The position numbers and the translations under genes were made by a program. From assembly GCF_964355755.1 (NCBI RefSeq), contig NC_092670.1, forward strand, positions 23,559,201-23,623,200: DNA of 64,000 bases, given 5' to 3'. Each line of letters starts with the position of its first letter. Positions within the stretch are counted from its first letter, which is position 1. This document shows positions 1 through 64,000 of the stretch, piece after piece. Origin of the DNA: Antedon mediterranea. Its lineage: Eukaryota; Echinodermata; Crinoidea; Comatulida; Antedonidae. The notes below the pieces were generated by a model. The model worked only from the letters and a program-made list of their open reading frames with translations. It searched no databases and was not told the origin of the DNA.

Positions 1-7136
<7,136 letters not shown>

Positions 7137-7255
7137 TAGATGTTCGTTACACTCTATTGCTTTGAAGTCCTTGGTGCTGTGCAATTAAAATGTTTCTATT
7201 AACTTTATTACATATTGTAGATTATAAGTCATATTTTATGAAAATGAATGAAAAT

Positions 7256-7417
7256 AGAGTAGAAGTCCTCTCCTTTGCTACGCCCCTTATTTAGGGAACA
7301 CTTTTATGTGATATGAGAGCCAAATGTCAATCACAGTATTCATAAGACACTTGTGTTAAGGAGGAGACTCTTTGTTGGGTCCCAAAGGTTGTCCTCCTAA
7401 TAGAGATTCTACTGTAT
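7256..7417. repeat. MITE relic of the 'tacagtagaac' family
   Basis: Left edge 'tagagtagaagtcc' and right edge 'attctactgta' are imperfect inverted repeats, with 'gggtcccaaagg' inside, a segment shared with 12350, 25780, 47400 and others. Non-autonomous, about 160 bp. Confidence 0.5.
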
Positions 7418-9270
7418 ATGATCATTCAACTGGATTGGTATAAATATTTATATATCTTCTGTCAATATGGCATAAAAATCATTTATTTAGTAGAGTTTTC
7501 AAGGTTACCACATCAGCCTTTTAAAGTGATGTGTCATAACTTCTGTATCACAAGTATATTAAGTATAATATAAAAAAAAGCCTTGACATTTTCATTAATA
7601 CCGCACATATTAAAGTCGCATAGCACAACGTATATAAAAAACTTTTCTTATTTGAAAATATACAAAAGCTATATATTTAAACAACAAGAATATTATGTCC
7701 GTAGGCATATTGCATGGAAGACAATCTATTGAATAATAATCATGATGATCTAGTTTTGTGTTTATCCGTTTTAAACTTAAACTAATGACATTTTGGCTTT
7801 GTAACCCTAGATATAGGATACATTTTGCAAACACATATAAAATAGTATCTAGGTATTTTGTTTGTGATTGTGTGAATTGTGAAAAGCCAAATTAAATACT
7901 TTTGCTAATTTTTAGAAACCAAGGATAGCCCTCCAATGGTTTTGTTCTCCGCTTATAAGAAATATATAATGTAAATATTTAAAAAATAGATATTATATAT
8001 AGAACATTAAAATCTAATAAAGAGTTTTGAATAGTATTTTATGTACAGCTTATTGAGAAAGATAATAATGTTGGTAGCTTTGATTTTCATTTATCTCTCC
8101 CATCGAAGATCATTCCATTATTGTTGTTTTACAACATTCATCGGTACATGTGTACGATAGTGTTAAACCACAATTTAAAATACAGTAAGATTAATTTTGT
8201 TAATATTACTTTTTTATTTCTCTACTAAACTGTTATTATTGTGTTGTCAATAATAATCTTTAAACAAAATTTATTTTATTTTTTTATACAGTATTATTTG
8301 CAAAATTCTCAAATTGTATTTGGAAGGATACTATTTTAAAATAAAAACAGTTTTATTGTAGAAATTTAAGCTTTTTTTATATGGAAATTATGTTTGTGGA
8401 AATTAGAAAAATTGATAAAAGAAGCGAGCATGGTATATTTTTAGAGAATTGTTGTTTCATTTATACGTAAGAAGGGCGCCCCCATGCTGTATGCAGACTA
8501 TTGAGTGTCTTATTGTTTTTACTCTTTGTATATCTCCTGCCATTTTCTGTACAAATATAATATGTATATAATTGTATTGAAATATATAGATTAAGATCAT
8601 TATGAAATTGATTTTTAATTAATATGTTATTTCAACTTAAAATGTTACTGAAATACATAGGCTTATCAAGTTTATATAGTTTATAGCTATCATTTCAGAA
8701 CCTGGTCAAATCACATTATTGAAAAGTTTAAATACTTAAATAGAGTTTGGTCAACATAGACCATGTGCATGTTATCTATACAGAGTCATTTGATTGCCAT
8801 TGTTTATAGACAATTCTTATTCTGGTTAAAGAAATTAGTGGTATTGCTAAACTGCAAATGCAAAAAAAAAACACCAACTTATTACCCAGCTTACAGAAAC
8901 AGTTTGCCGTACCGTACTGTAAATGATTAAATATGTGTTTCAAAGTTTATTAAAATCATGGTGTGGGAATTCTGCACATATGTTGATGGTGCTCAAGCCT
9001 AGTCCATAATTTTTGCCTAAATTTAAGTTTAAGTTTAATTATTTAAAATGGTGTTAAGCATGTAACAATGTTTGTATTGAAATGTTTTATACCAAAGGGT
9101 AATTCATTTGATGGTGATGCTTATTCGATCATTTACGGTACACACATTAAAAACCCAGGGTATTTTTGTGCTAGACATGAACTAGGCCGTAAATAATTAT
9201 ACTTGCATTAACATTTTAGCTAAGTTGCATTGTGGGATTTATTGAATCTCTTGCATGTGAAATGGTTACA

Positions 9271-9331
9271 GATGATGACATCATAATAAGATGATCATGA
9301 TGACATCATAATATGGTGATGACATCATCAT
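9271..9331. repeat. Clustered 'gatgacatcat' repeats
   Basis: Three close copies of the near-palindrome gatgacatcat (about 9274, 9299 and 9318) within 60 bases, inside the presumed 3' UTR. The core TGACATCA resembles a variant CRE/AP-1 site, but simple-repeat origin is equally likely. Confidence 0.55.
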
Positions 9332-9466
9332 AAAGTGATGTGATTAAAAAATGATGAGTGTTTTTATACATCAAGAGTTTATTACGAATCAAAATATTAT
9401 AGTTTATAAATTGTAAAGAAATTGTTTTTAGTTCATGAGAACACAATGTTTCTGTTTTTTGTTGTA

Positions 9467-9472
9467 AATAAA
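9467..9472 (+). terminator. Candidate polyadenylation signal of BAHCC1/TNRC18
   Basis: AATAAA in 'gttgtaaataaaagg', followed by T-rich sequence. An earlier AATAAA at 8016 is an alternative. Confidence 0.45.
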
Positions 9473-11432
9473 AGGCTATTTTGAAAAATGTTACTGTTTC
9501 TCTCTCTAAGTTTTGTATAACATGAAATGCGTATTACAACATTTAAAATAACTAAACTCTTTTATTTCAGAGAATTGTTACTAATTCTGTTATTTGTTTT
9601 GCAGAGCCAATGGATTTTACTATACCAGTTAGTTGGACGAGTCCAAATAAAAAAGTCTGTAAGTAGACCTACAGTATATTCTTATCAACTCTCACAATAT
9701 CAAGGCAACTTGATCTTGAATTTATCCCAGTAAAATGGAAATAATAGATCTGTGAATAACTTTCATTACAATGATCTCTAGTATGAGATCCACTGGTGCT
9801 CTCTTCTCTTCTCTATATTTAATCAAATTGCCAAAGATAACTCTAAGCAAGTTCATTCACAATTCTTCTTGAAGGTGGCAATTGTGTTCACAAGACAAAC
9901 ACACAAACAGTCTTACTACAAGTCTTTGGGAGTGGAGTTATTAACAATATTTTTGATTGATATCTTTTTTGTCTTGCAGGTACAGTAGCCATGCAGTAAT
10001 AGCGCCCTCAAGACGGGTGTTCTTGCAGTATCAGTGGAGTAAGCGTATCCCTGAGGAGAGTTTTGGTTTATCCTAACATTGGCATTCAGGAGATTGACAG
10101 TTTGTCAGTATCCAGACCATATCAATTCTTTACACGTTTCTCCAAAGCAAGTAAACAGTGAGGTCTTCCATTAGGTTTCTGCTGTCAATAGTTTGTCACC
10201 CTCAAGTATAGCAATTCTCCCTATGCTTTTTACTACAGGCCCAATTTTATGTTTTGGATTGCTGCAGATAGTCTATTGTAATGTATCCAACAAACAAAGT
10301 GGTCTATGACAACAAATAGATTGTTTATTAGAATAACTGATTTAAGGAAAATGACTACCTTTGATAGAATGTTCTTTGATTTTGTAGAAGGTTCAAGATT
10401 TCCTATTTTATACACATCTAACAGGAAAGCAAATATAATATATAAAAAGTAGAAATGGAAAGAAGAGTAGAAAGTCTAATAACACCTCCGGAAAGGTTTG
10501 ATGAGGTAAAGGTCTTTCCTTATCTTTAACCAATCAGATATCAACAACAACAATAAATAAATAGGAAACCTCCATAAAGTAAACTAGGAAAGCAGAAAGA
10601 TATACTATAAAATACAGTATAAGAAATAGTGAACGGTCCATCCTTTAGTCATTGGACATTTTTTATAGCATTCAGGGCGTTTCTCACATCTAACACCTGC
10701 CTATCTCAATGAACTACATTGTTCTCTGTATCATCACTGTATTTCTTCTAGAATTTGATGCACATAAATCTGTAAATTTGTAAAGGCAAAGCTTCTTGTA
10801 AGGAAGTGAACTTAATTGTAACTACTGTTGTAATATATGAACATCTGCTAAAAATGAATATGGATGATGATTGTAGTTTTTGTGTGCAATAATACTTTTA
10901 GAAATACATTATTTTATGTATATGATAGTAGCAATACACATAGCGCCGCATTTTTCTCTATGCACTTAAACCACAACCATGTGCAAAGAAATGAAAGATA
11001 AAGCAAAAAAAAAAAAGAAAAGAGAATTGAGCTGAGACTTGGATTATTATATTAACAGATATCGGAAGTTGGATCTGGAGCTTTTGAGCATTGACATGTT
11101 TTAAGATTATACTGTATATGCATTTTATGGAATTTGATAAAACTTTAATTTCTCCATAATATTCTCAACATATTTTTTTTTCTAATCTGAAGATGTTGTT
11201 TCCACAGAGTCTATAAATTGTTTGAATTATACACATCCTAAAATGATATGTCAAGATTTGTACATCTTAAAAGCAATTAAGTTTGGCTTTAGGTCATTAG
11301 AAAAGGTCAAATTTCACTCTTGATGAATTTAAATGTTGCAGTAACATTTAATGACATTGGCCTAGAATTCTGCTGCTAAATCTTACCACGGTCGGCCTAG
11401 TCTTGCAGTCGACTAATTCATTTTACAATTTT

Positions 11433-11812
11433 GAAATTGATAGAAACTGAAATCTTGGGTCTGTATATTGTTTAGTGTTTGTCGCCTATCATTTCCTGCA
11501 ATATTATTCAAAAACTATCTTATCTTAAAGCTATGTTAGTGCCCATTTGGTTGTGACTTGTTCCGACATAAATACTGAAGTAGCCAGTAATTCACCTATG
11601 TCTAAATAGAGGTGTCCGGACCCTAACAAGAGATTAAGAAATTGATAGAAACTGAAATCTTGAATCTCTATTTTCAGGTTTCTCCTTCAATATTATTCAA
11701 AACCTTAGACTATCTTTTCCTCCAAATGTGCCCATTTGTGACCTGTTCCAACAATATAAAAGTACTGAAGTAACCAGTGATTTACCTATGTCTGAATAAG
11801 GATGTTCCAAAA
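11433..11812. repeat. Direct tandem duplication, two diverged units
   Basis: Units 11433-11637 and 11638-11812 both start with gaaattgatagaaactgaaa and share 'caatattattcaaaa', 'gtgcccattt', 'tactgaagta', 'cacctatgtct'/'tacctatgtct' and a closing 'tgtcc'/'tgttcc'. About 205 and 175 bp; differences are scattered indels and substitutions, so the duplication is old. Confidence 0.8.
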
Positions 11813-12328
11813 GAAGGATTCAGATCTACTGTATTCAATTTGAAAACATATTGTATAAACATTATACAGTATTTCTGTTTTATGAATACATTGCATATAG
11901 ACCTCATGGCAGTATTTATTATTATGTCAATATGAACTGATGCGATACATAATGCAATCAACACTCGTATAATATTCTAATATTGCACAATTTTAATACT
12001 TTTTCTTGCAATAAATGTTTGGCTAGTAACCAATTGATGATATCATGTTTACTATTTATATTCATTTCACTATAAATCTTTATTTGATCTGTTAATATAG
12101 GTAGTAAATTTTTATTATAGAATGACTAATATTTATATTAATCGTATGTAATGCCAGTGTTAGGAGTTTTGGTTTCACGCATGGCAACTATTAACAGGGT
12201 AGATCCAGAATGTTGAGGTGGGAGGGGGTGGGCATGAAGGGGAACAAGGGATGTAAGGTTTCTTCCCAATAGTCCGCCCCTTTCTCCCATTTGTTCACAT
12301 TTCAAAAGATCTATATAGACCTGTTATA

Positions 12329-12486
12329 GTAAAACCCCTATTAAGGGGACACCTTTGGGACCCTAAAAAATGTCATCTTAGTAGGATTGTCGTCCCTTGA
12401 ATAGGGTTTGACCCTACTATCAAAACATATATGTTTGTTTTACAGGAAAGTGTCCCTGAATAGGAGGGTCATGTAGAAAGGGTTCT
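12329..12486. repeat. MITE relic of the 'tacagtagaac' family
   Basis: Left 'aaaacccctattaagggg' then 'acacctttgggaccc'; right 'gtgtccctgaatagg' then 'aaagggttc'. The ends are inverted relative to each other. Same family as 7256, 25752 and 47144. Confidence 0.6.
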
Positions 12487-13004
12487 AATTTAATATTGAA
12501 AATTAAATTACTGAAATTTCTTTTCCAGTTTAGTTTAAAATATTATATTGATTTAAATTTTCTTCTAGCAAATTTGATGGTTAGGTTGATAATCCATGTC
12601 TTTGTCGGCACTTTGATATTAAGGCCAATGTCACCACCGTACATCCCTGTCACAAAGCCATGTAACCAGGCTAGTTAGTATGATTTAATCTGTATTAATC
12701 CCCTGTGTTGTATTCACTGAAGTGGTGGTATTTTCATTAATCTCTATGATCTACTCAATTAAGCCCACTTGAACGTATTAAAAGTCCATGTGTGTCAAAA
12801 ATAACAATTCATCCCATATAATAATTTGGCCTTTAATCCCCCCAAAAAGAGTTAATTGAACTTAATATTAAAATAAATAAATAAATTAAATAATTTGATG
12901 GAATGGAAGCTGTGGTATTAGAAAGATCTAAAGTCTTACAGCAAGCCTGTAGCCATGATTTTTACAGTGAGGTTCGTTTTTTCCACTAAAAAGGCAAAAT
13001 TTAA

Positions 13005-13290
13005 AATAATAATAATATCCTGGATTTATATAGCGCCTAATGTTGTGAAACTCTAAGCGCTGAACAGTATTACCTCAGTCATTTTTTTGGAAACATACTC
13101 CCATATTGCAGCTAGTAACCAGCACAAATTGTGTCTTGATCTAACCGGGTACCCATTTATACACCTGGGTGGAGAGAGGCAAACGCAAGTAAAGTGTCTT
13201 GCCTAAGAATACAAGCAATGCAGTAAGAGTAGGATTCGAACCTCGATCTCACGATCAGTAGTCCAACATCCAACACACTGATGAAGTTCA
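13005..13290 (-). repeat. tRNA-derived SINE, nearly full length
   Basis: Reads best on the minus strand: near 13230-13250 the complement carries a B-box-like GGTTCGAATCC, then a body shared with 1678-1812, and ends at the plus-strand left edge with 'cgctatataaatccagg' followed by an (att)n tail (aataataataat on plus). A tRNA-like head plus a LINE-type tail with a short ATT microsatellite is typical of SINEs mobilised by CR1/L2-type LINEs. Confidence 0.75.
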
Positions 13291-14754
13291 TCAGAGGCCT
13301 ATTTAACCATACTTTTATAACTGGTAATTTCTAGTACTTTGAAAAGGGCACTTTAGGAACCCTTGAAACCCTTCTGGCTACAGGCTTCTTCTATACGATT
13401 TTGTAGAACCATTGTGAGATATGTTTGAATTCAGGACTTTACTGTCCATGTATCACACTCCTAAGATAATTCACAGCACTCGTGATGTCCTTCTCTTTGA
13501 CTGGTTACAGATTCTTTTTCCCAGGTACTGTACGCCATATTTGAAACCTTGGATCAAGTTGATTGTTCATTTATATTCATAATTTTGATTGCTCAAGTTT
13601 TAAAAAGATTCTAGCTAACTCTTTATTGCTGGTACGAGGAATGACTAATTTAAGGATCACCAATTTTAAAATAATATTTATCAGCTTCTATAATCCTTCA
13701 CTTCAATGACCATGTGCTTTTTAGTGCCACATAGTTTCGAGCATTGTCTCTTCCATATATTATTTCTCTAAGTTTTCAATATTTTATATTTTAAATGGAG
13801 TAGGCATATTTTGCATCTTTACATTTGATGGCATATTATCACTGCACCAGTGTATGCCTATTTATATGCAGAATATCAGGTTTGATACAACAACGTGAAC
13901 CCAACATTTTCATAGGGTTAAGACTATTTCTTGAAAATATAAATATTGAAAGACGATATGGTTTACAGTAGAACATGTTTTGGAAATATAATAAATATTT
14001 AAACTAGTGTGTGGGTTAAGGATAAGTGTGAGAAAACCAACCAAAAAGAGGATGATGCATGTAGATTACACCCTTTTGTCTATCCCACACAGTCAATCTT
14101 GCAATCCGTATGCACCCAGAAGATACTCGGACGCATGCTTAACTCTAGTGTGTGTGAACAAAACTTAAGTGTGGGTGTAGGTAGTGATGGGGACGGCCTC
14201 TCTAAATCACCAGGCATGTGCAAAGTGAATAACTTGTTTAATGGCTTTCAGATATCAGGTTTTTATATCCCTGAATTTATCAAACATTCTTTGTCCATAC
14301 ATTCTTAATAGGCTTGAAAACATTGACACATTTTATAAGTGTAAATATATTTATTCCCAAGTTGAATATCAAATTTAACAGGTTACGTGCCCCGAAGGTG
14401 TGAAACATAGGGAGCTTGTTATTTTCAATATAATTGCATTGTTGTATGTATTGTTATTAAGTGGATGAAAACAGTAAATATAGTAGAGTTATATTCCTTT
14501 GATTTGTTATGGACAATGTACAAATATTTGGGGTATAATAGCTTTATTCTGTAATGAATAACACTTGCTTAATCTGTCATTAATTATTGATAATTCTCTT
14601 GTAGAATATTGTTTTCTTTCATCTAATTTAAATGCTTGAAATTCTCAAACACTTCTTACGTTTAGGCATTTATTGGCAGGGGAAAGAAAATCCAGATACT
14701 TGCATTGGTGTAACACTAAGGTGATATTGGTCTATCAGGCCAATAAAACAGCAA

Positions 14755-15121
14755 ATCCTGGCACCACTCATAGGCAGATTTAAAGAGGGGAAGAGGGAAG
14801 AAGCCAAGCCTGCCTGTCCTCACTTTGCAACAATTTATAACATTACGATCCAAAAGATAGGACATATTTAAACTGTAGTACTTTTTAAGCCCACTGCACT
14901 GTCTATTTAAAAATCCTGGACCACCACTTTGATGCTTTTGTCCGCCATGTCACCCCGCCAAAAACAATCTTGGCACTACTGATATAGACAGATCCAAGGA
15001 GAGGAAGAGAAAAGCCTGCCTGTTCCCAATAAATTTTTAACATTATGATACTAAGCCCGGGCCTCTTTCTGCCAATTTCAAAATCCTTGATCCCCCAATT
15101 TGATGCTTTTGTCCACCATTC
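14755..15121. repeat. Tandem pair of related repeat units
   Basis: Unit 1 (about 14755-14949) and unit 2 (about 14970-15121) share 'ggcac(c/t)act', 'gaggaagag', 'aagcctgcctgt', 'taacatta(c/t)gat', 'aaaatcct(g/t)ga' and 'tttgatgcttttgtcc' in order. A third, shorter relative is at 16576-16722 ('tttcaaaatcctggatctgc'). Dispersed repeat of unknown class. Confidence 0.7.
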
Positions 15122-15759
15122 GCCGATAACCCTACTGTATATGTCCGTTGACAATTTCATTTGATGAAGATTGAAATATTTTCTATGATTTATAAATTAC
15201 AGAAGACTTAAATTTTGAATAAATATTTCACAAAGCTTTGAATTTAATGCAGCATCTTAACCCTGGGAGAGCTTTTATCAATTTCTAATAAACTGTCATT
15301 TTTACAAAAATTACTTAGACTAGATAATTGATGACCAAATTCAAGGTTAAAATGCAATAACATAATCCTTTGATTCGAAACAGGTAGTAATCTTGAAGAT
15401 CCTCTCTTGAGGAGATTAAGGTTAAATGCTTTTGAATCTTAAACCTACTTAGCATCTTGATGGGCTAAATTATTATCAAGCACTCTAGTAGTAGAAAACA
15501 ATGAATAATAATGACCAGATTTTGCATTCCAATACTGCATCATTTTAGTTGTTATGATGATCAACTTTAGTTCAGAAAATAACTTCCATATCAATATAAC
15601 ACAATGAAAAAACAAATAGACATGTACTACACAGATACACACCAGTTCATCACAACTCTTAATTTAGTAAATACTTAATAAAATAACAATAGAAATTCTT
15701 CTTAAAAATTGGCAAATATTATTAGTGCAAATAATTTGCTTGCTTGTGGTTACCCTGTT

Positions 15760-15850
15760 TTTCACACTTTATTGTACTTAATTTTTTATTAATATTTTTA
15801 TGAATGTTGTGTGAAAAATAAAAGAATCAATCAATCAATCAATCAATCTT
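15760..15850 (+). repeat. LINE-type 3' end with (aatc)n tail
   Basis: AT-rich sequence with AATAAA ('gtgaaaaataaaagaatc') passing directly into about five copies of aatc (15826-15848). A microsatellite directly after a poly(A)-signal-like motif is a common 3' end of CR1/Jockey-type LINEs. No coding part remains. Confidence 0.5.
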
Positions 15851-16575
15851 TCTTTAAATTTGTAAATGCATTTTGCAAGTATACTGATAAAAACAAGTTG
15901 CGTTGCAAAAGAAAGGTAAAAGATTGTTAGTTTCACTTCTTAATATTAAATAACTTTTTTTGACATAAACATGTATTTGGGGAGCAAAATGTGAAGAAGA
16001 AATGCTCTGGGTTTTCGACTAAAAATGAAACTGGTTATTTTGAGTTACTTAACAAAAACACACTATCATAACAATCTTTTGTTCATCTAGAAAGTTTTTT
16101 TACTGATCCCTACAGAATTCCAGCAATCATACATCACTGGAATTCAGAATGTTGATAAACAGTGTAAAAAAGGCTATTACAGGTTGACCTGCTATCCACC
16201 TTGCTTGAGGGGTGCAATTTAACCCTTTTATAAACCTCAAACAGGTGATTTTGTTTGTAGGTAAAGCTGTTAGGTTCACTAGGGATTTGTTTTGTTACTC
16301 CCCTAAGTAGGACCCTGGTCAACTGGTCAGCAGTGAGTGCAAGCAGCAGGGTTACTGCCAGTAAAATAAACCATTAGGCTGCAGAATTATCATTGCTCTG
16401 ATTCTGTAAAGAAAGCCAAATCACCAGTTTTATTTGGTTTATGCATCAACTAAACCCTTTCTACTGCAGTTTTACTTCCTTCATGGTAAAAATAAACTAT
16501 TAAGAACAAAGGCTGAAATATTATAATTCCAAGTTCAACCAGAAAAATTGAAGCTAAGAATTACACTACAGCCAT

Positions 16576-16722
16576 ATGCATTTTCAAGAGGGAGAGATGT
16601 CTCCCCCTCTAAATTTTAACAATTGGAATGCAAACGATTAGGTTAAATTCAATGCCTCATTTTACAATTTTTAGGCCATGGACGCACTACATTTCAAAAT
16701 CCTGGATCTGCCACTCACTGGG
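16576..16722. repeat. Third copy of the 14.8-15.1 kb repeat unit
   Basis: Shares 'ttttaacaa', 'tttcaaaatcctggatctgc' and the order of segments with the two units at 14755-15121. Confidence 0.55.
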
Positions 16723-17744
16723 CAGTACAGCATAATAATAACTGACTATAAATGGAATTTCAACAAGCAATCATTTAGGTTTTTAGTATACTATAACCAT
16801 TTATTTTTACAGTTTATTAATTGAGAGGCCATAATGCATTTCATATAAATACTTTTCCTTATATATCCATAAAGCTATTTGTTGACTGATTGATTTGCAA
16901 TTAAATTAACAGCAGAATGACCTGTACATAGCTAATTAGGCTGCATTTGTTGGAAAATGATTGATCTTGTCCCAGGTGAGACAGTTGTACATAATATGTT
17001 TATAGATTTGGTTTCATTTACAGTATTTTGATGGTAGGATAGACATCAATGGTTTACCTATTAGTTCATCATCAACAAAATGTACAAATGGGCATAAGTA
17101 TAATCATTCATCATCTAGCAAGGTGATGAGGGCATAGCCTAAACATCATCTTCTATTCTAATCTTATAAAGGCCTTCCTTCTAGTCTACTCTTTTTTCTT
17201 TAAATATTTGACAAACCCTACTATTAAGAAACCTAATAATACTGTTATGCACCTCTAATTCCTTAATAGCTACTGTGCATCATTTCTACCCTGGAAAAAC
17301 CAAATATTATTTGAACTATAGACAATGCAATTCTTTGTATAATATTCAATTTCAATAACAAGAATTTTGTTGAAAAAAAAAACATAAAGAGAAAATAAAC
17401 ATTTTGTTGGTAAAATGTTGCTATAGTTTATGTTTTTTTTGTGTGTTACATATTGTTGAATTGTCTAAACTATAATGCTCTCCCTACCCATCAGTTTCTC
17501 TATAATAAAAGTTATCAGTAGTTGACCTATTGTATCTTTATACTGTTATTCAATTGTTTTTTAATTTTATTTACTATGTATAAGTTTTTTTTTCTGTCAG
17601 ACATTTTGTAAGTAGGCCCTAATGTGTAGGCCTATTTACTACTGACCTATTGCTTCGATATATTGATTTGCTCGTTATACAATTGTTTTTAAGTATCTAT
17701 TCAAGTGTGCAATTACTACTGTACATTTGTTTTTTGTTTATGTT

Positions 17745-17800
17745 TTTTTTTTATTTATTTATTTATTTTTTTTTTGGGGGGGGGGAGGGGTTTCAATGTA
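17745..17800. repeat. Low-complexity tract: (ttta)n, T-run and G-run
   Basis: Consecutive ttta repeats, a T run, then ten G, one A and four G. The G-rich end could fold into a quadruplex, but this is only a composition observation. Confidence 0.8.
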
Positions 17801-17854
17801 AGTTAATTATGTAAGTTTTATCATCATTTACCTTTTATATGTTGTTGTTTATAT

Positions 17855-17932
17855 TTGTATGGACGCACCACCGAAAGGTGTGTGCCACTGATTCTAAAGT
17901 GAGTACCAATAAATACTGAATACTGAGCAGAA
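17855..17932 (+). repeat. LINE 3' end with hairpin and AATAAATACTGA tail
   Basis: The 'gcaccaccgaaaggtgtgtgc' stretch forms a stem-loop (accacc/ggtgtgt type), followed by 'aataaatactgaatactgag'. The same architecture (hairpin, then aataaata, then short repeats) closes the LINE copy ending near 45690. Confidence 0.55.
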
Positions 17933-18288
17933 GCACAGGATTTTAGAAGCCATGCTTTTCAGATATATGGTTTTTGTTCTGAGTAGAAATTTAAGTTTGT
18001 TGGCCTAATTCTTAAGCATTTTAAATAATTGTAATTTGTAGTCATGTACTGTACCTATAATTGAAATGCATTGGGAAAAATGTTCAATATAAAGTGCACT
18101 GTAACCAGGGACCTACACTCCACACAGGTAATAACATTCTTGTTGCATTGCTCATTCTCTTGCAGCAGACATATTTTACAATGATTTATTTATTTACATT
18201 ATTTTACCTGGTGGCCCATAAAAGAATGGCACACAGTGACTGAACCCTAGTAATAAATTACAGTATATACAGTACACTATGTATCATA

Positions 18289-18516
18289 TATCGTCTGGTA
18301 TAATCTCACCCCACTAAAACCTGAAATTGGGCAGACTTTGGTCGGGTGGGACTATACCTGGGCAAAGCCTGGTTTAGGAAAAAAATGATTGATAAGCATT
18401 TCTTGTAAAAACCAAAAGTCAATACTGGAACTATACCCGGATATATATGCCCGTTTGTGAAATCAGACATAAAGTAGGGGGTGATTAGAAGCAAAGAGGG
18501 ATTATACATGATGATA
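18289..18516 (+). mobile_element. MITE with 'tatc-tctggtataatc' ends, copy 1
   Basis: Left end 'tatcgtctggtataatc', right end 'gattatacatgatgata', which is roughly its reverse complement. The inside shares 'attgggcagactttgg', 'gtgggactat', 'ccaaaagtcaatact'-type and 'gcccgtttgtgaaatcagac' segments with the copy at 62959-63172, which lies in the opposite orientation. About 228 bp, no ORF, so non-autonomous. Confidence 0.75.
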
Positions 18517-20175
18517 TGGTAATAACTCTATTAGGGGATACTGTACTTTGTGAAAAGTAGAAATATATGTAACACTACAGCCAATCCCTCTTAAAGTTAA
18601 GAACACTTTTTTTGGGTCCCAGGAAAATGGGTGCAATTAGATATTGTGTTGTAAGCTATTGTTGTTTCATCATGTCAGGTAGTTTTTAATGAAAAATTAT
18701 ATCACTTAGCTTTTCCATATCAATTTTTCAATGTCTACAAATATCTTGTCAAGCACATATCAAATTGTTTATTATTCCCACGGCAGTTAATTTTATCCTA
18801 TTGTATTTACGTCATGCAGTAGTTATTGAAAACAGAAATAAACAGAATTTATTCGTTTTAATTAAGAATGGCCATCTGCTTGAAGCAAAGTATATTGAAT
18901 ATTCTGTTAATTAAAAAATAGTTAAGCACTCACATATGTTTGTTAGCTATCACAAATCACAATATTTCTCTTATTATTTTCTACCTTGCATTTTTTTTTT
19001 AGAAAAGTAGACTTTTGAGAGAAGAGTTGTAGATGCAAACATTTCCCATCCATCTCTGCTTCCTTCAATTGCAAACATTTATGAGTCAGTCTTTTTGGCA
19101 GCAGAGCATTTGAATTTTGGAATGCTTATCAAATTGCATAATTACATAATATTGTACAGTACAATAAAGCATAGGGCAACTCTTGTTTCTAAGTGTCCTT
19201 CCTGAAATGATTAAACTTATAAATGCCCACCGAGTACATCATACTATGATCTGATTTGTATCAAATGGCACTATTGCACGGTACAAGGAATATTTAATGG
19301 GTTTATTAAATGGTTCTATTTCATGTAAAATAAAACACTAATGCGAATGGGGAGAGTATTTTGATTCATTCAAAGACTTTCTGACTGTTTACTGACTCCT
19401 GACATTTTCTGCTTATACTACTCATAAACATTTATTATCTGCATAAATTTGATGAAATAAGATAAATTAAAACCGATAATAAGATACGTTAAAGAACTTA
19501 AGTATTATTGATACTTAGTGTAATCTGTCTAAGCATGTTTGAGTATTTTGTTTGATGTTTTTCATCTTTTAGCTGCAATGAATAACACATTAGTTATTTG
19601 AGCTTTAATATAAATCCATTCTATCTTCTATTTATCATACTTATGTCATTTCATTTCGTACTTAAATTACTAAAATTAAGTCTGAATAAATAAAAAAACA
19701 TCAAGGATTTGTCAAACAGAATGCGCACTTGATTCTGCAAAAAAGAATGTTTAAGAAAAGCATAAAATGTACATCTGTGTATTATCGGTATGCAGAAATA
19801 GTGCCCTCTATAGTTTTATTATCATTCTCCGATCCAGAACTCTAGTAAAGTCTACCGTAGAAATAAATCATCATTTAGATTGCTTATTGTTAACAATCGA
19901 TAAACAAACTTAAATGGGATATATGGTAATCATACTAAATCTGCTTGTTTTTAGGTTTCTTTGTACCAAGATTTTATTCACATTATATGGCTTAGAATAA
20001 GCAATTAACTTTCAACAAATGGCTGTAAACAAGTCTGTTACAAAGATGTTGTTTTTAAACCCTTGTTTTACCATATAGAGTAATCATGTCACCTCAAAGG
20101 TGTAGGCCTACAGACTTGTCTGGGGATGGGCTGGAGTCCTGACTGAGTGAAGGAAACAGTACTACTGTAGTAGTA

Positions 20176-20365
20176 CAGTCAAAACTTCCAACTGAACTCT
20201 TTGAAAACCAGAAACTTTCCTAAAACCAGACTTTGCTTGAGGTACAAAAGGTTCTAAATTCATTTTTACCATTAAAAACACATTTTCAATACCACCAGAC
20301 CAGACAAGAAAATCAGACATATTAAGTCAGTCCAGAGATGTTCGGTATTGGGAGAGTTTAAACTG
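20176..20365 (+). mobile_element. pogo/Tigger-type MITE
   Basis: Flanked by TA (20174-20175 and 20366-20367). The left end starts cagtcaaaacttcc; the right end reads ggtattgggagagtttaaactg, whose complement cagtttaaactctcccaa matches the end of the 60321-61638 element. Inside are 'aaaaccaga' and 'ccagac' segments resembling the 'aaaaccgga' runs of that element. About 190 bp, no ORF. Confidence 0.7.
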
Positions 20366-23142
20366 TATTTGGCTACCTGCTCACTTCTTGCCTTAAATTA
20401 AAGGTTCATTTTGATGCAATGGTTGACGTTGTCTACTACCCACACCAGTCAATCGGTAACTTTGAAACCTCTGGCATTCTAGTTTTTGCAATTTTATCAT
20501 TAAAATTGATGAATGTTTCTAAAAATTGTAAGTAAAACATTGAAAATGTACTGTGGATGGGGAGAGGAGGGGAAGGTGAGTAGACTACAAAATCTGGACA
20601 GAATTTGAAACCATGACAATATGATATAGTGAATTTAAGGAAATAAATGTCATGAATTTTAGAAAATAGACTAATGTATGTAAACATGACTGTCTCTTTT
20701 GTACTCAACCCTATTAACCATTTGTATCTCATTTAATACAATGTTTTATTTCGTTCCCAGTTGTACAGTTGATTAAAGATATTTCACTCTGATTGGCTGG
20801 CTTCATACCGTTTGTGTCAATTTACCGCATCAATTCTCGGACACAATACGACAAGTTTTTGAACGGGTAAGGTTTTATTATCATCTTGTAAGGGTTGAAT
20901 GGTTTAATGATAATTGTCAGGCAAAGGTTTTTGTACAGCTGCTTCGTATACCTGTCTTATAGCTGGTCAATTACCATAGACTATAGCAACACTGAACTTG
21001 ATTAAAATTGTGTAAATATTAAATATCGCTTTTCAATTAAATAGTGCTTTTTAAACCAGGATTTGGAAGGTCTTATGCAGCTTGTTTTAATCATTAATTC
21101 CTAAATCAGTAGATCATAATTGTATAGAATATTAATAATGCAGTAACAAAAATATAGAACACCAAACAAACCAGGGTCCGGGAGTTAATTAATATAGGTT
21201 TATAGTTTTTCTTGCTCACTAAACCATGGACGAATTAGTATTAATCTGATAATATATAAGCATTGTGCAGTGTTCTTGAAGAGTCAACCGATACCAGATT
21301 CTGAAAACAAGCAAAGTCTTCCAAAACTTTAAATTTCTCTGCTTCTAATATATATTTAAACTAAAAATCTTTTTGCAACATTTTTGGGGGTTTGAGAATG
21401 GATATTTAATGGATATTCCATTTTGATGAAAACACAATGTACTGTTAACATAATTTAACGACATACAAAACAATGTAATCTTTCCCTGTGACAAAATTGC
21501 CAACAAAGAAAGTTGAATACCCTGGGAAATCCCCAGGTCCCCTGTAATTAGATATTTACTAGAATAGATCAGTATAATATATTTAAAAATAATATGGTAC
21601 GGAGATGCACTATACCCACCACAATGACCTTTCCTCTTGAGATCATGCATTCTTTGTCTTTCACTCTTCTTTTTTGTTCATTACACAATATGGAAGAAAT
21701 TAAATATAAATGTCTTTGGAATTTGAACATATAATTTGCTAATTTAACAAAACATTGACCAGACGTATAGTATTGATTGTAAATCGGTTTTTTTGGAAAT
21801 GAGTTTTGTGAATCGTAGAAATGTTTGAACAGATTGCGTTTGCTTTCCAATGTGCATTTGAATAGTTTCTTGGGAAATGTGCAAAATGCAACAAAGACAA
21901 AGACTTAGAGACACTCTAATTAGAGCTATATTGAGAAAGATGAGACATATTGCTATGGAAACATAACATGCTATCATCGACCGATAATGAAACTGCTCGT
22001 ATTTGTAATTTAGTAAATTACTTGATCTAAATAATGTGGTGTACCATAACAGTCCCTTCACCTGTGTGACTGGCAAAGGGAAAGCTCTTCATTGTAAAAT
22101 ATTGTAGTATGCTACAGTATGTGATTGTGAAGAAATAATAACTAAGATCTCACTTTAGGTTTGACGTAGATTAACTTTATTGATTATAAAATGTAAATTT
22201 ATTTATGAAAATTGGCAAGATAAGAAAGAAAATATTGAATTGTCTGGAATACACAGAGGGTTTGGCTTTTGGTGTTAAATTCTAAATTGCACATTGGTTG
22301 TTTCACAGAAAAGTGTCCCCATAAATACAGTAGGGATATATTAATAATGCTATTTCAATCTGAAGTTAAACCAAATGCATTGAAAGTGAATGTATTGGTA
22401 TTTCAACAAGGCAAACCTAGTCCACAAGTCTAACCTTAGCACCTCCCTCTTCTAACTTTACTCATCAACTAGCCATTAGAAAATTAATAACAACATCTCT
22501 ATAACTAAGTACACACTAAGTTGATTGACACTGTCGCGTAGTTGAATAAAACTGTCAACACCAATCATTTTAAACGACATTTTGACATTTTTCTACCCAA
22601 TGGCAATAAGGTATAGTGAGATTAAAATAGACATAGAAGAATTTAATAATTACTTTATAATTATATTCTATCATGTTCTCTTTAATGAATACAAAATGTC
22701 TTTCATAGGGTGGTGTTCCCCTGGATTTTCTGTAGCCCCATACCAGCTACCAAGCCTCTAGTCCAGAAAGATACACAGGTTTTTCATTGTTAGTCATATA
22801 AATTTACATTTTGACTGATGTTTTAATTTATAAGTTACATAAAAAATTGTGATTTTTTTAAAAAGTCAGAAAATCACACAATTAAAAAAAAAAAAGTAGT
22901 TAATGATATAGCAATTATAAAAACAAACAAAAATATGATGTAAAAGAAACAGGGAAAGTACAGAAAAAGATGAGAAACGAGGTACGATGAGAACAAAAAA
23001 GATGATAATATTACTAGGCATACTTGTTGTTATTCCATATAACTTACAGCAGCAGCAAGAGCACTGTCTGCTATTCTTATTTGTACAACTGATCATCTGA
23101 TATTTTACTATGGTTAAGTAATATAATTTAGTTAGATATGTA

Positions 23143-23189
23143 CTTTGCAATAAAGTACATATGACCCAATTATATGTACTTTTGCAAAG
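23143..23189. repeat. Short hairpin
   Basis: Arms 'ctttgcaataaagtacata' and 'tatgtacttttgcaaag' pair with a small bulge around the loop tgacccaatta. May be a foldback remnant; too short a loop and too AT-rich to claim a microRNA. Confidence 0.5.
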
Positions 23190-25751
23190 ATGAGGATGCT
23201 AGATGAATGTTCTTTTATATAACCTTAGACCTGGTTTTAGGTGTTATCTAAATAAAGTGTAGAAAATGGCAATTTTAGATATCATTTTGGAAAATTTACA
23301 CTTTCATAGCTACTAAACAATAATGAAATAAATTGTGTTTACAAAAATGAATGTGTAATTTTTTAATTTAAAAAAAACTACATGTCAGCATTCAAATAGG
23401 ATCTATCACACAGTAATGGTAAGTTTGTATTTTGGTTATTACAAATTCAACATTACTGTAGTCATTTAAATAGTGCGAACAAACACATTTCTAGGTTCAT
23501 TCACATTCTGTGTTGATCATCATCAACTTTATGTGAACCTGCAGTAGCAATGACCACATCTTAAACAGGCCCTGCTAATGACAGATAAACAACTATAGTT
23601 GAACCTACAGTGGGGGGTAGCTATTGGCTAGCACGTACATTCAGCTGAAGGGCGTATAACACGTATCTATGTTGGATCGTTGTTTTCAATTTGTCCGATT
23701 TATGAAACTCTATAGAATTAATTTAAAGTTAAGATGAAACCTATCCCTGATAATTAAGTTGAAAGTAAATTTAGAAAATGTAAACAATGGTTAATTAGGC
23801 TTTGGCTGACTCATCATGCTTGAATGCACGTCAAACCGCAGTCACTGAAGGATAATAACAAACCACATGAAGTTAAAAAAAACCAAAGAACTGCAATCAG
23901 AAGTATTTTTGTTAAGGACTCTGGATGTTTGTACATTATACAATGTGGTTATTGCACACATCCACAAACATAAGGCATCAGAGCTTTCCAGAATTATACT
24001 GGCAATGTTTTAAACTACGCATTTGAAAACTTCCCTGAAAAGAATGTTAATTAGCATACACACACAGTGGGCCTCAACTTTCATTTAGGTACACATATTT
24101 ATGCAAGATTAAATTACAGAAATTTCAAATCAACACATATATGATATTCTAATGCAAATGTTTATTTGTTTCATCATGGAGAAATAATATTTATCCATGG
24201 TTTCATTGTTTAAGAAAACAAATACCAGTGGATCAACAAAAAGCAAGATTTGTTTAGTCCTATCTATTATGTAAAAAACAAACAATATGTCTGGAGAAGG
24301 TTCTCATTTACACACCTGAAAGTGAATGTAGGTAATATCTTTTCAGACAACAATAGTCAATTTCCTAAAATAGCTCGGCTAAGCACCACTTCACACCTGT
24401 TCTTGAGTTACATCATTTTTATTTGAGTACAAAGATCAAAATTGAGTCAAAAGTAGGCTAATGTGGTAGGGTAAGACACACACCCTTTAAAATTACTCAT
24501 TCACAGCTGGGATATGCTATTATTATGAGATCAGGTAGAACGAGAAATTGGGCAATGAAGAATTTGTATGTGTTTTCATTCAATGCAACATTTTCAGTGT
24601 GGCTTTCCTTGTCTGGGAAGTTGTGCTGTTTTCAATAATACCGTAATACCGTATTTACCCCCTGAATTTGTACCTTGGGACTATACAAAGTTACAGACAG
24701 TAATATTAACAATAATAATTCACATTTTATTGAGCAACTCTAATAAAAAAACAACACAAAATGTATTTCTTGATGAGCGTGTTTATGCATTTACAAAAGA
24801 AAGTAAAGAGCAGAATAAATGATGTGATTAAAATTGTTAACATTATATTTGTTAAATGTCTATGTCTGAAACTTGAACATTTACGACAGTGCTTTTATAC
24901 CAACTCATGACTGCTGCGTTTATTTGACTGCAAGGCACATTTAACTGCAGTGTTTATTGGTTGTTTACTGTAATGTACAAAGATAAAATATTACAGGAAT
25001 GCATCTTACTTCTAAATGTGATATTTTTATTAAAAAATTAATTAATATTATTGATGAAAATCGTCAGATTATCTCAGGCAGTTAAAGAGTTTCAGTAAGA
25101 AAAGTAATTCAAAGCCAAATCGTTACTAGTAAAGTAGCGTGAGTTGCGATCGTACAATGCTCATTATTCCGTAGCTGTATCTTCTTAATCTTGATTCATT
25201 CCCGCTGTTGTCACAGCAATAAATCAAACTCTCTATTCTTCATTTTCTAATCTGTTCTTTTTTCCAAGATTGCAAGAACAAAGCTTTATCCAACTAAATC
25301 ATGTATGAAAAAATTATTTTTTTAATTTAGAGTATTTTAATCAACATTTTTTTTTGGAAAAGAAAAGGCATTATTATTTTGTAGCTTGATGAATTTATCA
25401 GCCTATTCTAAGAATTAATTTTCTGTGTCAGTGAACTATCATCTTTTCTCTTTCTGGAACAGGCGCATAAAAAGTTTACATTATTATTAATATTAATATA
25501 CTGTACATGCTGCTTACCAATCCATGTTGTAGTTTCATTTAATTAGAACAAAGCATAAAGACTTATTTGAATTTAATAGAAATTAATATTTGAAGGAAGA
25601 TAGTGAAAGTTATCCAACATGTAAACTTTTGTTTTATGATGGGACACAATTTATCAGTTCTATCAAATTTATGAAAATTGAAGGCCTCCTCACCCATCAA
25701 CACTAAAATTCCGTACTAAACCCTAGTGGTCTGTTTAGATGTTGCATGATA

Positions 25752-25860
25752 CAGTAGAACCTTTAGGAGAACACCTTTGGGTCCATCCATTGCGTGTTCC
25801 TTTAGGTGTCTCTTGAATAGTGGTGTCCCAAAGGGGAAGAATCCTGGGCTTACTGATGTA
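25752..25860. repeat. MITE relic of the 'tacagtagaac' family
   Basis: Begins 'tacagtagaacctt', contains 'acacctttgggtcc' and later 'ggtgtcccaaagg' in inverted orientation. Same family as 7256, 12329 and 47144. Confidence 0.6.
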
Positions 25861-27811
25861 ATATACCTCTATGAATATTTGCCAGAGGTTTGAAATTTAA
25901 GAGGCTGTCACTGCACACAGGGTGATCAACACGGTATATTACCAGACAAGGAAATACGTACCGTAAGTCATTTGGATATTATGGGGTTATAAAGTTTTCC
26001 AATGTAAGTATGAGGAAATGCTCAAACTAATGTGTGGGCATATTTTTTTTGGACCAGCTCACTGGTTGTTTTGCCATGGATATTAACCACAACTAGGAAT
26101 GTTAATTAGTAAGATATAGGTCGAGGTTGGCTGCCTAATGTATAAGCTAATCCCTCCAGGAAAAATACACCTTCTCTCAGACTATTTACTTCTTGCCTCA
26201 ATGTCTCTTGTGCTCTATGTATTTGGATCTAAAGTAGGTAATTCTGCGATTACTTATTAATTGCCCACTTGGAGTGCAGTTGTAATGTGAAGGATTGTTC
26301 TGCCTACTGTATCGTAAACATGTAGTCAATTCAGCAGTATAGTAAAGTAGAAAATATATTCTTGAAAATGAATCCAAAATGAAAATACAGAGGCCTAAAT
26401 AAATATCAGTATAAAAGCAACTCTGAAAAAAGTTAGGCAAGCATAATGTTGTGATTCTATATTTTGAATATGGTACTGTAGTATCATTATTCCTGAAGGG
26501 CCGAAATATCTCTATTTCAAGAATAAATGACTGCTTGGCACGCCATACTTGAACCTTTGTTCATTCTTTGATTGTCGCCTTGTTTGTTTGTTTTTATTTC
26601 GAATCCATCTCATACATCATACAAAAAAAAACAGTCAAATGAAAACATCAGAGAAAAAAATAAGGATTTGATGAATTCAGGACAACCCAATTAATTCTAA
26701 AAAAAGAAGTAGTTTCCATCGTGGTCCGATAAAATAAAGTCAAATTTAGTGGACCTTATGTTTATCTGTATTTTAATTTTTTTTTTCAGAAGAAATTTAA
26801 ACTTTTGATATTATAAGTGTGAATGGTTGTGTAAGGAGGTGGGTGGTCTATAACTAGTACTGTATAAGCAATGAATAATAGGAAAACAATTCAAGAAAAC
26901 CCTAGAGTATTTAGACAATTATTCCATTGCTAACTTTCCAATTGTTTATAATTGATAACTTCCTCTCTGTTAATTGAAGAAATTTAATCTAAAAGCAGAA
27001 AAAAGGGACTCAGGCTGGAAAGCAGTGGTGGTCTCTGTCAATCACCAGGACATTTTAGCGTTATTTCTCCAGTGTATCAATTATCCAGACCCCCCTTCAA
27101 GATTGCAACTGCTGTGCAACCACAATTTAAGACCCCAAACTTGTGAAGGTCGTCTCATTTTTAGTTCTGGTCCAGCTGTAGTAACTGTCGACAGTGCTTG
27201 AGGGGCTTTGAAGCTCAATGGCTTCGGAAATAAACAATTGAGAAGGACAGTGGCCCTACAAACATAAAGTATAAATGTACTTTTTTGGTTAGGATTCAAC
27301 GAATTGACGGCCTTTTATCCGCAAAGCATTGAACTATCAAAGCACAAGTATACTTAAATATAATGAAAGAAGTGAGGTTGTTGTACCAGATGATGCATGA
27401 CATTCTGAATACATTGAACTTTGATTATGGTGTAAATGAGCGGAAGTTTACCTTGATGTAGGCTACTAAAGAATAGGTTATGGTACGCTGTTTTGAACTA
27501 TAAAGTTTTCTTATCGTGTTGAAGCATGAAATAAGTTACGGTTCAACTTCTTCATCTTAGATGTAAATTGAAGTTAAATTTTCCTAAATTGTAAAAATTC
27601 ACAAAATGTAATAACATGTAATCAAGGCTATGCAATCAACTCCAGTATATTTCCACTTGAAATATAAAAGAGCCTAAGAATTAATACTCTCAAAATCTAG
27701 ACACTGAACGTTTTTTAGCTACTGCTTACGGCCTATTTCTGGTTCTGCATTTAAATTTATTTGCAACTTTATAAAGAAATCTCTTTTATACTTTGTAAAT
27801 GCTCCCCACGA

Positions 27812-28125
27812 ACACCCCCACAAAGAATCTTTTTCGTAATAATTATTTAGCATCCCAGTATTACTATTATTAATTTTTTCTACAGTTGAAATGTTCATTA
27901 TTTAAAAACAGTTTACATACAAGGCATTGACATCCCCATGAAGAATCTTTTGTACATTGTTAAATCATAACAAATTACTTATCAATACTACAATAGTGTT
28001 TACATTTTTTTTTGCTGTGCGAAAGTTCATTATAATATACTGAGCATTAATAAAACTAAACACTTTTTGACAACTATCAAGTATTGGCATCCCCACGAAG
28101 TAAGTATCCATTGTATATACTAGAT
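27812..28125. repeat. Degenerate tandem repeat, about three units
   Basis: The segment 'ccccacaaagaatctttt', then 'catccccatgaagaatcttt', then 'catccccacgaagtaagta' recur at about 130-160 bp spacing, with 'gaaatgttcatta'/'gaaagttcattat' in the first two. Old, eroded duplication. Confidence 0.55.
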
Positions 28126-31100
28126 TGTTCTTATACAAAACATAGAGGTATACAAACTATTTAGCACTGTATTTGGTAAAATACAATTAGCATTGTTGTC
28201 AGCTGTTATTGTCTACATCCCTCACCTTGAATTCTTTTCAGTCAATTTCACGCACCAGATATCGTTAATGATTGATATGTGCTCACTAACCGCAAGCAAG
28301 ACGATTGAGCTGGTCACTATAAAAACAAGTTGATTGTGAACTGACAGATACACATCTCACGTCTGTTACATTTGATTTCAAATTGAGGGTCTGCAATTTA
28401 CATAATCTTTAATTGATGTAAGATGGATGTCAAGTTTTCCTTAAATATACACTTTTTGGGAGTGCCACGTCAGTTGTGACAAAACATAATTTAATTCTTC
28501 AGACACTGATGAATCAAACAAATATGAATTCCCTATGCACTTTTAATAGATAATCTCTATCCTGATGTTTTGTTGTCTTTTTACCATTCTACTGTATTAA
28601 CAGTATTACTCGTAATAAGACTTTGTTTATGTAGAGCATCTTATGTTTGTCTTGTGAACAGGATTGCCACATTTAAGAAGGATAGTGAATGAATTTGCTT
28701 ATGGTTATCCTTGGCAATTTGCCTAAATATATAAATTACGATTTAAAAAAAACCAATCTAGCGCCTAGTAGTAGAGCCTTAAGAATGTATTGTTTTTTTC
28801 CCTCCTCAAAAATTATCAGGAAATTTCCATGGGAGGATGGTTCAAAATATATGGAATCTCTTGCGATTATCGGGTGACTTGGGAGGTTTGTTGTATAGTG
28901 TATTAGTAATATATTTTTTCAATTTGAATGTTTGTTATCATTGTGCAGCAATGTTTGACTGCCTTACGGTTGATGTGGCTCATTTATCATATTAATTGGT
29001 TTCATAATATGCATGTAGGATTTTGGAATCAAAATGTCAAATCTAACATCCTCGCTCCGTCATAATACCAAAGATATGCTTAATAATTAGCATAATTTTT
29101 GTAATGTTCGTACAATGTAATCTGTTTTTTGTTGCTTTCTATTTGAATGAAGTATAGTACTAGGATGAAATATGGATCAACAACATTTCAAAATGCATAA
29201 AAATAGAATTGTTTAAGCTGTTATTCACTTATAGTTTAAATATAGTAGCCTGTGCTTTTTTTAAGATTCTGCAATGACCATTCAATTTTCCCTCATCAAT
29301 GTTCTGTTTTTTTTTGCTGGTAATTTAAATTAAATTAAAACGTAAAGGTAGACAACGATATATTGAAGACAAAGGAAACAAAATCTGAAAATGAGCGAAT
29401 ACAATTTCAGTACAAATCATTATGTTGTAAATTTTATCATAGTATCAGTTAAGATCATGTTTATAGACATTGGATATATTACATTTAAAATATATATGTA
29501 AAGTAGATAGAGTACGGTAATGCATCTTCATGACATGCATCAATATACTATAATAGCTTTAAGCTAATCAAATCATTGATACTGATGTCTGTCCTATTTT
29601 AAGATGAACTTTATATTTAAAATCGGGGCGGATTTTGTTCATTCTCACAGATTTCCTCATTTACTTTATTGTTTCTTAATTAATTGATTAACCGGGCGGT
29701 TTAGAATTTCTTCTATGACGGTAAATTAATATATTTTTATAGTATAGATAATATATAATTGCCATAACATCATTGATTGTTTGCTTGGATTAATGAATTC
29801 TTTAATTGTGTCGGTTTAAAGCATTGTTTCTTTAAAATTCAAATTTGGAGTTTTATTATATTACTAATGTACCATCAACTTTAAACATAGAAAAGAAGAG
29901 TAACAATGAAATCTACGTTGTTTTATTTATAATTGTTCTTGGGGGACTCTCCATGAGTTGAAAGTTAAACCGCTTTCTTTTAAAATACAAATCAGGTATT
30001 GTCTGCATGCTTTAACAATAAATGACTAAATTAAATATCTAGTAAATGTTCTGTTTGATATTTTGTAATTTTGCAGTTCGTTTCTACTATTGGATGTCTG
30101 CAATCCAGCAGACATTTTTGGGTTAGAATCTCAGTTTGGAGGGCTTTTTTATTCATATAGATTTCCTCTTCTTTACTGTTTATGAATTAATTATTTAATT
30201 TTCAGTATATAAGTGGTAGTATTGTATAGACAGATATCTGAAGGTTGTTTGGGATGTTGAGGACCAATGACAATGGAAACTAGATTTTAATCTTGATGTT
30301 TGGATTATCCGTGTTATCACACACAGTGCACACATACACGTTAAAATATGCACGGACATAACATGCAAACAAAATTGTTGTTTACTTTTTGAAACTATGC
30401 TTGCAGGTTTTTTACTTATCTGGTAGCAGCTGTCTTAAATCTCTTGCCGAATTAGAACCATGTGCAAGTAATATCTGCCACTGTAGTCTGAGGATTATAC
30501 AGGATTACTATTAACAATAGCAATAATGGTAGAAATAATAATTGCATACACAATTATCAAGAATATGCCCTCAACCTTTGGGGATTAACAGTTAAAAGCA
30601 GGGAACAATCAGCTATGATGATTAATAAGGCCCCTTACATAATAAGCCTTTTAAATAATTACCATAATTAATTATTAGTGAGAAAATAATTTATCAAAAA
30701 ACATCTTTTCATTTATTATCAAGGTTCTGCTACCTTGTTGGATAGTCTGTCTGTTGGTTAGTTCAGTTGGTCCTGCCTAAATGTTTTGTTATTTATTATG
30801 TAGGGGGTTACCCCGGTGAACTGGTTTACAAAATAGCCCCTGTATCAGGGGGATTACCACCTATCTGATAGGACAGTGATTAATTCACTATTGGTAATCC
30901 TTGGCCACATTGCCTAAAGACATAAAAAAGTTTTAGAATAATTATTGCAGTTTGAGGAGAATCAACATTTTGTTTGTTTGCTTGGTGTAAAGTTCAAGTT
31001 TTTATTCTGCTACATTTTAAGAAATACTCACTATTTTATTATAAACATTTTAATGAAAGTGGATTTAATTAAGAGACCACACCAATTGTATACATTAATA

Positions 31101-31659
31101 ATAATTAACAAAATCTAATTTATGTTCAGATTGGCTTAAACAAACTAAAAACATTAAACAATCCAATCAGAATGTAAACATCCTGATGATAGTAATAGCG
31201 CCAACTTGGTGGCCATCTTAATTTATGAGACATTTATAAGTACAAGATTTATTTTTCGTAGCAGAAATAAAATTATACTGTTTTTTAAATCGAGGACAAG
31301 AAATATATTAAATTTAATTGCTTTATACGGGTTTACTGACATTTTGCAATACAGTACTTGGTTTAGAAATTGGCTATTATTTTTGTATAGCATCGTTTGG
31401 ATTTGTATGGATCTTATTTAAAGATTTGATAGGAATTATAGGAGAAATGATGCATTTCTATTAATTTTTTTGTTATTTAACTAAAGTAATATAAATTGAT
31501 AATTTCTGTGATAACATATAGGATAGTATAATACAATACCACTCTTATATTGAAACCAGCCTTTATTTAGAATTTATTTTAATATTAAACAACAAAAACT
31601 ACAAATTTAAAAGACTGAGATTTTGGGCGGGGTAAGGCAGGGCCCACTGAATAATGAGT

Positions 31660-31780
31660 TACTAATAAATTCATTCTTTCTTTATTTCATATAAAACATT
31701 AAAAGAGGCAAAAACCACCATGCAACAAGTTACCACTAGTGGCCAAAGGCCAGATTGTGGGTAACTTTTACATGCATGTA
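31660..31780 (-). repeat. LINE 3' end, minus orientation
   Basis: On the minus strand: a hairpin-like 'ggccactagtgg', then 'catggtggtttttgcctc', then 'gaaataaagaaagaatgaa', the same order (hairpin, AATAAA, short repeats) as the other LINE tails in this window. Confidence 0.5.
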
Positions 31781-32140
31781 CCATCAGAAATATACAAAAA
31801 TTGCAACATACAAAATTATAAATTATACAAAGATGAGTTTTCCCTCAGTTCATTGCAATAATAGAAATCTGTCTTTAGTTTGGTTTCCATTTGGATACTG
31901 CACTGATGTGCAATGCAAGCAAGTTGACAAAAACATGTGAGATAGTTTGGATAGTCTATTACTTGCAGTACATCCTAGTGCGAACTGAGTTTAGCTACGG
32001 TGACATCATCAACATGACACTCATCTTTAATATCATTGCACAATAATTTGCTGTAAGTAAACCATCAGCCCAACTCCTCGTAAATACTCAAAATGAAGGG
32101 ACCTTTATGCTATATTCTACCATAGTAGAGCTGTAGGCCT

Positions 32141-32250
32141 ACTGTAGCTTGTAAATGCTTGCCTTCCAACCCCCAGGTCAGGTCCAGGGTTCAATCATGA
32201 CCTAGTGCCAGGGTTGTAACTCACAACTTTCAACTCCTAAAATATTTTTA
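32141..32250 (+). repeat. tRNA-derived SINE (family 2), copy 1
   Basis: Shares 'tgcttgccttcca', 'ggtccagggttcaatc', 'tgacct', 'tgccaggg' and 'ctcacaactttcaactcc' with 48085-48200. The B-box-like GGTTCAATC is at 32188-32196; the A-box region 'ctgtagctt' is shortened relative to the 48 kb copy. Confidence 0.65.
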
Positions 32251-32629
32251 TTTTATTATATTCAATCAAAACCAACAGCGATAATTACCGCCACTAATAG
32301 GTTTGATACAAACAAAGCCAGAAATGCTTATTTCAAATGCCTAATGGGACCCCAGCTCCATACAGCACCCGATATTCCCAGATGGTCTCCGATTTAAGAC
32401 TTAATAAACATGATAAATTATAAAATAGTTTATCTATCCTGTAATTAATGAGTAACTAGCTGTTGGGATGAAATGAAAAAAAAACCAATTAAGTACCGTT
32501 TTCATAAATATTTTCATTATATTGAACCAGAGAACCTAATTGTTACTACTAACTGTATAAACTGAAATTATTCTTGTGAGACAAATATTGATCTTTATTC
32601 GGAACAGAGAATTGATTCAATTGACAGGG

Positions 32630-32733
32630 CCGTAGCCACCAGAACGATTGGTAATGTTTCAGCCTGACCACTTCACATGGTCTTTGACAACCCTGTTGCT
32701 TTGTCCTTTGATTGTGGCTACGGCACCGATTGT
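32630..32733. repeat. Foldback repeat with gccgtagccac arms
   Basis: Left 'gggccgtagccacc', right 'tgtggctacggcaccgattg'; the 11-base arms gccgtagccac and gtggctacggc are perfect complements. About 100 bp, no ORF. Confidence 0.6.
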
Positions 32734-34889
32734 GAAGACAAAATACTGTACAGTATATAGATTATCTCCTTAGGCAATTATTCTAGAAGAAAGGGTTCCA
32801 CTGTTTAAAAGAATTAAAGTATACAATAAAAGCAAACTTTCTTATTCAATTCAAGACAATCAAATTATTATTTGTTGTGTCATAGTATTTGGCTATTTAG
32901 TCTTGTATAAGGGATCCATTGTTGATAATGAAAAAAAAAGAAGAGAAGAAAAGGTTGTTGGAAAGCCAGAATTAAATGTAACTTTTAAGTTCAGGAGAGG
33001 GTCACATTGTACCTGGAGGCAACTTATTATTGATAGCAACATTGGGAATAAAATCTCATAAAACCATTTGAAGATTTACTTGTAATAGTCTACCGTAGGT
33101 ATAGATTATGATAAGAGTGAATAATTGCTGAATTATCCCAATGTATGTATGCCTAATATCCTATTACCATACACCAATAAATCACCTCATTTTGAATATA
33201 TTTTCCATTATTTTATTGTTGTCTAGGCACATTGCCAAATGACATTACCAATAATGATTTTAATCAATTCCCTGACAGGTGGTAATTGTACATGTAGGAC
33301 AATCTTACAAGATCCTCTACTTAAACTGAAATCTCATAAAATATCTTGAGAGTGAAGTTGTTTGTAATGTTTGACAACATATTGTAGTACTTTTACAAGA
33401 TTTGAACCTGGCTCCTTGGAATTCGTAGGTGAGTATTATAAGCTTCAACGAACAACACCTATTGCATTTGTCCCCAATCATTTACCCTTTATGGCCCCAA
33501 ACTACCGCTATATTTCTCTATTATTTATTTTCTTATATTTAATTCCTGATTAATAAATAAATTATATAATTATAGGTCATATTTGCATATTGAATACTTT
33601 TGTTTAATTAAACAGAAATGATCCTTAATGGGATGAACAAAAAAAGCATGATACTGTATTTATATTGAAAGCATTTTTTATGAAACTCTGTATAACTTAA
33701 GATGAAATTTAATTCAATAATAAGCCTCAAGAAATAGGCAATGTAAAAGGATAAACATTTCTTTGTTTTTATTATCAAATGACTTATGAATAAGCAATGT
33801 ACAGTAGTAGTAGGCATATACAACATTGAGACCATACATGATGTTTGTTTTCTCCATGGGATAGGAACTCTATAAATTTAATCAGTTACTTCAGAAAGAT
33901 GTAAGGGCAGCTGATGTTGTAAATTATATTAATTCATTAGCAATGAAGGTTACATTGCAAATGTTGTAGGCCATACAAATGTGTTTAATTTATTATGTTT
34001 AATCAGATGATGTTAATAATCTGAAATTATTCTTTTGCAGATTAGGAATATGTATTGGTAGACATTTTCATTCTACCGTGCTCACACATTTTACACACTA
34101 TGTATTGTAGGGCCTACACACAATTTTGGAAGTAAAAAGAACTTTTCTTAAATTTTGGTTAGAATATGAAAGTTGTGTGTGTGTGTTTCCCACGTTTAAT
34201 TTCTACTTAAAAATGGTTGAGAGATGGCATTATATTATCCTGTGCTTTATGTATAAATTATGTAGATCTTAAAAATATTTTTAGTAACAATGTACCGTAT
34301 GTATTAATACCATTGGGAACAGGACGAAACATGATACAAGAAAAATAGCAGCTATAAAATATGAAACGCTGTACGAATAATTAGATTATTCCTGCTTCGG
34401 TGAAGATGAAAACAGATACTTATAACAAATAAGTTTTAGAATAGATATTACTTTCTGTATGCAGCTCAATATCACATTAAAATCACATCGGAAACTGTGT
34501 TATGAGCGTACAGTAATCAACTACAGCAGGCAGCCATAAGGTGAACAGAATGTGATGATGTGATACAAATAGTAGGTCTAAATAATATGTTGTCTATTCT
34601 TCTGTACAGATATAATAGTGTTTTTCTTTACAAATAGTTTATTTATTTCAAAGATGACCAATACTTGATGCAGATGATGCTGTATATAATGTACCCTAGT
34701 AGTAACTTGAGACAGTTTTTATGTCATGTTTATTGTGCCCATGCAACGACATTGGGTTGTGCTTTCTCACTTGATCCCTCATTTTTGGCAAATTATAAAC
34801 AAATGACACAATATCTGTAGGTTCTAGATCATCGCAAATTGAACTAAGCTCTGTTCAAGCCAAAAGTGGTAGAGAAAACAGTTGTTTGT

Positions 34890-34970
34890 TCCATGCACTA
34901 GATCACTCGTTGATAGACCTACCCCTAGGATTGTAAGGCAAGAATGCTAATCACCAGGCTATAGTGCCAC
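34890..34970 (-). repeat. tRNA-like SINE head, minus orientation
   Basis: The complement reads 'ggtggcactatagcctggtg' and then 'attagcattcttgccttaca', with an A-box-like tagcctggtg and the 'cttgcctt' step seen at 48100-48125. The B-box part is degenerate. It ends next to the minisatellite. Confidence 0.5.
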
Positions 34971-34973
34971 CTT

Positions 34974-36615
34974 CTTTAAAGTTAGACAAGGGAAGAGTAA
35001 AATCACACACTAGTTTAAAGTTATACCAGGGAAGAGTGAAATTACACACTAGTTTAAAGTTAGACAAGGGAAGAGTGAAATTACACACTAGTTTAAAGTT
35101 ATACAAGGGAAGAGTGAAATTACACTCTAGTTTTAAGTTGGACCAGGGAAGAGTGAAATTATGCTCTAGTTAAGTTGGACCAGGGAAGAGTGAAATTACA
35201 CTCTAGTTAAGTTGGACCAGGGAAGAGTGAAATTACATTCTAGTTAAGTTGGACCAGGGAAGAGTGAAATTACGCTCTAGTTAAGTTGGACCAGGAAAGA
35301 GTGAAATTATGCTCTAGTTAAGTTGGACCAGGGAAGAGTGAAATTACGCTCTAGTTAAGTTGGACCAGGAAAGAGTGAAATTATGCTCTAGTTAAGTTGG
35401 ACCAGGGAAGAGTGAAATTACACTCTAGTTAAGTTAAACCAGGGAAGAGTGAAATTACACTCTAGTTAAGTTGGACCAGGAAAGAGTGAAATTACACTCT
35501 AGTTAAGTTAGACCAGGGAAGAGTGAAATTATCCTCAAGTTAATTTGGACCAGGGAAGAGTGAAATTACACTCTAGTTATGTTGGACCAGGGAAGAGTAA
35601 AATTACACTCTAGTTAAGTTGGACCAGAGAAGAGTGAAATTACACTCTAGTTAAGTTGGACCAGGGAAGAGTGAAATTACACTCTAGTTAAGTTAGACCA
35701 GAGAAGAGTGAAATTACGCTCTAGTTAATTTGGACCAGGGAAGAGTGAAATTACACTCTAGTTAAGTTGGACCAGGGAAGAGTGAAATTACACTCTAGTT
35801 AAGTTGAACCAGGGAAGAGTTAAATTACATTCTAGTTAAGTTGGACCAGGGAAGAGTGAAATTACATTCTAGTTAAGTTGGACCAGGGAAGAGTGAAATT
35901 ACACTCTAGTTAAGTTGGACAAGGGAAGAGTGAAATTACACTCTAGTTAAGTTAGACAAGGGAAGAGTGAAATTGCACCCTACTTAAGTTATACCAGGGA
36001 AGAGTGAAATTACACTCTAGTTTTAAGTTAGACCAGGGAAGAGTGAAATTACATTCTAGTTAAGTTGGACCAGGGAAGAGTGAAATTACATTCTAGTTAA
36101 GTTGGACCAGGGAAGAGTGAAATTACACTCTAGTTAAGTTGGACCAGGAAAGAGTGTAATTATGCTCTAGTTAAGTTGGACCAGGGAAGAGTGAAATTAC
36201 ACTCTAGTTAAGTTAGACCAGGGAAGAGTGAAATTACGCTCTAGTTAATTTGGACCAGGGAAGAGTGAAATTACACTCTAAGTTAAGTTGGACCAGGGAA
36301 GAGTGAAATTACACTCTAGTTAAGTTGAACCAGGGAAGAGTTAAATTACACTCTAGTTAAGTTGGACCAGGGAAGAGTAAAATTACACTCTAGTTAAGTT
36401 GGACCAGAGAAGAGTGAAATACACTCTAGTTAAGTTGGACCAGGGAAGAGTGAAATTACACTCTAGTTAAGTTGGACCAGGGAAGAGTGAAATTACACTC
36501 TAGTTAGGTTGGACCAGGGAAGAATGAAATTACACGCTAGTTTAGTTGGACCAGGAAAGAGTGAAATTGCACTCTACGTAGTTAAGTTGGACCAGGGAAG
36601 AGTGAAATTACACTC
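34974..36615. repeat. 37-bp minisatellite, 44 units
   Basis: I counted 44 copies of a unit whose core is ggaccagggaagagtgaaat followed by tacactctagttaagtt. Most units are 37 bp; the first four are about 39 bp with 'tttaaagtta' spacers. Variants recur (ggaaag for gggaag; tacgctc or tatgctc; gttgaacc; agttaa for agtgaa). The block 35719-35831 reappears almost unchanged at 36239-36352, about 520 bp or 14 units later, so segments of several units have been duplicated. No gene overlaps. The 39-bp units at the left keep one frame open but have no other coding sign. Confidence 0.97.
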
Positions 36616-36623
36616 TTCCCTGG
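36592..36623. repeat. Hairpin closing the minisatellite
   Basis: The last unit 'ccagggaagagtg' (36592-36604) is followed after aaatta by its exact complement 'cactcttccctgg' (36611-36623), giving a 13-bp perfect stem with a 6-base loop. The array therefore ends in a half unit in reverse orientation. Confidence 0.9.
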
Positions 36624-39600
36624 ACTAATTTAACTGTTATGTTTAGTTTTTCCATTAAATATGTAATGAACAGTACTTTGAACATCAAGTTAGTATCAAA
36701 CGAACAAGTACTTTTTGTTATGTTAACAATTTTTCTGTCAAGCATAAAGGTTATCGAATATGTCAATTGACTAAATTATTTAAAACTACGGTATTGTTTA
36801 ACATTCACACAGAATTAAACGTCTCAAATTTTTCTTTCAAATAAACAAGGCATTTTATTTTCCATATAGAGTTAAAACATTATAGAAACAGACTAGTCAT
36901 TAACATAGCAAAATGGCATGAAATTAAATGCATGAAACAAATTACTTTTGGATTTCTTGAACATAAAAAGTAATAAAGTATACTGTAGGTGTGACATTCC
37001 ATCGGAAGCCTCTGAACAATTTCACACCAGTTGAAAATCAAATCAAAATATATTATTTGGTTACAATACGAAGGATTGAGTAAGAATCATTTTGCATGAA
37101 GAGTGCAAATAACAAATTGTGTTACTTGATACCAAAGCAATGAATCACAACAAACTGGGCATGCTCACAAATAAAACCCGCATTGTGATAGCTTCCCTTA
37201 CTCACAACAAACATAACATGTTAACATTTAATTGTTAGTTTTTGTAACCATCACAATTTATGCGCACTCTGTAAGGTTTGGAAGAATGCATTGATGGATG
37301 GTTGTCACACTTCATTGATTTCTCAAAGATAGGGATGCTTATTAAAACCAAAAGTCTCATTATACTCCATCCATAACTAAATAAAATATCATCTTTACCT
37401 ATGAAATTAATGTTAATAAATTTACACTATTATACATTATTCTTACCATATGATTTGACAACATAAACAAATTATTATAAAGATAAAACCAGTTTATCAT
37501 AATTTAATATTTTAACTGTAATTATTGAATACATTTTTAATAATACTAATAGTAGTGCTATGAATACAAAATATCCAATATGGATTTGTCATCAAACTTT
37601 TAGATAGTGAATAAATACAATGTAATATGGATTTGAGATATAAGAAGGTAATTATAATAATAAGGAATAGTTGATTGAATTTATGGTAATTGTTGTGGCT
37701 ATATTTATGTGAGAATTGGAACACATAAGGGAGATCTGCATGGGTATATTTGCAAACTGCTTTGCTGTTGATGATATAGTCCCTACAGACAGCCTTATAA
37801 AATCACCATGCATATGATGATCTATTTTTGGATCTAGCGTAATACACAAACCTACAATAAGTGTGGCTGCTGCTGCGGCGATAGCAAGCCACAATACAAT
37901 ACATACAATATAGTATTGATTATATTATCACGCATGAATCTGCGTTTATCATAAACAATGCATACAAAACAGAATGATCATAATGCAACCATATTTGTGT
38001 ATTTTAAATACCATATTTTCCTTCAATTAATACCGTCTTATTAGTTTAAAAACCATCATTTAATGACAATGAATACCGTTATGCATGAATGGGTACATGG
38101 GTAGACTTTTTTATCGTTAAAAACAATACTGAAAATAAATACTAAACATTGGAATTTCTTCACAAAATGAATCTAAAACTAAAAGATGAATATTTCAATT
38201 TTTTTTTTACAGTTTGATATAAATAATAAATGTATCATTGCATAAAATGAAATGTTTATTTTAACTAATACCAATTAAAAACAACATAACCTTATAAACA
38301 AGTCAATCAAACCAATATGAAATAATTTAAACAATTATGGATAATATTAAATTGCAAAATGGCTTGGAATGGGTCCCTACTGTATTTATTCAAGCATGGA
38401 GAAATAAGTATAATACAGGACAATATTTCAAGGTACAACTTTAAATGTATTATAATTAAAAACACCTAATTATTAACTCTACTTCCTGAATGGAAAAATG
38501 AATAACATTATAATATAATTTAATAATATATTTACAAATATTAAATGTGTTATTTATAGGTATAAGGTGACCTTAACGTATTGATTGTCTTATGCTAGAA
38601 AATTCTGTGACTAAATTACCATGTAAAAGGGAAACGTAATTAAAGCAGTTTTAATTTAAAACCACATTAAACAAGGTCAAAGTTCATATAATCACGAATA
38701 CTGTAGTAATAATACATTAAATTAAAAAAAGAATATGTTTTTATAGCAGCTCAAGTTTTTCTAGGTTTGTGTAATACAACCGCACCATAGAACCTACAAA
38801 GTTAATAGCTATATTTAAATATTAATAAGACGTGTAATATTGCTTACAAAATAATTAATGATTTTGCTAGTCTACGTTATGGTACATTTCACACAGAGCT
38901 TTAGACTATCATATCAAATGGACCAAGAATAAACCATGTAATTAAATGAAACATGTGATATTGTTTAATTGTAATACAGTAGTACAGTCAGGTTAATAAA
39001 TACCACCTCAGTACTTTATTTAGATAAAAGGGCAAATTGGGTAGTTAACAGTAGCCAACATTAAAAAAGAGAGCAGTGTAGATAGGAATTATTTAACTTT
39101 TGTATAACTGCCTATGAAGAAATTAAGTCTGGTGGTACATTGTCATTGTTGTCTTATTTTGTTTATTTAATGTCATTGTGTGAATTAGGGTCAATGGTCT
39201 ATGAAAATTCTACCAAATCTATTCAAAAGGTGAAAGACTCATTGTATGTTGCTATTTACACTAGCATATTGACACTTTGCATTTTCAATGCTATCTATCA
39301 GAAACATCAAGGATCTTGCCACGATTTTAGACCAGTGTGAAATATTCTGCCCACTTTTAGAACAATGTTTTACCAAATTGACAATCCCTACTTACCATAG
39401 AGATATTATAGTTCACTATAATATCTCTATGCTACTTACAAATTCCTTGCATAAAATGAAAGCAACAAATCAGGTTTGATAATGACAAAAACAACCTGTT
39501 ATGTCAGAACTTTCAACAACAACTAGTGAAGTATTAAGAATAATAATGCCTGAAGGAAAGAATTAATCGGAATTACAAACTGACCACAAGCACACTTTAT

Positions 39601-41469
39601 TCAGACATAAAGAATGTGTTTAGAAAAAGGTGAACAACAACAAAACTTCAAAGGTTTTAAAGCTAAAAATCACAACGTATAATACAACTATTCTTAATGT
39701 TAATGAATTGATTAGCAAGCTCTATCTGTAAATTAAATTTTGGAGATAAAAAATCTGCAGATATTTAGGAACTTATTTAATAGTCTTGACGATTAATTCT
39801 ATCTTTATCTCTAATTTTTGTTAATAACCAAACTATAGATTGATTTTAAGTGTGCAATAAAAGCATAATTTGTAGGTAATTTAAATTTTTGCAGATAAAA
39901 CAAGATAGAAGAATTAACAACTATAAATTGTTGTCCAGAGGACAGCTGTACTGTAAGAAAAACATAAGGTTGTAAATTTTATAATCTTAATTTATAGCAA
40001 ACAAACATACTGATTAGATTAGATTTCACAATAGTTGCCTATCATACATGACTCAGAGCTGAACCAATTTGGATTCTAGTCATCAACTACTACAGTAGCT
40101 TGTTCGTTCGTAGTCATTTCATTATTCCATACAATCAATATACGTAGATTATCATCAGATGTCAGATGGCTGTCATCCCATTGTACTGTACTGCATTAAT
40201 TAATTAACAGATGGACTTTCACCGTATTAAACTAATACTATACAACATGGTACTACTATCCACACTATACAGTAGTATGTCAGTAGGGAGGATTTTACAA
40301 AATTATTATATTATTACTGTATATAATTATGTTAAATTACAAAATTAGTGTATATGTTGTTATCAAATAAAGCATATGGTATTCATATTTGACTTTTTAT
40401 GGAGATAATTTCAGTTTACAGTTATTGTTGCCACTATAGATATCAAATTTGTTAGAAAATTACAGTTGATGTATTTTACATACAACTTGGTAATCTTGAA
40501 TTTAGATCTGGTTTGTCATGGAATGGCTAAGCTATCACTAAACAGGTTCTTTGTTTAACACTGACTATGGGAACAGAACAGATTAAAAATGAATTGTGGT
40601 GTATGATGAACTAAACATTTATTTTTATCATTATATTTTAATATCTTCTAAACAAAAATTGAACATAAAAACATGGTTTTGGCCATTTAAAAAAACAGTC
40701 ACAATATTTTGAGGAAACGTTTCTAAATAATTAAGCAAAAATATGTTTTTTTTTTAATTATTTAAATTTATAGCACTTTAAGAAAATTATATTATTAAAC
40801 TCTTTCTCAATAAATAATTCCACCTTTTCAAAAAGTATAAATTGAATACACACAGTTTAGCACAACTTATACTAATTAATACAGTACATTATTTCATTTT
40901 CACACATGTGTAAATATATAATTGGTAGAATTTCTTGTAAATGTTTTTCCTGTATATTGGTTATTTGTTACTGATTGCTTACATTACACTGATCTGGTAT
41001 TGGGAAAACGAATACACCGTTCGACATTTAAAATCCTAATACTGATGGATTAGGTCATTACAGGGTCAACGTTGGATTATTCTAATTCCCGCTCCTATAT
41101 GTTGAGTATAATTCCACCGCTAACGATCATTTCAAATTTATGACTGATTAAAAACCGACATGAGCTGGCGTGCAAATTGCGTTATGTGTGAAAATACACT
41201 GACAGTGACACACATTTGAGAAACAACACATACCGTACTGTACTGTGTAACAAATTAAGACAAACAGCTCATCTATGTTCTATGGATTAAAAAAAGAATT
41301 GTTTCTTGGTGAAATGACAAATTAGCATATTTCCTGTCGGCACAAACACTTAGTACATTGCGACAAGAACATTTTCAAAAGGTTCACAACAACCAATCAA
41401 TTACTTGTGAAAACGTAGCTGTGTAGCGAGACATTTAGAGTTAGTATAATTTTTGTTTTTTTGTCAGCA
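36624..41469. other. AT-rich intergenic stretch and probable ARL4 3' UTR
   Basis: No supported coding exon. The ORF at 37652-37894 (-) starts with a hydrophobic Ala-rich segment but has no splice or family support. The right end (about 40618-41469) probably includes the 3' UTR of the minus-strand ARL4 gene. Confidence 0.55.
40618..40623 (-). terminator. Candidate polyadenylation signal of ARL4
   Basis: tttatt on plus is AATAAA on minus, about 850 bases beyond the ARL4 stop. The intervening sequence shows no obvious earlier AATAAA that I noticed. Confidence 0.35.
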
Positions 41470-42060
41470 TCACCTGCCTAACTTTTTCTGTTGTTTTGTT
41501 GCTTTTTTCTTCTTTTGAATCATCGTATAGAGGGCATCAAGTCCATCGGTCAAGCCCTCGCCGGTTATTGCACAAGCAGGCTGAAGATGAACCGGACAGT
41601 GGTTTCGAATGTCCTTCATTTTTAGCTCGTGATCTAATCTATCAACCGTCAATGCTTCTGGCAAATCTTGCTTATTTGCGATAATCAACAATGGAACACC
41701 AAGATTCTCACGACACGTCGTCACTCTCTGAAGCTCGCAACGTGCTTCATCCAAACGTTCTAAATCGCAACTATCGATAACAAATATAATTCCGTCCGTG
41801 TTGCGTGTGTATGATTTCCATAATGGACGTAATTTTTCGCTTCCGCCGGCATCCCAAAATCGAAAGCTTAATCCTTTCGTTTTTCCAGATTTTGATTTAA
41901 TTTTTTCAGAGTTAAATCCTATAGTTGGTACAGTGTTTATGAATTCGTCAAGTTTGTAACGGTACAGTACCGTAGTTTTGCCAGAATAATCCAATCCGAT
42001 GAGGACTATATGGAGAGACTGGAATTTGGGTAAAATCCCGGTTGATGAGCTTGACCCCAT
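41470..42060 (-). CDS. ARL4: ARL4-type ADP-ribosylation factor-like GTPase
   Basis: Small GTPase of the Arf family, 196 aa. ARL4 proteins act at the plasma membrane, recruiting cytohesin Arf-GEFs and influencing the actin cytoskeleton. Start chosen at the ATG at 42060 because it gives MGSSSS, with Gly2 for N-myristoylation; the four upstream codons begin with TTG and follow a likely splice acceptor. Motifs: P-loop GLDYSGKT, switch 1 NTVPTIGFNSEKI, switch 2 WDAGGSEKLRPLWKSY, NKQD for guanine specificity, ACAITGEG, and a basic tail (KKKKATKQQKK) like the nuclear/phosphoinositide-binding tail of ARL4. The single coding exon also fits ARL4. Odd: the Arf-family Gln after DxGG, needed for GTP hydrolysis, is Ser here (AGC). 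ARL4A, C or D orthology cannot be assigned. Confidence 0.93.
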   Translation of the reverse strand: MGSSSSTGILPKFQSLHIVLIGLDYSGKTTVLYRYKLDEFINTVPTIGFNSEKIKSKSGKTKGLSFRFWDAGGSEKLRPLWKSYTRNTDGIIFVIDSCDLERLDEARCELQRVTTCRENLGVPLLIIANKQDLPEALTVDRLDHELKMKDIRNHCPVHLQPACAITGEGLTDGLDALYTMIQKKKKATKQQKKLGR

Positions 42061-42073
42061 CGTGAACACCAAT

Positions 42074-42812
42074 CTAAATAAGCAACTATACCATGAAAGA
42101 CTTTATAATCCAAAGATGGCGTACATAACGCAAATATCCTGACCTGCAATTCAATTGAGGATCACATTATGTTAATCATTTTTTATTTAAAACAAAAATT
42201 CCAATGTTTTTTTTTTATTCACAACCAAAATTCAAACTTTTTTTCCATTATTATTAGAATTATGTAAAGATTATTTTTGATGAAGTTGATGTGAAAGCCA
42301 AAAAAACAAATATAGAAATCAATAGAAACAAATGATCAGACAATTTATGACTCAATTAAGATTACAGAAACCAATCAATAATAATTATATATCAATATTA
42401 TATTATGCATGAATAAGTAAAAGGGTAAAAACTGAAAAACATGCATGCATTTATTGCATTGCAATGCAACAACAAGGCATCATAACATTGGCCTACTTTA
42501 CAGTACACACAGAAATACATGAATCCAATTTATCTGTCTATTATGCTAGGTATTACAAACAAAACCAAATGGAGTTTTCTAATAGTAATAATGTAACAGA
42601 TAATAATATAGGCTAGGTAGTAGCAGACAAATCAGTTAAAATGCCTGGGCCTGTGTATCAGGAGGAATACTAGGCCTATATCCATCTCCCTTCTCTACAT
42701 TCATTTTAACACCACCCACAAACATCATTATTTAATAGCATCTGTTTGTTTCACTGACGAATGGATTACACCTCCCTGAGACAAGACTGAGTGAGACAGA
42801 AAATTTACTTAC
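42074..42812 (-). other. Probable 5' UTR intron of ARL4
   Basis: On minus, 'cagaattc' is followed by GTAAGTAAAT (donor ending the exon at 42813) and 'ttgcttatttag' (acceptor ending at 42074) lies 13 bases before the ATG. Vertebrate ARL4 genes often have non-coding 5' exons. The upstream exon limit is not visible. Confidence 0.45.
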
Positions 42813-43813
42813 GAATTCTGAAAGCTCTGAACTCCAAAATGAAACCTTTCCTACAAAAACTTCAAGCAGATGTGTTCAACTAACAATTCTTTCCTTCAAA
42901 CCGGCAAATTAAGCCGACCCTCAGGGTTTTTTCAAGGATCAAACACCAACTCACCAGCAGTCCAGCTAGTCGTCTGACTACTCAGTTACTGAGGCCAGAC
43001 ATTTTATGCATCCTTGACGATCAATAAACAAATGACGTTATCGCCAAGATCTTTAAACGTAAACAAACTGTGGTTACCAATTTGTTATGAGGGCGGCAGT
43101 CAATCAATTATCTTTGTCACAAATGAATATTTTTTTATTACATTTTTTATTTTCTATTCTGCTTTGAGTAATAGAGTAAATAATGTAAATGCATAGGCTA
43201 TGTAGAATTGGAGTTATTAAGGTGCGGAGAGAGAGAGAGTAAGCAAAAATAAAGGCTTTATGATTGATCACAGGTGTGTGCCATGTGTTTATTTTTAATG
43301 ATTTGGAAAAAAACCCCCATAGATTGCGCCCTCAACAAATACCAAATAATCTCGAGCGTACACACACAACTTGACACACGACACGACTCGCGGGTAATTT
43401 GTTTTTGGGAGAAAGATTACTGTATTGTTTGGTTGTTCTTTATGGATATCCATTCGAAAAAGCAATTAAAGCGTAATTGTATATTTTGATTTATCTATCC
43501 CAGTTGTTATATGTTGTATTGTTCAAATAGGCCTAGCTAGGCCTGTATTAAACTCGGCTAGGCCAGGCCCTCCTATTATTTGCCTTCACTCACACGCTTC
43601 ACGCACGGACGGTCCATAAAGGACTCGCCTCGATTCGCAGTTACTAGGCCTAGACCTACTTAGGCGAGGGCCTACTGTGTAGGCCATACCCAAGTCCTAG
43701 TAGTAATACAGATCCTGGCCCTTTTGTAGCTAGAAGAATAGAAATAGAACTATAGGCCTAGCTAGTAGAAGAAAGGATAAGGGCTAGGCTAGGCCTAAAT
43801 AAATACGTTATGA
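42813..43813. other. Region upstream of ARL4
   Basis: Holds the presumed non-coding first exon of ARL4 near 42813-42990 (minus), a (ga)n run near 43228, and a GC-richer patch at 43500-43810 with repeated ggccta/taggcc words. Promoter position not determinable from sequence alone. Confidence 0.35.
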
Positions 43814-44224
43814 CTAAAGATACGGTACCGTATCCATACTTTTAAAAACTAAAGGTACGGTAATTATAGAGGGCGCTATGTAATGTGGATGTTAATCAAA
43901 TAGGTTATTGCATTGGTTTTCTGCAAGCCAGCTGTGTAGCCTAGTGGGCATGTGGTGAGGCTTTGGCTTAAGGGGTTGTAGGTTCGATACTCTTCTTGAC
44001 GTCTTTTTTTTATTTTTTTTTTTTTAGTTTTTAATTTAAGAGAGATTATTTAGAGGGTTAGGTTTTTAATATTTAGGAAGGAGTTTTATATTTAGGAACG
44101 AGTTTTATATTTAGGTACGAGTTTTAGGAATGCAATTTTACCGTACTTTTAGCAAACGAAAGCGCCCTCTATAATTACCGTATCTTTAGTTTTTAAAAGC
44201 ATGGATACGGTACCGTATCTTTAG
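43814..44224. mobile_element. TIR element with ~62-bp inverted ends
   Basis: Left arm 43816-43877 and right arm 44161-44222 are reverse complements with two mismatches that I can see. The arms contain the 16-bp palindrome gatacggtaccgtatc and end in agcgccctctataatt on the inner side. A TA at both outer edges (43815-43816, 44222-44223) would fit a Tc1/mariner-type TA target site, but this is inferred. Total about 410 bp, no transposase ORF. The inside carries a tRNA-like unit (43933-44010). Confidence 0.85.
43933..44010 (+). repeat. tRNA-like Pol III unit inside the TIR element
   Basis: A-box-like TAGCCTAGTGGG at 43937-43948 and B-box-like GGTTCGATAC at 43981-43990, at a normal tRNA spacing, followed by T runs from about 44003 that could stop Pol III. 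The anticodon arm is not convincing, so this is a tRNA-derived SINE head or tRNA relic rather than a working tRNA gene. Confidence 0.6.
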
Positions 44225-44238
44225 CAACGGCGAAATAA

Positions 44239-45453
44239 ATAAGCTTTTATTTTATATCCCTAACACCCATTTTTTCTCGGATATTTGAAAGCTTTTTAGC
44301 GGAGTGGGTAACTAATGATATAAAAGATTCTTTAGATAGTAAGCAATTTGGTTGTCGTAGAGGCTCGTCAACTTCACACTACCTCGTAGACTTGATAAAT
44401 TCTGTTGTATCTGACCTGGAAGGGGGTAGCAAATATTTAAACTTATGTGCTGTAGACTTTACGAAGGCTTTCGATCGTGTGGATCATAATGTTGTCATAA
44501 ATAAATTAATATCCATAGGAGTGAGGCCGTCCATTCTTCCTACCGTTTGTAGTTTCCTCTTAAATCGCACATGCAATACCAAAGTTAAGGGAGCCACCTC
44601 TTCAAATTCTAATATTACTTGTGGGGTGCCCCAGGGCACGAAGTTGGGTCCCCTTCTCTTTTTGGTATTAGTCAATGATGTTGCTGAGGGAACTGACAGG
44701 CGGTGGAAATATGTGGACGACCTCACTCTTAGTGAAGTAGTTAGAAGTAGTGATAGACAATTGTTGCAGGACACTTTAAATCAACTTGATGATTGGTGTT
44801 TGATAAATAGAGTCCTCCCCAAGCCATCCAAGTGCAATGTGATGCGTATTTCCTTCCTAAAGTCCGACTGTCCTCCTCCCAGTTTCAATCTAAATGGCCA
44901 TGATCTTAAATGTGTAAATCACATTAAACTGCTTGGTGTCACCTTGCAGGATAACCTTAAATGGGAGATGCATATTCATGATATCGTTGCTAAAGCATGT
45001 CGACGTTTGTACACTTTGATTATACTTAAGAAAGCCAAGGCGCCTTGTAAAGATTTACTACAAGTATATACTTGCTATATACGTCCTTTAGTTGAATATG
45101 CATGCCCTGTGTGGCACAGTTCAATTACGAAAGACCAAACTAAGTCAATAGAAAGAGTTCAAAAAAGAGCTCTACGAATCATTTATGGCATGAACTATGT
45201 ATCCTACGAGTCTGCTCTTAAATTGTCAGACCTTCCATCGCTAGTTAACAGAAGAGTCCAACTCTTACTGAAATTTGGTAAAGGAATAATAAAGTCCGAT
45301 ACATTTAGAAGCATTCTTCCACCTGTTCGTGACATTAGCAGAACCCTGAGGTCTGCGAGTAAGCCTCTACTCAAAATCCCGTTTGGTCGTACAGAAAGAT
45401 TTAGATCTTCACCAGTCCCTTTTTTAGTCCGACTCATTAATGATGAATATTGA
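44239..45453 (+). pseudogene. Reverse transcriptase, truncated copy
   Basis: Non-LTR RT, about 400 codons without a stop. Visible blocks in order: QFGCRRGSSTSHYLVDL, DFTKAFDRVDH (first catalytic Asp), GVPQGTKLGPLLFLVLVND, KYVDDLTL (YVDD catalytic box), LLGVTLQDNLKW (thumb) and a C-terminal ERVQKRALRIIYG segment typical of CR1/Jockey elements. No frameshift in this part, suggesting a fairly recent insertion, but the first RT block, endonuclease and promoter are gone, so it cannot be autonomous. The exact clade (CR1, Crack, Daphne or other) is not resolved by eye. Confidence 0.9.
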
Positions 45454-45514
45454 ATAGGCTGGCACTATTTTAACTTACAGGTGGACCAATTTTAATGTGG
45501 TAAATTATTATTAT

Positions 45515-45562
<48 letters not shown>

Positions 45563-45690
45563 AGTTTTACCTTTTATACATAATGTATTTATATATTTTT
45601 ATCAAATTTTGTAAAATACTACTTTTCAGCCTTTTGGCTGCCGTTGTATTTTGATGTCTTTTTATGAATAAATATACCTAAATGTATAAA
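44239..45690 (+). mobile_element. 5'-truncated non-LTR retrotransposon (CR1/Jockey-like LINE)
   Basis: The RT reading frame is open from 44239, entering within the first RT motif (ISLTPIF), so the endonuclease and ORF1 are missing. After the stop (45451-45453) come an ATT-run and about 38 T (45510-45557), a hairpin 'cagccttttggctg', and 'gaataaata' near 45665-45675, the likely element end. It inserted about 15-25 bp beyond the 43814-44224 TIR element and about 170 bp before the presumed TONSL start. No clear target-site duplication was found. Confidence 0.88.
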
Positions 45691-45855
45691 TAGTCTTGTT
45701 GAGAGTCTTGTTATACTATTATAATATTATCATATGATATGATATATCGGTCAGTCTATAATTAAAAAACCGAAAACAAAATAAAACAATCTAAATACCG
45801 AAAACAAACTTGTTAATGTCGCCCTCTACTGACGAGTGTTTCTAAAGCTAAGACC

Positions 45856-48800
45856 ATGACAGACAGAAGACCGCGTGAAAAAACCAAGGAAGGCCCTAGG
45901 AAGGACATAATAGTGTTCACAAAATACAACTAAAAAGCGTACAAACTCAATGATAACACCGACCTACTTTCAGGATCTGTAAACATATTTTTATTGTAGT
46001 CTTTTGATCCAGAAACCAATGCATGTACTCCTCACACATTCATTGTGAATATTTTAATCATGATCAATTTAATTATAGATTTTATTTAATGAAATTGATA
46101 ATATTAGAGACTACACTATAAAGTACAAGCTCACGATAACGATTCATAATAAAATCTATTCAGTAAAATTTCCGTAGTCAAGTTATAAAATATCATTTTA
46201 TCCTTGATCACTTCAAAACGCATGCATAAGCAATGTTAGCTAACTAACTACAGTAGCTACCTTTCTTTTATTTTATTAAGTTGGGTTGTACTATTTACTA
46301 GCCTAATTTGTCTATTGTTTATTATTTAGCCCCAGAAAATTGATTCATTGTTTAATTGATGTATTGTTTAGGTTTGCAAAAAGATAAATTGAGAGCACAG
46401 TCAAATGGTAATTTCAAACAGGAAGCAGAGACTTGCAATGCAATTGGTCAGCTACTGGCAACGCATGGTGAATATGAGGCTGCTCTTGAGGAGCACTTCC
46501 AAGAACTACAACTGTCAGAGTCATTGAAAGATGTGATTGGATCAGCTGTAGCCAATCGACGGATTGGAGAGTGCTATTGCGAAATGGGTCTATATAAAAA
46601 AGCATTGAAGTGAGTTTAATAACAATGTGTTAAGGTAAAACTGTATAAATCCAATAGATGCACCGATTATGTTTTAATAACATAGGTAGTATGCAACTGA
46701 CTCCAAATACAATATCTATTGTTTTACTTTTATAAGTTTAACTTTTATGTGTCTTTCCTCAAATAACAACACTTATAACAGCATTGCTCAATCTCCAGGT
46801 GCAATTGAAAGATGTATTATTGTCCATCAAAATATTGGAAAAAAATATAAAGATAAATAAAATCAATATATAGAGTTTGTGTTACGTGGCTACTTTTTGC
46901 ATTTTTGTTATACCAATCAAAAAATAAAATAAAAACAAATTAGTTCTGCCATCTTTCAGATATCAGCAAAACCATTTAGAGAAAGCACAATCAGTAGATA
47001 ACAGAGTTGAAGAGCAGCGTGCATTGGCAACTATTGGAAGAACTTATTTACTTCAGTCTGATATATATAATGATAAGACAGAAGCACTAAACAAAGCACA
47101 AGAAGCTTTTCATGGGTAACAGTGAAATGTTGATTTAATTATATTAGAACCCATTAAGGAGACACATTTGGTACCCAAGATTGGCATTATTATCCCTTGT
47201 TCATTAATAAGAAACTTGCTGATAATTATATGAAGAGTGGAAGTATTGTCGGCATGTTTATTTATCTGTTGATGTAACATTGTTGATTTTCTTGTACCCT
47301 TTAACTGTTTAAAATCTCCTTTAGTTTACAACCAACTCCACATTATTTCTTTGAACAATAATATTTGAACCTGAACCAGTAATGTTAACCTTTAATAGGG
47401 GTGTCCCAAAGAAGGACTTCTACTGTACCTATATTGTATTTTATTAAGTTACTTTTTGGGTAACAATTTTTGTTCCTGAAGTGGTCAATGCAGCAAGAGT
47501 GTAATCACTATTATGATTATTATTTTTTTTTTACTCTTTTGTTGTATACAGTGGTGTAACTCACAGGGCAAAATACTGGTTTAGCACTCCCAAGAGGCCC
47601 TCCAACGCTGGGTTGTTGCATTGCTCTGGAGTCCCTGGGTTTAGCCAGTGAGCGCTCATAGTCATTACGCCGCTGGTTGTATAGAATTGTTTTATTGTAG
47701 ATTGGTACAAAATCTGTTCAAACCAAAGGACCAAATACTCTTTTCTAAACATTCCATTCACTTGACGTCTGTTATTCCATCAGTTAATTTTATCAATATC
47801 ATGATCTATTCTTTTTTTTAATAACAAAAGTCTGAAGTTGGAAAAAAACCTAATTTTTAAATTATCTGAATATATCTGCCACAAATTAATTTAATTTTGT
47901 TTCAGGAGTCTTGATATTTGTCGTGAACTTGGTGGAAATGTGTCGGATCGTGAGCTAGCAGAGATGAAAGCTCGACTCTATCTCAATCTTGGGTTGGTGT
48001 ACGATTCTCGACAAGAAGCTGAGTACTGCGCTAAGTTTATAAAACAGGCAGTTTACATTGCAGAGTAAGTTAAAGAATATTGTGTTGGAGCTGTAGCTTG
48101 GTGGTTAACATACTTGCCTTCCAATCCCAAGTTCCAGGGTTCAATTCTGACCTATTGCCAGGATCGTTGTTCACAGCTCTTTCTACTTCGCTTCCTCAAA
48201 TGAGACAAGCATAATATACTTTGTCCATCTTTTAATTAATTAGTGAGTAAACTTGAAATTTAAAAGAAGCTAAAAACGACTACTGACTGAAAAGTGGCAT
48301 AATTATATTTATATTGTTTTTAACAGGCAAAAAAACTTGCATGAGGATTTATACAGAGCTAAGATATCACTAGCAGGGATTTATATTAGGGATAGTAAAT
48401 ACTCACAAGCTCAACGCATGTATGAGGGCGCTCTTCAAGTTGCCAAGAAACTTGCTGATAAATATATGGAAAGTGAAAGTATTGTAGGCACTGCTAATGT
48501 AAGTATGTATCTATCTAAGTTAGAATATTGTACTACTTTAAATGTGTAAAATCTCCTTGAGTTTACAACCAACTCTACAGTAATTCTTTCAACTCATACT
48601 CTTTTGATTTAATAAAATGCTCTTTTGAACAATAATAATTGAACCTGATTAAATTATTATAATAATTCTTTTCACTATTAGATGTACCTGCAGATGGGAG
48701 ACTTCAGTGTAGCGTGTAAATACTTCAAACAGGCATATAAGCTAGGCTCACAAACACCATTACAAAGGGAAGCTGTTATAGCAAATTTCAAAGCTGGTAA

Positions 48801-51800
48801 TGTATTACTTTTTACTTTTCCATTGTTAACTGGTATACAAATCGCTTCTGAGGCCTTATAACTGAGAAGAAATCTAAGGTTATTTATGACCAGTAATAGA
48901 TCCTCTATTAGTGCTGCCTACTGGTACATACTGGATCAAAACAGAGTCTAGTGAAGGAAACTGATCAACAGTAAGTCAGTTATAATTCAAGACTGCTGAT
49001 TGATTGATAACTATATTTCAGAATGAAAATTCCATATACCGTTCATCAAACAATACAAAACGGAAAATCATAGTAAAATAGGATTTTCTTCCATTTAGTT
49101 GATTATGATTCTGTTTAAATTATTTGTTTTCTACTTTTAGCAATCCGAGGACGACGTTTAATGAAGGAATTAAGCACAAAGGGAAAAGAAGACGTTAAAA
49201 GTTTTCTGAGACTGTATGAATCACTAGGTGACCTGTACTGCAAACTTACAAATTACTCCAAAGCAATTGAATATTATCAAAAACAGGTGAATAATTGTGA
49301 CTTAAACCTTATTAAAAAGACACCTTCAGGTATTGTCCATAGTGTGAAAAAAATTATATTTACCATTACATTCATGCAAACAATTTCCTAAATATGGGGT
49401 GTTCACTGAATATGGGTGTCTGCTTCAACCCTTAACCCAAGTCTTTAACACCTTTTCCGGTCTGGCATCAGCAAATTAAATTGGACGTAAATGTTTTGTT
49501 TTCACACAGCTATGCGCATATCGATTGCCAGATAGTCGTGTGGAGAGTAAAAACGAAATATTGCCGACCGGAAACATGTCGGAACAGGTGTGAAACTTAA
49601 GAATTAACATTCTAAACTTTTTTTTCAATATCTTAATTTGTTTTTTCTCGACAGCTTGAATGTGCGAAGTCCTTGAGCAAACCCGAGATAGTTTTGATTC
49701 CGATTTATGTGTCATTAGCAGCAACATACACTGATAACAAACAGTATGAAGAAGCTGTGAACATGTACAAACATGAGCTACAGCTTAGAAAAGGCAACCA
49801 CAAGGAGGTACCGCAGTCACTAAGCACTCCCAAAAACTCTCTTAAATTCTGAATTTCTCAATACTTCCAACTATTAAATGTATTTTGAAAAACAGACTAC
49901 TGTATTGTAAACGAATGAATAAAAAGAACAGTGTTTATGATAGTGTATGTTATGGTGGAAATGCTAATATCAGGGTTCATGGGTCATTGAAAACCTGGAA
50001 AATCATGAAAAGTCATTGAACATTTTGGTAGAAAGGTCTTAATTAATTATAGTATTCTTTGGTGAAATTCAACAGTGACCAGTGGCTAGAGTGCTCACTG
50101 GCTAAACTAGGAGCCCCAGAGCTTATGGAGGCCCCTGAGCAGTGCCCAGAGGGAAAAAAAATGCCCAAGGCCTTCAGCGTTGGAGGGCCATTTAGACCAG
50201 GGCCTCACACCTCTGCATTATGCCACTGACAATGACATGATTCCTGAACATAGTCACTAAATTAAAGCAACAATATTGATACAAAGATAGTTTGACTGAA
50301 TCGTCTATATTTATACATTGCAGGCAGGAAGAACATGGTTAAACATTGCCAAGGCACAGGAAGACGGTGGGAAGCATTTTGCATTGATAAACAGCTGTCT
50401 CGAGAATGCATTGGAACGAGCTAGGAAAGCAGAACACCCTAGGTTACAAGTAAGGATGTTGATATTTTGCTTGGATGAATTCAAACATACATATTGCATT
50501 AATAGTCAACAGTGCTTCTTCACAATGAATATTATCTAAAATCGTCAGTAATTTTTAACAGTTGAGGGTTCTCAAAGAGTCTGCTGCCATTCAAGAAAAA
50601 TTTGTGGAAGATGTTTTGTTGGAGAAAACGCAGCGACAACTACAAGAAGTAAAAACAAAACATGATCTGGACTCTGAGGATGATGAAATTTCAGAGGATG
50701 ACTCAGAGGAGACTCAGAACGTTGAGGATGAGAGTCTTGATTTTACTGAATCGGGTATTATAATAGTTTTTAAATTGTATCTATCTACAATACAGGTACT
50801 TCGGTGCTATGTTGTTTACTTGCTTATTTAAAAAAAAAGGCCATATACTTGTCACAGCCATGCAAGATTGTCACAATTTGTTAATACATAGTAATATTAG
50901 TTCATAGCATTGCCATCATAAAACAGTGACAAACTTGAAGTAATAGATAAAAGGTCGAAATGAAAGTAATTAATAGGTTATACAATCATAGTTTATGATT
51001 GTCATTTTTCAATACAATATGTTACAAAATATTATTTTGTCTTTTAGAAGAATCAGAAGTCGATGAAAACGAAATTGTTGAAGGCGTGAGAAAACGGAAC
51101 AAGAAGCCACTTGTAAGATGAAATATTACTTGTTCACAACTTTGTAGAATTTGAATGCATAACAAACTAGTTCATCGGCAAGATAAGATTAGATGGCAAT
51201 GCAATTATATCTTAATTATATAATTGCTTTCAATTGTGTGCTGTGCAATCCTGGTTGGATTTTTAACCTTGCCTGTAAATAACTTAATGTAGGCTTAACA
51301 AGCGACTTTGATAACTCCAGAGGGCGCCATATTTAAAAAGTAAATTGGGACAAAAAAAGTTCTATAGGCGCTAGGGCCTAGATGGACATTTTTGTCCCGA
51401 TTGACCCTGTAAATATGGTGCCCTCTGGAGTTATCAACATCGCTTATTAACATTTGAACATCAACATTATTATTTTGTATTTTCTTTTTTAAAGTTTATG
51501 CGTCGGAATGAAAAAGGTGAAACACCATTACACAGAGCTTGCATAGAGGGTAATGTTAATTTAGTCAAGAAGTACTTGGAGCAGGTATGTTACAGGCTGT
51601 TAATTTTACAGATACATAATATATAATATTAGTAGACTAGTACATTTATATATGTACCGGTTTTTATCCAATACTATATTTAAATTTTTCTTATATATTT
51701 GTTCTTTTTAGGGACATCCAGTGAATCCACGAGATCACTGTGGCTGGACACCACTACATGAATCCTGCAACCATGGTCATTATGACATAGTGGCACTTCT

Positions 51801-54800
51801 CTTGGACCACAAAGCCAATGTAAATGATCCTGGGGGAGAATTGTGTGGCATGGTGACCCCACTGCATGATGCCATAAATTGTGGTCATTTCAAAGTATCA
51901 GAGTTGTTGATCAGTCGTGGTGCCAATTTACACGCAGTAGATGCTGATGTATGTAATTATATTTATTTCATTATTTAGGCCTAATGCATTCATGTAGGCT
52001 TATGATTGAAAACGATCAAATACTTTTTACATTTAAAACAAATAAAAAAAAAGCTTATGGTTTCAATTTCCAATGAGTTTTACTTATTTTAGGGACAAAC
52101 ACCATTGAAGGCACTCTACACATGGGAAGCCAACTATAAGCATGATCTGGACAAAGAGGCTAGAGCTGCATGTGGTCGTTTAAAAAGGGTCATTGATGAT
52201 GTCATTAAAAATGGTAATCTGATATTTTTGTAAACTTGTTTATATAGTCATAAAATAATAACCGTAGTTATATTGGTTTTTTGGTTTGCAGTCACATTGT
52301 TCTTTACTTAAATCCCATATGTTTATTTTGATAGGAAAATCAAATCTGTCCAATCTAAGGAATACGCTTGATAATGATCTGTTTTCTGCAGAGGATGATA
52401 GTGACCCTCTATTGGCAAGCCAACCGGAAATTGAAACATTTATGGAAACTATCCCATCACAAAGGAGATCATGTCTGTCAAGAAGTGCCAACAAAAGATT
52501 ATCTCACCAGATGAGAAATTCTGCAATTGTTGAACCGGAGGTGGATTCAGATACTGACATCAGGATGGAAGAGGAAGTTGCATTGTTAAATGATGCTGAC
52601 GACCCAATTAGTCTTCAGACAATAAGCACTCCTGAAGGAATCTTAGAAGATTCTGAAGAAGTCATTCCATCTCCATCACCACCAGTGTTTGTTCAAGAAC
52701 CAGATGATGTATGTGACGCATACCAGCAAGCGATCAATGCAGTTGGCAGTGCTTCAAGCATCATTTCACAAAGAACACCAGTACGTCGGGAACCACCACA
52801 ATCCACCAAAGAGCAACCAGCCCTAATTCCTGATGAAATTTACGCTGGCGATAATTGGTTAGTGGATGATGTCGGCAGGCAACCAGGAAAACGGAAAAGA
52901 GGGAGTCTAGATGGCATTGTTACAGTATTAAATTCAAATAGTAGAGTTCAGAATAATGCTTCACATTCTTTGACAAGATCATCAAGGCCACCGTCATCAA
53001 AACGAAGAAGAACAAAACAACTACGATTGACCAACTTGCAAGTGACGAGAGAACGAGCCCCGATAAATATTGATAGTGAAGATAGTCTTGATTCTGTAAC
53101 ATCACAAGAAGAAGTGTCAACTACAAATAGGCCGATAGAAGATGTCTCTGAACAAAGAAATACACCATCAGCCTCACATGAGGTAACCCACAGTGTTGAG
53201 GCACGAAGACCGGTGATGCGTGTTAGAGTTAAAGTTAAAGACAAAGCTCTGGCTATTCCAATTCCTGGCACGTGAGTATAATCATAATACAACACTCTTA
53301 ATGGGACATTGTAGGGACACAACAAAGTTACATTAGTAAGGGTGGCCATAGTGTTAAAACATGGTGGTCCTTTAGGGTTGTCTCCTGTATTTTCTTGAAT
53401 TATCGATCCTAAAATTAACCTTCTTGTGACTGTCTTGCACATTCTTTGTGTATCATCATAAGCATAATAGCCCTCAGCTGGTATAAAATTATTTATATGG
53501 TTTTTTGAATTTATGCCTAAAAAAACATCTATGTAAATAATCATAGCTTCATTTCACATAGAGACAAGACAATGAAATGGCTAACTGATCAAGCTTGCCA
53601 ACGATATTTCAACATGTGCGGAGTTCGACCAACTCTCAAACTCCAAACACCAGAGGGAGCTGTTTTTGCTGATGAAGATATAGTGACTGACTCTGTGTTA
53701 CATAATGAAGAAGTTAGTAAAAATTTGTAATTCATATTGAAATTAAACTTTGCGATGAAATAAAATAGATAAATAATATAAAAACAGAAAAAACACAATA
53801 TAGACAATTTGTTGTTTGTTCGTAGGTTATTGCATTGGTGGATTCATGGGATATGCCGCCTTTAGATCAACGATACCAACGAGCTTGTCAGACGGCTAAA
53901 ATAGGTACAGTATTAAGCCAATTGCATTGAATTTCAATATCTTAAGCTCTGTCTACACTATCAAACTTTATGTGACAAAACAAATGTGATGTGCCACTGT
54001 CACACACAGACACTTATCATAACTGATCAAGAGTTGATTTGATTGTCAGCATATGCTGTTTAGGGTCACCCTCTATGAATATATATGAAAAAATAAATAA
54101 ATATCACTACCATATTTGGGCACATCACACTTTTTTTGTCAAACTAGTTTGATAGTGTAGACAGAGCTTTATAATTTAGGCTGAATGGTTATCTAACTTA
54201 TTCTTATTCACTTTTTAATTAATTTAGATGAAAATTCTAAGATTGTAAATGCAATGCAGAAATGTGAGACAAGCTTAGAACTGGTGCTTACGAACTTAAA
54301 CCTTGGTTCATTAGACTTGAACCCTGTTATCACTAGTCTTCAGTTACAGCACAACCTCCGACACCTTAAACTTCACAGTAATGCCATCAATGACGCCCTA
54401 CTTCAGAGCTTAGGAGGAGACGTTATCATTAAGTTACATAATTTAGTCGTGTTGGATTTGTCGTGTAATTTAATTACGCATGAGGGGCTGCGACTTGTTA
54501 GCGATCGCTTCAAAAAAGATGGTCTGGGTCGTGATGGAAGTGATTCACACAGTTCTGAGGATGGTACTCGTCAAAAGCCTTTTCAAGTAAGAGCAATTTT
54601 AAATTGTTGTATTTATTCAACGAAATATTTGATATTAATGCATTGATGAATGTATTTGGACTTTCTACTTTCTTTATACCTCATTTATTATTTTATTTAC
54701 AGTTGTTAGAAGAATTAGATCTGAGTTTTAACTTCCTGACTGATGACAGTTCTTTGCATCTTGCGTACATCGTAGAATGCTGCCCTCGTTTGACTAAATT

Positions 54801-56213
54801 AAAACTTCAGTCATGTGACTTTACTATGAAGTTGTTCCATCGACAGTTCATGGATGCATTGAAATGTAACTACACAATGTTTCCTCTTTTTTCACTTTTC
54901 TTTAAATTATTAAATTAATAATAATTTTTATACTCTTTGTATATGGTATAAAAATGTATAATTTCTTTCATATTTTGCTTCATAGCTCTGAGGCATCTTG
55001 AGAGCTTCAGTATATCCCATAATGCAATTGGAAGCACTGGAGTTGAACTTCTGCTAAAGAGCCTGCATCACACATCACTAAAGACCCTTGATCTAAGCTC
55101 AGTCATCAAGAATTCACATGGCAGTCCGGTGGGCTTACACCTGTCTCGATACATGTCACAGGTATAAAGATTCTGTTTTTAATTTCTCTTTTCTATATGA
55201 CTACTATATTGCTGTATACAATAAAAGAACACAAAATAAATGATTTAAACTACCTCCTTGTAAAATTCCTCTCTTTATACCTTCAAATTTCTTATACCTT
55301 TTTACTGGTTATTTATCATTAGACTGATTGTTGTTTGGAGTCTTTGCGTATCAGTGATTGTTGCGTAAATGATGACGATATAACCAGTGTATCAAGGTAC
55401 TGTATGTCTTCTCATAAATGTTTCCATTGTTAATTACTGTCTAAATAGTACTTCTAGAGTAGCGACCCTTTTCACCACTTGATGCAACTTTCAAGATTCA
55501 ATTTATTATCACATAATATTACATACATGAAATTTGTTTTCCTAAAAAACAATTTAAAATGACAAGCATATGGGAAAAAAAAGTCTCTAAAACGGTTGGT
55601 TTTTACTTTGCATTGCCAAATTCGATAGATCTATTAAAACTTACAATACTATTTAGTGGATGAGTCACATCTTTAATTATCCATTCTAATTTATTAAGAG
55701 TCGTTTTAAACCAAACATGTGTTTCTGAGCATGCACAGAATGACTTTTTGACTCAACAGCTAGGACACATCATGAAAATGAACAGTCGCTAACAGCCATT
55801 GGTGGCATACTCACAGTTATAGATTCTTTGGCTCTTGTTGCATTAAAAATCTACTTTTTCATTACATGCTGGTTTCTTTCAGGTGTATGAACTCAAATAC
55901 AACACTTTCATCTATTGACTTATCTTGCAATGACGATATCACATGTCTAGCGTTGCAACAATTACTAACCACCATCCAATCACACAAGCTTACAATAAAG
56001 AAGCTAGACTTTTCTGGCTGTCCGTTAAAATCGTTATCCGACACCTTGGCTGAAGCACTGCTTATGTCGATGTCATCTGGCTTGATAGAAGAAGTGAAAT
56101 TAAATGGATGTGGATTAAAACAAGATCAGAACAGATTAAGACAGTTGTCTTCTCAACATGATACAGTTTTGAATTCTATACAAAACCAAATTTGTGAATT
56201 GTATATTAAATAG
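45856..56213 (+). CDS. TONSL: TONSL, tonsoku-like DNA repair protein
   Basis: TONSL with MMS22L binds new histone H4 (unmodified at K20) behind replication forks and loads RAD51 for homologous recombination. Exons: 45856-45874 (tentative), 46372-46609, 46960-47115, 47906-48064, 48327-48498, 48682-48796, 49141-49286, 49655-49807, 50324-50449, 50562-50754, 51048-51112, 51495-51584, 51712-51948, 52093-52213, 52335-53271, 53562-53712, 53826-53904, 54228-54586, 54703-54865, 54986-55161, 55323-55396, 55883-56213. All phases fit; total 4260 nt, 1419 aa (human about 1378). Order of parts matches the family: TPRs (7-428), acidic segment, ankyrin repeats (514-663), disordered middle, ubiquitin-like, LRRs. 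Exon 1 rests on a weak donor (gtgaaa) and an N-terminal resemblance only; the rest is secure. Confidence 0.93.
47144..47428. repeat. MITE of the 'tacagtagaac' family in a TONSL intron
   Basis: Left 'agaacccattaaggagacac', right 'ggggtgtcccaaagaagg' then 'acttctactgta', inverted with respect to each other. About 285 bp in the intron 47116-47905. Confidence 0.65.
48085..48200 (+). repeat. tRNA-derived SINE (family 2) in a TONSL intron
   Basis: A-box-like TAGCTTGGTGG at 48094-48104, B-box-like GGTTCAATTC at 48138-48147, then the tail 'cctattgccaggatcg...ttcacagctctttc' related to 32141-32250. Tail end not sharply defined. Confidence 0.75.
51295..51450. mobile_element. Foldback element flanked by TTAA in a TONSL intron
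   Basis: Starting 'caagcgactttgataactcc' and ending with its near complement ('ggagttatcaacatcgctta'), the arms continue inwards through 'agagggcgcc'/'ggtgccctct' and 'attgggacaaaa'/'tttttgtcccgat', so almost the whole 150 bp folds on itself. TTAA at 51295-51298 and 51447-51450 would fit a piggyBac-type target site, but the ends lack the usual CCC start. Confidence 0.8.
51495..52213 (+). other. Ankyrin repeats of TONSL (H4K20me0 reader)
   Basis: Three exons encode [54 protein letters not shown] and a shorter fourth repeat. Human residues known to contact the H4 tail (D559, W563, H567, E568, N571) are matched by D, W, H, E and N in [16 protein letters not shown], so histone reading is probably kept. 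The human Tyr after that Asn is His here. Confidence 0.9.
53215..53904 (+). other. Ubiquitin-like domain of TONSL
   Basis: Spans the ends of exons 15-17: [55 protein letters not shown] and [20 protein letters not shown], which follow the beta-grasp pattern and match the human order. Confidence 0.8.
53942..54170. mobile_element. MITE with perfect 24-bp inverted ends in a TONSL intron
   Basis: The ends 'aagctctgtctacactatca'+'aact' and its exact complement closing at about 54168 enclose about 220 bp. Inside, 'tgtgacaaaacaaatgtgatgtgcc' is partly inverted as 'gggcacatcacactttttttgtca'. Flanks ttaa (53942-53945) and ttta (54168-54171) differ by one base. No ORF. Confidence 0.85.
54228..56213 (+). 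other. Leucine-rich repeats of TONSL (MMS22L-binding end)
   Basis: Five exons with LRR motifs: [100 protein letters not shown]. This C-terminal part binds MMS22L in human. Stop TAG at 56211-56213. Confidence 0.9.
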
Positions 56214-56324
56214 TTATAACTTACTACAGTATGCTCCTTGTTGATGCACACTGTAACCACCGCAAAGGTGGATTTAGAGAAGGGGCCAAACAAATATTAA
56301 GATGCAGCTTATAGGGATTATTTT

Positions 56325-56330
56325 AATAAA
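56325..56330 (+). terminator. Candidate polyadenylation signal of TONSL
   Basis: AATAAA in 'ttttaataaattg', about 110 bases after the TONSL stop; the first such signal downstream. Confidence 0.6.
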
Positions 56331-57000
56331 TTGAACACTGCTGCATTAAATGAAATTACGGTACTGAAGTACATTGTAAATATGTAAATTACTGTATATT
56401 GTATACCAAATACTGATTATAGGAACTTCAATGATTACAATCTTTTTATAGCCCTCATTAGAATAATAATATCATAGTATTTCAATGCCTCGATTTATTT
56501 ATTATATTACAAAAATTAAAGAACAGAGAGGATCAAGTGCAAATAAGAAGCCCAACCGTATTGATGCATTACTCTAGGCCCGATATAAACCACATTTTTT
56601 AGTTAGATAATACTTCAGTTGAAAAAAGTATTTTTTAAATTCTGTCTTTGTTGAAATACTTTTTTAATATACTTTTTATCACTAAAAAATCGATTTAATA
56701 ATGGATACATTAAAATATGAAGTTGCACTATTTTATCTTTGTTTAAAAAAACGCCCTCTCCAGTCGAGCAGCAAAGTGCTCATTTAACCGTTAAAACGCT
56801 GTTTTTTAACTGCGCAGGTCACTGAGCATCGCCAAGTTATAGTGACTTCCGGTTCGCTTTTCACTTCGCGGCAAGCATTTTGCATGGGAATACCCTTACA
56901 AATCTGCTGCAATTTCCACCATCCGGGTTAAATTATATCTTTCTATATTTGGAAATTGTTACTCCTAATATGGAAGATTATTCCCGCCACAAAATTCTGG
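56331..57000. other. TONSL downstream / next promoter region
   Basis: AT-rich to about 56740, then a GC-richer stretch with CpG words (56750-56960: 'cttccggttcgc', 'cacttcgcggcaag', 'catccgggtt') leading to a TATA-like box at 57001. No coding sequence. Confidence 0.5.
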
Positions 57001-58254
57001 TATAAATAGCCCAGGAAAGGACGACAGGGCTTATTGAAGAAAAAAGTGCAGATGGAGGTGTTCGTTGAGGTAGGCTACATGATTTATTTGTTTGGTTTCG
57101 TAGGGAATCCGGCACTTTTCTCATCAGCACGGAACCTTTATAAAAACTTAGTGGTTGGTTATTAGGTTATTAATCTATCTTTTCTGAAAGTTTAAGCTTG
57201 GTTCAGCTTGTGGGACGGATTCAATATCCGTTCAAAGCTGGGGATATATTCTAAGCAGACTCCATCTTGGATTCGTATGTTTAGTACAGGCCGTGTGGTT
57301 GAGTAATTTCAATCCTTCAAAATCACTATGTGCAATCCGTTTTTAAACCAGTTAATATACCAAAATATGTTATTAGTAGCTTTTTTATTTTGGATTTGGT
57401 GCTAGTTTGGTAAATATTGCAATATAATTGTAGATTATTTGGTTGTAAAAAAATGTACCCAACTTGTAGTATTATCTAGGCCTCCTAGGCTAGGCCTAGC
57501 CCATTTGACGGAAACCCAGTGCTATTTGTAGGCGGATAGAGAGGGCCGCAGGCTAGTTTTTAGTGGCATATCGCCGACTTATTATAATCAATGTGAAGCC
57601 ATATTATTATTATGTTTAAAATGTTGAATCTATATCCACTGGATTATGGATATATATCGTCGGATATTTAAAGAAAGGCCTAGGCCTAGACCTTTTTATT
57701 TAATTAATTTAGGACTATATTACGGGAAATTCTTTGCCAAAGAAAAGAAAATACGTTGTGGCTGTTGGAGGTTTGTAAATATATGACAATAATGTAGCCT
57801 AGGCTAGGATAGGAAGGACTGTGGAAGGATGAGGTAATTTGGATGGTCGTACATATGATATTTATATATACAGTATTGTGTATAGTAGTGATCATGGCGA
57901 CAAAATTTAGGATGACTAAAGTTGACATTAAAATTATTTAACTATGAATAGCTCATTATTGGTGTTTTTTTTTTCTTTCAGGTTTCTAAGAATAAACTAT
58001 CCGACTTGTGATTCATCTTGTGCTGCAAAAACAATCCTATTTTGATATTTGTAAATTGATGTACGTAACAGACGTCTTTAAAAATAAAAAAAAAATAAAA
58101 ATTTTATTATCGCGATGATTTAACTCAAATATTGACATATATAACTTGATATTTTAGCCTGAGCAAGCAAGATAGTTTGATAGGCATATTTTACTTCGAT
58201 GTAAATAAGATATTACATGTTATACTGTATGTAAAATACTTTTTTGTAAATAAA
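57001..58254 (+). ncRNA. Candidate TATA-driven two-exon transcript with a 15-codon ORF
   Basis: A strong TATA-like TATAAATAG at 57001-57009 is followed about 50 bp later by ATG (57052). Exon 1 could end at 57069 (donor gtaggc); the acceptor 'ttttctttcag' ends at 57981. The joined frame reads MEVFVEVSKNKLSDL then TGA (57052-57069, 57982-58011). AATAAA near 58084 and at 58249-58254 could end the transcript. I do not recognise the peptide. It may be a short non-coding RNA gene, a small-peptide gene, or a non-coding first exon of something else. All from sequence pattern; no expression evidence. Confidence 0.35.
57105..57127 (+). repeat. 23-bp exact direct repeat, copy 1
   Basis: The stretch starting gaatccggcacttttctc and ending atcag occurs exactly at 57105-57127 and 58672-58694. 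In one frame both copies read ESGTFLI, like the SH2-domain FLVR strand. Copy 1 lies in the intron of the candidate transcript. Confidence 0.7.
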
Positions 58255-58989
58255 ATTATTTAATGGTGGTTAATTTATTAACTTGTTAATTTGTTTGTTA
58301 GTTATGATGTTATACTATTAATTATTTAGTTAGTAACCAAAGTGGAGTGGATTCGTGGCAGTTGCAACTTGACTGTAATATGCATATATATAATAATATT
58401 TACTTCTTCTTGGATAAAGTTAAAGCAAAATAAGCAATAATAAAAATTAAATATTTATTTTGCCATAAAGAAAGCAAAAACTAAACATACAGTACTATAT
58501 GTACAGTAATACCATGGACCTATAGGTCCATAGTAATACATACTGTAGTATTGAGCACCAGTAGCAGAGACGTCTGGACAATCGAATATAATCGTTATCA
58601 GCTGTCTGGGTACCCAAGGCTAGTGCTAGAAAATGGCGAAAATTCGTGTATTCATTCGCCGTCAGCGAAATGAATCCGGCACTTTTCTCATCAGAAGCAA
58701 ATCAACAAATCCTTTTATCAGTTTGTTTTGATATATAATCTGGATAATATATATTAAAATGGCCTTGGTTCAAGCATGTTTAACAGGTAAAATCAGATTT
58801 TTTCCTACCTAGGCCCCTTAGCACTGCGGTACCCTACGCCGTGTGGGGGAACCGATCTCGGCAGTATTTCTTAAGTAGCCTATCTTTCGTAAAATCCTTA
58901 GTTGAATTTTATTAATATAAATTTAATTGTATGAATATGCTATTTAAATGTTATTGACATTTTTTTTTGCTGCATTTTGTAATTCCGCA
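58255..58989. other. Region between the candidate transcript and the ATP5MF promoter
   Basis: AT-rich; contains a small ORF starting ATGGCGAAAATTCG at 58633 (about 32 codons, includes the second copy of the 23-bp repeat at 58672-58694) and a GC-rich hairpin at 58823-58865. No convincing gene. Confidence 0.4.
58823..58865. repeat. GC-rich imperfect hairpin
   Basis: Nested pairs actgc/gcagt, ggt/acc and ccc/ggg around 'tacgccgtgt', in an otherwise AT-rich setting. Could be a structured RNA or chance. Confidence 0.4.
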
Positions 58990-59147
58990 CTACTTGCTTT
59001 ATCGCGATTCCAAGATGGCGGCAATTCAAATTTTGATTTGGTAATAATTCGCGAGGTCAACCACTTTGCTGCCCGACTGTCTCCAAGTCTCGTTGGTAGC
59101 GGATCACATTTTATCTTTTGCCGGTGTATTGTTCCGCTTGATTCAAC
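58990..59147 (+). promoter_or_regulatory. ATP5MF promoter/5' UTR region with YY1 site
   Basis: CAAGATGGCGGC at 59011-59022 is a textbook YY1 motif, common in nuclear genes for mitochondrial proteins. Nearby are TCGCGA words (59002-59007 and 'attcgcgagg' at about 59048). A pyrimidine run 'ttttatctttt' (59109-59119) just before the ATG may mark a TOP-like start site; this is inference. Confidence 0.6.
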
Positions 59148-61807
59148 ATGGCCGACGGTAAAGGTGAGGTTTGCAGTAGTTTGTAAAAGTTGCATAAATG
59201 AGAATAATCTATTAAATATGAATACTTTTTGTAAGAGAATTTATAAATGAATGTCATTTGAATGTTATATTCAATTTTAAAAACGTAATGCAATAAAAGA
59301 GAAGGCCTAGAATGCGTTATTATAGAGATTAGGCTAGGCCTCCGCTCGCCTATAAAAACGACTTCATTTTTATAATATGCATGGTCGGTTTACCGCATGA
59401 CCTCTGGTTGCCACCGATTTCATTGGTGACTTGAAGCATCTAGGCCTAGCTAGTAGTAGAGTAATAGTAGCGCTAACTTTGAGCTTGCAATTTCTTTCCA
59501 TGGCATTGTGAGTCTAGCTTTAGTGCAAAAGAAAAAATGTGATTTGTTGGATTTTGCATTTCTTGGAAATATGCCATCCATGAATGTTCAACGAAACATG
59601 TAACATTTCAATAAAACATTTGTTGTTGAGAGGTTAGTGAATTGTTCAGGGTAAACTAAAGTCTATAGGCCCAGTCAGGACAGGTTATAATATTACCCGC
59701 TATCTAGCCAATTTTGTTAACATATAAAAAAAATTGTTCTATTTCAGCCATAGCAGAGATACCTCTTCGTGAAGTGAAACTTGGTCAGCTACCGAAGTGG
59801 CTTGCAACATGCTCCTTCACACCAAGTGGAGTGAAAAATGCTGTTGTTAGAAGTGCGTATGACAGTATTTTTGTTCTAATCTTTAAATTATAGATTGGTG
59901 TCAATCTGAATGGTGTTCAGGTTTTAGAGACTTGGCAATGTATAGGAAAATTGTTATAATGCACTAGTAAAGAGCTTACAGCATCACCTCTCATGTTGTT
60001 GCGAGTCCGGCTGTAGTGCAATAATAATACTTGCTCAAAAGACATCTTGTTATCAATTAGTTACAAGTTTGATAGACAAGCAAGTTACATTGATAATAAA
60101 AAAAAATAAGGATATACAGGTAATTAAATAATAAATAATATCTACTTTACTTAGTTCTTAAATATGGTATTCATAGATTTCTGGCGGTACCATACCAAGT
60201 ACATCAATGTGAGGAAAGCTAACATTGCTCCTATTGGCCAATTTGTAGCGTTAACCATCGGACTAACATATATATGGAGATTCAAGAAAGAAAGTGAGTT
60301 TATTTTTCAAAAATGTTATACAGTCAACTCTCCCAATACCGGACTCTCCCAAAACCGGAATTCACGAAAAACCGGACTTTTTTGGAGGGCCCAATTTGTC
60401 CCTATTCTAAATGTACTGTAATTTATTATGAAAACCGGAATACCCAATTCCGGAATCCGGACAAATTATGAAGTACAAAACATGAAAATTAGCGTCTGAA
60501 AACCGGACTGACAGTTAAAAAACTCCAAATATTTACGAAAACAACGTAACATCGTCGTCGCTGACTCGGATTCAATACATTCACAATATACAAAAGCTTT
60601 TAACCATACCCTGACCATGAAGTGCGCGACGTTTCGCGGTACGATCAAATAATGTTGCCATGGAGCGCTACACTGTGATTGACAGGTCAGTTCATTGTTA
60701 ACCCACGAGGCGGCAATTGCTTTGTTGCGTATCGAACTGCGGTGGGCTAGGGCTTTTTCACATCGAAGCGCAATGTCTTAATGTCTATCGTTTTTTAGCA
60801 GGGAGTTGTTAACAACTCCCTGTTTTTTAGCATATGAATTGTTCAAGTTCAATTTACATTCCACTTTGTGTCTTTGTTTTGTTTAAATTATTGTTAAATT
60901 CACAATTGCAATAGGACTTTAAAAAGGAATTGTTTCACTAAAAATGTGCATCATTATAAATTTGGAAATCATTATGGCAAAACGTAAACGGACTGAACTT
61001 GACTTAACTAGTGTTAATAAACTTTGAAATGTTACCAATTAATTATTGTGTCATTGCTTGGCTCATTTACCTAATCAATTTTCATCATTGCTATCAAATT
61101 ACGTCAAAATAAAGGAGCTTAAAAAACATGTGGTCCAGGTGTGGGCGTTTTTATTTGATTATGACACCTCTGCACATGCGCATCAATCAAAGCCCCGCTT
61201 TGCTATTTTTATCACCCATGCTGCTGCTGCTAGCTAGCTCACGAAAAAAAAACCAATAAACAGACCGAAATTATGTTCACCGTACGTACGTAGGCCTTTT
61301 TGCCGTTAAAAACACATTGAGAAAAAATAATTTACTATTGTAACATGTTTTATTGGTACAGTAAATAATGTAACTTTTAAAAAAGGTAAATTGAATATTA
61401 ATATTAATAAAGTAGGCCTAGGCCTATCAGTATTTATTTAATTAAAACTAGCTTGACACAATCATAGCCTAGGCCTTCCCTACGCTAGACCGCACCGGGC
61501 AGCATTCCGACCGGTGATTCAAAGCATTTTCAGTGACAACGTGATGACTTTAAAAATATGTTTTCAGGAAACCGGACTTTCGAAAAACCGGAAAATATAT
61601 GCCCGCCCAAGGGTGTCCAGTATTGGGAGAGTTGACTGTACTATCAATTTTAAAGTATTGAAAACAATTTTTTTTATTTCTGCTGTTTTATCTTTTTATA
61701 AATCAATTTTGCAGTAATTCAAAAGCAGTTTCAGTTTTATGTTAATGAAATTCAAAATAAAATGTAATTTTTTTTCAGAGCACCACAGAATCAGAAAATA
61801 TCACTAA
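59148..61807 (+). CDS. ATP5MF: Mitochondrial ATP synthase subunit f
   Basis: Membrane subunit of the Fo part of ATP synthase in the inner mitochondrial membrane, near the a-subunit and dimer interface. Exons 59148-59163, 59748-59852, 60177-60293 and 61779-61807 join in phase 1 each time and give 88 aa (human about 94). Recognisable parts: REVKLGQLPKWL (human EVKLGELPSWI), FTPSGV, YHTKYINVRK (human YYNKYINVKK), one transmembrane segment IAPIGQFVALTIGLTYIW, and the basic end HHRIRKYH (human HERLRKYH). The last coding exon is only 29 bp including the stop. A probable 3' UTR intron (61821-62182) follows. Introns 1, 2 and the 3' UTR intron each hold a snoRNA-like element; intron 3 holds a pogo/Tigger element. 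Confidence 0.95.
59481..59601 (+). ncRNA. Candidate intronic H/ACA snoRNA, copy A
   Basis: In ATP5MF intron 1, 146 nt before the acceptor. Opening gagcttgcaa, conserved block tgtgagtctagcttta (59507-59522), hinge AAAAGA (59527-59532, fits ANANNA), 3' hairpin with basal stem TTTGTTG/CAACGAA (59543-59549 with 59589-59595) and an upper GCAT/ATGC stem, then ACA at 59596-59598, three nt before the assigned end. 121 nt. Most diverged of the three; the 5' stem pairs in a slightly different register (TTGCA/TGCAA). Confidence 0.5.
59972..60092 (+). ncRNA. Candidate intronic H/ACA snoRNA, copy B
   Basis: In ATP5MF intron 2, 84 nt before the acceptor. 5' stem GCTTACAG with CTGTAGTGC (one bulge), conserved block TGCGAGTCCGGCTGTA (60000-60015), hinge ATAATA (60021-60026), 3' hairpin with perfect 7-bp basal stem ACTTGCT/AGCAAGT (60029-60035 with 60079-60085), an internal loop on both sides, upper stem CTTGT/ACAAG, then ACA at 60087-60089. 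121 nt. Best fold of the three. Guide target not determined. Confidence 0.6.
60321..61638 (+). mobile_element. Internally deleted pogo/Tigger-type DNA transposon
   Basis: Flanked by TA (60319-60320, 61639-61640). Ends cagtcaactctcccaatacc and its near complement ggtgtccagtattgggagag+ttgactg; several 'aaaaccgga' runs next to both ends. Inside, 60974-61027 reads MAKRKRTELDLTSVNKL then a stop, which looks like the start of a Tigger-type transposase; the DDE domain is absent. Also contains a 24-bp perfect palindrome (60799-60822). 1318 bp in ATP5MF intron 3. Confidence 0.8.
60799..60822. repeat. Perfect 24-bp palindrome
   Basis: cagggagttgtt is followed directly by its complement aacaactccctg, and the pair is flanked on both sides by ttttttagc. 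Lies inside the pogo/Tigger element. Confidence 0.9.
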
Positions 61808-61882
61808 ACTTAAATAACAGAGTGAGTATATTGGATAGATTATACATTAACTTAATAATAGTTTTTAATTTGCATTACTTTT

Positions 61883-62004
61883 GAGCTTGCAATAATCTTT
61901 ATTATATTACTGCGAGTCCGGCTGTAATGCTAGAACAATACTTGTTCCTTACGCAACTTGTTGATGTACAGTAACATGTTTGTGTGAAAAGGCAAGTGAC
62001 AAAA
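61883..62004 (+). ncRNA. Candidate intronic H/ACA snoRNA, copy C
   Basis: In the probable 3' UTR intron of ATP5MF. 5' stem AGCTTGCA with TGTAATGCT (one bulged U, one G-U), conserved block TGCGAGTCCGGCTGTA (61911-61926, identical to copy B), hinge AGAACA (61932-61937), 3' hairpin with basal stem ACTTG/CAAGT (61940-61944 with 61993-61997) and upper stem AACTTGTT/AACATGTT (one mismatch), then ACA at 61999-62001. 122 nt. Confidence 0.6.
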
Positions 62005-62343
62005 CCTACTTGTTTTTACTTCAGACATTAAAATATGTCGAAAAAGGCTTAAAACTGGCACCCATCTCCACAAGCTGTTTAAACCATTTAGCCATTATTT
62101 GTTGACACTCACTGATACTGTATGTACTAACATTTTTGGAGCCACTATTTACATCACTGATTATGTAATTTTTATTTTACAGGACACCACAAATTACTGA
62201 ATTATCAACTGATAGACACGTAGATTACAGAATTAAAGAATTGACTATATTATCATAATTACCACTGTTGCAAATACAGTTCGTTTTTGAGTGAAAATCC
62301 ATTAGTGTTTAGTGGAAATCCGTCATTATGTATCATGTACGTT

Positions 62344-62512
62344 AATGGATGTTAAGAAGATCTGACATGTTCATTATGGATGTTAAGAAGACCTGACATG
62401 TTCATTAGGAAGATGTGGCATAGTTTTATGTATGCCAAGATCTGTATGTTCATTATGGATGAGAAGAAGACAATCACTATGAATGCTAAGAAGTTCTTAT
62501 TCATTACAAAAT
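62344..62512 (+). repeat. Degenerate tandem repeat in ATP5MF 3' region
   Basis: About five loose copies of 'atggatgttaagaagacctg' followed by 'acatgttcatt', with unit lengths of roughly 27-48 bases. Confidence 0.65.
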
Positions 62513-62958
62513 AATTTACCTAATCCCATAAAACATTCTTGCTGTGAACTGTTAATTATTAGCAATACAAGTTGTTATAAAGAGTTGTATTAAAAACAGA
62601 TTGTTTATGTTACCTCAATAATGTGGTTGTTATGTGTGTATAATATTTGTACAGTGTTAAAACTATAAATTACAAGTACTCCTAGTTTTGGCAGGTACTG
62701 AGTCAGGTTATTGGGCAGTCTTAATTTTATGGGCAGTCGTAATTAAAATTTCCAGTTTTTCCATAAATGTAGCCACCTGGAGAGCACAGCACAATGGTTG
62801 TTTCACAGAAATTAACTGAGCACAGTGAAGGAAGGACCGGTTTCTATGCATTCTTTCCCATGTAAGTAGGCTACAGCATTATTTGTATTCAGATGGTTTT
62901 CAATTGTCATTCCTCAATCTACACTGCTTATTTTGTTTATTTGAAATGTATTACCATA

Positions 62959-63172
62959 TATCCTCCGGTATAATCCAACTTATGGTCTAAATCCCACCCT
63001 TATTTTGTCTGATTTCACAAACGGGCATAGTCCCAGTTACTGACTTTTGGTCTGGATGTAGGCCTCTCTATAGCCAGTTCAGATGAGTTTTTAAAAGAAA
63101 CGCTTACCAATTAATAGGCATAGTCCCACCACCCAAAGTCTGCCCAATTTTTTAGTTTTATACCAGAGGATA
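62959..63172 (-). mobile_element. MITE with 'tatc-tctggtataatc' ends, copy 2
   Basis: Ends 'tatcctccggtataatc' and 'ttataccagaggata' are inverted repeats. Shares 'gtctgatttcacaaacgggc', 'actgacttttggtctgg' and 'aaagtctgcccaatttttta' with 18289-18516 in reverse orientation. About 214 bp. Confidence 0.75.
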
Positions 63173-63355
63173 TAAGATATTGTAAAGTATATTTTAAAGT
63201 AATATAACAATGTCTGTGTATAGCACACAACAGGCTGTGTTGCAAGTACTGTAGTTTCATAAGTTGTAGGGCCTATTAAATGTACATTCTCTTCCAGTGT
63301 GTGTTTGTTACAATCTTAAATTGTAAAACAAAGTCATATTTTCATGTTCGTAAGG

Positions 63356-63361
63356 TTTATT
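63356..63361 (-). terminator. Candidate polyadenylation signal for the minus-strand gene
   Basis: tttatt on plus is AATAAA on minus, about 93 bases beyond the stop at 63454-63456. Confidence 0.5.
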
Positions 63362-63453
63362 AAATAGATTGTTTTGGCTATGATTCACTGTACAAATATT
63401 ATATAGAAATAGATTAACAAAATATTTTCTTTCAAAATGTCCAAACTGCAAAT

Positions 63454-64000
63454 CTATTTTCGGATTGCAGATTTCATAGCCTCTTGTACAAAGTCAAATT
63501 TCTCTTGCGCTTTTGGTTTAGCTTTAGTGTCATTCTGTCCACCTACAAAATCAAAGCCTGCACTCTGCCTCCCTAACTGGAGAGGTAGAGCACTGGTTCC
63601 GCTAAGATTACTGGTAGACAGCTGCGGAAACATTGCAGCAATTGAGTTTTTATCTAGAGATTGCTGCATTTGCAGTGGAGTACTTGTTTGCATTTGGTTC
63701 AAAGGTGTTCTTTCTTTTGGTCTTCCACTCGCAATTTTAACGTCAGTTTTAAAATTTAATGAGGTTAATAGATCACCAATGTTACTTTCATCAGATAACA
63801 GATCATTAGAAGAATATGTTTTCTCTGGTTCTTTTACACAACCCTCAATTGTAGTAGAGGGATTTATACTAGAATCAGTTTCCTCTATCGAATCTTTAAC
63901 ATTGGCAATGGTATCCCCTTGTTTTCCATTTTGTCCAATAATTCTTGGATTGTCTCCATAACGTAAATTATGTCCTGTTTGCAAGTCCATGTTTTGTCCA
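63454..64000 (-). CDS. C-terminal end of an unidentified protein (partial)
   Basis: Open frame of 182 codons running into the right window edge with no stop or obvious acceptor upstream, so it is probably a large terminal exon; the Met at 63990 is most likely internal. The sequence is polar and low in hydrophobic residues, so probably disordered. Notable short motifs: SDESNIGDLLTSLNF, SIAAMFPQLS, SAGFDFVGG and the end KFDFVQEAMKSAIRK. Phe/Asp-rich short motifs of this kind occur in clathrin-adaptor accessory proteins, but I could not place the family. Codon use and the intact frame support a real gene. The overlapping plus-strand ORF is its shadow. Confidence 0.7.
   Translation of the reverse strand, partial: GQNMDLQTGHNLRYGDNPRIIGQNGKQGDTIANVKDSIEETDSSINPSTTIEGCVKEPEKTYSSNDLLSDESNIGDLLTSLNFKTDVKIASGRPKERTPLNQMQTSTPLQMQQSLDKNSIAAMFPQLSTSNLSGTSALPLQLGRQSAGFDFVGGQNDTKAKPKAQEKFDFVQEAMKSAIRK

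Follow-up and report, generated by a model that had tools for sequence, protein, structure and literature searches.

Probable SNORA50-like H/ACA snoRNA genes in introns of the ATP5MF gene of Antedon mediterranea

Three of the four introns of the gene for ATP synthase subunit f (ATP5MF) each hold one of three related elements, here called A, B and C, which are very probably intronic H/ACA snoRNA genes as judged from their anatomy in sequence and folding models, their paralogy and a sub-threshold family match. The paralogy does not extend beyond the RNA unit, the two-hairpin anatomy comes complete with its boxes, and the kinship to SNORA50 lies below the family threshold. The elements are of a known kind and do not form a new class; a mildly unusual feature is that the guides have diverged among copies inside one host gene. 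H/ACA snoRNAs direct the formation of pseudouridine in ribosomal RNA, change quickly in evolution, and their annotation is poor except in vertebrates and model organisms. The locus would add ATP5MF to the snoRNA host genes, and it offers a case of cis and trans copying of one snoRNA unit within one genome. In the model that we favour, the predicted snoRNAs would be processed out of the ATP5MF introns after splicing and would associate with the dyskerin complex (dyskerin, GAR1, NHP2 and NOP10), stable RNAs being made from A, B and C alike. The units would descend from a SNORA50-like ancestor that guided pseudouridine 34 of 18S, RNA-sized units having been copied between ATP5MF introns and, more recently, between this gene and one for a KDEL receptor; their guide sequences appear to have been redirected in part from one rRNA site to a different one.

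Host gene and anatomy of the copies

Joining four coding exons on the plus strand (59148–59163, 59748–59852, 60177–60293 and 61779–61807; span 59148..61807) yields a protein of 88 residues that matches Pfam WRW (PF10206) with an E-value of 9.3e-18, which identifies the host as ATP5MF. All positions are those of the window, by which we mean the whole 64-kb stretch of DNA analysed. The gene model gives introns at 59164–59747, 59853–60176 and 60294–61778. A fourth intron, at about 61822–62182 in the 3′-UTR, is indicated by GT/AG splice sites, with exon 4 extending to about 61821 and a 3′-UTR exon starting at about 62183. Intron 1 contains A, intron 2 contains B and intron 4 contains C, all in the orientation of the host, the placement of C in the 3′-UTR intron being deduced from these splice sites. 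The initial annotation had described three related elements in three ATP5MF introns, and this description is confirmed, together with the motifs that it listed as shared: GAGCTT(G/A)CA, TG(Y)GAGTC(Y)(R)GCT(K)TA, a hinge of the form ANANNA, and ACA after a 3′ hairpin. The kinship of the 5′ domains of the three copies is above chance (z 5.5–9.0; none of 500 shuffles did as well), and the same shuffle comparison finds no kinship beyond chance in their intron flanks. Intron 3, of 1,485 nt, is without a snoRNA copy. Within it, 60319–61640 is taken up by an insert of some 1.3 kb that resembles a DNA transposon and is bounded by 26-bp inverted repeats (TACAGTCAACTCTCCCAATACCGGAC) that are 96% complementary.

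The starts and the lengths of 121, 121 and 122 nt first assigned to the elements had to be given up. Those starts fall inside the 5′ pocket and cut off the 5′ basal stem, which lies 11–12 nt upstream of them. The corrected units are about 141, 135 and 136 nt long and occupy approximately 59468..59608 (A), 59958..60092 (B) and 61869..62004 (C), all on the plus strand; A is supported by its Rfam SNORA50 match, C by such a match and an H/ACA fold, and B by an H/ACA fold and near-identity to a fourth copy, D, described below. The 5′ basal stems are GCGCUAA/UUAGUGC in A, GCACUA/UAGUGC in B and GCAUUAC/GUAAUGC in C, with the 3′ strands directly before the hinge. In A the whole 5′ hairpin (59470..59526; unconstrained MFE −16.3) consists of this basal stem, the left guide CUUUGA, an upper stem and the right guide CUAGCU. 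The H boxes, read from the sequence and its alignment, are AAAGAA in A (59528..59533; aligned with B, C and the SNORA50 consensus), ATAATA in B (60021..60026) and AGAACA in C (61932..61937; also by Rfam). The ACA boxes of B (60087..60089) and C (61999..62001) were placed in the same ways. For A, an earlier assignment at about 59596 is replaced by 59603..59605 (GTAACATTT), which agrees with the other copies and with the Rfam alignment. The ACA directly follows the 3′ basal stem, in the place expected of an H/ACA snoRNA, which would put the predicted mature 3′ end 3 nt beyond it.

With the corrected start, the 5′ domain of all four copies adopts, as its unconstrained MFE structure, a closed hairpin that contains an internal pocket. 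Two hairpins with basal stems and an ANANNA hinge are likewise present in each of the four, the 3′ hairpin of A being less regular. The 5′ pocket lies 14 nt before the H box in A–D and the 3′ pocket 15 nt before ACA in B and D, within the range of 14–16 nt upstream of the box that is typical of H/ACA snoRNAs. A caveat raised earlier, that 17–19 nt separate the upper stem of B from ACA, thereby disappears, as the right guide in the folded pocket begins 15 nt ahead of ACA. Applied to A, C and D, RNAalifold reports −18.8 kcal/mol (z −6.2), and none of 1000 column shuffles was as good; the folding z of the full unit is −2.9 for C and −4.1 for D, and modest for A (−1.6) and B (−1.1) taken singly. 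The basal stem, in which 100% of the cells are paired, contains a compensatory change from C–G to U–A involving both sides, a covariation that rests on about three sequences since D is nearly the same as B. Stems common to the 3′ parts of all three copies had also been proposed. These exist in B and C, whose 3′ domains are related, but not in A, whose 3′ domain cannot be aligned with the other two (z 0.9–1.5), so that shared 3′ stems are confined to B and C.

Kinship with SNORA50

At gathering cut-offs, Rfam has no match in the 64-kb window. Below these cut-offs, the two best matches in the window are A and C, and both are to SNORA50, over the full model. A scores 34.5 bits (E 0.0012 in a 3.15 kb stretch, E 0.024 in the 64-kb window with 4,227 Rfam families) and C 33 bits (E 0.0025 and E 0.05, respectively). 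In a genome search, in which 44 of 24,206 candidates were scored, A was the best SNORA50 candidate. These scores are far below the SNORA50 gathering score of 90 bits, and the copies are therefore filed as SNORA50-like H/ACA RNAs, not as SNORA50. The proposal that they form an undescribed family is not supported, because SNORA50 is the best of the 4,227 families for A and C, and A keeps exactly the left guide for 18S U34. Elsewhere in the window, at 50672–50719, there is a weak Rfam match to the C/D snoRNA Z119 (28 bits, E 0.6) that is probably due to chance.

The shared family also bears on whether AT-rich introns might have mimicked the H/ACA layout by chance. DNA rich in AT often contains ANANNA and ACA, and the stretches as reported earlier gave no H/ACA shape when folded singly, with z-scores (−0.02 to −1.07) no better than those of shuffles. 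However, coincidence of this kind would have to account for the paralogy of the 5′ domains and the z-score of the alignment folding, as well as for Rfam picking the same H/ACA family for the two best matches of the window, and we consider it exceedingly improbable. The identification of the copies as SNORA50-like H/ACA snoRNA genes is the reading followed below.

SNORA50, also named ACA50 (Rfam RF00407, clan CL00034), is the guide for 18S U34 and U105. The copies described here have in common with it the two-hairpin H/ACA layout, the 5′ basal stem pattern GCRCU.../...AGUGC, the place of the H box with the 14 nt spacing, and the length (135–141 nt, against 136 for SNORA50). The SNORA50 left guide CUUUGA is at the same place in A and reads CUUUUGA in C. 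On the other hand, the right guide is CUAGC or CCGGC instead of the CAAGC of SNORA50, and the U105 guide is absent from the 3′ hairpins. The hosts also differ, being ATP5MF and the KDEL-receptor gene here and CNOT1 (intron 16, in chicken) for SNORA50 (PMC2653536). The chicken ACA50/ACA62 RNA, hosted by CNOT1, directs its 5′ pocket to 18S-34 and its 3′ pocket to 18S-105 (PMC2653536). The vertebrate targets of SNORA76 (ACA62; RF00598) are likewise 18S U34 and U105 (PMC2653536). SNORA76 was considered as a relative and rejected: the genome holds no credible match to it, the best having an E-value of 6.1 and lying at another place.

A fourth copy in a KDEL-receptor gene

Searches of the genome by DNA similarity and with two patterns found exactly one further copy. 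This copy, D, lies at C1:24149187-24149318 (L003:1487-1618). It occupies the final intron of a gene for a KDEL receptor (Pfam ER_lumen_recept, E 3.3e-48) and has the same strand as its host. D shares 98.5% identity with B in a match of 132 nt, which begins 3 nt upstream of the basal stem and extends as far as the ACA box; it covers the RNA unit only, and the flanks are unrelated. Retroposition of a stable snoRNA would be expected to yield a copy delimited in this way, like the mature RNA, although the usual marks of retroposition are not clear at either copy. The initial annotation had envisaged spread by duplication from intron to intron. The copies are indeed paralogues residing in different introns, but they are not confined to ATP5MF. 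Paralogues of vertebrate (chicken) snoRNAs have been described as products of both intragenic (cis) and intergenic (trans) duplication (PMC2653536). As here, these occupy several introns of one host and also another host; what sets the present case apart is ATP5MF as the host and a divergence among the cis copies, chiefly in the guides and the 3′ hairpin.

The two sites at which B and D differ both weaken stems in B. The energy of the 5′ domain is −16.1 in B compared to −22.1 in D, and that of the 3′ domain −10.9 compared to −14.8. C has the same base as D at the first of these sites, which marks B as the changed copy there. B, folding less well than D, may be redundant or decaying, a suggestion towards which we remain somewhat sceptical.

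A near-identical copy in another gene, together with differences that weaken B as in a decaying copy, is also what might be seen if the elements were a small mobile repeat, SINE-like or a snoRNA-derived retroposon, intronic by accident and devoid of function. Many copies outside ATP5MF had been named at the outset as a mark of a dispersed repeat, yet 354 Mb of genome contain four perfect matches to the core, all four of them intronic and on the host strand. To find diverged copies, the genome was queried by DNA similarity and by pattern, with covariance scoring applied to the candidates; core matches with two mismatches elsewhere scored at chance level against the model (best 17.8 bits, E 0.26), and no Rfam snoRNA is found there, leaving no degenerate copies that fit the model. 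Moreover, the old copies A and C have kept their stems and boxes, and neither a poly(A) tail nor a target-site duplication is clear by eye at D or at B. The small number of genomic copies and the restriction of the match to the RNA unit point to a small snoRNA family, and a mobile repeat seems to us very improbable.

Predicted targets in ribosomal RNA

The rRNA of the same genome was retrieved by pattern, giving complete 18S and 5.8S sequences and about 2,900 nt of 28S. As a positive control, the SNORA50 consensus placed U34 and U105 at rank 1. A free scan of all pockets returns many chance sites, and our claims concern the pocket of the folded hairpin only. For the pocket of A, 18S U34 (position 35 here, in UAUGCUUG-UC-UCAAAG) ranks first of 1,063 rRNA uridines, with a duplex energy that is unremarkable, 49% of shuffled rRNA sets giving an equally good site. 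The pairing comprises 6+4 bp with one mismatch, in the right guide, and an exactly kept left guide CUUUGA. Whether A would still guide 18S U34 is close to evenly balanced, leaning slightly towards the negative.

The pocket of C can also form 6+4 bp with 18S U34, but its better fit is to a uridine of 28S, which ranks first (−24.5) with only 1 of 400 shuffled rRNA sets as good. This is the U in CAGCCGG-U-CUCCAAGG, within the site GCAGCCGG-UC-UCCAAGG, that is, CAGCCGG-U-C-UCCAAGG. In B, C and D the right guide, CCGGCUG, is fully complementary to CAGCCGG, which is present in both 28S copies covering the site. A shift of C to this uridine is, in our estimate, an even call. The 18S U34 site and the 28S site have the pattern G-U-C-UC.AA.G in common, which would make a change of target easier. 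For the folded 5′ pockets of B and D, 18S, 5.8S and the roughly 2,900 nt of 28S offer no good target, and neither copy carries a left guide for the 28S CAGCCGG site. The 3′ pockets of the copies have no convincing rRNA site; U105 is not among the listed best sites, and its left guide AUAACU is absent from the 3′ hairpins of all copies. A fit of the 3′ pocket of C to 18S position 209 (−17.3) was discounted, since such pairing would draw on nucleotides of the basal stem.

The copies might instead be orphan H/ACA RNAs whose role is structural or unrelated to rRNA. The lack of a good rRNA target for B and D, the unmatched 3′ pockets and the drift of the right guides from the SNORA50 CAAGC would all fit such a role, but the exact retention of the U34 left guide in A, with U34 ranked first, and the fit of the C pocket to its 28S site beyond chance speak for rRNA guides, and targets in the last part of 28S or in snRNAs would have escaped the scan. 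We regard orphan status as unlikely. Returning to ribosomal guides, it is tempting to see a snoRNA caught in the act of changing its target, with A fitting U34, C fitting a U34-like site in 28S, and B and D carrying the new right guide without the left one; this is a speculative reading that we hold to be doubtful. If the targets hold, the locus would be a testable case of a duplicated guide RNA gaining a new ribosomal site, and if the retargeting is true, a lineage-specific RNA would guide pseudouridine formation at the 28S site.

Some minor features of the rDNA were noted along the way. The sarcin-ricin region is in none of the 28S copies found by pattern. These copies (L008 from about 5060 onward, L010, L011 and L028) are either truncated or interrupted by what looks, by eye, like an R2-type retrotransposon. 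At about 1880–1960 of L028, a 28S fragment is followed by GCCTA-rich repeats (TAGCC/AGCCTA), so that the rDNA fragment ends there.
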